Shown in pieces: positions 1-64,000 of a stretch of 64,000 bases of DNA (within the stretch, counting starts at the first letter, position 1; every line of letters begins with the position of its first letter). A program made the position numbers and the translations under genes. The notes below the pieces were generated by a model that was not told the origin of the DNA, did no database searches, and worked only from the letters and a program-made list of their open reading frames with translations. The stretch covers positions 1 to 64,000 of the IMG/VR virus record IMGVR_UViG_3300029915_000012; one strand, given 5' to 3'. This DNA is from a virus.

Positions 1-10
1 AAATGAGACT

Positions 11-463
11 ATGATATCTCATGATACACGTGAGTTACGCAGTGGTAATTATTTAACATTAGAAAGATTAGAAAATGGGAATCTTAAAATATCATTAACT
101 GAAGAAGGAAAAGAAAAAGTTGAAGAAGATATTGATATAAAGGAAGCAGATTTTTTTGATTATTTTGAAAATATATCTTCAAACTCTGAATTATTATATA
201 TTTATAATATTTCTGATATTGGTATTATGATGGAAGCTCCTTGTATTACAATAGGATATTATATTGATGATTCTGGTGAATTAACTGACGAAGGTAATGA
301 AGATTACTCAGAAATTTTTTATTATGCTGATTATGCTATTAAAAATTTCACAGAAGAATTAAAAAATAACGGATTTGTAATATTCCAAACATCTGGTGTA
401 TTAACTCCAGAAGAATTTGAAGAATTTAAATTAAATAAATCAGCAAACAAATTTAACATATGA
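11..463 (+). CDS. Hypothetical acidic protein ending in KFNI
   Basis: No family recognised. The 150-residue product is acidic (runs of E and D) and ends ANKFNI, one of many proteins here with a terminal K-F-N-(I/L). The first in-frame ATG in the window is used; a longer N terminus upstream of the window cannot be excluded. The stop overlaps the next start (ATGA), so the two genes are probably translationally coupled. Confidence 0.75.
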   Translation: MISHDTRELRSGNYLTLERLENGNLKISLTEEGKEKVEEDIDIKEADFFDYFENISSNSELLYIYNISDIGIMMEAPCITIGYYIDDSGELTDEGNEDYSEIFYYADYAIKNFTEELKNNGFVIFQTSGVLTPEEFEEFKLNKSANKFNI

Positions 464-792
464 TAACAAATTTTAAAATATTTGAAGAAAATGACGATAT
501 ATATTTTTCAGTAGGTGATGAAGTAATATGCATTCACGGTGAAAAAAGGAAAAATTATAATAGTACTGAACCAAAAGAAGGTAAAAAATATTTAGTATTA
601 AAAATATATGAGGAAAATTTTGATGATGAAGGAAATCCATTTATAATTGATCATCAATATGTAACAGAAAAATATAAAGGGGATTGGTGGATTGACGTTA
701 AAGACATAAAACATAATATAATTTTAAATCAATGCTTAGCTAATGATTTTAAATCAGAAATTATATTAGCATCAAACAAATTTAATTTATAA
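460..792 (+). CDS. Small protein with MITNFKIFEEN start and KFNL end
   Basis: 110 residues. It begins with the recurrent phage leader-like peptide MITNFKIFEEN, continues with SVGDEVICIHGEK, which resembles the GDKLLCKK start of the tandem family at 18-22 kb, and ends SNKFNL. It overlaps the previous gene by 4 nt and is followed directly by a terminator. The middle has the look of a small beta-barrel (alternating hydrophobic strands). Function unknown; the leader suggests possible capsid targeting (inference). Confidence 0.75.
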   Translation: MITNFKIFEENDDIYFSVGDEVICIHGEKRKNYNSTEPKEGKKYLVLKIYEENFDDEGNPFIIDHQYVTEKYKGDWWIDVKDIKHNIILNQCLANDFKSEIILASNKFNL

Positions 793-822
793 AAAAAGCT
801 ACTAAATTTTTAGTAGCTTTTT
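792..822. terminator. Intrinsic terminator, bidirectional
   Basis: Perfect hairpin AAAAAGCTACTAAA / TTTAGTAGCTTTTT with A and T flanks, between the convergent genes ending at 792 (+) and 867 (-). Confidence 0.85.
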
Positions 823-866
823 AATTAATCTAATTTTTTACTTAGTAATAGTTGTATATATTACAA

Positions 867-1418
867 TTATACAGCTTTCACAGGTACTGTTGTAGTATCT
901 GTTACAGTTTCTACTACTTTAACAGGTACTGTTGTAGCATCTGTTATTAAAGCGTCTACTACTTTAACAGGCTCTTCTGTTGTAGTTTTTTCTGCATCTG
1001 ATTTAACATCAGATATAATTTTTTCAATATTAGCAACAAAAGTTTTAACGTCATCAACGGTAGTAACAATTGAATTTTTTGATTTTTCTTTAAAATCTAA
1101 AATAATTTTCTCAATTTTAGAAACAATATCTTCAACATTAGCAACTTCTGTGACAAATGTCTTTTTAACATTATCAACATCTGTTACAATTGAATCTTTA
1201 ATTTCATCAACTTTAGTAACAATTGAATCTTTTACATCAATAACATCTTTAACGATATCATCGACTTTAGTAACAACTGAATCTTTTACATTATCAACGT
1301 CTTTTACGACATTATCTGCATTAGTAATAATTGTTTTAGAATTATTTTTATACCAACCAATTCCAAAAATAAGTGCTAACACACCAAAAACAATAGTCAA
1401 AATTTGAAATATTCCCAT
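867..1418 (-). CDS. Membrane-anchored repeat protein (DVKDSIVT repeats)
   Basis: 183 residues. Residues 3-23 form one hydrophobic transmembrane segment (N-terminal anchor). Residues ~33-105 consist of imperfect ~11-14-residue repeats of the form D-(N/D)-V-K-D-S-(I/V)-V-T-K-V-D, predicting a long amphipathic helix or coiled coil. The C terminus (~145-183) carries a second repeat, VPVKVVETVTD / EPVKVVDALITD. The 3' half shows matching DNA direct repeats, so the protein has grown by internal duplication. It looks like an inner-membrane protein with an elongated helical domain; function unknown. Confidence 0.8.
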   Translation of the reverse strand: MGIFQILTIVFGVLALIFGIGWYKNNSKTIITNADNVVKDVDNVKDSVVTKVDDIVKDVIDVKDSIVTKVDEIKDSIVTDVDNVKKTFVTEVANVEDIVSKIEKIILDFKEKSKNSIVTTVDDVKTFVANIEKIISDVKSDAEKTTTEEPVKVVDALITDATTVPVKVVETVTDTTTVPVKAV

Positions 1419-1484
1419 AATCTTTTTTCTTTTTTATATTATAATAATTTGAATAAGTTTAAAATTTAATCAAAATAATTATAT

Positions 1485-2081
1485 TTATTTCCAAATATAT
1501 AATCCTTTATTATCTATAAATCCTTTACAATAGTCAATTTTTATATTATAATTAGGAAAAACATAAATCATAAATTTTTTATATAATAATATCTTTTTTT
1601 CTAAAAAAGTATTACCTATTATAAATATTTTATCAACTGTAAAATTATTTAATATATCACTAATTCTAAGCAGAACTTCTTTTTCTTCATTTAATCCAGT
1701 TAATTCTTCATAATTTATATCATCAATATCATATTTACTTAATGTAAAAGATATATACCAAACAAAATCTGATGATATATCTTTATTGTAATTTTTTATA
1801 GGAATTAAATCTATTCTATATTCAGTGTTAGAATTTGTTAAAAAATATATTTTATATCCATTAGAAGGTATATAATTTGTATATTGTTTATCAAATTTAA
1901 ACTTTTCAACTCTATATTTAGTATTTGTATATAATTTATCAAATGATTCAATTATAATATTTTCATTAAATTTTTCAAATGTATAAATTTTCAAAAACCT
2001 ATCTATTCTATCAGTATTATATTTACTGATATATTTTTTATATGTTTCATTAGTTACTATTATGCTCTTAGTTTTTATCAT
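1485..2081 (-). CDS. Hypothetical protein
   Basis: 198 residues, rich in K, Y, I and N, no signal peptide or membrane segment. It begins immediately after the stop of the upstream gene (2082), so the two are probably one transcript. The mixed beta/alpha composition suggests a soluble globular protein. I do not recognise the family. Confidence 0.75.
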   Translation of the reverse strand: MIKTKSIIVTNETYKKYISKYNTDRIDRFLKIYTFEKFNENIIIESFDKLYTNTKYRVEKFKFDKQYTNYIPSNGYKIYFLTNSNTEYRIDLIPIKNYNKDISSDFVWYISFTLSKYDIDDINYEELTGLNEEKEVLLRISDILNNFTVDKIFIIGNTFLEKKILLYKKFMIYVFPNYNIKIDYCKGFIDNKGLYIWK

Positions 2082-3416
2082 TTAAAATTTACCTTTTTTT
2101 ATATCAAAAGGTTTACCTCCTTTTAATTCTTCTTTAGGATTTTCTTTCTTTTTTTCTCCACCTGAAGGTATTTCTGCTCCTAATTTTTTTACGTCAGGAT
2201 AAATATTTTTTTCTGAATCAGTATTAAAATTAACATTAAAATAATCTTTAAAATTCAATAAATCATTATTTCTCAATAAATATTCACGATTCACTTTCAG
2301 CATATTATCCAAATAAATAGAAATTTTATCTACTTCTCTATTAAACATTTCTAAAGTTTTTTCGTTAAAAATGCCAATAGGCTTCTTTAATTTTTTATTA
2401 AATGAACTCAATATAAGTTTAAAAATATACTCAATTTTATCATCAGATTTTATATAATCAATTGTTTTATCATTCTTCAATAAAAATGTATTGATTTTAA
2501 ATTTATCCTCTGAAAAAAATGTAGGTATTGATAAATTCCAATCTTTTATTTCTTTAGTAATATTCTCAACATAATCATTAAATATTGCTGAAATTAATTC
2601 AATATATAATTCTTCTTTTGTAATCTCTTTTAGTTTTATTTTATCAAAACTAATAAGTTGTAAAAATTCTAAGAAATTTAATAATATTAACGAATAATTC
2701 TCTAAATAATCTGTTCTACTATCAAGATTCATTTTTTCATACGACGGATTTAATATCTCAAATGAAAATTCATCATCTCCGTTTATTCTAACTATTATCT
2801 TTTCTAAATTATCATTGAAACTATCCATTAAAAATGAATTGTTTAATTGAGGATTTAATATCTTATAAAAAAAATATGCAAAATTAGATTCTCCATATAC
2901 ATAATCTAAATCTTCTTTTGATGTATGTAAGAACAAGTTAATTACCTCTAACTGCTTATCATTCAATTTACCTTTAAATATCACTGGTAATGCATCTACG
3001 TTGAATAATTTAGCATATTCTAATATCTCATTGTAATTATATTTATATTTTGTACCTTTAACTATACACGTTAATATTAAATTATTCTTCGGAATTTTCT
3101 TATATTCAATATTACCTGGCTGATTATCTGGAAAATATTCAAAACAAAACCACCAAGTTTTTGATAATAAATTAGTTACAAAATCCGGTAATGTGTAAAA
3201 ATATTGAAATACGAAATTATAATATTTTTGTATAGCTAAATCTACAAAATTTAGATCTGTATTATTAATTGATTTTGGTCTTATTGAGAATTTATTTCCG
3301 TCCCATTGTACAAATACTTGAGATCCTTGAATATCTTCATATATTAATAATTCTTTATCTTTTAATTGACTTATTAAGTCATCAGGTTGGTTGTTTAATT
3401 TGATTATTTGTGTCAT
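2082..3416 (-). CDS. Phage protein resembling a degenerate RNA/DNA-ligase-type nucleotidyltransferase
   Basis: 444 residues. The N terminus reads LLIYEDIQGSQVFVQWDG..FSIRPKS, the layout of ligase/nucleotidyltransferase motif I (normally E-K-x-D-G), but the adenylated Lys and the Asp are replaced (E-D-I-Q-G). A later WWFCFEYFPDN resembles motif III. The rest is helical, and the C terminus is a charged K/E/G-rich tail (residues ~415-444). If the match is real this is a catalytically dead ligase fold; the alternative is an unrelated phage family. It leads the two-gene unit with the 1485-2081 gene. Confidence 0.65.
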   Translation of the reverse strand: MTQIIKLNNQPDDLISQLKDKELLIYEDIQGSQVFVQWDGNKFSIRPKSINNTDLNFVDLAIQKYYNFVFQYFYTLPDFVTNLLSKTWWFCFEYFPDNQPGNIEYKKIPKNNLILTCIVKGTKYKYNYNEILEYAKLFNVDALPVIFKGKLNDKQLEVINLFLHTSKEDLDYVYGESNFAYFFYKILNPQLNNSFLMDSFNDNLEKIIVRINGDDEFSFEILNPSYEKMNLDSRTDYLENYSLILLNFLEFLQLISFDKIKLKEITKEELYIELISAIFNDYVENITKEIKDWNLSIPTFFSEDKFKINTFLLKNDKTIDYIKSDDKIEYIFKLILSSFNKKLKKPIGIFNEKTLEMFNREVDKISIYLDNMLKVNREYLLRNNDLLNFKDYFNVNFNTDSEKNIYPDVKKLGAEIPSGGEKKKENPKEELKGGKPFDIKKGKF

Positions 3417-3472
3417 AATAATTCTTTTGTTTTTTGAATTTTTATTTATATAGTTATTTATAAAGGTTCATT

Positions 3473-4222
3473 TTAAAATAAATCAGGAGTCCAGTTGAAC
3501 AATTCAGGTTTAAATATAAGTTTTTTTGTACCTAATTCATTTTCAAAGAAATCTATTTCAATTAAATTTCCATTAACAGATATCACATCTCCTCTACCAA
3601 ATTTTTTATGATTAAGAATATCACCAACTTGAACAAATGATTGTTCATCTGATTTTATATCATTAAGTTTTGATATTGGTCTACCATATGAATCAGTTGA
3701 ATCATCTACTGGTATATTTTTTATTTCTATATCACTAGAACTTGGTCTTCCTATTCTTCTACCTGGATTCATTTCTTTTGCCTTTCTTTTAGATTCTCTT
3801 CTTTTAAGAACTTCTTTTCTTTGATTTTCTGCTTGTGATACATTCTTAAATATTTGAGATTCAGTTGTATTATCTATAATATTCTCTACAACTTCTCTTA
3901 ATTCTGGTTCAGAAAAACTATCGTATTCATTTATAACTTTCACATGTAATTTTGAAAATCTAGATAATCCTTCTGGTTCTTCATTATATTTTAATCCTAA
4001 TGCATATCTTATGTTCAATGCTTCCATTTTTAATGATGATTCATTTGAACCAATATATTCATTTACAAATTTTTCAATTTTATCATCTTTAATACCAAGT
4101 TTACTAAATCCAAATTTTTCATAATATAATGCTATAATTACATCATTTTCTGTCCATCTGGTTTTTATTTTTTCACCTGTGGCATATTCAAACATTTTTT
4201 GAAAACTTATCAAGTTTCTCAT
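3473..4222 (-). CDS. Phage protein with UvrD/PcrA-type C-terminal Tudor-like domain
   Basis: 249 residues. The N-terminal ~110 residues are helical and have a close paralog at 6719-7477 (shared ATGEKIKTRWTENDVIIALYY-like segment and KMEALNIRYALGLK). A basic linker (~130-165) follows. The C terminus VGDILNHKKFGRGDV...IEIDFFENELGTKKL matches the small Tudor-like domain at the end of UvrD/PcrA helicases, which contacts RNA polymerase in bacteria. No helicase motifs are present, so this is a stand-alone adaptor-like protein. An effect on host transcription is inference only. Confidence 0.75.
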   Translation of the reverse strand: MRNLISFQKMFEYATGEKIKTRWTENDVIIALYYEKFGFSKLGIKDDKIEKFVNEYIGSNESSLKMEALNIRYALGLKYNEEPEGLSRFSKLHVKVINEYDSFSEPELREVVENIIDNTTESQIFKNVSQAENQRKEVLKRRESKRKAKEMNPGRRIGRPSSSDIEIKNIPVDDSTDSYGRPISKLNDIKSDEQSFVQVGDILNHKKFGRGDVISVNGNLIEIDFFENELGTKKLIFKPELFNWTPDLF

Positions 4223-4292
4223 ATTTAACTATTATTTTTTAGTATATATATTTTTTTGAAAACATAATAAATATTTTATACTAATATAAAAA

Positions 4293-4580
4293 ATGGAATA
4301 CGACGAAAAAGAAACTGAGCTTGCTAAATATCTTAAAAATAGCACAGCATTAAGAAATTTATATAGACAATGTATATCTTACGGACTTAATAATTCAGGT
4401 GAAGAATGGACAGATTGGATAAATGCAGGTGATGAATTTGCAAAAATTTCATTTGATATTTATCACCACGGATTTAAATTTAAACAAGAAACTTTAACTA
4501 AATTATATAATATGAAATTACCAAATAATATAATAGTCGTAAATAGAGTACTAAAATTAATAAAACTTGATAATGAGTAA
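4293..4580 (+). CDS. Hypothetical protein
   Basis: 95 residues, helical, with a GEEWTDWINAGDEFAKISF segment. No family recognised. It starts a plus-strand run of three genes; its last codons overlap the start of the next gene (ATG at 4573). Confidence 0.7.
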   Translation: MEYDEKETELAKYLKNSTALRNLYRQCISYGLNNSGEEWTDWINAGDEFAKISFDIYHHGFKFKQETLTKLYNMKLPNNIIVVNRVLKLIKLDNE

Positions 4581-5334
4581 AAAAGAAATTAAAAATAAAT
4601 ATTTTGAATTTACTCCAGAGTGGAGTGGATTTAGTATACAATATCATTTAGCAGGATATTATGATACAAAGCCAATACTTCAAATATATTTTATTTGGGG
4701 TAAATTATTTTTATATTTACCTTGGAAGCATTATAAAAAAGTTGAAGTTGAAAAAAATATTAAAGAAAAAAGAAAAGATAAAATTTCTATTTTATCTAAT
4801 AAAAATATAAAAATAAAGAAAAAATTTGATAAGGTTCTTTACGATCAATGTACTGCGCCAACATATGGAGTATATATTCTTGAAAGAAAAATATGGTTTA
4901 GTTGTGGAATGAAACACAAAGTTTTTTATTTACCTTGGAATTGGGAATGGATAAGAACAAGTTGCCTTGCTAAAAATGATACTTGGATTAATGAAACAAA
5001 GAAAAATAGAAATATGGAGTTTTGGAATAAAAACAAATGGAAAGATATTATTTTTTCAGAAACATATCCGTATACATATAACACAAAATATGATGATGAA
5101 CAAAATTGTTTAGCAACAATTAGAGTACAAGAACGTGAATGGAGATGGAAATGGTTCACTTGGTTGAAGTTTCCTAGATTAATAAGTAAAGACATTGAAA
5201 TAGAATTTAGTGATGATATAGGTGAAAGGAAAGGTACCTGGAAAGGTGGTACAACTGGCTGTAATTATAAAATGAAAAAAGGTGAAACTCCATATGATAC
5301 TTTAAAAAGAATGGAACGTGAAAGAAAATTTTAA
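4573..5334 (+). CDS. Conserved phage hypothetical protein, Trp-rich
   Basis: 253 residues from the ATG at 4573 (an upstream TTG at 4567 is possible but less likely). Very rich in W, F, Y and K. The C-terminal block D-D-I-G-E-R-K-G-T-W-K-G-G-T-T-G-C followed by GETPYDTLKRMERERKF is a pattern I associate with a conserved, uncharacterised tailed-phage protein family. No membrane segments. Function unknown. Confidence 0.75.
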   Translation: MSKKEIKNKYFEFTPEWSGFSIQYHLAGYYDTKPILQIYFIWGKLFLYLPWKHYKKVEVEKNIKEKRKDKISILSNKNIKIKKKFDKVLYDQCTAPTYGVYILERKIWFSCGMKHKVFYLPWNWEWIRTSCLAKNDTWINETKKNRNMEFWNKNKWKDIIFSETYPYTYNTKYDDEQNCLATIRVQEREWRWKWFTWLKFPRLISKDIEIEFSDDIGERKGTWKGGTTGCNYKMKKGETPYDTLKRMERERKF

Positions 5335-5336
5335 AT

Positions 5337-5591
5337 ATGAATGATAATTGTTTAAATTGCATGTATTCAAAATACTCAGAAACATCAATATTTCTTGATG
5401 ATATATTAAAAGAATGTAATCAACAAGATAATCAGCATACAACATGTGATAATATAAATAGTCCATATTTTAATGAAATTGTTGACTATAATAATTCTTG
5501 TAGATTATTTGTAGATGAATATAATTATTTCTTATTAAAAGATAGAAAAGACAAAATAGATAAATTAAATTCAAATGATTTAGATTATTAA
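5337..5591 (+). CDS. Small Cys-containing protein with RKDKIDKL tail
   Basis: 84 residues with five Cys (NCLNC near the N terminus, then three spaced Cys), suggesting a metal site or disulfides. The C terminus LLKDRKDKIDKLNS belongs to the recurrent R-K-x-K-(L/I)-x-K-L tail group. The stop overlaps by 4 nt the stop of the convergent gene at 5588. Confidence 0.65.
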   Translation: MNDNCLNCMYSKYSETSIFLDDILKECNQQDNQHTTCDNINSPYFNEIVDYNNSCRLFVDEYNYFLLKDRKDKIDKLNSNDLDY

Positions 5592-5830
5592 ATTTTATTT
5601 ATAACATCTTTAATCAATTTCATTCTTTCTTCTTCAGTCATATCAATCCATTTAGTTTGATTAATAAGATGATATTTAGTACAATATTTAGATTCTGAAT
5701 TTTTACACAATTTAATTTCATCTGAATCTTTTCCATATTTACCTAAATATGCTAAATATGTCGGACAATATTCATATTGATCACATTCAATGTGAATAGG
5801 TTTTTTCTTAAACCAATTAAATAATTTCAT
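5588..5830 (-). CDS. Small Cys-rich protein
   Basis: 80 residues with Cys at CDQYEYC and LCKNSESKYC, a possible zinc-binding arrangement, followed by a helical tail. No family recognised. Convergent with the previous gene. Confidence 0.6.
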   Translation of the reverse strand: MKLFNWFKKKPIHIECDQYEYCPTYLAYLGKYGKDSDEIKLCKNSESKYCTKYHLINQTKWIDMTEEERMKLIKDVINKI

Positions 5831-5874
5831 ATATTTGATTTTTTACAGTATATATAAAAAAACTATAATAATGA

Positions 5875-6243
5875 TTATTCTACTTTTTCAATTTCAATTA
5901 ATTTTTTCTTACGTGATATTATTGTTATATATTCATCAATGCACCCATTGTACCAATTTAATATATAAATTAACATCATATCAAAATTTGAAAATTTACT
6001 ACCATAATTATCATATTCAGACACAAATTTAATATCATAATATATACGTTTATTATTTATACACGAACGTCCACAACAAGTTTCAATTACTACAGAATTT
6101 ATGATATCACGATAAATTCTCCAATCAATCAATTCTGTTTTATTTTTATTTCTAGTTGTGAATGCTGATATTCTACCATATTTTAATCGTTTAACAAGAT
6201 CATATATTTCTTTCTCATCTTTATTTAAATTTTTTTTCAACAC
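5875..6243 (-). CDS. Hypothetical protein with RKKKL tail
   Basis: 122 residues. A CCGRSC motif lies near the middle and the C terminus is ISRKKKLIEIEKVE, again of the R-K-x-K-L type. No membrane segment. It sits 16 nt after the gene starting at 6612 and is probably cotranscribed with it. Confidence 0.65.
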   Translation of the reverse strand: MLKKNLNKDEKEIYDLVKRLKYGRISAFTTRNKNKTELIDWRIYRDIINSVVIETCCGRSCINNKRIYYDIKFVSEYDNYGSKFSNFDMMLIYILNWYNGCIDEYITIISRKKKLIEIEKVE

Positions 6244-6258
6244 TTTTTTAATATCATA

Positions 6259-6612
6259 TTAATATATTTCAGTATTTATAAATCTATTAGTTTCATTATC
6301 TGTATTTTTTTCGACATCAGTTACATCTTCACCAGTTTTCATATTAAAATATCCTTCAGTATGAGTTTCATCTTTAAATCCATATATATCAACACTATTA
6401 TAATTTAAAATATAATATCTTATGCTATCATTTACTTTTGAATGTTTCACATTTTCATAATTTATTATATTCAAATTACCATTATTATACTCATTAATTT
6501 GAGATTTTAGAGAAACTATAATAGATTTTTCTATTTTATTTTTATCATTCTTACATAAGCATAGCATAAATATTACACACACAGAAATAAAAATCATATA
6601 CATTTTTTTCAT
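6259..6612 (-). CDS. Secreted or lipoprotein-like small protein
   Basis: 117 residues. A classic export signal: KK, then a hydrophobic core MYMIFISVCVIFMLCLC, then charged KNDKNK. Cys21 or nearby could be lipidated, but the lipobox is not canonical. The mature part is polar. Likely periplasmic or envelope-located in the host. Confidence 0.7.
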   Translation of the reverse strand: MKKMYMIFISVCVIFMLCLCKNDKNKIEKSIIVSLKSQINEYNNGNLNIINYENVKHSKVNDSIRYYILNYNSVDIYGFKDETHTEGYFNMKTGEDVTDVEKNTDNETNRFINTEIY

Positions 6613-6660
6613 ATTATTTATTTATTATCTTATAAAGATAATCAAAAAAATTTGTATAAC

Positions 6661-6690
6661 AAAAAAGAGAAGAATAAATCTTCTCTTTTT
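6661..6690 (-). terminator. Intrinsic terminator
   Basis: Hairpin AAAAAGAGAAGA / TCTTCTCTTTTT with a 5-nt loop, 29 nt beyond the stop of the minus-strand gene at 6719. Confidence 0.8.
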
Positions 6691-6718
6691 ATATTAATAT
6701 AACGATTATAAATAATAA

Positions 6719-7477
6719 TTATTCTGAAAAAATAAAAAACTTTTCATCAAATAACATAACCTTACTGCCTATTTTACTATCACGAAAATTTATAGTAAGT
6801 CTATTACCATCTATTTCTTTTACTGCGCCTTTACCATATGCTTTATGATCAAGAACATCTCCGATACTAGCAAATACATTATTAACAACAGTTTGAACAT
6901 ATGCTACTTTTGAAGGATTCATTTGTTTAAATGTCATTGGTTTACAATCTCCTGATAATTTAGCATATTTTTCTTTCTGAGCTTTCTTAACAAGAGCTTT
7001 TCTTTTTTTCTCTTCTTTTTTTGCAAGAACTTCTAACCTATGTTTTTCTTTTTCTGCATTAAGTTCTGCATTTATACCTTCTGCAATTGATAAATTAATC
7101 TTTTTTTCTTCTTCGGTCATATTATCTAATATTAAGTTTACAATTTCTGCTAATTCATTTTCATCACATTTATCATATTCATTTACAACTTCTTCTTGTA
7201 TTTTTGAATAATGTGCTAATCCTTCTACTTTTTCGTTATGTTTTATGCACAATGCATATTTTATATTTAATGCTTCCATTTTTATTGAATTCGCAATTGA
7301 ACCAATATATTCATTAACAAAACTTTCAAGTTGAGTATCATCATCAGTTACTCCAACCTTTCTTAATGTAAATTTAGTATATAAAAAAGCTATAATGACA
7401 TCATTTTTTGTCCATCTAGTTTTAATCTTTGAACCTGCTACGTGTTCAACTCTTTGTTCAATTTGTGTTTTTTCCAT
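6719..7477 (-). CDS. Paralog of the 3473-4222 Tudor-like-tail protein
   Basis: 252 residues. Residues ~10-110 align with the 3473-4222 product (HVAGSKIKTRWTKNDVIIAFLY, MEALNIKYALCIKHNE). The central segment (~120-185) is a highly charged K/E helix. The C terminus GDVLDHKAYGKGAVKEIDGNRLTINF is again a UvrD/PcrA-type Tudor-like domain. It has its own TAnnTTTG promoter and a terminator, so it is a monocistronic unit. The pair arose by duplication. Confidence 0.75.
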   Translation of the reverse strand: MEKTQIEQRVEHVAGSKIKTRWTKNDVIIAFLYTKFTLRKVGVTDDDTQLESFVNEYIGSIANSIKMEALNIKYALCIKHNEKVEGLAHYSKIQEEVVNEYDKCDENELAEIVNLILDNMTEEEKKINLSIAEGINAELNAEKEKHRLEVLAKKEEKKRKALVKKAQKEKYAKLSGDCKPMTFKQMNPSKVAYVQTVVNNVFASIGDVLDHKAYGKGAVKEIDGNRLTINFRDSKIGSKVMLFDEKFFIFSE

Positions 7478-7508
7478 GTTTAAATGTTTTTATTAATATT
7501 TTTATATG

Positions 7509-7516
7509 CAAAGATA
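7509..7516 (-). promoter_or_regulatory. Bacteroidetes-type -7 box TATCTTTG
   Basis: TATCTTTG on the minus strand, 32 nt upstream of the start at 7477, with a TTTG about 21 nt further upstream as the -33 element. This matches the known Bacteroidetes promoter (-33 TTTG / -7 TAnnTTTG). Confidence 0.6.
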
Positions 7517-7577
7517 TAAAAAAACATTTAATTGGACAAATAAAAAATAGATTTTTTTGGTTAATTGTAGTTAATAA

Positions 7578-7829
7578 TTAATTAGAACTCAAGCATTCAA
7601 TATCATCACTTAGCATGTCATATAAATCATTTTCTATATCCATATCTAAGTATTTCAAATCTCCACTATTTAATGATTCTATTAACTTCTTTACTTTATT
7701 TTGAATTGAAATTGATTCCGTATCATTTTCATTTTCATCATAAAAAAAACACCATTTTTTATCATCATTAAAATAATAAACATTTTCACAATATTTTCTT
7801 AATTTTTCTTTTGATTCTAATATATTCAT
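7578..7829 (-). CDS. Hypothetical acidic protein
   Basis: 83 residues, acidic C terminus (DMDIENDLYDMLSDDIECL). Two nt separate it from the upstream gene 7832-8287, so it is the second gene of that unit. No family recognised. Confidence 0.65.
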   Translation of the reverse strand: MNILESKEKLRKYCENVYYFNDDKKWCFFYDENENDTESISIQNKVKKLIESLNSGDLKYLDMDIENDLYDMLSDDIECLSSN

Positions 7830-7831
7830 AA

Positions 7832-8287
7832 TTATATAGTTGATTTTAATTCTATTGTTTTTATAACATTATTGGTATTAATTCCTGGTAAAATAGTAAT
7901 TATTTTTATTGTATTATCATTTTTGATTACAACAACGGAAAAATTATATTCAGAAAACCATAATGAATATTTACCATTCATCATAGCTCCTATTAAATGT
8001 GTAGTATATAATTCTTCTATTCCATCTCCAATTAATTTATTTAATTCTTTAATACTTTTTAAATTAGTTCTTTTTTCTATTCTACCTTTCAAATCATGTA
8101 ATAAAGAATCATTCCATAAAATAGATATTCTAATTTTTTTATTATTTATTCTTGCTGAAATTGTTTTATATTTTATAAATTCATCAGAATAATCACTTGA
8201 ATTATTATAGGAAATTTCAGAATCTATATTTTTATATACATCTGAAAATCTTGCTTCTTTAAATAATTCATAATTATATATGTACAT
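7832..8287 (-). CDS. Hypothetical protein
   Basis: 151 residues with mixed alpha/beta pattern and a hydrophobic C-terminal strand region. No motif recognised. First gene of a two-gene unit behind a TAnnTTTG box. Confidence 0.7.
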   Translation of the reverse strand: MYIYNYELFKEARFSDVYKNIDSEISYNNSSDYSDEFIKYKTISARINNKKIRISILWNDSLLHDLKGRIEKRTNLKSIKELNKLIGDGIEELYTTHLIGAMMNGKYSLWFSEYNFSVVVIKNDNTIKIITILPGINTNNVIKTIELKSTI

Positions 8288-8357
8288 ATCTAAAATTTAT
8301 TTATTCATATATATTAATATTTTACTTGATTAAAATATTAATTATATATTTAAAGTA

Positions 8358-8365
8358 CAAAGGTA
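8358..8365 (-). promoter_or_regulatory. Bacteroidetes-type -7 box TACCTTTG
   Basis: TACCTTTG on the minus strand, 71 nt upstream of the start at 8287. Confidence 0.5.
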
Positions 8366-8386
8366 CTATAAATTATTTAATTACGC

Positions 8387-8415
8387 AAAAAAAGAAGATA
8401 TAATCTTCTTTTTTT
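8387..8415 (-). terminator. Intrinsic terminator
   Basis: AAAAAAAGAAGAT / ATCTTCTTTTTTT hairpin, 9 nt beyond the helicase stop at 8424. Confidence 0.8.
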
Positions 8416-8423
8416 ATAATTTA

Positions 8424-10376
8424 TTAAAATTCAAATTCTAATAAATCAATAAATTTTTTACCATTTTTAGTTTTAATATCATTTATTGTTATTTTTGATG
8501 ATATAAGTTGACAGTAATATGTTAATGCATTTTTTACATCAATTAAATTTGCACAAGGAGTTTTAATATCAGAAATAACAACATAATCTTCAATATATGA
8601 TGCAAGAAAATTTGTTTCTACTTTTGATTTTTTAGATAATACTAAATTTTTATCTTTATCTAAATATATTGTTATGATATTATTATTTAATTCTATATAA
8701 CCTTCATTCGGTGTATTATGTACAATTTTTAATGAAAAATCATTTGTATGTGATGAATCATTTTGATCACTATATGATGAAGCTTGTTCTTTTATACCAT
8801 TTTTAAAATTAAATTTATTTTTCTTAATTACATGTTTACATGGAGGAACATTATATTTATTTTTTAAATATGAAAGATGAAGTTTGATGTGTTTTATTTC
8901 TGTATAAATTATAAAATTATAATTATGATATCCACATGATCTACCTGCAAAACTTTGAACAATAAAACTTGTTCTATATGTAGAATCATTAACTGTAGTT
9001 CTATCAAATAACATTACAATATTTTCTTTCTCTAATTGATATGATTGCTTCATTTTCTCCTTAATAAATATTATGGTAGGAGCATCTGGTGCATTTTTTA
9101 ATACATCATTAATAACTTCTTTATCTTTCTCATAATATGTCAAAGTTTTAAATCCATCAGGTATTAGATTATTTGTATTTGTATTTTTATTTATTCTAAC
9201 AATATAATATCCTATTTTATTATTAAAGCTTTCTGCTTCATTTATAAAATGTTTTTCACCTTCTGTTGTTGATAAATCAAATGATTCTCTTAAAAAATTA
9301 TTTTTTAAAAAATATTCTAAGCCTTTGTAATTAGGTCCGTGAGATAATTCAATAGTGTTCTTTCTTTTATATAAAATATTACCAACATGTTCTTCATACG
9401 GAGTTGCTGATATAGAAAATAAGAAAATATTTTTTTTTGATAAATCAGTTGAACCATTTAAATTTATACCATTTTTTTGAAGATAACTATTCATAGCACT
9501 ATCAACATTTGATGCTAAATGAGCTTCATCAATAAATATAATACAATTATTTAAATCACCTACTTTATTTTTTCTTGACCAACGAATTAAATCTGGATTA
9601 TGCATAATACCATTCCTCTTTAATATTTTTTGATCATCTTGCCGACACTCTCCATGAGATATGTCAGTTTTTAATTGTTCTTTATTTGAATTATCACACA
9701 TTGGAGTTATTAATACACTACTTCTAAATTTCAAATTTAGATATTCTCTTAATTCTTGATAAGTTTCTAATAAATATATTATATTACGTACAACACCAGT
9801 TTTACCTGCTTGAGTTTCTGCAGTTAACATATTATACCTACTATGTTTTGAATTAAGTTTTGATGATAACATATTATATATGCAACTTAATGATGCAAAA
9901 ATCTGATCATCAAATACGTGTGATTTATCATTAATATTATCAGTTCTATTTAATTTTTCTAATTTGATGCCAGTTAGACGATATATTTCAGAAATCAATT
10001 TATTAATACGAAATTTTATACTATGAGCTAAATTAGTATTTGCTGGAATAGTTGTGGTGGTGGTAGTTGTTTTACTATTACTATTAGCAGATTTTATTAA
10101 TTGGTGTTTTTTATTATATACAATATCTTTTAGATTTTCAATATCATATTTAGTACATTTATCATTTTTAATTCTAATATCTATTAATTTATTAATTGCA
10201 ATAAGTGCTTTTTTTCGATTAGTATTCCATTTCTTACTATATAAAGCATCAACTAATTGATCATTGCTATAACGACTAAAATCAAATTTTCTTACGTATG
10301 GTTTATTATTTTTAGTAAGTTGACCATTAATTAAATTTCTTTTAGCTTTAACACTAATAATGTTATTATTTACCAT
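8424..10376 (-). CDS. SF2 DEAH-box helicase/ATPase of phage type
   Basis: 650 residues. Walker A AETQAGKTG (~186-194), Walker B/motif II IIFIDEAH (~279-286), motif III SATP (~323-326) and a motif-VI-like QSFAGRSCGY (~474-483) make it an SF2 ATPase; the Q-A-G-K-T Walker A is unusual. Residues ~103-109 are a run of seven Thr encoded by a trinucleotide repeat. The last ~150 residues are of unknown fold. It lies directly downstream of cas3 on the same strand but has its own promoter box and is separated by a terminator, so it is probably not part of the CRISPR operon. A role in phage replication is as likely as one in interference. Confidence 0.8.
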   Translation of the reverse strand: MVNNNIISVKAKRNLINGQLTKNNKPYVRKFDFSRYSNDQLVDALYSKKWNTNRKKALIAINKLIDIRIKNDKCTKYDIENLKDIVYNKKHQLIKSANSNSKTTTTTTTIPANTNLAHSIKFRINKLISEIYRLTGIKLEKLNRTDNINDKSHVFDDQIFASLSCIYNMLSSKLNSKHSRYNMLTAETQAGKTGVVRNIIYLLETYQELREYLNLKFRSSVLITPMCDNSNKEQLKTDISHGECRQDDQKILKRNGIMHNPDLIRWSRKNKVGDLNNCIIFIDEAHLASNVDSAMNSYLQKNGINLNGSTDLSKKNIFLFSISATPYEEHVGNILYKRKNTIELSHGPNYKGLEYFLKNNFLRESFDLSTTEGEKHFINEAESFNNKIGYYIVRINKNTNTNNLIPDGFKTLTYYEKDKEVINDVLKNAPDAPTIIFIKEKMKQSYQLEKENIVMLFDRTTVNDSTYRTSFIVQSFAGRSCGYHNYNFIIYTEIKHIKLHLSYLKNKYNVPPCKHVIKKNKFNFKNGIKEQASSYSDQNDSSHTNDFSLKIVHNTPNEGYIELNNNIITIYLDKDKNLVLSKKSKVETNFLASYIEDYVVISDIKTPCANLIDVKNALTYYCQLISSKITINDIKTKNGKKFIDLLEFEF

Positions 10377-10398
10377 GGTTATATATTTTAATTACAGA

Positions 10399-10406
10399 CA
10401 AATATA
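10399..10406 (-). promoter_or_regulatory. Bacteroidetes-type -7 box TATATTTG
   Basis: TATATTTG on the minus strand, 23 nt upstream of the helicase start, with TTTG elements about 17-21 nt further upstream. Confidence 0.55.
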
Positions 10407-10427
10407 AGGATAATATTTGAAACAAAC

Positions 10428-10459
10428 AAAAAAAGAAAGTATTTTTAACCTTCTTTTTT
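10428..10459 (-). terminator. Probable intrinsic terminator after cas3
   Basis: Imperfect hairpin AAAAAAGAAAG / CCTTCTTTTTT just downstream of the cas3 stop at 10469. Confidence 0.6.
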
Positions 10460-10468
10460 AAAATTTAA

Positions 10469-12766
10469 TTATATTAAATTATCGTAAATATCATTTTTTA
10501 CTAATCCTAATTTTTCACAATAAACTTTATCAAATGCAATATATGGGGTTTCTTTTTTCCTGGCATAATCTTTAAGTATAGGTAAAGTATATTGATTATT
10601 TTTAAATAACGAATATTTATTATAAAAAAATCTATCATCCTTAATTTTTATAATATTCTTTATTATTCTCTTAATTTTACTATCTAAACCTGTTATTGGT
10701 TCAGATTTTTTAATATCTCGATTAAAATCTACACTAAATGAGTCCGTCATTTGTCTTTTTTTTGCATATTTATATATACAATATATATCTCCTCCACTTC
10801 TTAATTTAGTATTATTATTTTTAATTGTATTGTTTTTAGATTTCTCCATCATCTTATACGGTTCAATTTTACATAAATTTAATAAACTTGTTTTTAGTTT
10901 AGATGTGATAAACTTTTTTAAATTTTCATTATTTTCATTATTAAACATATTATAATATTCATATAATTCATTTATTGAATATAAATTTCCGTTAATAATA
11001 TGTTTTTTAATAAATGAAATCCATAATTTATTTAATTCTAAATCATATTGATTTGATATACTAGTGTTTTCTGAGTTTCTAAATTCACTTTTATTTTCAT
11101 TAAAAAATAAATTTATTTTTGGAGTTTTATTTTTTTTATAATAAAAATGTCCCCACCTATCACATCGACCTATTCTTTGTAAAGTAGTTTCTGGAGACAT
11201 CACACTATCTGTTAAATTTAAAAATGATATATCCATAGATGCTTGTAAAATAGGTGCTGATATAATACTATCTTTATTCAAAATATTTTTATTTTCTTTG
11301 CCATATAAATGAATAATTTTATTCATTATTTTTTCTTTATCAGAATCTATATATCTACTATGTATTAAAATATCGCCTTTTTTATAACAATATAATCTTT
11401 GAGAATTTGAAATAGAATTCATAATAACAACTGAATCTTTTTCATTAGTTATTGTATCAATATCATCAATATAATTAATCAAATATTTACCATTATGTGC
11501 AGATGTATAATGAGAATTTTTATTTGGTAAAATTTTAGTTTTTTTATCTATATTTGTTCCATCCCATAAATATTCCATTATAGTTTGTGTAGCACTTAAT
11601 AATAATGTGTGACTATTTGTTAACATATGTCTAGATTTCATGATATTAATAAAACATGCAAATAGTGCATCATCTTTAATTAATTCATGATATTCATCAA
11701 AAATCACATCACAATAATTAATAACAAATAATCTATTTCTAATAGAATTATTCACATTAGGAGATAAATAATTATCTATATTAGTTATTATAATATCAGA
11801 TGTAAATTCTTTAGTGTTTTCATTATTTGTTTTCTGTCTATTACCTGTTAAATATAACTCAACTGATAATTCAACTGATATATTTTTTAATTCTTGTAAA
11901 ACAGAATTATATACATTTTCAGCAATAATATTTCTAGGGCATACCCATATTAATTTTTTATTAGATTTTAATGACCATAATAACCCCAATAATGTTTTAC
12001 CAAAACCGGCTGGGGCTTTCATTATTGTAGTTCGATTATTTAATGATTGATTTGCGTAATCAACTTGAGAATCAAAACGAATAGAATCATAATTAATAGG
12101 TTTGCTATATACTTTAGTATCTTTATATGATAAATTGTTTATTAATTCTTCACAATAATCATCATCATACAATATTTTTTCTTGATCTGATGCTGATACA
12201 AGTCTATCAGCAGTTATAACACAAGATCTTACTAATGAATTTTTAGAATTTGTTAAACTATTTGGTTCATTTAAATAATATAATGGAGTATTGATAGATT
12301 TTTCAAAATTTATATCTTCAAATAATATATTTTCATTCATTAAAAAATTATACATTGATAAAATATTTTTTTTATCATCATCACACATATCACTTAAAAT
12401 TAATGATATATTATCATTACTTATATAATTTATTTTTGGTTTAGAATGATGCCAATATATTGAATCTAAAGAATATCTATATTCATCATTATTTAAAATA
12501 CATGACACAAATGCCCAACTTATTTCATGATGAAATATTGGAGAATTAATAAAAGAAATTGTTTTACTTTTTGATTTTATATAATTTTGAAAATCTAAAT
12601 TACATTTACCTAAATCATGCAATAAACAAGCTATTGAAATTTGTTTTTCAAGGTCTTCATTTAATGATAACTTTTTTGATAACATCATTCCTATTTTTTT
12701 AACTGCTTTTGAATGAGTTATTAATGATATTCCACTACTATTTGATACAATTTCTTCTAATTTCAT
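10469..12766 (-). CDS. cas3: Cas3, HD nuclease-helicase of a type I CRISPR-Cas system
   Basis: 765 residues. N-terminal HD nuclease with the full Cas3 set: H18 (LITHSKA), H50-D51 (CLLHDLGK), H79-H80 (FHHE), H106-H107 (YWHHSKPK), D187. SF2 helicase follows: Walker A APAGFGKT (~251-258), DEYH (~357-360), SAT (~391-393), motif VI QRIGRCDRWGH (~530-540). Cas3 is the ATP-driven 3'-5' ssDNA nuclease that Cascade recruits to the R-loop. It is full-length with all catalytic residues, so it is predicted active. It lies beyond the array on the same strand as the Cascade genes. No Cas2 fusion is seen. Confidence 0.93.
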   Translation of the reverse strand: MKLEEIVSNSSGISLITHSKAVKKIGMMLSKKLSLNEDLEKQISIACLLHDLGKCNLDFQNYIKSKSKTISFINSPIFHHEISWAFVSCILNNDEYRYSLDSIYWHHSKPKINYISNDNISLILSDMCDDDKKNILSMYNFLMNENILFEDINFEKSINTPLYYLNEPNSLTNSKNSLVRSCVITADRLVSASDQEKILYDDDYCEELINNLSYKDTKVYSKPINYDSIRFDSQVDYANQSLNNRTTIMKAPAGFGKTLLGLLWSLKSNKKLIWVCPRNIIAENVYNSVLQELKNISVELSVELYLTGNRQKTNNENTKEFTSDIIITNIDNYLSPNVNNSIRNRLFVINYCDVIFDEYHELIKDDALFACFINIMKSRHMLTNSHTLLLSATQTIMEYLWDGTNIDKKTKILPNKNSHYTSAHNGKYLINYIDDIDTITNEKDSVVIMNSISNSQRLYCYKKGDILIHSRYIDSDKEKIMNKIIHLYGKENKNILNKDSIISAPILQASMDISFLNLTDSVMSPETTLQRIGRCDRWGHFYYKKNKTPKINLFFNENKSEFRNSENTSISNQYDLELNKLWISFIKKHIINGNLYSINELYEYYNMFNNENNENLKKFITSKLKTSLLNLCKIEPYKMMEKSKNNTIKNNNTKLRSGGDIYCIYKYAKKRQMTDSFSVDFNRDIKKSEPITGLDSKIKRIIKNIIKIKDDRFFYNKYSLFKNNQYTLPILKDYARKKETPYIAFDKVYCEKLGLVKNDIYDNLI

Positions 12767-12837
12767 ATTTTTTATTTTAATTGTGAATAAAAATAATTTT
12801 TTAATTATTTATAATATAAATCATAAATTTAATTACT

Positions 12838-12855
12838 GATTTATATAAATATAAT
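12838..12855 (-). repeat. Degenerate partial CRISPR repeat at the trailer end
   Basis: GATTTATATAAATA followed by a diverged end sits exactly one spacer length (30 nt) before the first full repeat at 12886 and matches the 3' half of the repeat as read on the plus strand. The surrounding 12767-12885 is otherwise AT-rich noncoding DNA between cas3 and the array. Confidence 0.6.
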
Positions 12856-12885
12856 AAACACATATTTAAATAGTGTCACTATTTT

Positions 12886-15293
12886 GTTGAGATTCCCTTA
12901 CGGATTTATATAAATAATATCGAATTCGACTTCTGTGCGACCTTGTTCGTCGTTGAGACTCCCTTACGGATTTATATAAATAATATCTTCACTTAATGTA
13001 ATAAATTCTAAATCATGTTGAGACTCCCTTACGGATTTATATAAATAATATCTTATCATTTTTTTCAAAAATAGAAAGAGAAGTTGAGATTCCCTTACGG
13101 ATTTATATAAATAATATCTTATCATTCAGAATTATTTTTTCTTCTTTAGTTGAGACTCCCTTACGGATTTATATAAATAATATCAACTATAGAAACAATA
13201 GAAAGAGATTTATTGTTGAGACTCCCTTACAGATTTATATAAATAATATCAATATTTGTCATTTGTTTTTCTTCTATATATGTTGAGACTCCATTACGGA
13301 TTTATATAAATAATATCTAAACTGTCATCTAAATGATCATTTGATTTGTTGAGACTCCCTTACGGATTTATATAAATAATATCATTATCTGAATATGCTG
13401 CAAATCATAAACTGTTAAGACTCCTTTACGGATTTATATAAATAATATCTGCATACAGAATTCACCGTTGTAATTCATTGTTGAGACTCCATTACGGATT
13501 TATATAAATAATATCTTTAACAAGTGTCTTCCCTCCTTTTCTATAGTTGAGATTCCCTTACGGATTTATATAAATAATATCTAAATACTCTGAATATTCA
13601 ACTGGTAAGAAGTTGAGATTCCCTTACGGATTTATATAAATAATATCAAAATCATCTGTGAAAATTGGAGTTACACCGTTGAGACTCCCTTACGGATTTA
13701 TATAAATAATATCAAATTATTTTATAACTGAATATCAATCAATGTTGAGACTCCCTTACGGATTTATATAAATAATATCTGTTGTACCTAAAACTAAAAC
13801 TGTTTCTCTGTTGAGACTCCCTTACGGATTTATATAAATAATATCTAATTCTAATTCTAAATCTGTATAATCACCGTTGAGACTCCCTTACGGATTTATA
13901 TAAATAATATCTTATTTGAAAATCTTTACAAGAAAATCAGGGTTGAGACTCCCTTACGGATTTATATAAATAATATCTTACCAATTAAGAAAAAGAATTG
14001 ATACCTTGTTAAGACTCCCTTACGGATTTATATAAATAATATCTTATTAATAGATGTGCTGGCACCACCTTCGTTGAGACTCCCTTACGGATTTATATAA
14101 ATAATATCTTTTGTATTTGAAATAATATCACTTCCTTTGTTGAGACTCCCTTACGGATTTATATAAATAATATCTTATATTACTATATTTATTAAATATG
14201 ATAAGTTGAGACTCCCTTACGGATTTATATAAATAATATCTGAATCACTTTTTGTTTTACGTAGTAATTCGTTGAGACTCCCTTACGGATTTATATAAAT
14301 AATATCATCAAGAACTTCGGTTGCCTTTAATTCATTGTTGAGACTCCCTTACGGATTTATATAAATAATATCCTATAACCTCCCTATTTTTTTCATCAAC
14401 TGTTGAGACTCCCTTACGGATTTATATAAATAATATCATATAATCACTTCTTTTCCTGCTCTGCTTTGTTGAGACTCCCTTACGGATTTATATAAATAAT
14501 ATCATTGCACTAAAAATGTCATTAATAGGGTTCGTTGAGACTCCCTTACGGATTTATATAAATAATATCGCACTTTTCCCATTTTTTCTGGCTACACTTG
14601 TTGAGACTCCCTTACGGATTTATATAAATAATATCATTTCTTCTTTGAATGATTTGTAGAAATATGTTGAGACTCCCTTACGGATTTATATAAATAATAT
14701 CTAGCGTATTTGATTCTAATAAGCAATATGTGTTGAGACTCCCTTACGGATTTATATAAATAATATCACCGATTAACTCTTTTCTTAATTGACTATAGTT
14801 GAGACTCCCTTACGGATTTATATAAATAATATCTAGCGTATTTAATGTAAATAAGCAATATGTGTTGAGACTCCCTTACGGATTTATATAAATAATATCA
14901 AAAGCGAATTCAACATTGACTGACGCTCGTTGAGACTCCCTTACGGATTTATATAAATAATATCGACAAATTAAATACATATATATAACATATGTTGAGA
15001 CTCCCTTACGGATTTATATAAATAATATCTGATATAATTGAAAGTCAATCATTTTATTTGTTGAGACTCCCTTACGGATTTATATAAATAATATCCTGTT
15101 ATGTTAGAATAAGTAATTGCACTATGTTGAGACTCCCTTACGGATTTATATAAATAATATCAAATCTATTTAAAGAGATTGAACAGCTAGAGTTGAGACT
15201 CCCTTACGGATTTATATAAATAATATCTAGCAGAACAGGATAGACATCAATTCATTGGTTGAGACTCCCTTACGGATTTATATAAATAATATC
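12886..15293 (-). CRISPR. CRISPR array, 37 repeats of 36 bp and 36 spacers of 29-31 bp
   Basis: Repeats start at 12886 and recur every 65-67 bp to 15258-15293. On the plus strand each begins GTTGAGACTCCC and ends AAATAATATC. Repeats 1, 4, 6, 7, 9-12 and 18 carry substitutions (for example GAGATTCCC, CCATTACGG, GTTAAGACTCC) while repeats 19-37 are identical. Together with the partial repeat at 12838 this places the old, leader-distal end at low coordinates and the leader at 15294-15394, so transcription is on the minus strand like the cas genes. Read that way the repeat ends GTCTCAAC, a plausible 8-nt crRNA handle. The internal palindrome ATTTATATAAAT is conserved in all copies. Confidence 0.98.
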
Positions 15294-15394
15294 AGGATAT
15301 TTATAATTAATTGATATTGAGTTATTTATAGTATATATTAATAAATAAAAATGAGTTATTAATATACGTATATCATTATATTTATTCATTTTTA
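15294..15394 (-). promoter_or_regulatory. Probable CRISPR leader
   Basis: 101 nt of AT-rich sequence without genes between the conserved end of the array and the cas6 stop. It may hold a promoter, or the array may be read through from the cas operon; no clear TAnnTTTG box is visible on the minus strand. Confidence 0.5.
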
Positions 15395-16099
15395 TCATAC
15401 TAATTTATATTTATCTTTATTTTCTGTTTTATAAATTGTACCAAATCCAGAACCAGTTGATTGTCCTATACCTAAATTATAAATTTTTTCTGCCACATCA
15501 GATGAACAAAATATACTAATGTGACATTGATTAGCTTCATTTTTGACATTTTTAACCATTATTTTCTTTACTTTATGTGAAGGATGATTTATTATTTTAA
15601 CATCAAAATCTTTTAAATTAATACCGTTATAAATTTTACTCAATTTTTTTATAATATGGTTTTTTACAATATATACGAAATCAGAATCATTTAAAGTTGA
15701 ATAAGTATATTTCTTTTTATTAATATGCTTTCTAATAATAAATGGAGATAATGTTGCGAAATGATTCCATCCATTTATAAATTTTTCAAAGATAAAATTA
15801 ATTTTATTAAATTTCATTCCCCAATTTAAATCTTGATTAGACATCACTCCACTTATTAAATCATTCAAAAATTCTTCATTTTTTGAAGTTACTACAATAA
15901 TTCCTCCATTCTTAAATGATAAATGTAACTTATCTTCAGTTAGGTTTCCACCATATAAAGATGATATAGAGTAATCATTTTTAGAATCATGATATTTATT
16001 ATTAACTCCAAGACATTTGTGTATATAATAATTAATATATGATTGATTCTTAATCGGTACCAATGTTTTATTTTCTGTAAATTCAATTTTTATTCTCAT
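15395..16099 (-). CDS. cas6: Cas6 crRNA-processing endoribonuclease
   Basis: 234 residues, the normal Cas6 length. A ferredoxin-like start MRIKIEFTENKTLVPI, a central ATLSPFIIRK of the kind conserved in Cas6, and a C-terminal glycine-rich loop GIGQSTGSGFG (~210-220) that matches the Cas6 G-loop. It would cut pre-crRNA in each repeat. It is the Cas6 of type I-A/B/III style, not the shorter Cas6f. Start overlaps the cas5 stop by 17 nt, so it is cotranslated. Next on the same strand is the array. Confidence 0.88.
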   Translation of the reverse strand: MRIKIEFTENKTLVPIKNQSYINYYIHKCLGVNNKYHDSKNDYSISSLYGGNLTEDKLHLSFKNGGIIVVTSKNEEFLNDLISGVMSNQDLNWGMKFNKINFIFEKFINGWNHFATLSPFIIRKHINKKKYTYSTLNDSDFVYIVKNHIIKKLSKIYNGINLKDFDVKIINHPSHKVKKIMVKNVKNEANQCHISIFCSSDVAEKIYNLGIGQSTGSGFGTIYKTENKDKYKLV

Positions 16100-16982
16100 A
16101 TTCTTCTAATTTATTAATATTAATATAACTATCTAAATCATTTTCAATCATTTCATCTTCATTTATCAAATCTTCTATCCAAACAAATCCTCCATCTAAT
16201 AACGTTGCACAACCTTTTGAATTTTTAATTTTGTCAACATATTCTGATGTTAAAGGAATTATTATAGAACCACTAATTTTTGTAATATTATCAATTCCTC
16301 TAATATTTGTTAATGTAGTTTTTGGATTTTGACCAATTGTTATTGCTGATTGATTTACAATACCAATAAGAAGATTTGCAATTGGAGTTTTATTATTTTT
16401 AACTAATTTTTTACAAAAAATTGTAAAATCAGAATTATCATTATATTGTTTAATGAAATTTGCAAATTTTATTTTGCTATTATTTTTTATTTCATTATTA
16501 ATATCTATAACTAATTTAGAACTACTATAATATGTAATAATCTCTTTTATTATATACATTGCAGGTTTTGATTTAACATCATAACCTAATATATTATTAA
16601 ATAAATTAATCATTTCTATAAATAGATCAGTAGTTAAATAACATTCTAGATTTTCCCAATAAATAAAACTTCTTTTTTTATCTCTATAGCTATCATAAGC
16701 AAATTTATTTGTTTGTATAAACTCATTCATATAACACATTTTACCACTAGATTTATTTAAAAATCTTGTTGTATCTATTTTTATATAAGCTAAATTAGCT
16801 ATATTAAATATATCTGATATAGGTTTAATTAATGTATCTCTATATGTTGGACTTGGACGTTCACCCATTAAAACATGCAGCATGTTACTTATTTGATGAA
16901 CACTTATACTAGGTTTTTGATTATTAGTTGCTTTTTCAAAAAATCCAGCATCTTTAAATGACAATTTTAAAAAATATTCCAT
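16083..16982 (-). CDS. cas5: Probable Cas5-family Cascade subunit
   Basis: 299 residues. The N terminus MEYFLKLSFKDAGFF looks like the first strand of a Cas5 RAMP domain, followed by LHVLMGERPSPTYRD; residues ~110-210 are mostly helical. The assignment leans on position between cas7 and cas6 (cas7-cas5-cas6 is the usual order). It is longer than most Cas5 (~220-250), and no Cas8 is encoded nearby, so the extra helical part might substitute for the large subunit as described for the type I-Fv (I-F2) Cas5fv. That is inference. Ten nt separate it from cas7. Confidence 0.7.
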   Translation of the reverse strand: MEYFLKLSFKDAGFFEKATNNQKPSISVHQISNMLHVLMGERPSPTYRDTLIKPISDIFNIANLAYIKIDTTRFLNKSSGKMCYMNEFIQTNKFAYDSYRDKKRSFIYWENLECYLTTDLFIEMINLFNNILGYDVKSKPAMYIIKEIITYYSSSKLVIDINNEIKNNSKIKFANFIKQYNDNSDFTIFCKKLVKNNKTPIANLLIGIVNQSAITIGQNPKTTLTNIRGIDNITKISGSIIIPLTSEYVDKIKNSKGCATLLDGGFVWIEDLINEDEMIENDLDSYININKLEEYENKN

Positions 16983-16992
16983 ATTATTAGAA

Positions 16993-18066
16993 TTATTTAG
17001 CTTCTTTTTGAGATTTTAATTTAGCTTCTTTTTTTTCTTTTTTATCATCTTTAGCTTTCAATTTAGCATCTATTCTTTTTTTAATTATAATAGATCTCTT
17101 ATCTGACAATTCTATATCTAAAGTTTTTGCATTTTCAAAATCATATTCAGTATAAAAATTTTCATTTTCAAAATTTAAATTATCTATAACATCTTTTGTT
17201 AATTCAATCCATCCATCAGAATTATTTTTTTTATCATTAAATACGTCATATACTAATTTAATTTTAAGTTTAGACGTAACAACACTAGATCCAGATTTAT
17301 AAATATTCATTTTTAGCATTTTATATAATAGATTTTTTGTTAGTTCAACAACATCTGTATTGGATAATAAAAAACCATATTCTGGTAATTCAACAACACT
17401 ATTTGTAATCCTATAATATTTTAATTCCGAATTAAATGATGGTAATCTTTTTTTCAATAATTCTGAATATAAAGGAAATAAATCTGGATTGAATGCTAAT
17501 CGATCTAAATTTTTAGAACAACTAATAAATTGCATTTGCATTAAATCAATATTACCATCAGTCTCATATGTTATATCTCCTACAGTTTCTTTGTTAAATA
17601 ATGAAGTATCACTTATTTTTTCACCACTAACTGTCATAAGTTCTATTTTTGATTTACAATTATTTGTTTGTTCAGCGTCAATTATACATAAAACACTTTT
17701 TCTTCTAATTGTTTTATCAATCTCATCTTCATTCAATGCAAATAAATGACCTCTATTTATAATTGCAGGAGAAGCCAACATTGACACAAGTAAATAATTA
17801 TTATGCAATATATTTGGAGATTGAAATGGAATATCATCAATAAAAATATTATGTCTTAAACAATTACTAGAAATTTTTATTTTATAATCATATTCACCAT
17901 TACTTTTCTGATATATATTTTTTTTTGCAAATATTAAATTATTATCAGTTTCATACTTTCCACCACTAATTTCATTCCATATCCATTTTTGTCCATTACT
18001 ATCACAGTTAACAACACCATTACCTTCTAATTCCATTTTAAATAAAATGTTCTTTACTTTTTTCAT
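16993..18066 (-). CDS. cas7: Probable Cas7-family Cascade backbone subunit
   Basis: 357 residues, first gene of the cas7-cas5-cas6 operon. IKISSNCLRHNIF (~63-75) resembles the S-S-x-x-L-(K)-R palm motif of Cas7 proteins that bind crRNA, and SPAIINRGHLFA...RRKSVLCIIDAEQ follows. The C terminus (~325-357) is a K/E-rich tail. In Cascade, several Cas7 copies coat the spacer part of the crRNA. I cannot assign it to a named Cas7 subfamily; composition of the locus (no Cas8) is closest to minimal type I systems. Confidence 0.75.
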   Translation of the reverse strand: MKKVKNILFKMELEGNGVVNCDSNGQKWIWNEISGGKYETDNNLIFAKKNIYQKSNGEYDYKIKISSNCLRHNIFIDDIPFQSPNILHNNYLLVSMLASPAIINRGHLFALNEDEIDKTIRRKSVLCIIDAEQTNNCKSKIELMTVSGEKISDTSLFNKETVGDITYETDGNIDLMQMQFISCSKNLDRLAFNPDLFPLYSELLKKRLPSFNSELKYYRITNSVVELPEYGFLLSNTDVVELTKNLLYKMLKMNIYKSGSSVVTSKLKIKLVYDVFNDKKNNSDGWIELTKDVIDNLNFENENFYTEYDFENAKTLDIELSDKRSIIIKKRIDAKLKAKDDKKEKKEAKLKSQKEAK

Positions 18067-18098
18067 ATTAAATAATTTTAAATTGTTTTTATAAAGTA

Positions 18099-18106
18099 CA
18101 AAAGTA
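18099..18106 (-). promoter_or_regulatory. Possible -7 box TACTTTTG upstream of cas7
   Basis: TACTTTTG on the minus strand, 33 nt upstream of the cas7 start, in the only gap between the tandem gene family and the cas operon. The -33 TTTG is not clear. Confidence 0.4.
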
Positions 18107-18131
18107 AAGTAAATATTTGGTATAACCTAAT

Positions 18132-18395
18132 TTAATTAAAAATATTATTCAATTTTTTCAATTTAATTTTTCTAATCTCATTTTTTCTATAAAAATAAGT
18201 ATATAAATATTCTTCATCACGTTTAAAAGATGAATAAGCATTTTTATCATCAGATATCAAATACTGATAATCATCATCATAATTAATAATAAAATGAACA
18301 ATATAATATCTATCTTTATGATATATTGAATATGATGTTGTTAAATCTTTTTTACATAATAACTTATCTCCTACATTAAGATTCTGATTCTTCAT
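18132..18395 (-). CDS. Tandem GDKLLCK family protein, copy 15 (last)
   Basis: 87 residues. Starts MKNQNLNVGDKLLCKKDL and ends FYRKNEIRKIKLKKLNNIFN. The family plan is: M-(K/N)-x-Q-(N)-(I/L)-N-x-G-D-K-L-L-C-K at 1-17, a variable aromatic-rich middle with a K-Y-Y core, then Y-F-Y-T-K-x-E-x-R-K-I-K-L-x-K-L. This last copy is the one nearest cas7. Its start overlaps the end of copy 14 by 20 nt. The fold is probably a small beta-barrel plus a C-terminal helix (inference); function unknown. Confidence 0.85.
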   Translation of the reverse strand: MKNQNLNVGDKLLCKKDLTTSYSIYHKDRYYIVHFIINYDDDYQYLISDDKNAYSSFKRDEEYLYTYFYRKNEIRKIKLKKLNNIFN

Positions 18396-18642
18396 AAATT
18401 TTTTCTAATTTAATTTTTCTTTCTTCTTGTTTAGTATAAAAATGTTCAGACATCTCTTTTATGCTAAATGAAAATGGTAATATTCTATCATTTTCATCAT
18501 TAAAATAATAACAATATTCATAAGGACCGTATACTACCATAACAATATAATAATTATCAACATATAAATATTTATTTGCTCCAACTAGAAGATTTTTTTT
18601 ACATAATAATTTATCTTCATCATTAATATCCTGTTTCTTCAT
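18376..18642 (-). CDS. Tandem GDKLLCK family protein, copy 14
   Basis: 88 residues, MKKQDINDEDKLLCKKNL; the conserved Gly of GDK is changed to Glu. Middle YVDNYYIVMVVYG. Tail YTKQEERKIKLEKIYEESES. 20-nt overlap with copies 13 and 15. Confidence 0.85.
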   Translation of the reverse strand: MKKQDINDEDKLLCKKNLLVGANKYLYVDNYYIVMVVYGPYEYCYYFNDENDRILPFSFSIKEMSEHFYTKQEERKIKLEKIYEESES

Positions 18643-18895
18643 AAAGTTTTTCTAATTTTATTTTTCTCTCCTCTTGTTTAGTATAAAAATGTTCATAAAA
18701 AAATCTAACGCTATATCTAAAAGAATAATATTTTTTTTTATCAAATTCTATATAATAACAATAATCAGTATTATTGTCAAATAATTTAATATCATAAACA
18801 ATATAATATTTATTTTTATTAAAACTTGCATATAATTCATTTAAATTTTTTTTACACAATAACTTATCACCTACATTAAGATTCTGATTCTTCAT
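18623..18895 (-). CDS. Tandem GDKLLCK family protein, copy 13
   Basis: 90 residues, MKNQNLNVGDKLLCKKNL at the start and YTKQEERKIKLEKLYEETGY at the end; middle NKYYIVYDIKLF. 20-nt overlaps on both sides. Confidence 0.85.
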   Translation of the reverse strand: MKNQNLNVGDKLLCKKNLNELYASFNKNKYYIVYDIKLFDNNTDYCYYIEFDKKKYYSFRYSVRFFYEHFYTKQEERKIKLEKLYEETGY

Positions 18896-19142
18896 AAAGT
18901 TTTTCTAATTTAATTTTTCTCTCTTCTTGTTTAGTATAAAAATGATTTAGTAATTCATTTTTATTTAAAAAATATGGATATATTCCATTAGATTCATTAA
19001 ATATACAGCAGGCAAAACCTTTAAATGAATCATTCAGAATTTTATGATAAATATAATATTTACATTCTATAAAATGTGTACTATAATTAGCTATTAAATC
19101 TTTTTTACATAATATTTTATCACCTTCATTAAAATTATTCAT
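18876..19142 (-). CDS. Tandem GDKLLCK family protein, copy 12
   Basis: 88 residues, short N terminus MNNFNEGDKILCKKDL shared only with copy 10, and a middle (ECKYYIYHKIL..GFACCIFNESNGIYPYFL) clearly closest to copy 10. Overlaps copy 11 by 8 nt and copy 13 by 20 nt. Copies 10-11 and 12-13 therefore look like a duplicated two-gene block. Confidence 0.85.
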   Translation of the reverse strand: MNNFNEGDKILCKKDLIANYSTHFIECKYYIYHKILNDSFKGFACCIFNESNGIYPYFLNKNELLNHFYTKQEERKIKLEKLYEESES

Positions 19143-19386
19143 AAAGTTTTTCTAATTTGATTTTTCTTTCTTCTTGTTTAGTATAAAAATACTGATGTAA
19201 ATATGATTCACTAAAAAATGGTAATATTGTATTGAATTCTGATCTTAAATCATAAAAATATTCACTATAATCAGTTGAAAAATTTTTAATATCATCTACA
19301 TAATAATATTTATCTTTAATAAATATTTTATCAATCTCCTCTTTACATAATAATCTATCTCCTACATTAATATTCTGTTTCTTCAT
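19135..19386 (-). CDS. Tandem GDKLLCK family protein, copy 11
   Basis: 83 residues, the shortest copy. MKKQNINVGDRLLCKEEI start; tail YTKQEERKIKLEKLYE stops early, giving the 8-nt rather than 20-nt overlap with copy 12. Confidence 0.85.
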   Translation of the reverse strand: MKKQNINVGDRLLCKEEIDKIFIKDKYYYVDDIKNFSTDYSEYFYDLRSEFNTILPFFSESYLHQYFYTKQEERKIKLEKLYE

Positions 19387-19633
19387 AAAGTTTTTCTAAT
19401 TTTAATTTTCTAATCTCATTTTTCATAAAAAAATGACCAACTAAATCATGTTCAGTTAAATAATATGAAAATATATTATTAGATTCACTTATATAACAGC
19501 AGTAAAAATCATTAAAAATACCACTAAACATATTATCATGAAAAATATAATAATCACCTTCTATAATATGGTTACCATAATAAGTTAAATCCTTTTTACA
19601 TAATATTTTATCACCATCATTAAAATTATTCAT
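19367..19633 (-). CDS. Tandem GDKLLCK family protein, copy 10
   Basis: 88 residues, MNNFNDGDKILCKKDL start like copy 12; tail FMKNEIRKLKLEKLYEETEY. Overlaps copy 9 by 8 nt and copy 11 by 20 nt. Confidence 0.85.
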   Translation of the reverse strand: MNNFNDGDKILCKKDLTYYGNHIIEGDYYIFHDNMFSGIFNDFYCCYISESNNIFSYYLTEHDLVGHFFMKNEIRKLKLEKLYEETEY

Positions 19634-19901
19634 AATTTTCTATTTTATCTAATTTTCTTTTTCTTTCTTCTTGTTTAGTATAAAAATATTCATATAAATC
19701 TTCTTCACCACAAAATAATATTAAATTATCATCATCATCAAATAAATAATAATAATAAAAATCCACACCGCTTATAGTATTAGAAATAATATAAATTGAT
19801 ATCATAGCATAATATTTGTCTATTTTGAAATTTTTATTTATATTAATTATATTATATTTACATAATAAATTATCTCCTACTTTAAGATTTTGATTCTTCA
19901 T
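19626..19901 (-). CDS. Tandem GDKLLCK family protein, copy 9
   Basis: 91 residues, MKNQNLKVGDNLLCKYNI; middle Y-rich (DFYYYYLFDDDDNL); tail YTKQEERKRKLDKIENYE. 20-nt overlap with copy 8, 8 nt with copy 10. Confidence 0.85.
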   Translation of the reverse strand: MKNQNLKVGDNLLCKYNIININKNFKIDKYYAMISIYIISNTISGVDFYYYYLFDDDDNLILFCGEEDLYEYFYTKQEERKRKLDKIENYE

Positions 19902-20157
19902 AAAGTTTTTCTAATTTGATTTTTCTTTCTTCTTGTTTAGTATAAAAATATTCACAAAATTCTCCGTAATATCTAAAATTAACAGGTTGATATTGTTCAC
20001 ATATAAGCATATAAATATAATCAGTATAATTATTATTAGTTGGAGTAATTTCACAAACATAATAATATTCAAATTCAATAAGATATGTACTTTCTGAATT
20101 AAAAAGATTTTTTTTGCATAATAATTTATCTCCTACATTAATATTCTGCTTCTTCAT
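19882..20157 (-). CDS. Tandem GDKLLCK family protein, copy 8
   Basis: 91 residues, MKKQNINVGDKLLCKKNL start; middle IEFEYYYVCEITP; tail YTKQEERKIKLEKLYEESKS. 20-nt overlaps on both sides. Confidence 0.85.
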   Translation of the reverse strand: MKKQNINVGDKLLCKKNLFNSESTYLIEFEYYYVCEITPTNNNYTDYIYMLICEQYQPVNFRYYGEFCEYFYTKQEERKIKLEKLYEESKS

Positions 20158-20407
20158 AAAGTTTTTCTAATTTAATTTTTCTTTCTTCTTGTTTAGTATA
20201 AAAATATTTACAAAATTCTTTTTCATCACAACATACCAATGATTCGAAATCGTCTAAATAATAGAAATAATAATCTTTACGAGCTACATTAATAATATCA
20301 ATATATTTAATATAATAATATTTACCTTTTATAATATATGTAGAATTTGATAAAAAACTAATCTTACATAATAACTTATCTCCAATATTAATATTCTGCT
20401 TCTTCAT
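20138..20407 (-). CDS. Tandem GDKLLCK family protein, copy 7
   Basis: 89 residues, MKKQNINIGDKLLCKISF start; middle IKGKYYYIKYIDI; tail YTKQEERKIKLEKLYEEAEY. 20-nt overlaps on both sides. Confidence 0.85.
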   Translation of the reverse strand: MKKQNINIGDKLLCKISFLSNSTYIIKGKYYYIKYIDIINVARKDYYFYYLDDFESLVCCDEKEFCKYFYTKQEERKIKLEKLYEEAEY

Positions 20408-20672
20408 TTTTTAATTTTTCTAATTTAATTTTTCGTACTTCATTTTTAGTATAAAAATAATCATCAAATTCTTCTATATAATAGAAATCTTTATTGGTAT
20501 CATCTATTATATTATATTTATAATAAAGTACATCAATGTCAGCACTCAAAAGTACATCAAAGTCAGCACTCAAAATTATATATTCTACACCTTTCGTTAA
20601 TGTCAGATATGATTTATTAACATCAATTTTACACAATAATTTATCTCCTATATTAAAATTTTGATTCTTCAT
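20388..20672 (-). CDS. Tandem GDKLLCK family protein, copy 6, with internal duplication
   Basis: 94 residues from the ATG at 20672. A longer frame reaches 20750, but the 20672 start gives the family N terminus MKNQNFNIGDKLLCK and the usual 20-nt overlap with copy 5. The middle holds an in-frame 24-bp duplication at 20526-20573 (SADFDVL / SADIDVL). Tail YTKNEVRKIKLEKLKNEEAEY. Confidence 0.85.
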   Translation of the reverse strand: MKNQNFNIGDKLLCKIDVNKSYLTLTKGVEYIILSADFDVLLSADIDVLYYKYNIIDDTNKDFYYIEEFDDYFYTKNEVRKIKLEKLKNEEAEY

Positions 20673-20940
20673 GAAGTTTTTGTAATTTAATTTTTCTAGT
20701 TTCGTTTTTTGTGTAAAAATAAGTATAAATATCTTCATATGAACAAACAATATTCATTTTTTCATTTCCTATGGTCATATAATAATATGCATTATCAATA
20801 TTAAAAAATTTATTATCAATATTAAAAAATTTAATATCATAAACAGTATAACATGAATTTAGTATATAATATTCAAAATTTGGATGAAATATACGTTTAC
20901 ATATTAATTCATCTCCTATATTAAGATTCTGTTCCTTCAT
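20653..20940 (-). CDS. Tandem GDKLLCK family protein, copy 5, with internal duplication
   Basis: 95 residues, MKEQNLNIGDELICKRIF start; the middle repeats KFFNIDN twice through a 21-bp duplication near 20800-20840. Tail YTKNETRKIKLQKLHEESKF. 20-nt overlaps on both sides. Confidence 0.85.
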   Translation of the reverse strand: MKEQNLNIGDELICKRIFHPNFEYYILNSCYTVYDIKFFNIDNKFFNIDNAYYYMTIGNEKMNIVCSYEDIYTYFYTKNETRKIKLQKLHEESKF

Positions 20941-21190
20941 TACCCAACTTTTTTAATTTAATATTCCTAACTTCCTTCTCAGTGTAAAAAAATTCATAAA
21001 TATCTTTTTCATACTGAACTTCTACCTTTACATTATTATCATCAATTATATAAATAAAAGTATAATATTCAGTCTCAAATAAACTATCACTTATAATATA
21101 TTCGTTCCCTTTATGAATAGATATCTTATGATGAATATAATCTTTTTTGCATAATAATTTATCTCCTACTTTAAAATTATGATCCTTCAT
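20921..21190 (-). CDS. Tandem GDKLLCK family protein, copy 4
   Basis: 89 residues, MKDHNFKVGDKLLCKKDY start; tail YTEKEVRNIKLKKLGNEGTES. Overlaps copy 3 by 14 nt and copy 5 by 20 nt. Confidence 0.85.
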   Translation of the reverse strand: MKDHNFKVGDKLLCKKDYIHHKISIHKGNEYIISDSLFETEYYTFIYIIDDNNVKVEVQYEKDIYEFFYTEKEVRNIKLKKLGNEGTES

Positions 21191-21470
21191 TTATTTCATT
21201 TAATTTCATGCTTCTAATTTCATTTTTAGTATAAAAATAAGTATATAAATATCTTTCCATCCAAAATGAATATCGTTCATTATTATCATCAATTATATAA
21301 TAAAAATATTCATTATAATCCACAAAAATATCATTAATTAATCTAATTTCATCAACAACATAATATTTACCTTTTTTAAAAAATAATAATGAAGTATTAT
21401 TAGATACCAATGATTTTAAATCATTTTTGCATAATAATTTATCTCCAATATTAAGATTCTGTTTATCCAT
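21177..21470 (-). CDS. Tandem GDKLLCK family protein, copy 3
   Basis: 97 residues, MDKQNLNIGDKLLCKNDL start; longer middle with FFKKGKYYVVDEIRLI; tail YTKNEIRSMKLNEINEGS. Overlaps copy 2 by 8 nt. Confidence 0.85.
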   Translation of the reverse strand: MDKQNLNIGDKLLCKNDLKSLVSNNTSLLFFKKGKYYVVDEIRLINDIFVDYNEYFYYIIDDNNERYSFWMERYLYTYFYTKNEIRSMKLNEINEGS

Positions 21471-21786
21471 TTATTTTCTGCAATTTCTTATTTCTTAATT
21501 CTTTTTTTTCATAAAAATAATCATGAAAAAAACTTTCAGACCAAAATGAACATGATTTATTCATTTCTCCATTTATATAATAAATATAATCATCTTGTCC
21601 AAATATATGATCACATGTATTCTTATAAGCATATTTATCATCTATTATTTTTATATCAACAATAGAATAATATTTATCTTTTATAAAATGAGAAAATATT
21701 ATTAATTTATCATCACTAATTAAATTTTGAAATAAATCTTTTTTACATAATAACTTATCTCCTAAATTAATATTCTTTTTCGTCAT
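21463..21786 (-). CDS. Tandem GDKLLCK family protein, copy 2 (longest)
   Basis: 107 residues, MTKKNINLGDKLLCKKDL start. It has ~15 extra residues in the middle compared with its siblings. Tail YEKKELRNKKLQKING. 20-nt overlap with copy 1. Confidence 0.85.
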   Translation of the reverse strand: MTKKNINLGDKLLCKKDLFQNLISDDKLIIFSHFIKDKYYSIVDIKIIDDKYAYKNTCDHIFGQDDYIYYINGEMNKSCSFWSESFFHDYFYEKKELRNKKLQKING

Positions 21787-22033
21787 TTTTTAATTTGTTT
21801 AATTTTATTTTTCTTTCTTCTTGTTTAGTATAAAAAACATCATAAAAATCAACTTTACGTAGATATAATAAATTTTTGCTATTTTTTTCTTTTAATGAAT
21901 AAAAATTACTACTATAAAATATGTTAGTATTAACTATTTCATATTCTCTATCTTTATAAAAAACTTCAGTATAATTATAATAACTATTTTTGCATAATAA
22001 TTTATCTCCAATATTAATATTCTGTTTATCCAT
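21767..22033 (-). CDS. Tandem GDKLLCK family protein, copy 1 (first intact)
   Basis: 88 residues, MDKQNINIGDKLLCKNSY start; middle YKDREYEIVNTNIFY; tail YTKQEERKIKLNKLKNDEKEY. It is preceded by the stump of a further copy, overlapping it by 8 nt, so the original array was longer. Confidence 0.85.
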   Translation of the reverse strand: MDKQNINIGDKLLCKNSYYNYTEVFYKDREYEIVNTNIFYSSNFYSLKEKNSKNLLYLRKVDFYDVFYTKQEERKIKLNKLKNDEKEY

Positions 22034-22093
22034 AAAGTGGTTCTAATTTTATTTTTCTATCATGAACTGTTGCTAATGTAAAGTAATTCTAAA
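22026..22093 (-). pseudogene. 3' remnant of a sixteenth GDKLLCK family gene
   Basis: Minus-strand translation gives NYFTLATVHDRKIKLEPLYG then stop, matching the family tail YFYTKQEERKIKLEKLYE. No family N terminus can be found upstream (22094-22216 is noncoding AT-rich DNA with nothing recognisable). Confidence 0.6.
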
Positions 22094-22216
22094 CTAATTT
22101 CATTGTTTTTCACCGAAATTAGAAACTCTGACTCCAACTGTATTCAATTTTCCATTCAATATCAAATATAATCATTTTATTCCGTATTATATGTATTTTT
22201 TAAATTTTTCTTTCAT

Positions 22217-22345
22217 CTATTCATATTTTAATCTGTAACATTTACCACCACTCTTAAATTCTATAACATCAAATCCAATATAAGTCCTTTCATTCACTGG
22301 AATAACCTTCTTTTTAGATCTTTTAATAGTCTTAATATCCTTCAT
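22217..22345 (-). CDS. Small basic protein coupled to RHH regulator
   Basis: 42 residues, MKDIKTIKRSKKKVIPVNE followed by RTYIGFDVIEFKSGGKCYRLKYE, stop TAG. Its ATG overlaps the stop of the ribbon-helix-helix gene (TAATG), so the two are coupled. Basic N terminus; no family recognised. Confidence 0.6.
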   Translation of the reverse strand: MKDIKTIKRSKKKVIPVNERTYIGFDVIEFKSGGKCYRLKYE

Positions 22346-22503
22346 TAAATTTTTAATTTTTCAATTATTATCTTCTCAATATATCCAGAATAATTCTCAA
22401 TCTCATTCTGCTCACAATATCTAACAAACATATCATAAACCCTTGGATCTATCGAAAATGAAATCTTCTTCCTTTTTTGATCATCAGGTATCTTTTTCCG
22501 CAT
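22345..22503 (-). CDS. Ribbon-helix-helix (CopG/Arc-like) regulator
   Basis: 52 residues. KKISFSIDPRVYDMFVRYC is the pattern of an RHH protein: one beta strand (alternating K-I-S-F-S-I) then helix A, with helix B in SGYIEKIIIEKLKI. RHH dimers bind operator DNA through the paired strands. It could regulate the tandem family or itself (inference from position). Confidence 0.7.
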   Translation of the reverse strand: MRKKIPDDQKRKKISFSIDPRVYDMFVRYCEQNEIENYSGYIEKIIIEKLKI

Positions 22504-22605
22504 AATATAATTTTTATCTATTATATGAAAAATAATTTAAAAAGTTATTTTAAATTTTATATAGTAAGATTTTAGTAAAAATATAGCAATTTACGACCTT
22601 AAGTT

Positions 22606-22616
22606 ATTTATATATA
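22606..22616 (+). promoter_or_regulatory. Possible TTTATATATA promoter
   Basis: TTATTTATATATAG 22-32 nt upstream of the RHH gene at 22638; one of several such boxes before plus-strand genes, resembling T4 late TATAAATA promoters. Confidence 0.35.
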
Positions 22617-22637
22617 GAAGAAAAATAACTAAAATAT

Positions 22638-22820
22638 ATGAAATCACCAAAGAAAAATAGAAAATTGTCGATATCTATATCACTAGACGTTAATATTATT
22701 AAACAAATAGATGATAATTTTACAAATAAATCAAAATTTTTAGAATATAGCATAATAGAAGAACTCTGTAAAGATCTAAAATTTAAAGATGAACTAAAAA
22801 ATAAACATATTATACTATGA
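22638..22820 (+). CDS. Ribbon-helix-helix-like regulator
   Basis: 60 residues. RKLSISISLDVNIIKQIDDNFTNKSKFLEYSIIEEL has the RHH strand-helix-turn-helix plan. Divergent from the minus-strand RHH gene at 22345-22503. Overlaps the following endonuclease gene by 4 nt. Confidence 0.7.
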   Translation: MKSPKKNRKLSISISLDVNIIKQIDDNFTNKSKFLEYSIIEELCKDLKFKDELKNKHIIL

Positions 22821-23717
22821 AATTAAAATGGACTTATGAAAAATGTAAAGAAGAAGCTTTGAAATATAATACAAGAGGTAGCTTTAGTTTAAATTCTGGC
22901 TCTGCGTATTTCGCATCTGCAAAAAATAAATGGTTAGACGATATTTGTTCACATATGATTAAATTAAAACATCATGAAGATTATTGGACAAAAGAAATAT
23001 GTTTAGAACTAGCATTAAAATGTAAAAATAGAAAAGAATTTGGTGAAAAATATTATGCTGCTCATAACGTTTCTATAAAAAATAACTGGATAGATGAAAT
23101 TTGTTCTCATATGATACAACCTAACGATTTTTTAAGATGTATATATTCTTATGAATTTAGTGATAAGAATGTATATGTTGGCTTGACATATAATTTAAAA
23201 AATAGAAATAGTAGACATTTCAATGAATATAATAATAGTATTGTATATAAATATTTTAAAGAATTTAAATTAAATCCAACACTTATTCAATTAACAGATT
23301 ATTTAAATATTAGTGATGCAAAAATTATGGAAGAAACACATTTAGAAATATATAAAAAAAAATGGTTGGATTATTTTAAATACAGCGAAAACAGGAAGTT
23401 TAGGAGGAATTACTTTAATATGGACAAAAGAAAAATGTCAAGAAGTTGCATTACAATGCAAAACTAAAAGTGAATTTTACTTAAAATATGCAAGTGCTGC
23501 TGGATCAGCATTAAAAAATGGTTGGATTGATGATATATGTTCACACATGGAAAATAAAACAAAACCTAAAGGTTATTGGAATTATGAAAATTGTTTGAAT
23601 GAAACAATAAAAATAAATAATAAAAAATTATTAAATAGTTCTGGCGCTTATAAATCAATGATTAGAAATAATTGGAAAGATAAGATTTATGATTATATGA
23701 ATTGGAATAAACAATAA
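22817..23717 (+). pseudogene. GIY-YIG homing endonuclease, frameshifted at an A9 run
   Basis: The open part (22817-23467, 216 codons) has two W-(T)-x-E-x-C-x-x-A...W-(L/I)-D-(D/E)-I-C-S-H-M repeats then a GIY-YIG-like core IYSYEFSDKNVYVGLT..R..H. At 23354-23362 there are nine A. Reading on with one A fewer gives KKNGWIILNTAKTGSLGG, the usual end of phage GIY-YIG domains, then two more of the W...ICSHM repeats to a stop at 23717. So a ~300-residue enzyme is broken by +1 nt. Explanations are real inactivation, slippage-dependent expression, or a sequencing error in the homopolymer. Confidence 0.8.
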
Positions 23718-23754
23718 TAATATTTTTATATACAATAAATAAAATTACAATTAA

Positions 23755-25389
23755 ATGATTCAAATAGACGACAAAAAAATATTTTTTCCTCTCAAATACG
23801 AACCAAAATCTTACCAAATTGATGGACTAAATTTTATTAAAAATAGTATATTGACAGGTAAACGTTTTATTTTAGAAAATTTGCCGACTGGGGTTGGTAA
23901 GTCATTCATGGTCATAATGCTAGCCAATTGGTATAAAGGATTCGTGAATCCAGATGCCAAATTTGATATTCTTACAGCATCGAAGGTACTTCAAGGCCAG
24001 TATATCAGAGATTTTCCGTTCATAAATGATTATAGAGGCAAATCTAACTATTATTGTAAAGATTTTGATTGTGATTGCGGTACAGCTAAAGAACTCTGTG
24101 CTATAATGAAAAAACATTGTGATCAATGTCCATATGACATTGCTAAAAATTCCTGGATATCTGGAGATATAGGTTTGAGTAATTTTCATCTATTTGATAC
24201 ATTATCATTATTTCAACCTGATATTTTAAAAAGAAGAGATGGTAATGTACTTATAATTGATGAGTGTCAATCATTCGAAGAAACCTTCTCATCCTATCTT
24301 TCCTCAAAATTAAGTTCAAAAACTTTAAAAAGATGTGGATTTGGATTAAAAGAAATTGAAGAGATTGATAGCAAATATATTTCAAAAATTAAATTTTTAG
24401 ATAAATATTTAGAATTTTTAGAAAGAAAGTTAATACCAATGTTAGAGAAAAAAAGAACTCAATTTGAATCTGATATTGCTGGATCATCAAAATCAAAACA
24501 AAAAGTAGAGTTATCTAAATATTTACAAAATATTGATAGTAAACTATTATCGTTTAAACATTTATTTGATTCACATAAAAATGATCCAGATAATGTAGTT
24601 CTTGATATCAATAAAAATAAGAGTGAAAAAAATTATAGTGGGATAGAGTTGGTAACTGAACATATTTTCGTTTATGAGTACCTAAATCAATATGTATGGT
24701 CTAAATACGATCATATAATTTTTATGTCTGCTTCTGTACTCGATTCTAAAATGTTTAGTTTCATTAATGGATTAGATGAAGAATTAACAAGTTATCATGA
24801 AATGGATTCTCCTTTTGAATTAAAAAATCATCCTATATTTTATATGAAACTTGGTAAAATGTCTTTTTATAGTAAAGAAGAGACTTTTAAGAATCAGATA
24901 CCTTGGATAAAAAAAATATTAGCTAAATATAAAAACAAAAAAGGAATAATTCACACATCAAATTATGAAATAACAGAATGGTTAAAAGAAAATATTATGG
25001 ATGAAAGGTTATTATTTCACACTACTGAAGATAGAAATGAAATTCTTGAAAAACATTTAACAAGTACAGCTCCAACAGTTTTAGTAAGTCCATCTATGAT
25101 GGAAGGAATTTCTTTAGATGATGAATTAGCTCGTTTTCAAATAGTGTTAAAAATATCATTCGCAAATTTGGGTAGTAAAAAAATTAAAGCAAGACAAAAA
25201 ATGATGCCTGAATGGTATAGCTGGAATGCATGTGTTCAAACAATACAAGAAGTAGGTAGAGGAATTCGTAGTGAAACAGATTACTGCGATACGTTTATAT
25301 TAGACTCAAACTTTTCAGATTTATTAAAATATAATTCTAATATATTACCTAAGCACTTTACAGATTCTATAAAAGTTTTAAAAACATAA
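23755..25389 (+). CDS. DinG/XPD-like SF2 DNA helicase with iron-sulfur cysteines
   Basis: 544 residues. Walker A LPTGVGKS (~43-50), then GKSNYYC...CDC...C...CDQCPYD (Cys ~101-125) at the place where XPD/DinG helicases hold the 4Fe-4S cluster, followed by SNFHLF as in DinG. Motif II is DECQ (~169-172); motif VI is QEVGRGIRSETD near residue 500. Such enzymes unwind DNA 5'-3'. DinG-type helicases are also the effector helicase (Csf4) of type IV-A CRISPR systems, but this gene is on the opposite strand, 5.7 kb from cas7, so a link is only speculative. Its start is the first ATG, 37 nt after the endonuclease remnant. Confidence 0.85.
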   Translation: MIQIDDKKIFFPLKYEPKSYQIDGLNFIKNSILTGKRFILENLPTGVGKSFMVIMLANWYKGFVNPDAKFDILTASKVLQGQYIRDFPFINDYRGKSNYYCKDFDCDCGTAKELCAIMKKHCDQCPYDIAKNSWISGDIGLSNFHLFDTLSLFQPDILKRRDGNVLIIDECQSFEETFSSYLSSKLSSKTLKRCGFGLKEIEEIDSKYISKIKFLDKYLEFLERKLIPMLEKKRTQFESDIAGSSKSKQKVELSKYLQNIDSKLLSFKHLFDSHKNDPDNVVLDINKNKSEKNYSGIELVTEHIFVYEYLNQYVWSKYDHIIFMSASVLDSKMFSFINGLDEELTSYHEMDSPFELKNHPIFYMKLGKMSFYSKEETFKNQIPWIKKILAKYKNKKGIIHTSNYEITEWLKENIMDERLLFHTTEDRNEILEKHLTSTAPTVLVSPSMMEGISLDDELARFQIVLKISFANLGSKKIKARQKMMPEWYSWNACVQTIQEVGRGIRSETDYCDTFILDSNFSDLLKYNSNILPKHFTDSIKVLKT

Positions 25390-25438
25390 TTAATAATAAT
25401 GAATAATAGTTCATTATTTTTCATTATCTTTATATAAT

Positions 25439-25762
25439 ATGAAAGAGATAGAAGAATGGTTTTATGATTGTAAATTTATTTATTTTAGTTTCAATTTAGA
25501 TATTGAGCCTACAAATAAAATAAATGAATTTAGAATAATAGCAGAATCTGAAATACCTAAGATACCAAATAAATATATATCTGGATTTTATGGATATGTA
25601 GAAAAAGGAATATCATATTGTTGGTTAGATTTAATAAATTGTAACATTATCATGACTGATTATGATCATAGTATTATACCATCTGTATTTGAGTTTAATA
25701 GAACTGATTGGATTAAGAATAAAAGAAAGAAAAAATTAGAAAATATAATTAATAATGTATAA
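25439..25762 (+). CDS. Hypothetical protein with KRKKKLENI tail
   Basis: 107 residues, aromatic-rich, with a C terminus WIKNKRKKKLENIINNV of the recurring R-K-x-K-L type. First of six overlapping plus-strand genes; overlaps the next by 8 nt. Confidence 0.7.
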   Translation: MKEIEEWFYDCKFIYFSFNLDIEPTNKINEFRIIAESEIPKIPNKYISGFYGYVEKGISYCWLDLINCNIIMTDYDHSIIPSVFEFNRTDWIKNKRKKKLENIINNV

Positions 25763-26039
25763 AGTTGGCGATAAAGTTTTTTGCATAAAGGACTGTTACA
25801 GAGAGTTTGATAAACTATTGATTTTTAAAAAAAATTATTCATATTTTATTTACGAGAAAAAAGATTATAATAATATTATTGTAATAAAATACACTAATGA
25901 TGGTTATGGTTGTGATGGTGATGGTTGGTATTCATTTTGGTTCACCCCAAGAATGGAAGATTATGATTTTGATACATATTTTTGTGATTTAAAAGAATTT
26001 AGAAAAAATAAATTAGAAAAAATAATTAAAGAATGTTAG
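25755..26039 (+). CDS. Diverged member of the GDKLLCK family
   Basis: 94 residues. MYKVGDKVFCIKDC at the start and TYFCDLKEFRKNKLEKIIKEC at the end match the ends of the 18-22 kb tandem family; the middle (GYGCDGDGWYSFWF) is unique. Confidence 0.75.
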   Translation: MYKVGDKVFCIKDCYREFDKLLIFKKNYSYFIYEKKDYNNIIVIKYTNDGYGCDGDGWYSFWFTPRMEDYDFDTYFCDLKEFRKNKLEKIIKEC

Positions 26040-26113
26040 TAATTACAAAAGAAGAGATAAAGTTTACTGTAAGAAAAATACAGAAAAAAAAAAATAAAAA
26101 AAAATATTAGAAC
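26037..26113 (+). pseudogene. Truncated GDKLLCK-family remnant
   Basis: The frame reading NYKRRDKVYCKKNTEKKK resembles a family N terminus (YKVGDKVFCIKD) followed by a low-complexity A-rich run and a stop. Probably a decayed copy. Confidence 0.4.
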
Positions 26114-26413
26114 ATGAAAAATAAAGAAGAAATATTAATTTGTAGTTGTCATTCAACTGATCATCAACTTATATTTTTATATGAAGAAGATATAACAGAA
26201 TCAGGTAAAATTGATCCTATATGTTATGCTCATGTATTATTAAATAGAAGATCATTTTGGAATAGATTAAAATATGGTATTAAATATATTTTTGGTTATA
26301 GATGTAGGTATGGCGCATTTGATGAATTTATTTTTAAACCTGAAGATGCTTATAAAATTCAAAGATTAGCTAATTATTTAAAAAGTGAGTTAGAAAATGC
26401 GTCCAAAGATTAA
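26114..26413 (+). CDS. Hypothetical protein
   Basis: 99 residues. ILICSCHSTDHQLIFLYEED near the start and a middle YAHVLLNRRSFWNRLKYGIKYIFGYRCRYGAFDEF; I associate this layout with a conserved small phage protein of unknown function. Overlaps the next gene by 17 nt. Confidence 0.7.
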   Translation: MKNKEEILICSCHSTDHQLIFLYEEDITESGKIDPICYAHVLLNRRSFWNRLKYGIKYIFGYRCRYGAFDEFIFKPEDAYKIQRLANYLKSELENASKD

Positions 26414-26651
26414 TGAATATTATTATTGCAAGAAAGCAATGAAATTTTTATTTAATAATGACTATTTTGAAAAAGGAAAACATTATAAAGTTTCAGATCG
26501 TCATCATGGTGACGTAGTTATAATTTCTAATATTGGTGAAATGGTGTTCTCATTAGAGAATCATATGAGTTATTTGTATTTTTATGAATATTTTGGAACT
26601 ATTAAAGAAGAAAGAAAAGAAAAATTAAATAAGTTATTAAATGCATCCTAA
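26397..26651 (+). CDS. GDKLLCK-related small protein, paralog of next gene
   Basis: 84 residues, MRPKINEYYYCKKAM; FEKGKHYKVSD core; FYEYFGTIKEERKEKLNKLL tail. The layout (x-Y-C-K-K, K-G-K-x-Y, Y-F...E-x-R-K-x-K-L-x-K-L) is that of the tandem family. Overlaps the next gene by 11 nt. Confidence 0.75.
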   Translation: MRPKINEYYYCKKAMKFLFNNDYFEKGKHYKVSDRHHGDVVIISNIGEMVFSLENHMSYLYFYEYFGTIKEERKEKLNKLLNAS

Positions 26652-26919
26652 GATTAATGAATTATATTTTTGTAAAAAGACATTAAATACAACTCTTAAT
26701 AATTTTCCTGAATTAGAAAAAGGAAAATATTATAAATTAACTCATATATATGATAGTGTTATTACAATTATACTTAATGATAAAATTAGTGAAATATCAT
26801 TTTCATTAGATGATGAATATGATGAATATAGTGTTTATTTTTATTTTTATGAATATTTTGGAGATAATCAAGATGCAAGAAAATATAAATTAAATAAGTT
26901 ATTAAATGATAATGTATAA
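26641..26919 (+). CDS. GDKLLCK-related small protein, paralog of previous gene
   Basis: 92 residues, MHPKINELYFCKKTL, ELEKGKYYKLTHI, FYEYFGDNQDARKYKLNKLL. A tandem duplicate of 26397-26651. Confidence 0.75.
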   Translation: MHPKINELYFCKKTLNTTLNNFPELEKGKYYKLTHIYDSVITIILNDKISEISFSLDDEYDEYSVYFYFYEYFGDNQDARKYKLNKLLNDNV

Positions 26920-27445
26920 ATTTTTAGATGTTGAATGTAAGATTGATTTTGATTCTTTTTTATCTATAGATTCCGTAACAGGTAGATTATATAAAAAAGA
27001 TTTTGAGTCATTTTATTCTTTATATGAGTACATTGAATTCAATTTGAAGGATATTACTCATATATTATTTGATGACTATGAGTACTACTTAAATCATGGT
27101 AAACTTCATAATTTGTATGGTCCTGCTATGATAAAATATAATGTTACTAGTGAATTTAGTCCAACTCAATTTAATATTAATAAATTTTATATTGATGGTA
27201 AATTAGTAGTTGATGATATAATGAGTACAAAAGGTTGTCGTAAATTAGAATTCTTTAAGTCAAGAGAAATTTTTTTCTATAAAGAGTTAACAAATAAAAA
27301 ATCAGGACGAGATGAACTAACTGGAATTTTTTACAGAAGAAAAGAAGGAATTGATTATGAAAAAACTATCATAAATCTTAATGATAGAATTAGAATTGAT
27401 CAAAGAAAATTAAAATTAATATCATTAAAAAATGTCAATATTTAA
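26906..27445 (+). CDS. Hypothetical protein with MORN-like motif
   Basis: 179 residues (177 if the second ATG at 26912 is used). YYLNHGKLHNLYGPAMI resembles the phage/bacterial antitoxin-like MORN variant (x-G-x-L-H...G-P-A). C terminus IDQRKLKLISLKNVNI carries the R-K-x-K-L tail. Function unknown. Confidence 0.7.
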   Translation: MIMYKFLDVECKIDFDSFLSIDSVTGRLYKKDFESFYSLYEYIEFNLKDITHILFDDYEYYLNHGKLHNLYGPAMIKYNVTSEFSPTQFNINKFYIDGKLVVDDIMSTKGCRKLEFFKSREIFFYKELTNKKSGRDELTGIFYRRKEGIDYEKTIINLNDRIRIDQRKLKLISLKNVNI

Positions 27446-27497
27446 TTTAAATAAATTATTAGACTTTCCAGATAATCCTATTGAAGTGTATTTATGA
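27432..27497 (+). CDS. Possible micro-ORF, 21 residues
   Basis: MSIFNLNKLLDFPDNPIEVYL, overlapping the end of the previous gene by 14 nt and followed by the terminator pair. Too short to be sure; supported only by position. Confidence 0.3.
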   Translation: MSIFNLNKLLDFPDNPIEVYL

Positions 27498-27504
27498 TAT
27501 AAAC

Positions 27505-27534
27505 AAAAAAGTCAGTTTAAAAACTGACTTTTTT
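27505..27534. terminator. Intrinsic terminator 1 of tandem pair
   Basis: AAAAAAGTCAGTTT / AAACTGACTTTTTT perfect hairpin with 2-nt loop; works on both strands between convergent genes. Confidence 0.85.
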
Positions 27535-27542
27535 AATATTTT

Positions 27543-27565
27543 GTCAGTTTGTAAACTGACTTTTT
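27543..27565. terminator. Intrinsic terminator 2 of tandem pair
   Basis: GTCAGTTT-GT-AAACTGAC followed by TTTTT, a near copy of the first hairpin. Confidence 0.75.
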
Positions 27566-27568
27566 ATA

Positions 27569-27865
27569 TTATAAACTATCTTTTTTATTTTTAACAATAG
27601 GTACAAAAAACTTATGATGCTTTACAGGTCTTATAGTATCATATACAGGAATTGTATCATAAATTATCTGTTTAACAATTGGAATTACAGGTTTTTCTGC
27701 TGCTTCTTTTGCTTCAACTTCTGCTTTATGTTTATCTTCAATTTTATTATAAGAAAATATAACAAAAGATATAATAATAACAGCAGCAAAAAATACAACT
27801 GCAGAATAAAAAATTAATCCTATATAATATAAAGATTTGAATTTATTTTTATTAATTTTTTTCAT
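27569..27865 (-). CDS. Single-pass membrane protein
   Basis: 98 residues. Basic N terminus, one transmembrane segment (~13-34), then a K/E/A helix and a polar periplasmic or cytoplasmic tail IPVYDTIRPVKHHKF. Follows the 27869-28387 gene by 3 nt. Small phage inner-membrane protein of unknown role (spanin-like topology, but no lysis cassette nearby). Confidence 0.7.
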   Translation of the reverse strand: MKKINKNKFKSLYYIGLIFYSAVVFFAAVIIISFVIFSYNKIEDKHKAEVEAKEAAEKPVIPIVKQIIYDTIPVYDTIRPVKHHKFFVPIVKNKKDSL

Positions 27866-27868
27866 TTT

Positions 27869-28387
27869 TTAGTTATTTTTGATGTTATTAATTTCATTAT
27901 TTTTTCTTTCTTGTTCGATTAAATCAGTTTGAACGATATTAGCATAAATCATTTTGAATGAATTTTTAACTTTATTATCAATTTCTTTTTCTTTTTCATT
28001 TTCAATTTCTTCTTTTTTAATATCAAATATTTCAAGAAGATATAAATATTTTTTATCTGAAATAATAATTGGTGGATATGCAGTTTCTTTATGGTAAACA
28101 AGAACTTGCATATTTCTAATAATAATATATGTTCCAGTTATTTTATTGTCTATAATTCTTTTAAGTGTTTTTGAAGTCATTGATAATACTGAATCATTAT
28201 CTCTAATAAGTCGTCTACATAGACTTACTACTTCATTTTCACTATTATTTACTTTATTAATCTTATTATCACTAATTGTAAAAAACCTAATAAGTTTAAT
28301 TGCAAATTTTTGTGTGTCACGACGAAATTTTTGTTTCTTGACTTTAAAATAAGATTTCTTAATTTCAATTCTTTCTGTTAATTTCAT
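27869..28387 (-). CDS. Hypothetical basic protein
   Basis: 172 residues, very basic N terminus (KLTERIEIKKSYFKVKKQKFRRDTQKF), C-terminal E/K coiled-coil-like segment. First gene of a two-gene unit behind a clear TATCTTTG box. Confidence 0.7.
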   Translation of the reverse strand: MKLTERIEIKKSYFKVKKQKFRRDTQKFAIKLIRFFTISDNKINKVNNSENEVVSLCRRLIRDNDSVLSMTSKTLKRIIDNKITGTYIIIRNMQVLVYHKETAYPPIIISDKKYLYLLEIFDIKKEEIENEKEKEIDNKVKNSFKMIYANIVQTDLIEQERKNNEINNIKNN

Positions 28388-28421
28388 ATTAATGTTTTTT
28401 TAATGAATAATTTTTACACTA

Positions 28422-28429
28422 CAAAGATA
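28422..28429 (-). promoter_or_regulatory. Bacteroidetes-type -7 box TATCTTTG
   Basis: TATCTTTG on the minus strand, 35 nt upstream of the start at 28387. The remaining intergenic DNA to 28625 is AT-rich and holds nothing else I can name. Confidence 0.6.
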
Positions 28430-28625
28430 TATATAATAACTGATATAAAAAAGTTAATAATAATTAATCAACTATATTTAGTTTTTTATGATTACAAAAG
28501 TAGATATTTTTATTTTAATAAAAAAATTATTTAATATTTTTTATAAATTATAAACAGTTATAGCATAATATATCAAAACAAATCATAACAATAATAATAT
28601 ATAATTACAAATATAATGATTGAAT

Positions 28626-28925
28626 ATGATTGATTTTAAATATAGAGAATATTATGATGAAAAATGCATAAAATTAATTGAATCTATAGGCTATAAAAAT
28701 AAAACAAATAATTTCATGCTATTTGAACAAGATGGCTATATTAATATAAATTTTTATATAATAAATGATTGGGATAAAATAATTTCATTTAATAGGTACT
28801 ACCAAATAACAAATGAAATTAAAGTCTATACAAAAGAATTTTTTAATTTTGAAGATTTTAAAAAATTTATAATTGAATATCATATAAAAATATTTAGAAA
28901 ATTAAAATTAAAAAATTTGATATGA
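28626..28925 (+). CDS. Hypothetical protein with FRKLKLKNL tail
   Basis: 99 residues from the ATG at 28626. Mixed alpha/beta; C terminus IKIFRKLKLKNLI is of the R-K-x-K-L type. Stop overlaps the next start (ATGA). Confidence 0.65.
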   Translation: MIDFKYREYYDEKCIKLIESIGYKNKTNNFMLFEQDGYININFYIINDWDKIISFNRYYQITNEIKVYTKEFFNFEDFKKFIIEYHIKIFRKLKLKNLI

Positions 28926-29047
28926 ATGATCATTTAGAAAAAGATTATATAGATGATGATTTTAAAAATAAATATAATAGAGAAATAATAAAATCAAAAA
29001 TATTAAATAATATATTTAAACAAGAAATTAATCAAGATATAATTTAA
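28922..29047 (+). CDS. Small acidic/basic protein, 41 residues
   Basis: MNDHLEKDYIDDDFKNKY then EIIKSKILNNIFKQEINQDII. ATGA overlap with the preceding gene supports translation. No family. Confidence 0.5.
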   Translation: MNDHLEKDYIDDDFKNKYNREIIKSKILNNIFKQEINQDII

Positions 29048-29069
29048 AAAATATTTAATATATACAGAT

Positions 29070-29435
29070 ATGAAGCACTTAAAATTTTTTGAATTAGATC
29101 AATACACAGAGAAAGAAATTAAGCAGTATAAAATGTCATATTCTCAAGCAGGTAAAGCTTGGAAATCTTTATGGTATGATTGTTATTCTTGGAAATCTTT
29201 ATGGTATGAACATAATTTTTTTCATCCAGCTCAAAAATTTTTTAAAATAAAAATATCATTGAATTATGATAAAGATGAAGATCTTGGATATTTTGAAATT
29301 TTAAAATATAGTAAAGAAAATAAATCATATACTAATCTTGGAGGTAAATTTTTTAGAGGTACACCTGAAGATAGAATGAATTTTATAAAATGGTTAGATG
29401 AACTTAATTTAATAAATAAAAATAGAGATATTTAA
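29070..29435 (+). CDS. MKHLKFFE-leader protein with internal duplication
   Basis: 121 residues. Starts with the leader-like peptide MKHLKFFELDQY. Residues ~30-50 repeat WKSLWY twice because a 22-bp stretch is duplicated at 29158-29179 and 29188-29209 (30-bp offset). Function unknown. Confidence 0.7.
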   Translation: MKHLKFFELDQYTEKEIKQYKMSYSQAGKAWKSLWYDCYSWKSLWYEHNFFHPAQKFFKIKISLNYDKDEDLGYFEILKYSKENKSYTNLGGKFFRGTPEDRMNFIKWLDELNLINKNRDI

Positions 29436-29449
29436 ATCTCTCTATTTTT
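29417..29449. terminator. Intrinsic terminator
   Basis: AAAAATAGAGAT / ATCTCTCTATTTTT hairpin with one bulge, overlapping the end of the plus gene and 8 nt before the minus gene stop at 29457. Confidence 0.75.
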
Positions 29450-29456
29450 AATATTC

Positions 29457-29972
29457 TTAACTAAAACAAACAAGTCCATTATCTGATGCTACTCTAAATG
29501 CTTCTTTAAATTTAGAATAAATATCATAAAAATAATCTCCTTGACTAATTGCTACTTTATCAAATTCAACAAAATCTTCATATAGTTTTTTTGATATTTC
29601 AGGTCCTATAACGCCTTCACAATCACTGAATATTATAATTTCATAAAAAGATTTAGCTACATATTTTTCTCCTGAATTAATTTCATCTAATTTAATTTTT
29701 CTAATATTTGTATCAAAATCATTAAATACATCTTGCATACTAATATATCCTAGCATTTCTAATAAATTCTTTCTCCAAACACCATAACCTGAACATGATC
29801 CAACATGAAAAGAGTCACTTTCAGATTCATCTGTTTCATGATAACATTGACCATTTTTTAATGAACCTAATTGATATATGAAATATTTATGATTTTCAAT
29901 ATAATTATCGTCATCATCGTCATTACTTTCTGATATTTTAATTTTACTATAATATGATATATCTAAACCCAT
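29457..29972 (-). CDS. Conserved MGLDISYYS-type hypothetical protein
   Basis: 171 residues. The start MGLDISYYSKI and the later SGYGVWRKNLLEMLGY and FSDCEGVIGPEISKKLYEDF match a hypothetical family common in bacteria and phages (starts M-G-L-D-I). An acidic run of five D at ~18-22. No function known to me. Confidence 0.8.
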   Translation of the reverse strand: MGLDISYYSKIKISESNDDDDDNYIENHKYFIYQLGSLKNGQCYHETDESESDSFHVGSCSGYGVWRKNLLEMLGYISMQDVFNDFDTNIRKIKLDEINSGEKYVAKSFYEIIIFSDCEGVIGPEISKKLYEDFVEFDKVAISQGDYFYDIYSKFKEAFRVASDNGLVCFS

Positions 29973-29977
29973 TTTTA

Positions 29978-30175
29978 TTATTTTTTAATATTTTTTAATT
30001 TTTCTTTTCTAACTAATTTAATTGGTAAACAATTATTATATTTCAACATATCAGCTTCTTTTTTTCTTATTATTTCATCTTTTTCATACTTCAAAATAAG
30101 TTTTTTGTATTTATATAATACTTCACGTGATGGAGAATCGTTTCTCCAATCAATTGTATTACCATTATGAAATGA
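29978..30175 (-). pseudogene. C-terminal half of a gene split by the TnpB element
   Basis: Minus-strand frame SFHNGNTIDWRNDSPSREV..YKYKKLIL..CLPIKLVRKEKLKNIKK aligns with the second half of the intact paralog at 32242-32688 (KFSNGRIMKWNKKQPSCEV..YKYKKLIL..CLPIKLLRKQKLKNIKK). Its N-terminal half is found on the other side of the inserted element at 31982-32242. No start codon of its own. Confidence 0.88.
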
Positions 30176-30208
30176 GGTAACTAAAATATAGTAATTTGTA
30201 GTATTTTA

Positions 30209-31855
30209 TTAGATTTGTTGGGTAACAATTCTAACTTTACTTTTACAATTTCCTAAGTGATAGTCTATTAACACATCATCTTTTAATAACATGTTCCGAT
30301 ACTTCAGTTGGTTGGTCTTTCTATATAATTGAATCCAATTATCCTGTGTTGTGTTGATATTCTCACCAAGTAGATAAAACAATTTCTCTTGATTTATTAA
30401 ATTCATACACGGGTATATAGAACTACCTTTTTTAAATTTATTCATCCCTCTACTGCCAATTTCAATGCTAGATGAAATTGGGTCAAAGAAGGTATGTATC
30501 ATATTTCCGATAAAACTACTATAAGCAGCGTTTACCTCTATTTTATTTAAGCCATTTTCATTACAATATTTAGTAATCAAGTTGGTCGTTAAAGTTCGAT
30601 GCCATAGATTTTTAGTTTGTTTATTTAACTCTTTACCTACTGTATCTTTTGATTGTTTATCTTTAAAATCAAGATCTTCCATCACAAAATTATACACTCT
30701 GAAGTGCTTACACATCATGAATATTTGTTTCCAGACTTCTTTTATTTCATGTTTTCTTTTATCATTTTGTTTAACTTGTTTCTTGTCTGAAGAGCTTAAA
30801 CTTAATTTCGTACTTAACTCAGATAAAATAAAGCACTGAACATGAATTAATTTCTGCTCATCATTAATGTCATCAAATATACTTAAACCGATAAACTTTG
30901 GATTTAAATCAACCGCCATGTAACGATTTGATAGCTTACCTACTTTTTTTCTATCATTTTGTTCATTCTTATGCTTTATATAAATTTCCTTTTTACTTTC
31001 TTTGCTTAACGCAAGTAACTGTTCTTTCTTGCAGTCCAATTGATTGAATTCATAACCATTTAATAACTCTTCGTCATAAGATAAATGAATATATTCGTTT
31101 GATAATCTTATGGTCACTGGCATTAAATTCAGGTTAGACATTTCTTGAATTTTAATTAATTTATTTTTTTGTTTTTTGCCGTTAGTTTTAAAAGTGATAT
31201 CAATTTTAAAATCTCTTGATGGTTTGAAAGTGATTTTATTATTAATTAGATCGAAATCAATTTTTCTGTTACCTTTTTCACAGGCACGTCCGATTAAATA
31301 AATTCCTAATTTACGTTTTGATGTGAACTCTAATTTCTTGAGCCCTAACCTTTCTATTAATTCTTTCTTATATTCAAGAAATTTCTTGTAATCTGTTGAT
31401 TTAATATCAATCTTTGTTAGCTGTAGCTCAGTTTTATAAATATTTAAATGTAATTTCGTGATTTCACGTTGTAGTGCTTTACCACCAAATGTAATATTAT
31501 TGTTTATATTTCGTTTAATTCTTGCTAGATTATTTATTAAATTATATTTTTTACGTTTTTCCTTTTTTGTTTTGAATTCGTTATTATCAAGACATTTCTG
31601 AATATCAATTATCTTTTTTGATTTCTTTTCTTTGGTTGCTTCGTGCTGTTTAAGTTTTGTTTTCACATCAGAAATACAACAATCAAACATGGATTTGTCT
31701 AACACAGAATTATTTAATAGTGATTTTATATAATCATCATCAATTAAATCAAAATGATTATAAAGAGTATAAAACAAACCAGTGTAGTCAGAACAATATT
31801 GATCTATTATCTCTGCTTGTAAGCACTCTTTTATTTTTAATTTAATAGTTAACAT
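30209..31855 (-). CDS. TnpB/Cas12-like RuvC nuclease lacking the zinc finger
   Basis: 548 residues, longer than typical TnpB (~400). RuvC-I is AVDLNPKFIGLSI (D316), RuvC-II is VMEDLDF (E393) and RuvC-III is FFDPISSSIEIGSRG (D458), so all three acidic residues are present. Where TnpB has S-x-x-C-x-x-C-G the protein has YSSFIGN with no cysteines. The N-terminal ~300 residues are basic and helical and include ITFGGKALQRE. Relatives of TnpB are RNA-guided DNA nucleases that keep the element in place by cutting empty sites; the guide RNA normally overlaps the 3' end of the gene, here around 30176-30260. A related gene starts beyond the right end of the window (63519-64000). Confidence 0.85.
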   Translation of the reverse strand: MLTIKLKIKECLQAEIIDQYCSDYTGLFYTLYNHFDLIDDDYIKSLLNNSVLDKSMFDCCISDVKTKLKQHEATKEKKSKKIIDIQKCLDNNEFKTKKEKRKKYNLINNLARIKRNINNNITFGGKALQREITKLHLNIYKTELQLTKIDIKSTDYKKFLEYKKELIERLGLKKLEFTSKRKLGIYLIGRACEKGNRKIDFDLINNKITFKPSRDFKIDITFKTNGKKQKNKLIKIQEMSNLNLMPVTIRLSNEYIHLSYDEELLNGYEFNQLDCKKEQLLALSKESKKEIYIKHKNEQNDRKKVGKLSNRYMAVDLNPKFIGLSIFDDINDEQKLIHVQCFILSELSTKLSLSSSDKKQVKQNDKRKHEIKEVWKQIFMMCKHFRVYNFVMEDLDFKDKQSKDTVGKELNKQTKNLWHRTLTTNLITKYCNENGLNKIEVNAAYSSFIGNMIHTFFDPISSSIEIGSRGMNKFKKGSSIYPCMNLINQEKLFYLLGENINTTQDNWIQLYRKTNQLKYRNMLLKDDVLIDYHLGNCKSKVRIVTQQI

Positions 31856-31925
31856 TTATTTAAATCGTTTATTTGGTAGAATCAAAATTTAATAGTATAT
31901 TTGTACTATATAATAAAATTATTAT

Positions 31926-31969
31926 ATCAGTTTTTATCATAAAAGTTTATATATTATATTAAAACTGAT
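31926..31969. repeat. Subterminal inverted repeat of the TnpB element
   Basis: 9-bp arms ATCAGTTTT and AAAACTGAT separated by 26 nt, 12-55 nt inside the inferred left end. Confidence 0.6.
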
Positions 31970-31981
31970 AGCTATTAACTA

Positions 31982-32242
31982 TGACATTTCACCTTTGCTC
32001 ATCCATATATACCATCTATTATAATCTTTAACAGTAAAATGAATATTATCATCACAAATCAAAAATTTTAATATTGAATTATCATAAAATAATATTGTAG
32101 CATAATAATTATCTACATTAATAGATGAAATTTTAACATTTTCTAAATATACAAGTAAAATATCTAACAAAGGATAATAATCATATTTTATATGATTATG
32201 CCATAAAAACCCGTAATATATTTTTTTTAATAACTTATTCAT
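31982..32242 (-). pseudogene. N-terminal half of the gene split by the TnpB element
   Basis: Reads MNKLLKKIYYGFLWHN..LLDILLVYLENVKISSI..WYIWMSKGEM then runs into the element and stops (TAG at 31979). It aligns with residues 1-~90 of the intact neighbour 32242-32688 (DILVVYLENVKIINI..WNAWMAYGTM). The ATG overlaps the neighbour's stop (TAATG), so the two were a coupled tandem pair before insertion. Confidence 0.88.
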
Positions 32243-32688
32243 TATTTTTTAATATTTTTTAATTTTTGTTTTCTAAGTAATTTAATAGGTAAGCAATCAG
32301 AAAAATCTTCAATTTCTACATTATCTATTTTATGATTTTTAGATTTTTCATGATTTAGAATTAATTTTTTATATTTATAATAAACTTCACAAGATGGTTG
32401 TTTTTTATTCCATTTCATTATTCTTCCATTACTAAATTTCATTGTTCCATAAGCCATCCAAGCATTCCATCTAGAATTCCAAAAAGTTAATACTGAATTA
32501 TCAGAGAAAGTTATTACACAATTACCTATTATAATTTCAATATTAATAATTTTAACATTTTCTAAATATACAACTAAAATATCTAATGCATGATAGGTAT
32601 CATACAATTTCATAGGAGTATATAAAAAGTAATAAAAATTCTTAAATATTTTTAAAATATTTTTTATTATTTTATTTAACATATTCAT
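32242..32688 (-). CDS. Hypothetical protein, intact paralog of the split gene
   Basis: 148 residues. Hydrophobic/aromatic N-terminal helix (~8-25), then strands around VVYLENVKIINIEII and ITFSDNSVLTFWNSRWNAW, a helical segment, and the R-K-x-K-L-type tail LLRKQKLKNIKK. Function unknown. Confidence 0.75.
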   Translation of the reverse strand: MNMLNKIIKNILKIFKNFYYFLYTPMKLYDTYHALDILVVYLENVKIINIEIIIGNCVITFSDNSVLTFWNSRWNAWMAYGTMKFSNGRIMKWNKKQPSCEVYYKYKKLILNHEKSKNHKIDNVEIEDFSDCLPIKLLRKQKLKNIKK

Positions 32689-32694
32689 ATATAA

Positions 32695-32976
32695 TTATTT
32701 AAGAAATAACCAGACAAACAGATAAAAAACTCCAATAATAACAACCCACCTAAGAATAATTGAAAATAATGCTGAAAGAGGATCAGCAAACCAATAAAGT
32801 ATTTTAATTACGCCATAAACAATCAATGGTAGAAATAACTTTAAAGGATTATAATCACTACCTTTTCCTATCCAAGATAGAATACCAATAGCATTAATAT
32901 TAAAATACCATAAAAACACAAACAAAATTTGAACGACAATTAATGTCATGTAAAAATACCTAGTTATCTCTTTCAT
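32695..32976 (-). CDS. Small integral membrane protein
   Basis: 93 residues with three or four hydrophobic segments (~8-25, 43-60, 62-75, 76-92). No family recognised. Inner-membrane location in the host is expected. Confidence 0.7.
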   Translation of the reverse strand: MKEITRYFYMTLIVVQILFVFLWYFNINAIGILSWIGKGSDYNPLKLFLPLIVYGVIKILYWFADPLSALFSIILRWVVIIGVFYLFVWLFLK

Positions 32977-32988
32977 GATTTTATAATT

Positions 32989-33420
32989 TTAAATTGTATC
33001 ACAACATATTAAATTTTCAAATAGTACATCATCAAAAAAAGAATCATCAGTTTTTATATGACAAATACCAGAATTATTAATCAATTCTCTTGTATTATTT
33101 ATTTGTTTTTCTACTTTTTCTTTTAAATTACATATTTTATTAGCATCTTCAATAATTTCATTTAATTGCATAATAAATTCTTCAATAACCAAATTAAATT
33201 GACACAAATCAAAACATTTATCTATAGATAAATTAATCCAACAGTTTGAAATTGAAACACCATCTTCTATTTGAATATAAAGAGTAGTCTTTCTTAATGC
33301 TATTTCAAATAATCCGCATTCATAACTAAATTTAAGTTTTCTTAAAGTTAACTCATGACTAATTAAATTAATTTCAGTTATCATTTTTAATTTTAATGCT
33401 CTTTCTTCTTTATTTTTCAT
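32989..33420 (-). CDS. Hypothetical protein with coiled-coil C-terminal half
   Basis: 143 residues; strands in the first half (KLKFSYECGLFEIALRKTTLYIQIEDG), a helical segment EEFIMQLNEIIEDANKICNLKEKVEKQIN, four Cys. First gene downstream of a clear TATCTTTG promoter that probably also drives the membrane protein and the split gene pair. Confidence 0.7.
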   Translation of the reverse strand: MKNKEERALKLKMITEINLISHELTLRKLKFSYECGLFEIALRKTTLYIQIEDGVSISNCWINLSIDKCFDLCQFNLVIEEFIMQLNEIIEDANKICNLKEKVEKQINNTRELINNSGICHIKTDDSFFDDVLFENLICCDTI

Positions 33421-33452
33421 AAGTTATTGAATATTCAAGTTTTTAATTAATA

Positions 33453-33460
33453 CAAAGATA
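33453..33460 (-). promoter_or_regulatory. Bacteroidetes-type promoter, TATCTTTG
   Basis: TATCTTTG on the minus strand 33 nt upstream of the start at 33420, with TTTG about 19-22 nt further upstream. It lies between this gene and the terminator of the OmpA unit. Confidence 0.6.
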
Positions 33461-33480
33461 ATAATAATTTTTGTATAACA

Positions 33481-33510
33481 AAAATTCATCACTAAATAAT
33501 GATGAATTTT
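33481..33510 (-). terminator. Intrinsic terminator after the OmpA-like gene
   Basis: AAAATTCATCA / TGATGAATTTT hairpin followed on the minus strand by TTTTTTG, 9 nt beyond the stop at 33519. Confidence 0.8.
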
Positions 33511-33518
33511 ATGCTTTT

Positions 33519-34709
33519 TTATTTAAAGAAGAAGAAATCACAACGTCTATTAATTCTATACATCATTTTTGGAGTATCAATTTTACCTAATCCATTTATG
33601 ATAATATGATCCTCTGAAATTTTATATGTATTTACTAATTCATTTTTAACCATATTAACTCTATTCATGCTTAATTTATCATTATAAGGTACATTACCAA
33701 TATAATCACAATATCCTCTTATTTCAACATTATAATCTGGATATTTTCTCATTATAAACGCAACATGTTTAATAATATTTAATGCAGTATTATCTAAATT
33801 ATATTTATCGAAATCAAAATAAATACTTGGAATTTTATTAACAAATTCATCATTTATACCATTATTATTTGCATATGTAGTACTATCATTACAAGTTTTA
33901 CACCCATTATAAATAGTATTTGTATTTGTATTATAATTATTAGTTATATTAACTGTTGTACCACAACAAGGTTTATCATAATCTGAATACTTTTCTAATT
34001 TTTTATTAATTTCTATAGATTTAGATTCTTTTGATTTAAATTTATAACGAGCATAGAGTGTAAATACATCAATATTATCATTAGAATTGCTATCATATCC
34101 ACCACTACTATAATGTTTTACTCCTTCAGGTGTACTAAAAGCTAAAACTATACCTTCTAAATTATCTTTATTATTAGTTCTATAATGTATTTTTCCTCCT
34201 ATACTTATATTATTATATAAACTATATTCAGCATAAAATGTAATAGGAATAGTGAATGCATTACCATAATCAGGAATTGCTTTAGATGTAACATCAGGCT
34301 TTATGATATTTTGATTAAATGTATAATTTGCATAACCAATTCCAATTGATCCATTAAAAGAAAATTTAGAATTTGACATTGGAAAAATCATTTTTGTAAA
34401 ATTAATAGTGGCATTAAAATCACCTGTATTATAATTAGTTTCAAATGATGCATAATGATTTTCACCTTTTAACGGTAAATGATAATAATTAACTGATAAT
34501 CCCCAAATTGGAGTGAGAGTATACTCAATAAGACCTCCAACTGTTATTTGTCTTACTGATCCAGGAAAAATACTTGTGATATCTTGAGTTACATCACCAT
34601 CGAAATAATTTACTCCAATTTCACCTACAATTGAAAATTTATGATTATCATTTTCTGAAAATATAGAAAAAGAAATCATCAAAAAAATAAATAATAATAG
34701 TTTTTTCAT
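33519..34709 (-). CDS. OmpA-family outer-membrane protein
   Basis: 396 residues. Signal peptide KKLLLFIFLMISFSIFS (1-18). Residues ~25-230 alternate in amphipathic strands ending in aromatic residues, an eight-stranded-type outer-membrane barrel. A short linker holds C-C-G-T-T and Asn/Thr-rich stretches. The C terminus (~290-396: SIYFDFDKYNLDNTA..VEIRGYCDYIGNVPYN..LSMNRVN) is an OmpA peptidoglycan-binding domain with the conserved Asp and Arg. This is a Bacteroidetes-host-like protein carried by a phage; it may change the infected cell surface, for example to exclude other phages (inference). Start overlaps the stop of the upstream gene (ATGA). Confidence 0.88.
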   Translation of the reverse strand: MKKLLLFIFLMISFSIFSENDNHKFSIVGEIGVNYFDGDVTQDITSIFPGSVRQITVGGLIEYTLTPIWGLSVNYYHLPLKGENHYASFETNYNTGDFNATINFTKMIFPMSNSKFSFNGSIGIGYANYTFNQNIIKPDVTSKAIPDYGNAFTIPITFYAEYSLYNNISIGGKIHYRTNNKDNLEGIVLAFSTPEGVKHYSSGGYDSNSNDNIDVFTLYARYKFKSKESKSIEINKKLEKYSDYDKPCCGTTVNITNNYNTNTNTIYNGCKTCNDSTTYANNNGINDEFVNKIPSIYFDFDKYNLDNTALNIIKHVAFIMRKYPDYNVEIRGYCDYIGNVPYNDKLSMNRVNMVKNELVNTYKISEDHIIINGLGKIDTPKMMYRINRRCDFFFFK

Positions 34710-35452
34710 AATAATTCTTTTAAATGTTTTAGTTTTTTATGTTTAAGATATAATACATATATAAATATAAGAGAAAATAACTCTAATATAGGTATATCAC
34801 CAACTGGAACAGAAGATGGAGGACATGGTTCAGATACCCATTCATCATAAGGAGGAATCCATACTTCATGCCAACCACATTTATCATATTCCCATTCGTA
34901 ATATCCATCATGATGTACCCAATGTCCACAACCAGTTGGCGGAGTAGTACATTTTTGTGATGAACTACCACTATTTGATAAACTACTATTTGATGAACTA
35001 CTATTTGACAAATCAGTAGTAGTAGCTATTGCTGTTAAATTATTATCTAATTTAGAACTTGATGCTTTTTTAGAATTATATAAATCAAATGATGGAATTA
35101 ATATATCTGAATGATCATTCATATTATTATGAGAATATAATACATCATTATAATCAGAAGAACTCAATGATGACGGATTATCATTATTTACTGATATAAC
35201 CTTATATGATTCATCAGATGGTATACTGATGTTAGGTTCATCACTTTCATCAGAAATATTATTATCTGTACTACTTGATAAAATATTAAGTTTTTTATCA
35301 CTATACGAAGATGATTTATCAATTTCACTAAAATTGTAATCTGATGTAGAAATGTTAGAATATAATTTAGTATATGGTTTAACATTTATATAGATTAAAA
35401 ATATAATAACTGAAATCGAAATTACTAAAAATAATATTTCTTTATTTTTCAT
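34706..35452 (-). CDS. Envelope protein with Ser-rich stalk, coupled to the OmpA-like gene
   Basis: 248 residues. N-terminal hydrophobic segment (~6-23), a long Ser/Asn/Asp-rich disordered region (~35-165), a compact module CTTPPTGCGHWVHHDGYYEWEYDKCGWHEVW (with paired Cys, His, Trp), a P-rich stretch and a second hydrophobic segment (~222-236) with a basic end. The topology suggests a membrane protein exposing the Cys/Trp module outside. Coupled by ATGA to the OmpA-like gene, so they likely act together. Confidence 0.75.
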   Translation of the reverse strand: MKNKEILFLVISISVIIFLIYINVKPYTKLYSNISTSDYNFSEIDKSSSYSDKKLNILSSSTDNNISDESDEPNISIPSDESYKVISVNNDNPSSLSSSDYNDVLYSHNNMNDHSDILIPSFDLYNSKKASSSKLDNNLTAIATTTDLSNSSSSNSSLSNSGSSSQKCTTPPTGCGHWVHHDGYYEWEYDKCGWHEVWIPPYDEWVSEPCPPSSVPVGDIPILELFSLIFIYVLYLKHKKLKHLKELL

Positions 35453-35478
35453 ACTTATACAATTTTAATATTTATGTG

Positions 35479-35486
35479 CAAAGATA
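35479..35486 (-). promoter_or_regulatory. Bacteroidetes-type -7 box TATCTTTG
   Basis: TATCTTTG on the minus strand 27 nt upstream of the start at 35452, driving the envelope-protein/OmpA unit. Confidence 0.6.
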
Positions 35487-35516
35487 ATATATTTATTGTT
35501 ATTTACCAAATTTATT

Positions 35517-36455
35517 TTAAAATTTTAATAATTTATCAAATTCAGCATATTTTTTATTCATTATCATAATATAATTATGTTCCTTTTTAGAATATTCTTC
35601 CTTTGCTTTGCATTGTTCTAAATGCACATTATACCAATATGACGATTTTATTTCAATTATTAAATCATAATCAGGTAAATAAAAATCAGAATGATATATT
35701 CTTGTTTGACCTAAATAATTATATTTTAAAGATAATCCATTCTCTATTTTAATTATATCTTTGTATTTTAATACAAAATCATTTTCATAAGAACCTTGAC
35801 AAAATAAATCATCAAAATAAGTTAACTTAAATCCATTATTTTTATGTTTATTAAAATAATCTTGATTTTGAGAAGGATAATCAAAACCATAATTTTTAAA
35901 ATTTGTTTTTCTTATTTTATCTTTAACTGATTCACATTGAGTAGGATATTCTACTCCTAAATTTTTTAAATTCGTTTCTCTTATTTTATCTTTAATTTCT
36001 TCATTTTGAAAAACATTTTTACATCCATATCTTATTAAATTAGTATTATCTACTTTGATTTTAATTTCTTCATTTTGATGTGGATTTTCAACTCCATATC
36101 TTTCTAAATTTGTATTTTTCATTTTTTCTTTTATATCTTCTAATTGAAATACATTATCTACTCCATATTTTTCTTGTGTAGCCAACAATCTTTTTTGTTT
36201 CATGCACTTAACATCATTACAACATGTTGTCGATTTTCCATTTTTTGTTTTATTATTATAATTATTATAATTATTATAGTTAATTTTAAATATTTTACCA
36301 CAATAATCACATTTAACATCTATAATAGCATGACTGCCTAATGTTAAGTTTTTTACTGGATAATTTATTATATCACCTATTTTGCATTTAGTATCACTAT
36401 AAATTCTTAAATTATTTTTTGTTATTTTAATTTCAACATATTTTGATATTATCAT
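35517..36455 (-). CDS. Homing endonuclease-like protein with PD-(D/E)xK domain
   Basis: 312 residues. N-terminal ~90 residues with CDYCGK..CC..C zinc-type Cys, shared with the 57994-58962 protein. Then four to five repeats of the form T-N-x-E-R-Y-G-V-x-N-x-x-Q-N-E-E-I-K (~95-200), as in phage homing endonucleases where they bind DNA. The C terminus has HSDFYLPDYDLIIEIKSSYWYN, a D...E-x-K nuclease core. It would spread by cutting alleles lacking it. The N-terminal NYNNYNNYNN comes from a trinucleotide-like repeat. Confidence 0.8.
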   Translation of the reverse strand: MIISKYVEIKITKNNLRIYSDTKCKIGDIINYPVKNLTLGSHAIIDVKCDYCGKIFKINYNNYNNYNNKTKNGKSTTCCNDVKCMKQKRLLATQEKYGVDNVFQLEDIKEKMKNTNLERYGVENPHQNEEIKIKVDNTNLIRYGCKNVFQNEEIKDKIRETNLKNLGVEYPTQCESVKDKIRKTNFKNYGFDYPSQNQDYFNKHKNNGFKLTYFDDLFCQGSYENDFVLKYKDIIKIENGLSLKYNYLGQTRIYHSDFYLPDYDLIIEIKSSYWYNVHLEQCKAKEEYSKKEHNYIMIMNKKYAEFDKLLKF

Positions 36456-36491
36456 TCATTTTAATTATTTTTAGTCGGACTTTATTTTATT

Positions 36492-36500
36492 TATATATAA
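36492..36500 (+). promoter_or_regulatory. Possible late-type promoter TATATATAA
   Basis: TTTATATATAAAAAT 18 nt upstream of the 36518 start. Confidence 0.35.
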
Positions 36501-36517
36501 AAATAAAAAGGTCATAA

Positions 36518-36682
36518 ATGGAAAAAAAAGTAAAAATATTAACAGTTAAACATTATTTTAATTTAAGCACAGAAATTAGTTATAAATTTGAAAAATATAT
36601 TAAAGATAATGTTATAAGTAAACCTAAATTACTAGAAAAATTAGTAATTAATTATCTTAAAGAGAATAATATTATAGAATAA
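36518..36682 (+). CDS. Ribbon-helix-helix-like small protein
   Basis: 54 residues, MEKKVKILTVKHYFNLSTEISYKFEKYIKD..ISKPKLLEKLVINYLKENN; strand then two helices as in RHH regulators. The first 12 residues alternate as a strand. Third RHH-like gene of the window. Confidence 0.55.
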   Translation: MEKKVKILTVKHYFNLSTEISYKFEKYIKDNVISKPKLLEKLVINYLKENNIIE

Positions 36683-36738
36683 TTTAAATAAACTATTACT
36701 CAATTAAATTATATAAAAACATAAAAACAATCAATTAA

Positions 36739-37956
36739 ATGAACAAATTTAAAGTTTTAGTTCTTGACTCAGACTGTGATGGTGTTGGATACGCAAGATT
36801 GCTTTCACCATATTCATGTTTTAATGATCCTGATATTCAAGTAGATATAAGATTATTTATGGATAGTACATTACCATTATTTAATGAAAATTTTCTAAGT
36901 CAATATAAAATAATAGTATTTAATAAACCAATTCCTTTTCCTGAACCAAAAGCTAAAGAAGTTTTTGATGCAATTATAAAAAAGCATAATATAAAAAAAG
37001 TTTTTGATCTAGATGATTATTGGATTTTATCCAATGATCATCCGAATTACAGAATGTGGAAACAAAATAATTCTCAATCAATAATTGAGAATCAAATTCG
37101 TGAAGCAGATGCAATAACTACAACAACAGAATTATTAGCAGATAAAATTATAGAATTTAACACTAATATATTAATTGCTCCAAATTCAGTAAATTTAAAA
37201 GAACACCAATGGTGTTCAAATAAAAAACCTTCAGATAAAATTAGATTTTTATGGGGTGGTGGAATAACTCACTTGGTAGATTTAAGATTATTAAAAACAT
37301 CATTTGAAAAATTAGATAAATATTTTTTACAAAAAGCTCAAATGGTAATGTGCGGATTCGATTTACGAATGGCTACTCCGAATGGTATAATTAAAGATAA
37401 TATAAATAGAAGTCCTTGGACATTTTTTGAATCAATTTTTACAAATAATTTCAGATATATTTTAAACGGTAAATATAATGCTTGGCTTAGACAAGGTGAT
37501 GATAAAGGTCGAGATAATTACGGAGTAAATGAAGAATTTAAAGATGAATTTTATCAGAGAAGGTGGACAAAACCAATATTGCTTTTTGGTACTATGTATA
37601 ATGAAGCAGATGTAGTATTAGCACCTTTAAAGTCTCACAATTCTTTTAATATGGTAAAGAGTCAATTAAAAGTAATTGAGGCTGGAGCGCATCATTGCCC
37701 GATTATATGTAGTAATTATGGACCTTATACTATAGATGATATTGAAGGTAAGATTGATGGTAAACAAAAAGGTTTTTTAGTTGATGAAGATACTGATAGT
37801 TCATTACGTTGGAAAGAAATTATGCAATATTATGTTGAAAATCCTGATAAAGTTAAAGAGCATGGTGAAAATTTATTTGAATATGTAAGAGATAATTATG
37901 AAATTGGTATTACAAATCAAAAAAGATCTGAATTATTTAAAAAATTAATAGAATAA
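36739..37956 (+). CDS. GT-B-fold glycosyltransferase
   Basis: 405 residues. N-terminal Rossmann half (KVLVLDSDCDGVGYARL; VFDLDDYWIL), C-terminal half IRFLWGGGITHLVDL and ADVVLAPLKSHNSFNMVKSQLKVIEAGAHHCPIICSNYGPY, the GT4-like nucleotide-sugar-binding E-x7-E region. It probably modifies a phage structural protein, DNA base or host surface glycan; the substrate cannot be read from sequence. Stop is followed 2 nt later by the next gene. Confidence 0.85.
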   Translation: MNKFKVLVLDSDCDGVGYARLLSPYSCFNDPDIQVDIRLFMDSTLPLFNENFLSQYKIIVFNKPIPFPEPKAKEVFDAIIKKHNIKKVFDLDDYWILSNDHPNYRMWKQNNSQSIIENQIREADAITTTTELLADKIIEFNTNILIAPNSVNLKEHQWCSNKKPSDKIRFLWGGGITHLVDLRLLKTSFEKLDKYFLQKAQMVMCGFDLRMATPNGIIKDNINRSPWTFFESIFTNNFRYILNGKYNAWLRQGDDKGRDNYGVNEEFKDEFYQRRWTKPILLFGTMYNEADVVLAPLKSHNSFNMVKSQLKVIEAGAHHCPIICSNYGPYTIDDIEGKIDGKQKGFLVDEDTDSSLRWKEIMQYYVENPDKVKEHGENLFEYVRDNYEIGITNQKRSELFKKLIE

Positions 37957-37958
37957 TT

Positions 37959-38150
37959 ATGATAAAAGCAATATTTGTAAGAGGAGATTATGGAAAACAA
38001 AGTGATCTGGAAGAATTAAATAGAGAGTTAAAAGAATGCAAATCTATAATTAAAGAAATGTCAACTGGATATGGAACAGTTTTAATAGTTGATATTTTTT
38101 CAAGAAAAGAAAAATTAGAAAAATTAAATGAAATATCAAATAAAAAATAA
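37959..38150 (+). CDS. Small paralogous protein with RKEKLEKL tail (1 of 2)
   Basis: 63 residues, MIKAIFVRGDYGKQSDLEELNRELKECKSIIKEMSTGYGTVLIVDIFSRKEKLEKLNEISNKK. It is a beta-alpha-beta mini-fold plus the R-K-x-K-L tail, nearly duplicated in the next gene. Confidence 0.7.
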   Translation: MIKAIFVRGDYGKQSDLEELNRELKECKSIIKEMSTGYGTVLIVDIFSRKEKLEKLNEISNKK

Positions 38151-38159
38151 TTAAAAAAT

Positions 38160-38348
38160 ATGTTAAAAGCAATTTATATAGGATATGATGCTAAGCAAAA
38201 AATTAATGATATAAATAGAGAATTAAAAGATTGTAAATCTATAATAGAAAAGATTTCGACTGGAGATGGTCAAACTATTTTAATTGTTGATACGGTCACA
38301 AGAAAAGATAAATTAGAAAAATTAAATGAAATATCGAATGAAAAATGA
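38160..38348 (+). CDS. Small paralogous protein with RKDKLEKL tail (2 of 2)
   Basis: 62 residues, MLKAIYIGYDAKQKINDINRELKDCKSIIEKISTGDGQTILIVDTVTRKDKLEKLNEISNEK; tandem duplicate of the previous gene. Confidence 0.7.
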   Translation: MLKAIYIGYDAKQKINDINRELKDCKSIIEKISTGDGQTILIVDTVTRKDKLEKLNEISNEK

Positions 38349-38688
38349 ACTAATAATAATAGTATATAAAATAAATATATCAGGGTTAACAAGACAGCAA
38401 GCAGAAGAGATGATAATGAGTTATATTGAATCTGGTAATTTATCATCAGATGAAGAATTAAAAGAAAATTATACTATACGTGAACTGTATTTACCGATAC
38501 AAACAGGAGATAATAATATTGAAGTTATTTATCCAATAGCTGGAAATACATATTCTAATAATTTTTATGATATAGTAAATGATATTAATAAAATAATAAA
38601 AGATATACACTATGATGACGTTAAACCATATTGGAATAAATTATTAAGGGAATTAAAAATAAGAATATTAGAAGATAAAGATGAATAA
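38326..38688 (+). CDS. Hypothetical protein
   Basis: 120 residues from 38326 or 116 from the ATG at 38338 (MKNELIIIVYKINISGLTRQQAEEMI), which I find the better start since it begins the conserved-looking strand. GLTRQQAEEMIMSY resembles phage portal-associated vertex proteins only superficially. Overlaps the previous gene. Confidence 0.65.
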   Translation: MKYRMKNELIIIVYKINISGLTRQQAEEMIMSYIESGNLSSDEELKENYTIRELYLPIQTGDNNIEVIYPIAGNTYSNNFYDIVNDINKIIKDIHYDDVKPYWNKLLRELKIRILEDKDE

Positions 38689-38712
38689 ACAGATAATATA
38701 AAAAATATTAAA

Positions 38713-39534
38713 ATGAGCAAATTAATGAAATGGTCAGGATCGAAAGATTCCCAAGCAAAAAATATAATAAATTATTTTCCTAAAAAAATAGACACATACA
38801 GAGAGCCATTTTTAGGAGGAGGATCTGTATTTTTAAAATTATTAGAAAGTGATATTGAGGTCAATAGTTACTATTTATCTGATATTAATAAGGAATTAAT
38901 AGGTATTTATCAATTAATAATGAATGATCCTGATTTACTTATAGATACATATAATAATCATTATAAGGAATTTAATATAGATGATGATATACAGCATAGA
39001 AAAGAATATTTTAATGAAATAAGAAATAATTTTAATGAAAATAAAAAGTCAGAAGATTTCTATTTTATTATGAGGACTGTAACTTCTGGATTACCAAGAT
39101 GGAATCAAAGTGGTAAGTTTAATTCCAGTTGTCATTTCACAAGAAGTGGAATGATGCCAGAATCTGTTGATAAAATTATAAAAAAATATAACAAATTATT
39201 CAATTCTAAAAATATTATATTTTCACAAGAAAGTTATGAAAATATAAAATCAAATGAAAATGATATAATTTATATGGATCCGCCTTATCAAAATACCAAA
39301 GGTATGTATTATGGTGGATTTAATTCTGAAAAATTTATAAATTGGTTAGATTTATTATCATCCAAATGGATTTTATCATATAATGGAAAAATAAATGATG
39401 ATAAAATAGAACATTTTGGACCAAATAATTATAAACGGCATGAATATTTAATATCTGGAAATTCTTCATTTAGAAGAATAAAAGAAGCAAGTAATGATAC
39501 AATAATTAGTGAATCTCTTTATTTAAATTTTTAA
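38713..39534 (+). CDS. Dam-type DNA adenine-N6 methyltransferase
   Basis: 273 residues. KWSGSK (~6-11), AdoMet motif I REPFLGGGSVFLK (~30-42) and catalytic motif IV DPPY (189-192) give the D12 class (Dam/T4 Dam). All core motifs present, so likely active. It would protect phage DNA from host restriction or mark it; recognition site unknown. Confidence 0.9.
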   Translation: MSKLMKWSGSKDSQAKNIINYFPKKIDTYREPFLGGGSVFLKLLESDIEVNSYYLSDINKELIGIYQLIMNDPDLLIDTYNNHYKEFNIDDDIQHRKEYFNEIRNNFNENKKSEDFYFIMRTVTSGLPRWNQSGKFNSSCHFTRSGMMPESVDKIIKKYNKLFNSKNIIFSQESYENIKSNENDIIYMDPPYQNTKGMYYGGFNSEKFINWLDLLSSKWILSYNGKINDDKIEHFGPNNYKRHEYLISGNSSFRRIKEASNDTIISESLYLNF

Positions 39535-39549
39535 AAAATAATAAATAAT

Positions 39550-39708
39550 ATGAAAACAAATGAAAGAGTAGAACCAAAAAAATTAACTGATAATGAAATT
39601 GATGATTTAAATAATTATTCTACTTATCAAATAAGTGAAATATCATTATTTATATATGAAGAATATCTTAAAGAAAATTTAAAAAATAATGAAAATGAAA
39701 ATGAATAA
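39550..39708 (+). CDS. Small acidic protein
   Basis: 52 residues, MKTNERVEPKKLTDNEIDDL..and a helical E/N-rich end. Overlaps the start of the thymidylate synthase gene by 8 nt. No family. Confidence 0.55.
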   Translation: MKTNERVEPKKLTDNEIDDLNNYSTYQISEISLFIYEEYLKENLKNNENENE

Positions 39709-40531
39709 AGCAGATAAATATTACATTGAAAATTTAAACAGAATAAAAAATGAAGGTTCTTTTGATGAAAATCCAAGGCCAAGATATAAAGATGGTACTG
39801 AGGCATATACAAAATTTATAACTCAAGTATTTGAAGAATATGACATTTCAAAAGGTGAGTTTCCAATTCCAACACTGAGAAATACAGCTATAAAAACTGG
39901 AATAAAAGAGATTTTCTGGATATATCAAAAACAAACAAATTCATTAGATGTGGCACATGAGCTTGGAGTCACTTGGTGGGATGAATGGAATGTCGGTGAT
40001 TTAACAATTGGATCCAGGTACGGTTATACTATTAAGAAATATAATTTAATGAATAAATTATTAGATGGATTAAAAAATGATCCATTTGGTAGGCGTCATA
40101 TAATTAACATGTATCAATATGAAGATTTTGATGAACCAAAAGGATTATATCCTTGTGCATATGAAACATTGTGGTCAGTTAGAAAAGTAAACAATGAATA
40201 TTATTTAGATATGACATTAACGCAAAGATCAAATGATTATTTAACTTCAGGATTTATTAACAAAATTCAGTATGTGGCATTTCAAATGATGATTGCTGGA
40301 CATCTTGGATATAAAGTTGGTAAGTTTTGCCATTTAATGCAAAACTTACATGTTTATGATAGGCATTTTGATGCTTTAGAAGAATTATTACAAAGAACTC
40401 CATTAGATACACAGTCAAAATTAATATTAAAAGAGAATAAAAACTTTTATGATTATAATATTAATGATTTTGAAATTACTGGAATAGAAGGAATTGAAAA
40501 AATTAAATCTCCTTTGGAATTAGCGATTTAA
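39701..40531 (+). CDS. thyA: Thymidylate synthase (ThyA family)
   Basis: 276 residues from the ATG at 39701 (an in-frame ATG at 39689 lies within the previous gene). Catalytic Cys in YPCAYETLWSVR, phosphate-binding FGRRHIINMY, TQRSNDYLTSGFINKIQY with the Asn that selects dUMP, and HVYDRH near the C terminus. The family's PCH is PCA here. It converts dUMP to dTMP with methylene-THF and supplies an AT-rich phage with dTTP. Asn rather than Asp argues against a dCMP hydroxymethylase. Confidence 0.9.
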   Translation: MNKADKYYIENLNRIKNEGSFDENPRPRYKDGTEAYTKFITQVFEEYDISKGEFPIPTLRNTAIKTGIKEIFWIYQKQTNSLDVAHELGVTWWDEWNVGDLTIGSRYGYTIKKYNLMNKLLDGLKNDPFGRRHIINMYQYEDFDEPKGLYPCAYETLWSVRKVNNEYYLDMTLTQRSNDYLTSGFINKIQYVAFQMMIAGHLGYKVGKFCHLMQNLHVYDRHFDALEELLQRTPLDTQSKLILKENKNFYDYNINDFEITGIEGIEKIKSPLELAI

Positions 40532-40549
40532 AAATTATAAATATAAAAT

Positions 40550-41245
40550 ATGATAGAAACATATAATGAATATGTAGAACTAATAAAAGAAGGACTAATT
40601 AGAACTCATAATATAATAACATATGAAGGTAGTTTAGAAAGAGAGTTATATTTAATTGGGATTAAATTTGAAATAAAAATTTACAATAAATTAAAATTTG
40701 ATCTATCATTATATAAAACTAATATTATTGATAATGATTATCTTGAATATATTGTTAATTATATTGAAAAACAATTAGGATATTATCCTTCATATATAAC
40801 AGTTGAAAATAATATTGGTAAAAATGGGTTTAAATTTGATAAAAAGTATTTATCAAATAAATATAAATCAATTAAGATAAATTTTGAAGCTAAGTACGAT
40901 GATGGATTTTATAAAAATATTATAAAAGTTCCTAAAATTGCATATCACTTATCACCAGTTGATAATGAAGATAAAATAAATAAAAATGGATTATGCGTAA
41001 AGGCATATAATAGAAAAGGTGAACATCCTGAAAGAATATATTTATTTGCTGATATTAATGAATATGATGATTTATTAAATTCGCTTAAAATTGATGATAA
41101 ATTAAAAGGTATAAATAAAAATTATAATTTATATGAGGTTGAAATGAGTGATAAAAATATTATACATACTGATCCTAATTACAGTAACGGTTTTTATACC
41201 TATGATAGTTTTAATCCAAAATTTTTAAAAATAATAAAAACATAA
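40550..41245 (+). CDS. ART-like phage protein, paralog 1 of 2
   Basis: 231 residues. First half: NEYVELIKEGLIRTHNI, strands and helices of unknown fold. Second half: VPKIAYHLSPVDNEDKINKNGLCVKAYNRKGEHPERIYLF, the H-x-(S/T)-P...I-x-x-x-G-L pattern found at the start of ADP-ribosyltransferase-like or KptA-like folds. That assignment is by pattern only. ~75% identical to the next gene, most strongly in the last 35 residues. Confidence 0.75.
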   Translation: MIETYNEYVELIKEGLIRTHNIITYEGSLERELYLIGIKFEIKIYNKLKFDLSLYKTNIIDNDYLEYIVNYIEKQLGYYPSYITVENNIGKNGFKFDKKYLSNKYKSIKINFEAKYDDGFYKNIIKVPKIAYHLSPVDNEDKINKNGLCVKAYNRKGEHPERIYLFADINEYDDLLNSLKIDDKLKGINKNYNLYEVEMSDKNIIHTDPNYSNGFYTYDSFNPKFLKIIKT

Positions 41246-41255
41246 TATTTAATTA

Positions 41256-41957
41256 ATGATAGATAATTATAAAGAATATGTAGAATTAATCAAAGAAGGA
41301 TTAATCAGAACTCATAATATAATTAATTGTGAAAGTAGTTTAGAAAGAGAATTATATTTAATTGGATTTAAATTTAAAATAAAAATTTATAGTAAATTAA
41401 AATTTGATCTTACATTATTAAATACTAATAATTTTGATTTCGTTGATTTTGAATATATTATTGATTATATTGAAGATCAATTAGGTTATTTTTCATCATA
41501 TATAACAGTTGAAAATAATATTGGTAAAAATGGGTTTAAATTTGATAAAAAGTATTTATCAAATAAATATAAATCAATTAAAATTATATTTGAAGCTAAA
41601 TATGATGATGGTTTTTATAAAAATGATATAAAGGTTCCTAATGTTGCATATCATTTATCTCCAGTTAATAATGAAGATAAAATAAATAGAATTGGATTAT
41701 TAGTAAAAACTCATAATAGAAAAGGTGAATATCCTGAAAGAATATATTTATTTAGAAATATTAATGATTGCGATAAATTATTAAAATCATTAAAATACGA
41801 TGATAAGTTAAAAGATATAAATAGAAATTATAATTTATATGAGGTAGAAATGAGTGATAAAAATATTATTCATACTGATCCTAATTATAGTAACGGTTTT
41901 TATACCTATGATAGTTTTAATCCAAAATTTTTAAAAATAATAAAACATAATATTTAA
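41256..41957 (+). CDS. ART-like phage protein, paralog 2 of 2
   Basis: 233 residues, tandem duplicate of the preceding gene with VPNVAYHLSPVNNEDKINRIGLLVKTHNRKGEYPERIYLF and the same C terminus IIHTDPNYSNGFYTYDSF. Followed by a terminator. Confidence 0.75.
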   Translation: MIDNYKEYVELIKEGLIRTHNIINCESSLERELYLIGFKFKIKIYSKLKFDLTLLNTNNFDFVDFEYIIDYIEDQLGYFSSYITVENNIGKNGFKFDKKYLSNKYKSIKIIFEAKYDDGFYKNDIKVPNVAYHLSPVNNEDKINRIGLLVKTHNRKGEYPERIYLFRNINDCDKLLKSLKYDDKLKDINRNYNLYEVEMSDKNIIHTDPNYSNGFYTYDSFNPKFLKIIKHNI

Positions 41958-41959
41958 AT

Positions 41960-41988
41960 AAAAAGTTCAGATTTTTCTGAACTTTTTT
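41960..41988. terminator. Intrinsic terminator
   Basis: AAAAAGTTCAG / CTGAACTTTTT hairpin between convergent genes. Confidence 0.85.
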
Positions 41989-42382
41989 ATAAATTAAATT
42001 TTGCTGATGCTCTAATAGAACTCAAATCACCTAGTGCTTTTGGATCATATTTCATATTATTTATATATTCTAACGAATTTTTTGAAAATTCTGTTTTAAA
42101 TTTAGCAATAAAAGGTTCAGGATTTTCCATATAATAAATATCATTTGATCCTTTATTTTCAAGTACTGCTTGATAATAATTATGAGTATCATTTTTATCA
42201 TTTCCAATTCTAAATTTAATAATATATATAGGATAACCATATCTACTAACTGATATATCAAACCACTCATCATTTAATACATCATTTACATTTTCATTCC
42301 AGTATATAACAGTTGGATGACTTACATAACCTTCAGCTATATTAAAATTTTCATTTATAAAATCTAAATATTTGTTTAACAT
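41987..42382 (-). CDS. Leader-bearing protein ending in KFNL
   Basis: 131 residues from the ATG at 42382, which gives the leader-like start MLNKYLDFINENF; a longer frame to 42430 adds a hydrophobic stretch that looks untranslated. C terminus RASAKFNL. No family recognised. Confidence 0.7.
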   Translation of the reverse strand: MLNKYLDFINENFNIAEGYVSHPTVIYWNENVNDVLNDEWFDISVSRYGYPIYIIKFRIGNDKNDTHNYYQAVLENKGSNDIYYMENPEPFIAKFKTEFSKNSLEYINNMKYDPKALGDLSSIRASAKFNL

Positions 42383-42435
42383 AAAAAATTGATATTCTTT
42401 TTTTAATATATATAAAAAAATGAAATTCAAATTTA

Positions 42436-43191
42436 ATGGAAAATAATAAAGAAAAAGAAGAATTCAAAATGCCTCAAATTAAATCAGAATCTGATTTAAA
42501 TAAAGTATTTGATGCTATATATGATCAAGGATTTGGATATATAAGTAGAAGAGATGATTATCACCAAAATAAAATTCAAAAAATTGTACAAAAATACAAT
42601 ACATTAAAATTAGATATACCTGATAATTTTTATCGTAATCTTTATGATATAAAAAATTATTCAGAAGTTGAAAAAGAAGTGATGAATCATTTTTCTAAAT
42701 TTAATCCTGATGATAAAATTAATGAATTTATAAAAAATATTTTTTCATTAAAATATGATGATAGAGGTAAACCTCCTGAAAATAACTGTGAAAGTATAAA
42801 TACTGTCATTGATTGGTTCAAATTCAAAAATAAATATAATCTTATTGATAAAGATTTCAAATTCAATAAAAATTATCTAAATGTAGATGTTTATAATTTA
42901 GATAAAAACTCAATAAAAATAAATTTTAAAGATGATTATGATAATTTTGAAAGTTTTTACGAATTAATATTTAATGAAAAATGTATTGAGATAAAACATA
43001 GAACTGGCGATTGGCAGAATATTGGTAAAATAGAAATAAAATTATTTCTAAATAATACAGCTAGTATTAGAGGAGATTTAACTAAAATTAAAGACTATTA
43101 TTATAAAGATTTAATGAAAAATTTTTATTTTAATAATGCATATATTATATACTATAAAAATAAAATTGAAAAAATAAATCCAAAAGTGTAG
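42436..43191 (+). CDS. Hypothetical protein
   Basis: 251 residues, charged, no signal or membrane segment; GFGYISRRDDYHQNKIQKIVQKY near the start. Ends in TAG inside the terminator hairpin. No family recognised. Confidence 0.7.
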   Translation: MENNKEKEEFKMPQIKSESDLNKVFDAIYDQGFGYISRRDDYHQNKIQKIVQKYNTLKLDIPDNFYRNLYDIKNYSEVEKEVMNHFSKFNPDDKINEFIKNIFSLKYDDRGKPPENNCESINTVIDWFKFKNKYNLIDKDFKFNKNYLNVDVYNLDKNSIKINFKDDYDNFESFYELIFNEKCIEIKHRTGDWQNIGKIEIKLFLNNTASIRGDLTKIKDYYYKDLMKNFYFNNAYIIYYKNKIEKINPKV

Positions 43192-43208
43192 AAATTTCTA
43201 CACTTTTT
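43182..43208. terminator. Bidirectional intrinsic terminator
   Basis: Near-perfect palindrome AAAAGTGTAGAAA / TTTCTACACTTTT covering the ends of two convergent genes. Confidence 0.85.
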
Positions 43209-44325
43209 TATTTTTATAATAACTTATAATATTATTATCAATATCATTTAATAATTTTTCAAGATTCTTAATAATTTCTTTATGTTTTTCTGCAGCAGAA
43301 ATAATATCAAAATTTAAAAATTTTTTATAAATTAATATATCATTTTTATATTCTGAATATAGATTTCTATTACAAATTTTAACTCCTAATTTAAATATTT
43401 TTTCTTCAATTTTGCTTGTTAGATTAATTATGTCTTTACTATTAGATTTAATATAATTATTACTATTATTATAATCTTTTAATAAATTTATTACGCAATT
43501 AAATGATTTATTTAATAAAGACATACATGTTACATAATTACCATAATATAATATAGCATTATCAAAATCTTCATCATTTAATAATTTTAAACTACTATTC
43601 AAATCATTTTTCATTTTATCAGCATAATAATCAAGATTTATATTACTAAGATTATGATATCTATTACCAACTTTAGCATGTTCTAATATTTTTTTATCAT
43701 TATAGCATATGATATCTATTTTCGTTAATTCATCAATTTTTTTATTAATGTTTTGATAATCTATAACAATATTATTAATTTTAACAATTTTAGTTAAAGA
43801 TTTATTCAATTTATTATCTAATAAGTTTTTTTCTTTAATTAACTTCTTCATTCTATTAATTGTATACTCATTATCATTCATATTAATATCTACGGTAAGA
43901 TTATTTAATTCAGATTTGATATATTTTTCACAATTTGGATAATTAGTTTGCATATAAATTTCAATATCAGATTTACTTTTTGATATTAAATATATTGAAT
44001 CATCTATACTATTAACAATTTGTTTATATTCAATTAATGATTTATACATATTTTTCAATTTGATATAAACATTTATATTCACATCAATCTTAGTTATTTT
44101 ATCATAGATTGAATCATTATATTTTATTAATAATTCATCAGGTAATTCATTTATTTTATTTTTTAATTTTTTTATTCTTTTATTTAATATTACAATATTT
44201 TTTTTTAGAATTATAAAATTCCTTCTTTTTATATATTCAAAATATACTATATTTATTAAAAAATATAATAATGATATTATAAATAAAAAAGAAATTAGCA
44301 ATGATAGCACAATTAAAATTTTCAT
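43198..44325 (-). CDS. Membrane-anchored coiled-coil protein
   Basis: 375 residues. One strong transmembrane segment (~2-28), then basic YIKRRN and ~330 residues of helix with heptad-like L/I spacing. The topology (N-in anchor, long coiled coil) resembles EzrA-like proteins, but there is no sequence match I can defend. Possibly a phage protein organising at the inner membrane. Confidence 0.75.
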   Translation of the reverse strand: MKILIVLSLLISFLFIISLLYFLINIVYFEYIKRRNFIILKKNIVILNKRIKKLKNKINELPDELLIKYNDSIYDKITKIDVNINVYIKLKNMYKSLIEYKQIVNSIDDSIYLISKSKSDIEIYMQTNYPNCEKYIKSELNNLTVDINMNDNEYTINRMKKLIKEKNLLDNKLNKSLTKIVKINNIVIDYQNINKKIDELTKIDIICYNDKKILEHAKVGNRYHNLSNINLDYYADKMKNDLNSSLKLLNDEDFDNAILYYGNYVTCMSLLNKSFNCVINLLKDYNNSNNYIKSNSKDIINLTSKIEEKIFKLGVKICNRNLYSEYKNDILIYKKFLNFDIISAAEKHKEIIKNLEKLLNDIDNNIISYYKNKKV

Positions 44326-44390
44326 ATTTTCATATAACGTTATTTTATTAGATGTTCTATTATAAAAATAGTTTTAAGTTTTTTTTTATT

Positions 44391-44400
44391 TATATATAAA
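44391..44400 (+). promoter_or_regulatory. Possible late-type promoter TATATATAAA
   Basis: TTTTTATTTATATATAAAG, 16 nt upstream of the 44416 start, at the head of the structural cluster. Confidence 0.4.
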
Positions 44401-44415
44401 GAAAAAACATCTATT

Positions 44416-44775
44416 ATGATAGATACAAGAAATGAAGATTTAGTAAAAAAATATTTTGATTTAGTTCAAGAAGAAATCAAAAGATTAATTTCTCAAGATA
44501 AAGAAATAAAGAAAAGTGATGTGCAAACATTTAATGATGAAATTTTCAATCAATCTGATGAAATTAAAAGTGAGATAAGTAATTACATCGATCAAGCAAC
44601 AATGAATGATTTAGATATTAATAAAATTGCTAAAATTCTTTATGATAAATTTAAAGTTCAAACTAAAAATAATGTATTCAATCAAACGGATTCACAGAAT
44701 GTGCCTAATACTTTAATGGGCGAGAATAAACACATAAAAACATTTGAACAATTTAATTATGATAACAAATTTTAA
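44416..44775 (+). CDS. Small helical phage protein
   Basis: 119 residues, helical, with a C-terminal NKHIKTFEQFNYDNKF that looks like the leader peptide of neighbouring proteins placed at the other end. Overlaps the next gene by 17 nt. First gene of a long plus-strand late cluster. Confidence 0.7.
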   Translation: MIDTRNEDLVKKYFDLVQEEIKRLISQDKEIKKSDVQTFNDEIFNQSDEIKSEISNYIDQATMNDLDINKIAKILYDKFKVQTKNNVFNQTDSQNVPNTLMGENKHIKTFEQFNYDNKF

Positions 44776-45457
44776 AAAATATACATTAAATGAAACATAT
44801 GAATTATCTGGAAAGAATTCATTTTTAACTTATTTGCAGATAGTTTCAAATCATGATTATCATTTTATTTCGAATGATACATATAGAAAATTATACAAAT
44901 ATCATGTATTTTTTTCAACTGAAACTATAACAGGAATAGAAGATTATGTAGATATTTTTAAATATAAACACTCATTAGCATCAGCATATGAAATATTATT
45001 ACAAATAAAAGATAATAAATTAGCATTCTTTTTTGGTATAAAAGAAAATTCTACATTAAGATATGGATTTTTAGATTTAGATACACAAAGGAGTTATGTT
45101 GTTGGAGAATTTATATTTACTAAAGAATTTTTTGGATCAATATCTAAATATAAATCTATGCAGTTTGTTAATAAAATAATACAGAATACTGATGCTAAAA
45201 AATTACCAATACTATCAAAGATAAAACAAGATTGTGAACAATTTTACAAAGGTAAGAAGAAAACAAAAGTAGAAATATCAGACAATAAAGTGATTATTTA
45301 TATAACAAGAGATCAATTCACTGATGATGATATAAATATGAATCGTCCATTCAGATCATTAGATAATTGGGCTTCTAAAAAAATGTGGAGAAACAAAGTT
45401 GAATGTAGCGTTGATGATGAAGGCGATCCAATAAAATTTATATTGATAGTGAAATGA
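44759..45457 (+). CDS. MITNFKKY-leader protein
   Basis: 232 residues from the ATG at 44759 (upstream TTG rejected because the ATG gives the recurrent MITNFK leader followed by TLNE). Alpha/beta globular protein; no family recognised. Stop overlaps the next start. Confidence 0.7.
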   Translation: MITNFKKYTLNETYELSGKNSFLTYLQIVSNHDYHFISNDTYRKLYKYHVFFSTETITGIEDYVDIFKYKHSLASAYEILLQIKDNKLAFFFGIKENSTLRYGFLDLDTQRSYVVGEFIFTKEFFGSISKYKSMQFVNKIIQNTDAKKLPILSKIKQDCEQFYKGKKKTKVEISDNKVIIYITRDQFTDDDINMNRPFRSLDNWASKKMWRNKVECSVDDEGDPIKFILIVK

Positions 45458-45717
45458 AATACTTAAAAAGATTTGAAAATAAGGAAAAAGAATATAATAT
45501 TGATGATTATATAATTGTTCATAATAATATATATGTAGGAACTAGTAAAATATTTAAAATTGTTGATATTGTAAAAAATGCATATTATCCATATAACGTT
45601 ATTGGAGTAAATGGAGATATTCATTTTTTAGAATATAAGGACATAAAAAGAAAATTATCTAAAAAAGAAATTGAAAAATATGAATTAGATAATATATCAA
45701 ATAAATTTAACATATGA
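45454..45717 (+). CDS. MKYLKRFEN...NKFNI protein
   Basis: 87 residues. Leader MKYLKRFENKE, a middle reminiscent of the GDKLLCK family (YNIDDYIIVHNNIYVGTSKIFKIVDI), end SNKFNI. ATGA overlaps on both sides. Confidence 0.75.
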   Translation: MKYLKRFENKEKEYNIDDYIIVHNNIYVGTSKIFKIVDIVKNAYYPYNVIGVNGDIHFLEYKDIKRKLSKKEIEKYELDNISNKFNI

Positions 45718-46052
45718 AATATTTAAAAAGATTTGAAAATATTAATAATAATCCTGAAATTGGGGATTATATTATTATAGATAAACTTAATAATATACTA
45801 GGTCCAAGTTATGATGATATTTTTTATTTTTTGAATAATAATATTGGCAAAGTTGTTGGATTTGGAAATGTATATAACGGAAAAGGTATTAAAATCAAAT
45901 TTTTTAATATACCAAAGAATCTAAATACTCATTTTAATCCTGATCATATAAAGATTTTTCCAATGAATTCTATTTTAGCATTTGGTAAAAACAAAGAAAC
46001 TGTGAAAGAAGAAGCTGAAATACAACGTAATATAAAGAAATTTAACTTATGA
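45714..46052 (+). CDS. MKYLKRFEN...KKFNL protein
   Basis: 112 residues. Same leader as the previous gene, then EIGDYIIIDKLNNILG..KVVGFGNVYNGKGIKIKFF (small beta-barrel look), charged end NIKKFNL. ATGA overlaps. Confidence 0.75.
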   Translation: MKYLKRFENINNNPEIGDYIIIDKLNNILGPSYDDIFYFLNNNIGKVVGFGNVYNGKGIKIKFFNIPKNLNTHFNPDHIKIFPMNSILAFGKNKETVKEEAEIQRNIKKFNL

Positions 46053-46396
46053 AATATATTAAAACATTTGAATCAATATCAAAAGGAATCAATAATATAA
46101 CTACTATTGATTGCTCTGGAGATAATTTAACTGAATTACCTGAATTACCAGATAGTTTAATTACTTTATATTGTAATAATAATTTTTTAACTAAAATTAA
46201 AAAATTACCTCCTAATTTGAAACATTTAAAATGTTCTCATAATCATAATTTATCTGAGTTACCTATATTACCAGAAACTATGACTGAATTACGTTGCTAT
46301 AACACTAAATTACCTTATAATAATCTAATTGAATATAAAAAATGGTTAGATAAAGAGCATCCTGAAATATCAAAATCTAAACAATTTAATTTATGA
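46049..46396 (+). CDS. Short leucine-rich-repeat protein with leader and KQFNL end
   Basis: 115 residues. Leader MKYIKTFESISKG, then about three 20-21-residue leucine-rich repeats of the IpaH/bacterial type (L-P-x-L-P-x-x-L-x-x-L-x-C-x-x-N), end SKQFNL. LRRs mediate protein binding; partner unknown. Confidence 0.8.
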   Translation: MKYIKTFESISKGINNITTIDCSGDNLTELPELPDSLITLYCNNNFLTKIKKLPPNLKHLKCSHNHNLSELPILPETMTELRCYNTKLPYNNLIEYKKWLDKEHPEISKSKQFNL

Positions 46397-47175
46397 AATA
46401 CTTAAAATATTTTGAAACAAAATTAGAAGTTGAATATCATTGTCTTGAATGTGGATGGATAGGCTGGTTACCTATGACCAAAATAGTTAAATGTCCAAAT
46501 TGTGGAAATATTAATGATATATGGAAAGAAGGCGAATCAATACCTGAAAGACATAAAAAAATGAATTATTTATCTGAAAATATTAATATTATTAAACAAC
46601 AACCTTTTTATTTAAGTGGAGATATATTATACATATCAGATGATATGGCAAAATTAATGACTCCAACATATGCAAAATTAAATAAACTTTATAAAAATAA
46701 AGGAGTTCGTGATTATATCAATCAAGAACAAATTGATTTTTATAATAATGAAAAAGATGATAAAGGTTATTATAAATCTAGAAATATTAATACTAATATA
46801 ACTGTAAGATATGAAAGGATGTATGCTATGACAATACTTATAAAAAGACTTGGTGGAGTTCTTGAAAATAAATATGGAGAATTTCAATATTTTATAGGAG
46901 GAACATCAGGAGATCACGATATGCATGGTAAAAACATGGTGAGAGATACAAAAGAATGTAATTATAATCTAATGATAAAATATTATCCTATTATTGAACA
47001 TATAAAAAATTTTTACAAAAGATTAAAATCTAAAGACGAAGGATTTTTTGATATAATTAAAGATTCATTAGATAAAGATATAATGTTAGCTCAATACGGG
47101 GTACCAAAAGAACTAAAAAAATATTTCAAAAATGCTGAAGATGTGGCAATAAATGTTAATAAATTTAATATATAA
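46393..47175 (+). CDS. Zinc-ribbon protein with leader and NKFNI end
   Basis: 260 residues. Leader MKYLKYFETK, then a zinc ribbon YHCLECGWIGW...VKCPNCGNI (~14-43), a helical body with a GGTSGDHDMHGKNM loop, end NVNKFNI. It is followed by 93 nt of noncoding DNA, so the KFNI end is not explained by gene overlap. Confidence 0.75.
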   Translation: MKYLKYFETKLEVEYHCLECGWIGWLPMTKIVKCPNCGNINDIWKEGESIPERHKKMNYLSENINIIKQQPFYLSGDILYISDDMAKLMTPTYAKLNKLYKNKGVRDYINQEQIDFYNNEKDDKGYYKSRNINTNITVRYERMYAMTILIKRLGGVLENKYGEFQYFIGGTSGDHDMHGKNMVRDTKECNYNLMIKYYPIIEHIKNFYKRLKSKDEGFFDIIKDSLDKDIMLAQYGVPKELKKYFKNAEDVAINVNKFNI

Positions 47176-47239
47176 TATTATATATAGTATATATCATGAT
47201 CTTGCATGAATTTTATTTCGAATGAAATAGATTTTTTTT

Positions 47240-47249
47240 ATATATAGAT
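47240..47249 (+). promoter_or_regulatory. Possible late-type promoter TTTTTTATATATAG
   Basis: T-run followed by ATATATAGATA 20 nt upstream of the 1061-residue structural gene, in a 93-nt intergenic gap. Confidence 0.4.
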
Positions 47250-47268
47250 AAAAATTAAATTATTAAAC

Positions 47269-50200
47269 ATGATAAATCAACAAAATAGTTTTGTATCATT
47301 AGCTGAACAACTAGCTGTATTAAATAAAAATTCTACGGAAGTTATGACAAAATTAAATGATGTCGTAACTAGTAGAAATTCTGTTATTAACGTTAACTTA
47401 ATGAATTCTGATGGTACAACATCATCATATCAATTTCCAACTGTTGGACAATTGAAAAATGAATTAGATATTGCGAATAGAAATATTCAAAAATTAGCAG
47501 GATTAGCTGATAGTACAGCCTATGTATCTGATGGTACAACAATGAGAAGAATATATGTTGATGATTTAAATAGTGAACCTAGTCCTATTGATAGTTTAGA
47601 TACAATTAATAATTTTACTTCTATAAATAATTCTTTTTTTGAATCATTATGTGATCCTATATTAGCTATTGAACTTGATTTAACTGATAAAATAGATCAA
47701 AAAGTAAAAAAAGTATTATCACGTAGATATATTATTGAATTTCAGAAAGATCAATATGGAAATTTAACATCTGATGGAGCAAATTCTAAATCTGATTTTG
47801 AAAATAATTTCTTAAATAGAAATGATATTTTTATTGATGATTTAACTGCATGGTATACAAACACTAAAAATAACGGAGTTTTTCAGAGAAATGAACCATA
47901 TGATGAACAAATATTTGATTTGGATTATGATAGCCTTCAATACTATGGTATATTTGATGTTGTTGGTATTGATAATGATACAATAAATAATAAAATGTGG
48001 TATGTATTAGGTTCAATTACATATTACGATTATACTGGGAATACCAAACAATTATCAGTTGGAGATGAATTGATAATAAATAAAAAAGATTCATCAACAT
48101 TATGGACAATTAACGAAGTTAGTACTGCTAAAAGTAATTATAGAGTTATTTTAGAGAGGGTGGAAGGCTTAGATCCTGTGCCTATACTATCACAAGGATT
48201 AAAGATTTATAGTCCTGTATTACCAGCGAGAACAATAAAAATATCTATTGGTTATGACGAGTATAATGTTATATTTATTAAACCGATTAATACTGATTCA
48301 AATGTAATTTCGTCAACATGGTCTTATGGTACATCTTTCTATACCAACAATTTAGTATTGGATACTAATAGTACTGTCTCTATGACAAGATATTATAGTG
48401 ATAATGTATTTGATTATGGCGCTATATTAAAAGATTTGATTGCTAAAAATATACCTAGTCAATTTGGAGTTATTCCAAATGTACCAAATTTAACAGCTAC
48501 TAATTTTAAAGTTTTACAAACAAATACTCATTTAACAAATACTGCGGATTCCGCAAAAATTCAAAGTTTAAATGTACAAAAAGTATCTATAAATTCTCAA
48601 TTAGAACAATTAAATGATGCTATTATTGAACAAAATAAAGAACTTAGTACTAAACAATATAAATCAACATCTGATAAACAAGCTAGTCAAACAACATTAA
48701 ATAATTTAATAAATCAACAATCTTCTTTGACTAAATCTTATACATCAATAGTTAATCAAATAACAGCACAAAATACTGGAGCAATTTCAGATGTTGAGGC
48801 AGAATTTAGTGTAAGAGGATTTTGGAGTGTTCCAGAACCTATTATAATAAATACAGTAGGAGAAAATCAAAAGCAAGAGGTTGTTCAATTTATTGTTCAA
48901 TATAGATATAGTGCAACAGGTGGATCTGCTCCGACTACTGTTGGATTTGATCTAAATTTAACTGAAAATATATATACTAACTATATTTCAACTGGTGATA
49001 TTGTAGATCAAACAAAAGCATATCAAAATCCAAGTGTATCAACTCAAAGTGTAACAGAAACTGGATATTTTTCAAATTGGTATCAATTTACAACAGATGC
49101 TAGAACAAGAACTTATAATTCAGCATTAAATGTATGGACATGGGATATTGAAGATGTTACTGATGCAAATATAAAAAAAGTAAATCAATTGGATATTCCA
49201 TTACATCCTAACGAAACAGTTGATATTAGAATTAAATCAATATCAGAAGTTGGATATCCTGATGCACTTATTACATCTGATTGGAGTAATATTATGACTA
49301 TTGATTTTCCAGATGATCTTGCACAAGTAGGTAATGAAAATGCTACAATTTTACAATCTGCTCAAAATGATCAAATATATAATCAAATAGAAAGTGATTT
49401 TAATTCAAAAGGACTAACTGCACATTTACAACAATCATATTATGTTAACGATTTATATGTTGCTCATACAGATATAAACTTAGGTACATCTTTTAAAGAT
49501 AGTTCAGGCAATATGATTATGTTGAGTGATTATCTAACATCATTAACTAATAGAATTTTAGCACTTGAACAAATTGTTTCTAATGCTAAAGGTGAACTTT
49601 CAATTAGTTTATATCAAAATACTAATAGTGTTATTATACAAAATGGCGCATCTATAACACAAAAAATAGTATGTGAAAAATATGCTGAATTGTCTGGTAC
49701 AACTACAAGAACGTATTATAATAGTACATATTCAACTAATGATTATTATTTAGAATTTGATAATTTATCTCAATCTTCACAATTAGGCTTACTTTCATAT
49801 AGAAAATATGTACCTACTATTTCTGGTGATAATAGATTTTATAATCCAATATATTCAAATGGATCATTAGCAACATATGTAGATTCAAATGATAATTTAC
49901 AAACACAAGTTGATAATCAATTTGTTTGGATTTCTGATACATCAGGAAATAATGCTATATATAATTCAGGAGTAACATATGATGCTAATGGATTAGGACA
50001 GGTATTATATTCTAAAAATTGGAATATTGGATTAACTGGTACAACAGTACCAAATTCTGGCGGTACATATTCAACACCAATCAATATTTTTAATGATATT
50101 AACTGGACTGGAGGTACTTGGATAGCAGATAATAATTATGAAACAGATTTTCCTGTTACTATTCATCCATATATTGATAATATTAACGATTATGTTTATG

Positions 50201-50454
50201 CTGATAAAAGTGGAGTTGAATTAATTAACGCAAATAGTAAATTTATATTACCTATTAAAATATTTTTTAAATTATCTGGTGGAACAAATGATTCTATAAC
50301 ATTTCCAACTAATTTATCTACATCTCCATATGTAATAAGGAAATTAAGAATATTTATTGAATCTGAAAGCTTAACTAGACCATTTGAATTCGAAATTATA
50401 TTTAAAATATTTAGAAATAATACATCATCAAATAGAAGTAGTACAGCATCTTAA
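47269..50454 (+). CDS. Large virion structural protein (baseplate or tail candidate)
   Basis: 1061 residues, G/N/T/S/Y-rich like phage adhesin and baseplate proteins. Residues ~420-500 form a Q/N/S-rich coiled coil (SLNVQKVSINSQLEQLNDAIIEQNKEL). A beta-rich module follows with VPEPIIINTVGEN..FIVQYRYSATGGSAPTT and RIKSISEVGYPDALITSDWSNIM, which resembles a fibronectin-type fold. No export signal. Its size and its place before another 1144-residue protein suggest baseplate wedge or tail-fibre function. Confidence 0.75.
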   Translation: MINQQNSFVSLAEQLAVLNKNSTEVMTKLNDVVTSRNSVINVNLMNSDGTTSSYQFPTVGQLKNELDIANRNIQKLAGLADSTAYVSDGTTMRRIYVDDLNSEPSPIDSLDTINNFTSINNSFFESLCDPILAIELDLTDKIDQKVKKVLSRRYIIEFQKDQYGNLTSDGANSKSDFENNFLNRNDIFIDDLTAWYTNTKNNGVFQRNEPYDEQIFDLDYDSLQYYGIFDVVGIDNDTINNKMWYVLGSITYYDYTGNTKQLSVGDELIINKKDSSTLWTINEVSTAKSNYRVILERVEGLDPVPILSQGLKIYSPVLPARTIKISIGYDEYNVIFIKPINTDSNVISSTWSYGTSFYTNNLVLDTNSTVSMTRYYSDNVFDYGAILKDLIAKNIPSQFGVIPNVPNLTATNFKVLQTNTHLTNTADSAKIQSLNVQKVSINSQLEQLNDAIIEQNKELSTKQYKSTSDKQASQTTLNNLINQQSSLTKSYTSIVNQITAQNTGAISDVEAEFSVRGFWSVPEPIIINTVGENQKQEVVQFIVQYRYSATGGSAPTTVGFDLNLTENIYTNYISTGDIVDQTKAYQNPSVSTQSVTETGYFSNWYQFTTDARTRTYNSALNVWTWDIEDVTDANIKKVNQLDIPLHPNETVDIRIKSISEVGYPDALITSDWSNIMTIDFPDDLAQVGNENATILQSAQNDQIYNQIESDFNSKGLTAHLQQSYYVNDLYVAHTDINLGTSFKDSSGNMIMLSDYLTSLTNRILALEQIVSNAKGELSISLYQNTNSVIIQNGASITQKIVCEKYAELSGTTTRTYYNSTYSTNDYYLEFDNLSQSSQLGLLSYRKYVPTISGDNRFYNPIYSNGSLATYVDSNDNLQTQVDNQFVWISDTSGNNAIYNSGVTYDANGLGQVLYSKNWNIGLTGTTVPNSGGTYSTPINIFNDINWTGGTWIADNNYETDFPVTIHPYIDNINDYVYADKSGVELINANSKFILPIKIFFKLSGGTNDSITFPTNLSTSPYVIRKLRIFIESESLTRPFEFEIIFKIFRNNTSSNRSSTAS

Positions 50455-50474
50455 ATATAAAATATTAAAAAATT

Positions 50475-53400
50475 ATGATAAATAATAGCTTTCAATTATT
50501 AAGAACAAATCCAGCACTAACAACTAATGTTAAATTAGTTGTTAGTTCTGATTATAAGTTCTATTTAGAATCATTTGATACAAATTCTCAATTATCTAAT
50601 CAAAAATATAAACATTTTTCAATATCAAAAAATAATTTATATGAAAATCAAATTGTTAAATTTTATGATGGACTATCATCACAATTGGCATTTGATGTTA
50701 AATATGATTCTGATGATTCTACTGTATTTTCTAAATACGAACAACAATTTGATGATATTTATTGGAGTGGTGCTAAATCAGTTGAAGATACATGGTATAA
50801 TGAAACATATGAATATTTTGCGCCATTATTTATAAGAAAAAATAATATACCAGATGGATTTGTTATATTAAGAGTAGATGATTCCGCTCCTTATGATATC
50901 CAAGATGATGATTTAGGTGCTGGTAAAATTACAAAAGATAATTTTAATTCTCAAATTGTTAATAATTGGAAATGCGTATCTTTTGTTGATATGAGATATA
51001 ATACAGATTTAGGATTATTTTTAAATACAAATATTACAAATAATACATCATATCCAGAAAGATCATTTGATTTGGATTTTAGATCATATGAATATTCTAA
51101 ATTTTACGGAATAGATTATAATAATGGAGGATATGTTAATATTTCTAATTTTTTACAATCAACATTGCAATATGAACAACCACATTTTAAACTTGAATCT
51201 GATATTATAGAGTCATTTAAAACAAATAATTTAATATATCCTCATATTTTAAATTTTAAATTTTTATTTAATGATGTACCAGCAGATCCTGTTAATATAC
51301 ATAATTATTCATTAAATAGATATTATGGTTTTTATGCTGATAAATTAGAATTGATTACTAATTTAACTTCATATATAACTCCAGAATTGATAAGTGGATT
51401 TACATTGAAGAATAATATATTTGGCTATATGTCAGGAAGTACTTTCATACCAACTAATGAATCTCCATTTGTAGAAGGTTTCTTTTTAGATAAAACTTAT
51501 TGGATACAACTTACGTCATCTGAGACTGATAATGAATTTTATCAAGTAGTACTAGTGTATAATAACGGTGTTAATACATATAGAGTTATTAGTGATTTTG
51601 ATATGAGTGGTTCTACTTTTAATGTTTCAAATGATAGAACGTGCTTTATTAATTATACTGATGGCTATATTTATAATTGTCAAACTATTAATAATCCATC
51701 AGGTATTACTAATTATATATCTGGATATACTTCTAACTTTAATATTGATCCATATTACTCAGGAAATACTATTAAATCAATGTATGGTGATTTATATTTA
51801 ATACTAATTGATGGTATATATCATGTACTAAAATGTAAAAATGATAGCTATTTTATACAAAGTGATTACGCAATAAATTCTTACACAACAGGACTAGAAT
51901 ATTGGAAAGGTGGTAAAAATAGTAATTATTATACTACAAAACAAATTTATACATATGGAAATAAACCATTAATCTATCCTGTGTATAGAATAAAATTTAA
52001 TGATATTAAAGATTTTGATTTTAATAGAGTAAATACACATTTTGCTGATTTTGACTATGAAAAAGATATTTATACTGCAACTGATGAACAAAAATTATAT
52101 GCTATAGATTATACTGATACTTCAGTATTAAGTCAAAATTATATGACATATCCAAGAGGTGAAGATGGACAATATCAAATAATGAATGTATCTTCTGAAT
52201 ATATCGCAGATGACGAACTTTATGAAATATCATTTAACGATTTAACAGAAATATGGAGAAAAAATCCATCAGTTGTAAAATGGGGGTTCGCTGGCTCAAA
52301 TTCTAATTGCGATTATCCATATAAATTAAATAATTCAATTAGTATAGGAGACGTATTTAATGCAACTGCAGATGTATTTAGCTTGCTACCAACAGAAGTA
52401 GAAAAAAATTTAGATTACTGCTACAGAATAGGTAATTTTTTCTCAGGTAATACAAATAATATTATTAAATATTTAAATCAAACTACTAACATAGAAGTAG
52501 ATTTTATGGAAAATTATAGTAAAAAATTTAATTTAGATTTATATCTAAATTCAAATGTTGATTATTTTGATTATTTTTTTAAAAATAAAACATATTTTAC
52601 TATAGATGATATTAATTATACAAAACAAACATTAAAATATTCAACTTTTCAAGCAGGCGATATATATACAGCATCTAGTACATTATTTAAAGGTTTAAAT
52701 ATTAACGCATTAAATGTTACAAGTGTATCAAGAGATATTAATGGATCAATTACAAGTATAGTTGCTGATAATAGTAAAAATTTTAATGATTATAAATTTG
52801 CAATAATTCTTAATGATGTTTATCAATATTATACTGGTAATACATATGATTCAACATATGAAGGTGGATTATCAGGAAATACGATAATTGATATATCATC
52901 AAATGCAATACACGCATTTTTAAATGAAGAATTTAAAAATATTTTAGTTGTTGTTAATGTTAAAATACCAATTCAAAAAAATTATATTAGTTTAAATAAT
53001 GTCGCCTTTTTTGGTGAAAAATTTGGATTATATAATTCAAAAACATTAGACGGTAATAGTTTAGTCTATCCAGCAAATGTTAAAGAATTCGATCCATCAT
53101 TAATAGTTGCATCAAATATATTTAACGCATTTTATGATATGAATTCATTATCAGAATTTGATTCTGGTATAACATATTATTATATCAATTCAATTGGACA
53201 ATCTGGATATACAGCACCTATGAATACAACTGGAGGTACCATGGCATTAATACCTGATTGGGTTAAAAATGATACTCCATTTATTTTAAATTTAAATGAT
53301 CCAGCAGTTTTAACAACTAAACAAAATTCATATATTAAAACTGCAATAAAAGGACCATTAACTAATATTTATGATAAATATCAAGTGTATTACGATACAA

Positions 53401-53909
53401 ATCAAAAAACTAAATATAATGTTTCTGAACCGTTAGCTAGATCTATGTCATTAAATATACAACAAAATATAATGAATACTTCAAACGGCGTATCATCAGA
53501 TAATTCTATTTATAGATATAACGGCTCTTATGAACCAATATTTAATACAATACCAGTATTTAATAATACATTTTTATATGAATCAGGAAATACTATAAGT
53601 CAATTTGAATCAAACTATAAATTCGATACTTCATTTGAAAACTTCGGTATGATTGAAGAATTAATTTATTCAAAAATTAATCCTGTAATATCTCCATTAA
53701 AATTAAGTAATACTAATACTGATGTATCTGTGTATCCAATAGTTGACGAATTTGGATATCAGTTTTCTTCAAGATTTATATTTAGCTCATCTTGGGATAA
53801 CGATTTTTATGTAATAACAAATAATACTCAAAATATGAATAATAATGTCTTTTCAAATTTTTCTAACTATGAATATATAATTGATCCAATAAAAAATATA
53901 AATGATTAA
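50475..53909 (+). CDS. Large virion structural protein
   Basis: 1144 residues, aromatic/Asn/Ser-rich, beta-structured throughout, no membrane segments. INNSFQLLRTNPALTTNVKLVVSSDYKFYLESFDTN at the start; many ISGYT/SGNTI-type turns as in baseplate or fibre proteins. Paired with the previous gene, 20 nt apart. Exact location in the virion cannot be read from sequence. Its stop overlaps the next start by one nt (TAATG). Confidence 0.75.
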   Translation: MINNSFQLLRTNPALTTNVKLVVSSDYKFYLESFDTNSQLSNQKYKHFSISKNNLYENQIVKFYDGLSSQLAFDVKYDSDDSTVFSKYEQQFDDIYWSGAKSVEDTWYNETYEYFAPLFIRKNNIPDGFVILRVDDSAPYDIQDDDLGAGKITKDNFNSQIVNNWKCVSFVDMRYNTDLGLFLNTNITNNTSYPERSFDLDFRSYEYSKFYGIDYNNGGYVNISNFLQSTLQYEQPHFKLESDIIESFKTNNLIYPHILNFKFLFNDVPADPVNIHNYSLNRYYGFYADKLELITNLTSYITPELISGFTLKNNIFGYMSGSTFIPTNESPFVEGFFLDKTYWIQLTSSETDNEFYQVVLVYNNGVNTYRVISDFDMSGSTFNVSNDRTCFINYTDGYIYNCQTINNPSGITNYISGYTSNFNIDPYYSGNTIKSMYGDLYLILIDGIYHVLKCKNDSYFIQSDYAINSYTTGLEYWKGGKNSNYYTTKQIYTYGNKPLIYPVYRIKFNDIKDFDFNRVNTHFADFDYEKDIYTATDEQKLYAIDYTDTSVLSQNYMTYPRGEDGQYQIMNVSSEYIADDELYEISFNDLTEIWRKNPSVVKWGFAGSNSNCDYPYKLNNSISIGDVFNATADVFSLLPTEVEKNLDYCYRIGNFFSGNTNNIIKYLNQTTNIEVDFMENYSKKFNLDLYLNSNVDYFDYFFKNKTYFTIDDINYTKQTLKYSTFQAGDIYTASSTLFKGLNINALNVTSVSRDINGSITSIVADNSKNFNDYKFAIILNDVYQYYTGNTYDSTYEGGLSGNTIIDISSNAIHAFLNEEFKNILVVVNVKIPIQKNYISLNNVAFFGEKFGLYNSKTLDGNSLVYPANVKEFDPSLIVASNIFNAFYDMNSLSEFDSGITYYYINSIGQSGYTAPMNTTGGTMALIPDWVKNDTPFILNLNDPAVLTTKQNSYIKTAIKGPLTNIYDKYQVYYDTNQKTKYNVSEPLARSMSLNIQQNIMNTSNGVSSDNSIYRYNGSYEPIFNTIPVFNNTFLYESGNTISQFESNYKFDTSFENFGMIEELIYSKINPVISPLKLSNTNTDVSVYPIVDEFGYQFSSRFIFSSSWDNDFYVITNNTQNMNNNVFSNFSNYEYIIDPIKNIND

Positions 53910-54226
53910 TGAAATATATTAAAACTTTTGAAAATGAATTATATAATGAACCAACATATTGGTTATTGCCGACTGATGATAGATTTGAAAAATCTTTAAA
54001 ACAAATAAAATGTCCTAATAATAATATTAAATTTTTTTTAAATAATAATAGAATTAAAAATATTAAATATGTATTCATTTGTTATTCACCATATAATAAA
54101 CAATGGGAATGGAATTCATATAAAGGTAAATTACTTGACGATTATCTTGAAGAAAATAATTATAAATTTGGTGGACATATAAATATGAATGAATTAGAAT
54201 TAATTGCTGATAAATTTAACATATAA
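53909..54226 (+). CDS. Leader protein with YWLLPTDDRFE motif, paralog 1
   Basis: 105 residues. Leader MKYIKTFENELY, then YWLLPTDDRFEKSLKQIKCP, end ADKFNI. Tandem duplicate of the next gene. Confidence 0.75.
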   Translation: MKYIKTFENELYNEPTYWLLPTDDRFEKSLKQIKCPNNNIKFFLNNNRIKNIKYVFICYSPYNKQWEWNSYKGKLLDDYLEENNYKFGGHINMNELELIADKFNI

Positions 54227-54230
54227 CTAT

Positions 54231-54623
54231 ATGAAATATATAAAAATGTTTGAAGAAAATATATATGAAAATATATATGAAAATATATATGAAAATATAT
54301 ATGAAAATATATATGATAGTAGATGCTATTGGTTATTACCAACTGATGATAGATTTGAAGATTCTTTAAAACAAATAAAATGTCCTGATTTTAAAATAGA
54401 ACAATTTTTAGGTAATAAAAATATGAGACAATATAATTATGTATTTGTTGGATATAATCCAACTAAAACTGTAGATGACGATGTTAGTCTTTGTTGGGGC
54501 TGGAACTATAAAGTTAATTGGAATAAAAATACTGAAGATTTTTATGAAAAAAAAGGATATAAATTTATGGGAAATATAAATATACCTGATTTCGAATTTG
54601 ATGTAAATAAATTTAATATATAA
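54231..54623 (+). CDS. Leader protein with YWLLPTDDRFE motif, paralog 2
   Basis: 130 residues from the ATG at 54231 (leader MKYIKMFEEN). After the leader come five ENIY units from a 12-bp tandem repeat, then CYWLLPTDDRFEDSLKQIKCP as in paralog 1, end NKFNI. The repeat sits between leader and domain like a spacer, and is absent from paralog 1. Confidence 0.75.
   Translation: MKYIKMFEENIYENIYENIYENIYENIYDSRCYWLLPTDDRFEDSLKQIKCPDFKIEQFLGNKNMRQYNYVFVGYNPTKTVDDDVSLCWGWNYKVNWNKNTEDFYEKKGYKFMGNINIPDFEFDVNKFNI
54255..54314 (+). repeat. Five perfect copies of a 12-bp repeat
   Basis: GAAAATATATAT x5, in frame (ENIY). Multiples of 12 keep the frame, so copy number can vary by slippage without breaking the gene. 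Confidence 0.95.
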
Positions 54624-54638
54624 AAAAAATAATAAATA

Positions 54639-55373
54639 GTGAAAAGTAATTTAATATTAAAAAAATTTTCTGTAAACTCTGTGCCAGGTACAATGAATCA
54701 AACAGAATTAAGAACTTTTTTTGGAGGTAAAATAATATATACCGAAGATGAAATCTATATTAACGACGACGCTATAAAATTTAGTCAAATTGTTAACAAT
54801 ACTATCAATGGTAATAACGGATACCAATACTATGATATAACTACAATACCCGATGATTGGGAAATTACATTCAATGAAAATTTATCAGATTTAAAACAAA
54901 ATAATCAAGTAATTTCACAATATAGTCAAACACAATCAGATAAAAATAATAATACCAGATGGCTAATAAATATTAACGGAGCACAAATATTAAAAGATTA
55001 TTTATTCTTTAAAATTAAAGAACAAAGAGTATTTAAAATAATAAGACAAAATGATATATATTCTAATGATATTAATAACGCAATATATGAATATATAAAT
55101 CAGAATATTTTTAATAGATATAAATTAGATTCTATACAATTTTATGTAAACTACTATAGCATTACAGATCAAACTATTTATAATAATATTGTTCTACAAT
55201 ATAATCCAATATTTAATCCAGATGTATATCAAACAGCAAATTTGACAAATATAAGTATACAAAATTATGATCCTTATAATTTTAATTCTGTGTCAATATT
55301 ATATAATCAAAGTAAACCATCTAATCAATATAATTTTAACTATTATTTTGATATTAATTTTGCAAAAATTTAA
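54639..55373 (+). CDS. Phage structural-type protein, GTG start
   Basis: 244 residues. The reading frame begins with GTG (VKSNLILKKFSVNSVPGTMNQTELRTFFGG); no ATG is near. N/Y/Q-rich, beta-type composition; ends in SVSILYNQSKPSNQYNFNYYFDINFAKI. Likely a virion or assembly protein by composition and neighbourhood. Confidence 0.7.
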   Translation: MKSNLILKKFSVNSVPGTMNQTELRTFFGGKIIYTEDEIYINDDAIKFSQIVNNTINGNNGYQYYDITTIPDDWEITFNENLSDLKQNNQVISQYSQTQSDKNNNTRWLININGAQILKDYLFFKIKEQRVFKIIRQNDIYSNDINNAIYEYINQNIFNRYKLDSIQFYVNYYSITDQTIYNNIVLQYNPIFNPDVYQTANLTNISIQNYDPYNFNSVSILYNQSKPSNQYNFNYYFDINFAKI

Positions 55374-55390
55374 ACTAACTTCTATTTATA

Positions 55391-55400
55391 TTATATATAA
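55391..55400 (+). promoter_or_regulatory. Possible late-type promoter TTATATATAA
   Basis: TTATATATAAAATAAAC, 21 nt upstream of the 55421 start. Confidence 0.35.
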
Positions 55401-55420
55401 AATAAACTCATTCTACAACT

Positions 55421-55879
55421 ATGTCAGAAAACATTGAACTAGACTCAAGACAAAAATTTCAAAAAAAAATGATAGAATCTACAAAACAATGGATCGCTAT
55501 TGTTAATAAATTAACTAATAGATTAATTAACGACGATCTAAAAAATATTGCAGATATTCAGGCAGAAGCTATAAGTCAACGACAAATTGTAGTCGAAGAA
55601 ATTAAAAATTATAGCGTTAAAATACATAAACTGGTTCAAAAAACAAAAGTTCTAACAAAAGAAAGATTTGAATTCTATGCAACATCATATCAAGTTAAAA
55701 CGTCTGGAACAGAAAAATTAAGACTTATCGAAGCAGATTTATCAGAACATCAATGCTTTATAAATGAACTAGATGAACATGTAAATTTTTTAAGAGATAC
55801 TTCTAAAAATCTAGAATCTATAAACTATTCAGTTAAATCTAAAATTGAACTGGCTAATATATTAGGAGGTTACAAATAA
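55421..55879 (+). CDS. Coiled-coil protein
   Basis: 152 residues, almost entirely helical with heptads (NKLTNRLINDDLKNIADIQAEAISQRQIVVEEIKNYSVKIHKLVQ). Size and composition would fit a small assembly chaperone or scaffold, but no homology is claimed. Last base overlaps the next ATG. Confidence 0.7.
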   Translation: MSENIELDSRQKFQKKMIESTKQWIAIVNKLTNRLINDDLKNIADIQAEAISQRQIVVEEIKNYSVKIHKLVQKTKVLTKERFEFYATSYQVKTSGTEKLRLIEADLSEHQCFINELDEHVNFLRDTSKNLESINYSVKSKIELANILGGYK

Positions 55880-56112
55880 TGATAACTAATAATTATATTA
55901 AAAAATTTGAAATAAAATCAGATTTTATAATAGCAGAAGGAATGAATAGCCCAAAAATTACAATAATACATTTCGATGACTCAAAATATATTTATAATTC
56001 TGACAAACTATCATTTGATTTATTAGATAATACTATTAAAAACCATATAAATATTGTTTGTTTAAAACAAATTAGAAAAAAGAAATTATTTTTATTAAAT
56101 GAAATTAGATGA
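55879..56112 (+). CDS. Small protein with RKKKL tail
   Basis: 77 residues, MITNNYIKKFEIKSDFII start and IVCLKQIRKKKLFLLNEIR end; combines a leader-like start with the R-K-x-K-L tail. Overlaps the next gene by 14 nt. Confidence 0.65.
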   Translation: MITNNYIKKFEIKSDFIIAEGMNSPKITIIHFDDSKYIYNSDKLSFDLLDNTIKNHINIVCLKQIRKKKLFLLNEIR

Positions 56113-56281
56113 TTTGGCATATAAATTATTTATAGAAAAATTTGGATTTATTTCAATTCAGGATTTTAAAATTAATATTTTTATGAAAAATAAAAATAGA
56201 TATAAATCATATTACGATAAAGCAAATAAAATTCTAAGAAAAGAAAAATTAAAGACATTAAAATCATATGGAACTAAATAA
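56099..56281 (+). CDS. Small basic protein, paralog 1 of 2
   Basis: 60 residues, MKLDDLAYKLFIEKFGF..KNKNRYKSYYDKANKILRKEKLKTLKSYGTK. Strongly similar to the next gene; R-K-x-K-L tail. Confidence 0.7.
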   Translation: MKLDDLAYKLFIEKFGFISIQDFKINIFMKNKNRYKSYYDKANKILRKEKLKTLKSYGTK

Positions 56282-56441
56282 TTTAGCATATAAATTATTA
56301 ATAAACTACTTAGGATTTACTCCAAAGTATTATTGTAAAAAAGATTTTTTTATTAAAAATAAAAATAATTTTAAATCATATTACGATAAAGCAAATAAAA
56401 TTTTAAGAAAAGAAAAATTAAAGGCATTACATGAAATTTAA
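56268..56441 (+). CDS. Small basic protein, paralog 2 of 2
   Basis: 57 residues, MELNNLAYKLLINYLGF..KNKNNFKSYYDKANKILRKEKLKALHEI. Tandem duplicate of the preceding gene; overlaps it by 14 nt and the helicase start by 11 nt, giving a coupled chain of four genes. Confidence 0.7.
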   Translation: MELNNLAYKLLINYLGFTPKYYCKKDFFIKNKNNFKSYYDKANKILRKEKLKALHEI

Positions 56442-57993
56442 ATTAAATAAAGACAATTCAAAGTTAATTTTAACAGAATCAACCAAAGGAGAATATAACC
56501 AACTTAAACTATATCTAACCAGAAAAGTTCATAACTACCGTTTTATGAAAAGGTTCAAGCTTGGTGTATGGGATGGAAGTATAAGTTATTTTGGAAATCC
56601 AGGTGGATCAATTGACTTTGGATTATGGCAAGAAATATATAAATGTTGTAAAGAGTATGGTTATAAATTTATAATTGAAAATCAAGAACAATTTCCACGT
56701 AATAAAGATATATTAAGAGAAAATGTACAAGATTTTGTGACTGAATTTTATAAAGATCATAAAACTCCTGATGGTAAACCTTTTATGCCATATGAACATC
56801 AAGTAGATGCAATATTTCAATTATTAAAACATCAATATGGATTAATTGAAATTGCTACTGCTGGAGGTAAATCATTGGTATTTGGCACATTACTATTTTA
56901 TTATTTAAAAAATATAAATACAAATGCTAAATTTTTATTGATTGTCCCAAGTATAAGTTTAGTTACTCAATTTTATAATGATCTTAATGATTATAATTAC
57001 GGTTTTAATAATGATAATAAAAACCCTATTGATATTAGAATTGATGAAGTTATGAGTGATAAACCAAGAAAATATAGAGATGGTGAAAAAATACCAAATA
57101 TATACATTGGAACTTATCAATCATTAGAAAAATATCCTAAAACATTTTTTGACCAATTTGAAGTTGTAGCATGTGATGAAGCACATACTGCAAAAGCTAT
57201 TACCATTCAAACTATTTTAACAAAAACGTTTGGAGTTGCAAAATTACGATTCGGAATGAGTGGATCTTATCCTTCGGATTCTTCAATAGAAATATTAACA
57301 ATTCAATCTTTAATGGGTCCTAAATTAATAAATATTAGTGCTAGAAAATTAATAGATAAAGGATTAATATCAGATCTTAAAATAAAAGTTATCATGTTAC
57401 ATCATGATAATCATAAATTTGCAGAAGGAGTTAATAATATAAAAAAAACTGACGGTCAACGTGCATGGATTTTAGAACGTGAATACGTACATAATTCAGC
57501 AAAAAGAAAAACATTTATTAAAAATTTAACAGATAAATTTAAATCTAATTCTCTTATATTATTTCATACTATTACTTATGGAACAGAATTATATAATTAT
57601 ATCAAAGATAATTGCATTGGTAAAGATGTGTTCTATATTGACGGTACAACATCTACAGAAAAAAGAGAATATATCAAGAAAAAATTAGAAGATACTTCAG
57701 GTAATCCTAAAATACTTTTAGCATCTTTCGGAGTATTTTCTGTCGGCGTAAGTGTTAAAGCAATAACAAATATTATCTTTGCGGATTCTTATAAAGAGCC
57801 TAAAATAATAAGGCAAGCAATAGGGAGAGGTCTAAGATTACACAAAGAAAAAACAAAATTAATCGTATTTGATTTGGTAGACATTTTTCATCCTGACTAT
57901 AAAACAATATTATGGAAACAATATGAATCTAGAAGAGATGAAGTATATAAAAAACAACAATATCCTTATGATGAATTAAAGGTCAAATTATAA
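56431..57993 (+). CDS. uvsW: UvsW-like SF2 helicase
   Basis: 520 residues, close to T4 UvsW (503). Small N-terminal domain with MKRFKLGVWDGSISYF as in UvsW, then Walker A ATAGGKS (~142-148), motif II DEAH (~249-252), motif III-like GMSGSYP, and motif VI RQAIGRGLRLHK. UvsW unwinds R-loops and branched DNA, turning off origin-dependent and driving recombination-dependent replication, which supports a T4-like replication strategy. Confidence 0.9.
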   Translation: MKFKLNKDNSKLILTESTKGEYNQLKLYLTRKVHNYRFMKRFKLGVWDGSISYFGNPGGSIDFGLWQEIYKCCKEYGYKFIIENQEQFPRNKDILRENVQDFVTEFYKDHKTPDGKPFMPYEHQVDAIFQLLKHQYGLIEIATAGGKSLVFGTLLFYYLKNINTNAKFLLIVPSISLVTQFYNDLNDYNYGFNNDNKNPIDIRIDEVMSDKPRKYRDGEKIPNIYIGTYQSLEKYPKTFFDQFEVVACDEAHTAKAITIQTILTKTFGVAKLRFGMSGSYPSDSSIEILTIQSLMGPKLINISARKLIDKGLISDLKIKVIMLHHDNHKFAEGVNNIKKTDGQRAWILEREYVHNSAKRKTFIKNLTDKFKSNSLILFHTITYGTELYNYIKDNCIGKDVFYIDGTTSTEKREYIKKKLEDTSGNPKILLASFGVFSVGVSVKAITNIIFADSYKEPKIIRQAIGRGLRLHKEKTKLIVFDLVDIFHPDYKTILWKQYESRRDEVYKKQQYPYDELKVKL

Positions 57994-58962
57994 TTAATCT
58001 TTAATTCTTATAAATTTGCAATTTAAAAAATTTTCAATTTCTTTTTGCCTATCAAGATCTTTTTGTCTTAATTCACCTTTTATAAAATGATGTTTTTCGT
58101 CATACTCATATACTACATTATTTATAGCATCATATCCATCTATCCAATAACCAAGTTCTTCAATATGATATTCTCCCTCATTCATTGCATGTTGAATATG
58201 AATATTTTCATTCTTTGATATTTCATCAAAAATATCACAACCTTTTTTATTATATGATGGAAATACTTGATTTCCATCAAATTTATCATCACTTAATCTT
58301 TTTAATCTTTTTAATCTTTTACTTGTATTACTACATTTTTGACAACCACACAATAATAAATGATGAGATGAAGTTTGTTTAAAATCGCCATGTATAGGAC
58401 AACTAATTACTAGCTTCGTGCTTGAGTCAATATAATTAGAATCTGAATAATTTGGATAAGTATATTTATTGTTGTGTAATATTTTTGCTTCAGAAACGAA
58501 TTTTTTATATCTTTTTTCTATTCTTTTTTCTTTATTACATTTTATGCAGCCTCTTCCGTCAATTAAATCTTTCGGTAACATTTTAAATTCTCCGTGTTTT
58601 TCGCATTCTACAATAACACAAGTATGATTATTAACATATACACTCTTTGAAAAATCAAGATTATTTTTATATACTTCATTTAATTGTGCAATAAATGTTT
58701 CCTGACTTTTAGCGAAATACAATTTTGCAGCGCATTTATAACTACATGAAAATATAGATTTTCTCATATAAACATCATATCTAATTTGAGTTTTTCTATG
58801 ACAAACATCGCATTCTACATCAATAATAACTTTTGAATTCGGTTTTAAATGACAAACGTTAACTTCAATATATTCATTTAATTTTACTTTATATCCTAAT
58901 TTTTCAAAATGATCTTTGTTGCTTGTACTAATTCTAATATTAACAGTTTTACTTATTATCAT
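57994..58962 (-). CDS. Homing endonuclease-like protein with C-terminal nuclease fold
   Basis: 322 residues. N-terminal domain MIISKTVNIRISTSNKDH..VIIDVECDVCHRKTQIRY matches the N terminus of the 35517-36455 protein. Several zinc-type Cys pairs (CDVC, CSYKC, CIKC, CQKC) and GDFK..SHHLLLCGCQKC repeats follow. The C terminus WIDGYDAINNVVYEYDEKHHFIKGELRQKDLDRQKEIENFL looks like a Vsr/PD-(D/E)xK nuclease core (D...E-Y-D-E..H). It was inserted right after uvsW, a typical place for a homing gene. Confidence 0.8.
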   Translation of the reverse strand: MIISKTVNIRISTSNKDHFEKLGYKVKLNEYIEVNVCHLKPNSKVIIDVECDVCHRKTQIRYDVYMRKSIFSCSYKCAAKLYFAKSQETFIAQLNEVYKNNLDFSKSVYVNNHTCVIVECEKHGEFKMLPKDLIDGRGCIKCNKEKRIEKRYKKFVSEAKILHNNKYTYPNYSDSNYIDSSTKLVISCPIHGDFKQTSSHHLLLCGCQKCSNTSKRLKRLKRLSDDKFDGNQVFPSYNKKGCDIFDEISKNENIHIQHAMNEGEYHIEELGYWIDGYDAINNVVYEYDEKHHFIKGELRQKDLDRQKEIENFLNCKFIRIKD

Positions 58963-59043
58963 TTATTATTTTATTTTATTATCATATATTTATATAAAAA
59001 TAATTAAGTTTTGTTTATTTTAATTATAATCACTAATATTTAA

Positions 59044-59053
59044 TATATAAATA
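59044..59053 (+). promoter_or_regulatory. Possible late-type promoter TATATAAATA
   Basis: Contains TATAAATA, identical to the T4 late promoter core, 11-20 nt upstream of the 59064 start. Confidence 0.4.
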
Positions 59054-59063
59054 AAAAATTAAA

Positions 59064-59375
59064 ATGGAAATAAATAAATTTAATGAATTTATTAATAATG
59101 ATTTATTAGTTATAGAAAAATTAATTGATGATTTAGAAAATCAAAAAGGTAATTGTTCAGTATTAGAAAAAATATATTCTCATCCATCATATATTAAAAT
59201 TATAGAATATGGTGAAAAATCAATACCTTCATTATTAAATAGAATAGATGAGAGTATGTTTTGGTTTGAAGCATTACGTAGAATAACTGGGGACGAGCCT
59301 GACAAAGAATCAATTAAATCAATTGATATTATGAATTCTTGGAAAAAATGGGGTATAGAAAATGGATATAAATAA
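59064..59375 (+). CDS. Small helical protein (HPSY...ITGDEP type)
   Basis: 103 residues. SHPSYIKIIEYGEKSIPSLLNRID..MFWFEALRRITGDEP..SWKKWGIENGY matches a bacterial hypothetical family I remember by the pattern H-P-x-Y-x-x-I-I-x-x-G-x-x-x-(I/L)-P-x-L-L. Overlaps the next gene by 14 nt. Confidence 0.7.
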   Translation: MEINKFNEFINNDLLVIEKLIDDLENQKGNCSVLEKIYSHPSYIKIIEYGEKSIPSLLNRIDESMFWFEALRRITGDEPDKESIKSIDIMNSWKKWGIENGYK

Positions 59376-59808
59376 TATTGAAATTTGGCATCCTAAATTG
59401 ATAGGTAAAAATTATAAAATTATAAATATAAATTATAATTTAATTGTTTTTAATTGTTTTGCATATAGTTTAGATATATTTGATGAATGGTGTGGCGCAT
59501 CAGAAAAATCTTGGCCTTATAATATATTACCGCGTAGTTCAAAATTAAATAATTATATTAAATATTATAATTTATATGGATATAATATATGTGATAATGA
59601 TGAGTATGAATTTGAATATGAAAAAGTAGCACTTTATGTTGATAATTCTAATAATGTAAATCATGCATCTAAACAGTATGAAAATATATGGAGAAGTAAA
59701 TTAGGAAAATATGTTATAATTGAGCATGAATTAGAATGGTTAACTGGATTTGATGCTGAAAATTATGGTAATATTGGTGTGATTTTAAAAAGAAAGAGAA
59801 AGGCATAA
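59362..59808 (+). CDS. NCxAYS...SKLG...H family protein (DUF7689-like)
   Basis: 148 residues. FNCFAYSLDIFDEWC, GYNICDN.EYEFEYEKVALY, NHASKQYENIWRSKLGKYVIIEHELEWLTG and ILKRKRK are, in order, the landmarks of a bacterial family I recall as DUF7689. The Cys early and His later would suit a papain-like enzyme, but activity is not established. Paired with the previous gene, as I recall seeing such families side by side in bacteria (memory, unverified). Confidence 0.7.
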   Translation: MDINNIEIWHPKLIGKNYKIININYNLIVFNCFAYSLDIFDEWCGASEKSWPYNILPRSSKLNNYIKYYNLYGYNICDNDEYEFEYEKVALYVDNSNNVNHASKQYENIWRSKLGKYVIIEHELEWLTGFDAENYGNIGVILKRKRKA

Positions 59809-59826
59809 AAACTTTTTATATTTTTT

Positions 59827-59836
59827 TATATATAAT
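59827..59836 (+). promoter_or_regulatory. Possible late-type promoter TTTATATATAATA
   Basis: T-run plus TATATATAATA, 13 nt upstream of the M15 peptidase gene. Confidence 0.35.
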
Positions 59837-59848
59837 AAAAAAGAAAAT

Positions 59849-60265
59849 ATGAAACTTGGAAAATATTTTAGTTTATCGGAATTAACTGTAACTTCAACAG
59901 GATTAAATAATTTACCAATGAAGCCAGAGCAAGATAATTTAGTATTATTAGTTAAGAATATACTTGATCCATTAAGGGAATTATATGGTAATCAAATTCA
60001 TATAAATAGTGGATATCGTTCTCCGATAGTTAATAGAGAAATTAAAGGGTTCATCAATAGTCAGCATGTATTTGGTCAAGCAGCAGATATTACAGGTGGT
60101 AGTCCAGAAGAAAATGAAAAACTTTTTAATTTAATAGTTAGCAATTTCAAATTTGATCAGATTATAAATGAAAAAAATTTCGAATGGGTACATGTTAGTT
60201 ACTCAAATGTTAAAAATAGAAATGAAAAATTAAAATTTACTGGTAAAGGTTATATAAAAATATAA
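59849..60265 (+). CDS. M15-family peptidase (endolysin-like)
   Basis: 138 residues. SGYRSPIVNREIKG..SQHVFGQAADI with H73 and D80 as zinc ligands and WVHVSY (H115) as the third, the M15A D-Ala-D-Ala carboxypeptidase/L-Ala-D-Glu endopeptidase arrangement. No signal peptide, so it needs a holin or acts from the virion. It would cut host peptidoglycan peptides. Own promoter-like box and terminator: a single-gene unit. Confidence 0.88.
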   Translation: MKLGKYFSLSELTVTSTGLNNLPMKPEQDNLVLLVKNILDPLRELYGNQIHINSGYRSPIVNREIKGFINSQHVFGQAADITGGSPEENEKLFNLIVSNFKFDQIINEKNFEWVHVSYSNVKNRNEKLKFTGKGYIKI

Positions 60266-60295
60266 AAAAAGACTGTCATAATGACAGTCTTTTTA
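60264..60295. terminator. Intrinsic terminator
   Basis: AAAAAGACTGTCAT / ATGACAGTCTTTTT perfect hairpin between convergent genes. Confidence 0.9.
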
Positions 60296-60296
60296 A

Positions 60297-61007
60297 TTAT
60301 ATATTGAAATTATTTGACTTTAATATGTAGTCATATTCTATTCTTATATTATCATCTAATATTTCATCAGGAATATTATTAATTAGAAATGAATTATTCT
60401 TTAAATATTGTTTTTGAAAATTATATGTCATAAAAATATTTATAATATTTTTTGCTGAAATTTTATTTGAAACATCTATATCTTTTGATGGAGTCCACTT
60501 TTTAGTATTTAAATCTAATTTATATCCATTATAATAAAATATCATTTTATCTAAAAATAATATATTACTTAATGATGGTAATTTATTTTTAAAATTATCA
60601 TTTATAAATTTAATTGTATATTTTGCATAATCTGTATCCCAATTTAACCAAAAATTAGTAGATAAAGAATATATAGAATTTATTATTAATAAATCTTCAT
60701 ATGATAAATTAGATTTAATTATTTGTTTTTTATTTGTCATTATTTGATTAGATTTTGTGATATCACTTGTGATACTATTAACATAATCAATTATATTACC
60801 TAAAAGTTTCATTGGATTATTAATTATTGTGTTACTTTCAAGATAATCTATAATCTCACTATATGCTTCATGCCAATAAAATGAATATAATTCATTATTA
60901 TGAAGTATATTTAATGTTCCACGTCTAGGGGAGAAATCAAACCCAAAGGATTTGTTTTTACCTATATCAGATATATTGAATTCATTTAATTTTTTGATGT
61001 ATTTCAT
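60297..61007 (-). CDS. MKYIKKLNEF...NNFNI protein
   Basis: 236 residues. Leader MKYIKKLNEFNIS, globular body with LYSFYWHEAYSEIIDYLESN, end SNNFNI. Three nt after the 61011 gene. No family recognised; the double tag puts it in the leader/KFN set. Confidence 0.75.
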   Translation of the reverse strand: MKYIKKLNEFNISDIGKNKSFGFDFSPRRGTLNILHNNELYSFYWHEAYSEIIDYLESNTIINNPMKLLGNIIDYVNSITSDITKSNQIMTNKKQIIKSNLSYEDLLIINSIYSLSTNFWLNWDTDYAKYTIKFINDNFKNKLPSLSNILFLDKMIFYYNGYKLDLNTKKWTPSKDIDVSNKISAKNIINIFMTYNFQKQYLKNNSFLINNIPDEILDDNIRIEYDYILKSNNFNI

Positions 61008-61010
61008 AAT

Positions 61011-61832
61011 TTACATATTAAAATTTGCTGCATCTTTTTCTAAATTAAAAACATTAGATATTTTACAATAATATATAACTGTAAATTTAATACCTACTAT
61101 TTCTTTATGATCTTTAACTTTTGCTGTCATATATATAGTATCACCTTTTTCTACTATTCTACCAATATTATAAGTCATATATCTATTACCTTCTTCATCT
61201 ATTAATTTACAAGTATATTGAGTGCCAAATTCAGTGTTTTGGATTTTAAAATTATAAACATCAGCTTTTATTGTAATTTTACTTCCAATCTCACCAACAT
61301 ATTTACTTATACTTTCTTCTTGATTTTTTTTGGTTAATGTTTCAAAGAATAGATTTTTATATTTTTCAATTTCATTCGCCATATCTTCATTTCCTTGAAA
61401 TCCTTTAGATAACCAAACAACATATTGAGGATCATCTACGAATACTTCACCTATTGTTTCTCCACGATGTTTTCCAAATTTTAATATTTTATTTTTTTCT
61501 GCTTGAAATAATCCAGCATATGTACCAAATCTATCTATAATAACTGGAATTTGACCAGAAGCTTTAGCAGCTTTTTTAACTGCTGTCGTAAAGTCAGTAC
61601 TTAAATTACAAATATAATAGCATGATGCACTTCTTGGATTCCATCTCCAAAAAGTATAATAAACGGAGTATTTTCCAGATACATCTATATAAAAGCAGCC
61701 TACATCTCTAATTGTCAATTTTTTATCTTTTCCTTCTTCTAATATTTTTTCAGCTTCTAAAACATCTTCATCACTTGGTTGTATGAGTTGATTCATTTTA
61801 GCTTCTTTGATATATTGCAAGTATGTTTTCAT
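61011..61832 (-). CDS. Protein with ExoX-C-type domain and OB-like C terminus
   Basis: 273 residues. Leader-like MKTYLQYIKEAKM is very close to T4 capsid-targeting peptides. Residues ~115-150 (KILKFGKHRGETIGEVFVDDPQYVVWLSKG) match the small domain at the C terminus of exonuclease X (F-G-K-x-x-G-x-x-x-x-E-V...D-P-x-Y). A beta-rich OB-like region (~180-260) follows, end AANFNM. No nuclease motif is visible. A DNA-binding role is plausible. Confidence 0.8.
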   Translation of the reverse strand: MKTYLQYIKEAKMNQLIQPSDEDVLEAEKILEEGKDKKLTIRDVGCFYIDVSGKYSVYYTFWRWNPRSASCYYICNLSTDFTTAVKKAAKASGQIPVIIDRFGTYAGLFQAEKNKILKFGKHRGETIGEVFVDDPQYVVWLSKGFQGNEDMANEIEKYKNLFFETLTKKNQEESISKYVGEIGSKITIKADVYNFKIQNTEFGTQYTCKLIDEEGNRYMTYNIGRIVEKGDTIYMTAKVKDHKEIVGIKFTVIYYCKISNVFNLEKDAANFNM

Positions 61833-61929
61833 ATTATGAATGATTTATTTTTTAATTATATATTAAAAAAAATAAACAAAAAATAATAATTATCATATAA
61901 CTTAATAATAAAAAAAATATAAATATAAT

Positions 61930-62415
61930 ATGATAATAACATTAACGATTGATGATATTTTTAGACGTTGCTTATGGAGTGACTACAAAAGATTTGTACT
62001 TAAAGATAAAAATGAGCAAGAGATTCAAGAAATTGTAAAAGAAAATAAGCCAATCGTCATTTCAGAAAATGATGCATATGCAATAGGATTACTAAAAACA
62101 ATAGAGACAGATAATTTAGTACATAGGTTTATTGTTCATATGAAAGAGATGATAAGTATAAAATCAAATATTTTTGATAAAAATGTTTATTTATCTGTTA
62201 GAATAGTAGAAAATGAATTAGAAAGTTATAAGAAAAGATTTCCTGATTATTGGGATTCAGATCCAGTGTTTACTGATGCTATAGTAGATTTGAATAATTT
62301 CATTAATAATGCGTTACAGCAAATTAAAAAATTTGAAGTTTACGAATTTAAAATTAAAGATAAAAAAATTAGATATTATTTATCTAAAGATATTAAAAAA
62401 ATGATTGAAAATTAA
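61930..62415 (+). CDS. Hypothetical phage protein
   Basis: 161 residues, MIITLTIDDIFRRCLWSDYKRFVLKD start; helical. ISENDAYAIGLLKTIETDNLVHRFIVHM suggests a conserved phage family, but I cannot name it. Confidence 0.7.
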   Translation: MIITLTIDDIFRRCLWSDYKRFVLKDKNEQEIQEIVKENKPIVISENDAYAIGLLKTIETDNLVHRFIVHMKEMISIKSNIFDKNVYLSVRIVENELESYKKRFPDYWDSDPVFTDAIVDLNNFINNALQQIKKFEVYEFKIKDKKIRYYLSKDIKKMIEN

Positions 62416-62426
62416 AAATAATTTTG

Positions 62427-62434
62427 TATCTTTG
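62427..62434 (+). promoter_or_regulatory. Plus-strand TATCTTTG box in front of a terminator
   Basis: TATCTTTG right after the stop of the previous gene and 13 nt before a terminator hairpin; no gene follows on this strand. Confidence 0.35.
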
Positions 62435-62446
62435 TAATATAATATT

Positions 62447-62475
62447 AAAAAGAACCTTATATTGAGGTTCTTTTT
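62447..62475. terminator. Intrinsic terminator
   Basis: AAAAAGAACCT / AGGTTCTTTTT hairpin between convergent genes. Confidence 0.85.
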
Positions 62476-62748
62476 TTATAAATTAAATTTAATTGCATTT
62501 ATATTAGATTCAAATTCATCTATTTCATCTGTAGTTAAATATCTAATTATTTTATAAAAAAGAACAGTATCAGTTTTATTATCATCATATAATATTTTAT
62601 ATGATGTTGTAGAGTCAAAGTTATTTTTTATTATTTTTGATTTTTTATCAACTCTATGATGTGGATCAAAATAAATATTAACTAAAATATATTCACCTTC
62701 TTTATAATTTTTATTTTCAATCATTTCAAATTTCTTAATATATTTCAT
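62476..62748 (-). CDS. MKYIKKFEM...IKFNL protein
   Basis: 90 residues. Leader MKYIKKFEMIENK, middle YKEGEYILVNIYFDPHHRVDKKSKI..YKILYDD similar to the 45454 protein, end AIKFNL. Overlaps the next upstream gene by 4 nt (ATGA). Confidence 0.75.
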   Translation of the reverse strand: MKYIKKFEMIENKNYKEGEYILVNIYFDPHHRVDKKSKIIKNNFDSTTSYKILYDDNKTDTVLFYKIIRYLTTDEIDEFESNINAIKFNL

Positions 62749-63128
62749 AAATTAAATTTGTTTATATCTGTTTCAAGTTTATTAAGTTTATTATAAATAT
62801 TTTTTATAACAGTTAAATTAGATTTATTATCATTTTTATATATATCTAATGAAAATCTAATATTATTTGATGATTCACTATAATTAAAACTTACTTCATA
62901 TTTATCACCGTTATATTCAAATTTATAATCTGGATAATTTCTGGTAAAATGAATTTCATTATTCGTCCTTTGTTTAGAATTTGATGCGCTATGCCAAAAA
63001 TAACATTTCTTATATTTTTCAGCGCAATCTATTGTATATTTAAGTTTTTTTGTCAATTCTGGATCATATAAAAAATCATCTTCTATCTTCTTTTTAGATT
63101 CATTTATAAATTCAATAAAATTTTTCAT
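62745..63128 (-). CDS. MKNFIEFINES...NKFNL protein
   Basis: 127 residues. The start MKNFIEFINES is the closest here to T4-type capsid-targeting peptides; end DINKFNL. Body polar, with one beta-rich segment (HFTRNYPDYKFEYNGDKYEVSFNYSE). ATGA overlap on both sides. Confidence 0.75.
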   Translation of the reverse strand: MKNFIEFINESKKKIEDDFLYDPELTKKLKYTIDCAEKYKKCYFWHSASNSKQRTNNEIHFTRNYPDYKFEYNGDKYEVSFNYSESSNNIRFSLDIYKNDNKSNLTVIKNIYNKLNKLETDINKFNL

Positions 63129-63574
63129 ATTTTTAATTTTTTTATAAGTATAAAAGATTGATTTTTATTATCATCATAATCTTGATATATTTCAAATCCG
63201 CATTTTAAATATAAATTTACTGCTTTATAATTATTTTTATAAACAAGTAAAGTAATAATATTAATTTTAAGTTCATTTTTAACATAATTAAATATCTGTT
63301 CTAATAGATATTTAGCATACCCTTTTCCTTGAAAATTTTTAACCGTTTTTAAATCATGAATAGTTACATATTTTTCATTAAACCATTTATCTGGATGTTC
63401 TATTCTAAAACTAGATTCAGATACTAAAATATCATCTAAAAACAACTTAAATTTATAATTCTTTTTATCAATTACAATTTTTTTTTCTGCTGTTATATAC
63501 AAAAACAATAAAGTACAATTAAAAAGTATACACTTTCCAATGGTTTCTTTTAGTATTTTTGCTAGAACAGTCAA
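63125..63574 (-). CDS. GNAT-like acetyltransferase whose 5' end is overwritten by a TnpB-like gene
   Basis: 149 codons open. Residues ~75-145 have the GNAT acetyl-CoA site FQGKGYAKYLLEQIFNYV and the late N-Y-K-A-V-N-L-Y-L-K-C-G-F motif, with DKWFNEKYVTIHDLKTV in between. The first ~18 codons overlap the TnpB-like gene in another frame and read as unrelated sequence; there is no other Met in the protein. The native start seems lost through insertion, so this may be a pseudogene or may be translated from within the element. Confidence 0.7.
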   Translation of the reverse strand: MTVLAKILKETIGKCILFNCTLLFLYITAEKKIVIDKKNYKFKLFLDDILVSESSFRIEHPDKWFNEKYVTIHDLKTVKNFQGKGYAKYLLEQIFNYVKNELKINIITLLVYKNNYKAVNLYLKCGFEIYQDYDDNKNQSFILIKKLKI

Positions 63575-64000
63575 CTGGCTTTATATCGGTTAGCTGCCAA
63601 CGGTATATAATTCCCGCCTTTTTGAATAGTTTATAAAGGCTTACCCAGTTTTCACAATCTTTAACAACTGAAACATCAGGAAAAGAATTAATAAATCTTT
63701 CAACCACTGTGTTCAGCATTGTACTTGTAAATTTTGGATAAAAACCATTCTTATCATATTTATAAGCTCCTCTTCTTCCGATTTCAGTTGCTGCTGCAAC
63801 AGGGTCGAATACTGAGTAATTTATATTTCCGATAAAACTTGAATAACAAGGATTAACTTTTATTAATATTAATCCATTATTATCACAATGTTTATTTATT
63901 AAATTTGTTTGGAAGCCTAAGTTCCAACAATTATTTATTTTACGACGAACTTCTTTTGACATTTCATCCTGACTATTTGATTTAAAGTTTAAGTCTTCCA
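63519..64000 (-). CDS. TnpB/Cas12-like nuclease, C-terminal part, cut by window end
   Basis: The frame is open from 64000 (EDLNFKSNSQDEMSKEV..), so the Met at 63962 is internal. EDLNF is RuvC-II (compare MEDLDF in the 30209 gene), NPCYSSFIGN replaces the zinc finger, and VFDPVAAATEIGRRG is RuvC-III with its Asp. Same Zn-less family as the 30209-31855 protein but clearly diverged. Stop at 63519 overlaps the GNAT frame. Confidence 0.85.
   Translation of the reverse strand, partial: EDLNFKSNSQDEMSKEVRRKINNCWNLGFQTNLINKHCDNNGLILIKVNPCYSSFIGNINYSVFDPVAAATEIGRRGAYKYDKNGFYPKFTSTMLNTVVERFINSFPDVSVVKDCENWVSLYKLFKKAGIIYRWQLTDIKPVDCSSKNTKRNHWKVYTF

Follow-up and report, generated by a model that had tools for sequence, protein, structure and literature searches.

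How a large phage can use a type I CRISPR-Cas module that has neither a large subunit nor adaptation genes, and whether such a module is a subtype of its own or kin to the Cas8-less subtype I-F2 (also known as I-Fv), are the questions raised by a locus in the viral sequence analyzed here. The window, a stretch of 64,000 nucleotides, is part of a 100-kb IMG/VR viral record, and the large bacterial virus that it comes from has a stripped-down CRISPR of its own that consists of four proteins and a 36-spacer array and apparently works by cutting DNA. On the minus strand of the window, the components follow each other in the order of transcription as a Cas7fv-like backbone subunit (Cas7, 357 aa; 18066-16993) identified by PADLOC, NCBIfam and PDB profile matches; a Cas5 of 299 aa (16982-16083), Cas5fv-like by fold and assigned from its predicted fold, gene position and co-conservation; a Cas6b-like endoribonuclease (Cas6, 234 aa; 16099-15395) recognized by PADLOC Cas6b and TIGR01877; the array (15293-12886); and a Cas3 of 765 aa (12766-10469), in which PADLOC and cas3_HD matches revealed an HD nuclease and a DExH helicase but no Cas2 domain. 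A preliminary description had proposed a phage-borne Cas7-Cas5-Cas6, array, Cas3 arrangement between 10469 and 18066, and both the open reading frames and the 37-repeat array were recovered at these positions.

Repeat analysis of the array yielded 37 repeats of 36 nt (GATATTATTTATATAAATCCGTAAGGGAGTCTCAAC, read in the direction of the cas genes), separated by 36 spacers of 29-31 nt. Among the repeats, 28 of the 37 are perfect, and none has more than 2 mismatches to the consensus. The mutated repeats are confined to the far end of the array, and those adjoining the AT-rich segment between cas6 and repeat 1 (15294-15394, minus strand) are perfect, which suggests that this segment is the leader. 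A 21-kb stretch that includes all 36 spacers is identical in seven longer records of the window phage (181-256 kb), so that strain variation of the array is uninformative.

Searches of viral contigs and genome contigs detected the module in 16 distinct loci (hence, at least 16 modules), namely, 15 IMG/VR viral contigs, the longest of 597 kb, and a phage-like scaffold from a Bacteroidetes metagenome-assembled genome (MAG). Fourteen of these loci are complete, each with an array, and two (L038 and L041) are truncated where their contigs stop. The components are mostly arranged as cas3-cas7-cas5-cas6-array; the order cas7-cas5-cas6-array-cas3 is found in the window phage, in its relative L029 and in L046, the array lies ahead of cas3 in L008, and cas6 comes first in L044. 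In an all-against-all comparison of the ORFs from the 14 complete loci, cas3, cas7 and cas5 were present in all 14 and a Cas6b-like gene in 13; apart from frames inside arrays or opposite cas genes, no further family that could represent a fifth gene occurred in more than 3 of the 14. T4-type capsid and/or terminase matches were found in 9 of 13 phage records, and the MAG scaffold contains a gene fragment similar to a T4-type capsid gene. The window phage yielded no capsid or terminase match; its proteins matched a phage DNA polymerase, a single-strand binding protein and helicases, and 292 of its 422 ORFs have homologues in a 330-kb relative (G009). When 396 Bacteroidota genomes were searched with the Cas7fv model, the only matches came from the MAG with the phage scaffold, plus one fragment in another genome. 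The module is apparently specific to viruses.

This distribution bears on the possibility that phages caught an I-F2-like host system of which an inactive remnant is passively kept. The array identical across eight window-phage records, the degenerate repeats at array ends and the failure to find adaptation genes (see below) would suit a remnant, but four intact genes persist in the 14 complete loci, where the module proteins have diverged to about 20-60% identity with their catalytic residues kept, and the module is almost absent from the cellular genomes sampled, so that we regard passive retention as very improbable.

The closest relatives of the Cas7 and Cas3 proteins and, by predicted fold only, of Cas5 are those of I-F2. 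The best-matching families of the window Cas7 are PADLOC Cas7fv (4.4e-13) and Cas7f (9.5e-10); it also matches NCBIfam NF040577 (2.1e-19) with 70 bits, below the equivalog cut-off of 200, and the PDB entry 5o6u (1e-7). When a profile built from 15 Cas7 proteins of the phages was compared with the PDB, Cas7fv chains alone rose above chance (1.4e-31), with no other Cas7 family detected, and the commonest Cas7b model gave weak matches to 4 of the 15 proteins. Neither the root nor the branching order was resolved in a Cas7 tree that included an I-B outgroup.

The window Cas3 was most similar to PADLOC Cas3fv (6.5e-66; next best, Cas3b at 7.6e-38), and its HD domain matched cas3_HD (7.2e-17) above the NCBIfam cut-off. 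The HD residues (H18, H50-D51, H79, H106-H107 and D187) and the helicase motifs (GFGKT, DExH, SAT and QRxGRxxR) are intact, in agreement with the full Cas3 originally reported for this locus. All 16 phage Cas3 proteins retain the signature residues of the HD and helicase domains, apart from isolated exceptions in helicase motif VI and at flanking positions. The phage proteins begin at the HD domain and align with a plasmid Cas2-Cas3 fusion only past its Cas2 part. The 16 phage proteins group together as a single clade (support 97/93) in the Cas3 tree, and a split supported by 100/99 separates the phage and I-Fv proteins, the latter represented by three plasmid sequences only, from a Thermus Cas3 and the I-B and I-C proteins.

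The identification of Cas5 depends on fold, gene position and co-conservation, and its likeness to Cas5fv is by predicted fold only. No HMM match was obtained in any sequence family searched, BLASTP and profile comparison of the phage Cas5 with plasmid Cas5fv gave nothing usable, and a Cas5 profile produced chance-level matches only among PDB sequences. In each of the 14 complete loci, cas5 comes after cas7. A first AlphaFold model made from five sequences (pLDDT 64.7) showed no significant fold match and was set aside; for the model built on 13 homologues (pLDDT 78.4), a Foldseek search of the PDB retrieved 9g44_B (1.8e-4) and 5o6u_F (2.5e-4), both of them I-F2 Cas5, with the next match at 0.29. 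Global TM-scores to the I-F2 Cas5 chains are low (0.28-0.30), so that the likeness holds at the level of domains. A search of predicted viral structures found nothing significant, the best match being an uncharacterised phage protein (E 0.034). Together with the Cas7fv matches of the 357-residue protein, these fold matches are consistent with the assignment of the 299- and 357-residue proteins as Cas5 and Cas7.

Between strands of the Cas5 model, seven helices are predicted at residues 109-205 (16368-16658, minus strand). In I-Fv, a six-helix domain of Cas5fv substitutes for Cas8 and reads the PAM (PMC6546366), and the helical insert of the phage protein is, by topology, a candidate counterpart of this domain. 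The role of PAM sensor envisaged for the 299-residue Cas5 in the preliminary description is thus plausible, but it is not a novel one, being already established for I-Fv (PMC6546366).

Unlike Cas7, Cas3 and the Cas5 fold, Cas6 is not of the I-F2 kind. The window protein matches PADLOC Cas6b (6.5e-36) and, exceeding the cut-off, TIGR01877 (6.1e-22), and H37 and a glycine loop at residues 210-220 are invariant in 13 phage homologues, which agrees with the I-B/III style and the G-loop noted earlier. The exception among the complete loci is L045, where the protein is Cas6e-like (5.6e-22 to the Cas6e model) and the repeat, 32 nt long with a strong hairpin, differs from the 36-nt repeats of the other complete loci; across these, again with the exception of L045, spacers are mostly ~30 nt. 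Cas6 and the repeat are seen here exchanged as one unit. The window repeat can form only a weak, small hairpin (TCC-GTAAG-GGA), and a stable hairpin is not predicted for some phage repeats. Cleavage by Cas6 near the repeat hairpin would leave a 5' handle of ~8 nt, GTCTCAAC in the window phage and ATCACAAC in most relatives.

A Cas6b-like protein and 36-nt repeats are what one would expect of a canonical system, I-B or type III-like, in which Cas8 or Cas10 is encoded elsewhere in the phage or supplied by the host. Such an arrangement is extremely unlikely given that Cas7, Cas3 and the Cas5 fold are I-F2-like, that no extra gene recurs near the module, and that Cas8f is absent from 13 records. 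The genome-wide search for a large subunit was a search for Cas8f, and the absence of other families (Cas8b and Cas10) is argued from the lack of a recurring fifth gene. The search for Cas1 covered the 100-kb record and the seven longer ones from this phage, the longest of 256 kb, and found none; Cas2 and Cas8f were likewise not found in the 256-kb record, nor were Cas1, Cas2 or Cas8f in the 13 phage records, which total ~3.2 Mb in contigs not established as complete. The claim that the module lacks both Cas8 and adaptation genes withstood these searches for Cas8f, Cas1 and Cas2 elsewhere in the phage records.

I-F2 is exemplified by Shewanella putrefaciens CN-32 (PDB 5o6u; also 9g44) and by plasmid copies in Acinetobacter and Legionella. 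Like the phage module, it has no Cas8, and the order cas3-cas7-cas5-cas6 is common to I-F2 and most of the phages. The phage modules differ from I-F2 in carrying a Cas6b- or Cas6e-like protein in place of Cas6f (Csy4), in having a Cas3 without Cas2 and no Cas1f where I-F2 has a Cas2-Cas3 fusion and Cas1f, and in residing on large phages. Their repeats of 36 nt (32 nt in L045) and spacers of ~30 nt are also unlike those of I-F2; an I-F-type repeat is 28 nt long. Cas7 and Cas3 are ~25-30% identical between the two groups, and sequence identity of Cas5 is undetectable. In the absence of Cas6f, the Cas2-Cas3 fusion and Cas1f, the phage module is not I-F2 as defined, although I-F2 is nearest to it by working parts. 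Hence, of the earlier proposal of a new subtype apart from I-Fv, the lack of Cas6f and of the fusion stands, but given the I-F2 kinship of Cas7, Cas3 and the Cas5 fold, a sister variant of I-F2 is a better description than an unrelated subtype. The phage modules form a lineage sister to the smallest type I system known from bacteria, and have a replaced Cas6 and no adaptation genes.

Several other systems invite comparison. The type I-F system of Vibrio phage ICP1, from the wider I-F group, is likewise phage-borne; it is complete and includes an adaptation module (PMC11656645), unlike the window module, which has neither adaptation genes nor Cas8. CRISPRs without adaptation genes are known in huge phages in general, and a type I variant described in these phages by Al-Shayeb et al. 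in 2020 is I-C-like, with no Cas6 and with another helicase replacing Cas3 (PMC7162821). Both that variant and the window module are huge-phage type I systems without Cas1 and Cas2, and only the window module has Cas6 and a true Cas3. Type IV-A (Csf) systems are similar in that they reside on mobile elements and frequently lack adaptation genes, but the window module differs in having a true HD-Cas3 and lacking both CasDinG and a Cas8-type subunit; the combination of HD nuclease and SF2 helicase in its Cas3 is a hallmark of type I. The 2025 classification mentions, without giving detail, a variant of I-F that is intermediate between I-F1 and I-F2 (PMC12669027). We found no description of the phage variant in the literature searched, which was covered in part, so an earlier account is possible.

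The arrays retain traces of their history. In most arrays, read in the direction of the cas genes, repeat mismatches to the consensus increase from the 5' to the 3' end, which fits spacer addition at the 5' end. We compared 210 spacers with ~2.1 Mb of phage sequence and found three matches to the phages' own genomes, two of them exact (L044 spacer 3 and L037 spacer 7, 30/30 each) and one of 27/30 (L044 spacer 7); the best match in a reversed-spacer control was 25/31, and none of the 210 spacers matched another phage above 25/30. The repeat decay and the exact self matches indicate that the arrays did acquire spacers, and the self matches that they took up DNA of the same phage or a close sibling. 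If the module is active and such a match is accompanied by a PAM, a spacer directed at its own phage would be harmful. Since no adaptation genes were found aboard, host Cas1-Cas2 acting in trans is the simplest source of spacers, and acquisition presumably took this route, which has been demonstrated for a plasmid-borne system of type IV (PMC11656645).

Outside targets were sought by comparing the window array with curated phages and plasmids and two other arrays with curated phages, neither of which produced one; a search of viral contigs with two spacer patterns returned only the phages' own arrays. With no protospacer outside the own genomes, no PAM was derived. The MAG was considered as a link to a host and rejected: it contains a Cas1-Cas2 contig, but the repeat of the array there is unrelated. 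Among the 395 other Bacteroidota genomes, the repeat core of the family was absent save for one single near-match, and no cellular array with this repeat was found among the Bacteroidota genomes sampled.

The spacer matches are relevant to whether the module cuts DNA at all. It might bind DNA without destroying it, silencing genes or soaking up host crRNAs or adaptation proteins while Cas3 stays idle; own-genome spacer matches, two exact and one of 27/30, suit binding or tolerance more than cutting, and the spacer searches found no outside targets. However, the self matches amount to just 3 of 210 spacers, and the HD and helicase motifs would hardly have been kept in 16 phage Cas3 proteins if binding alone were selected, making a binding-only role unlikely. 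We consider it quite probable that the locus instead encodes a type I effector without Cas8 that is carried by phages, sister to I-F2 and almost confined to phage contigs, with a mechanism that we infer as follows.

In this effector module, Cas5, Cas7 and Cas6 would form a complex in which Cas7 subunits coat the spacer part of the crRNA and Cas5 binds the handle. By analogy with I-Fv, the helical insert of Cas5 may take the part of Cas8 in reading the PAM and opening the target duplex. Cas3, to judge from its motifs, would then be recruited and shred the target DNA. The phage itself would be unable to make memories, and new spacers would enter the array at one end, most probably inserted by host Cas1-Cas2 working on phage DNA. 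Most likely, such a system would help the phage to compete against other phages or mobile DNA within one host.

A broader scenario is possible, if doubtful: an old lineage of large phages would keep a virus-specific, four-protein, Cas8-free DNA-cutting effector, swapping Cas6 together with the repeat (Cas6b or Cas6e) and borrowing host adaptation proteins that record phage DNA, including its own; bacterial I-F2 may even descend from such phage modules. The modules represent a second, divergent family of Cas8-free Cascades, and with a compact Cas3 (~765 aa) and three small subunits, they can be used to probe the minimal needs of a type I effector and PAM reading by Cas5. The presence of self-derived spacers and polarised arrays makes spacer gain by phage CRISPRs without adaptation genes testable. 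There is also demand for small type I effectors as tools for genome deletion, a purpose for which I-Fv has already been used (PMC12714560).

Phage L045, which also carries the module, encodes a Cas6e-like protein (12038-12556) together with an array (12723-14142) of 32-nt hairpin repeats and 32-38-nt spacers; in this locus, Cas6 and the repeat are jointly swapped. In another phage locus, L044, the 36-nt repeat is extended to 51 nt in the 5' part of the array (12122-12480) by a tandem duplicate of its final 15 nt (TAAGGTAATCACAAC), whereas at the 3' end the majority of repeats have a length of 36 nt. In the window array, spacers 14702-14731 and 14834-14863 are identical at 26 of 30 positions (4 differences), a pattern that would fit the recording of two variants of a single target.

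Array spacers match own-genome protospacers in phage G018 (L151 8372-8401, 30/30, and 10380-10409, 27/30) and phage G014 (L177 15118-15147, 30/30). Their 5' flanks end in ATTA, ATTA, and GAAT, respectively, and none of the three shows a GG motif like that of I-F systems.

The Bacteroidetes MAG containing phage scaffold L046 also includes a contig (C107, L070) with Cas1 and Cas2 genes and an array whose 37-nt repeat is not related to that of the phage.

In the window, cas3 is adjoined by a gene for a 650-aa helicase-like protein (8424-10376, minus strand; motifs AETQAGKTG and DEAH). Because this gene is retained only in the sister phage (L029), the protein probably lies outside the CRISPR module. 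Immediately upstream of cas7 is a cluster of about 15 tandem paralogous ORFs of 83-120 aa (18132-22033, minus strand; MKKQNINVGDKLLCKK...YFYTKQEERKIKLEKL), and relatives of these ORFs are likewise located upstream of cas7 in L029.
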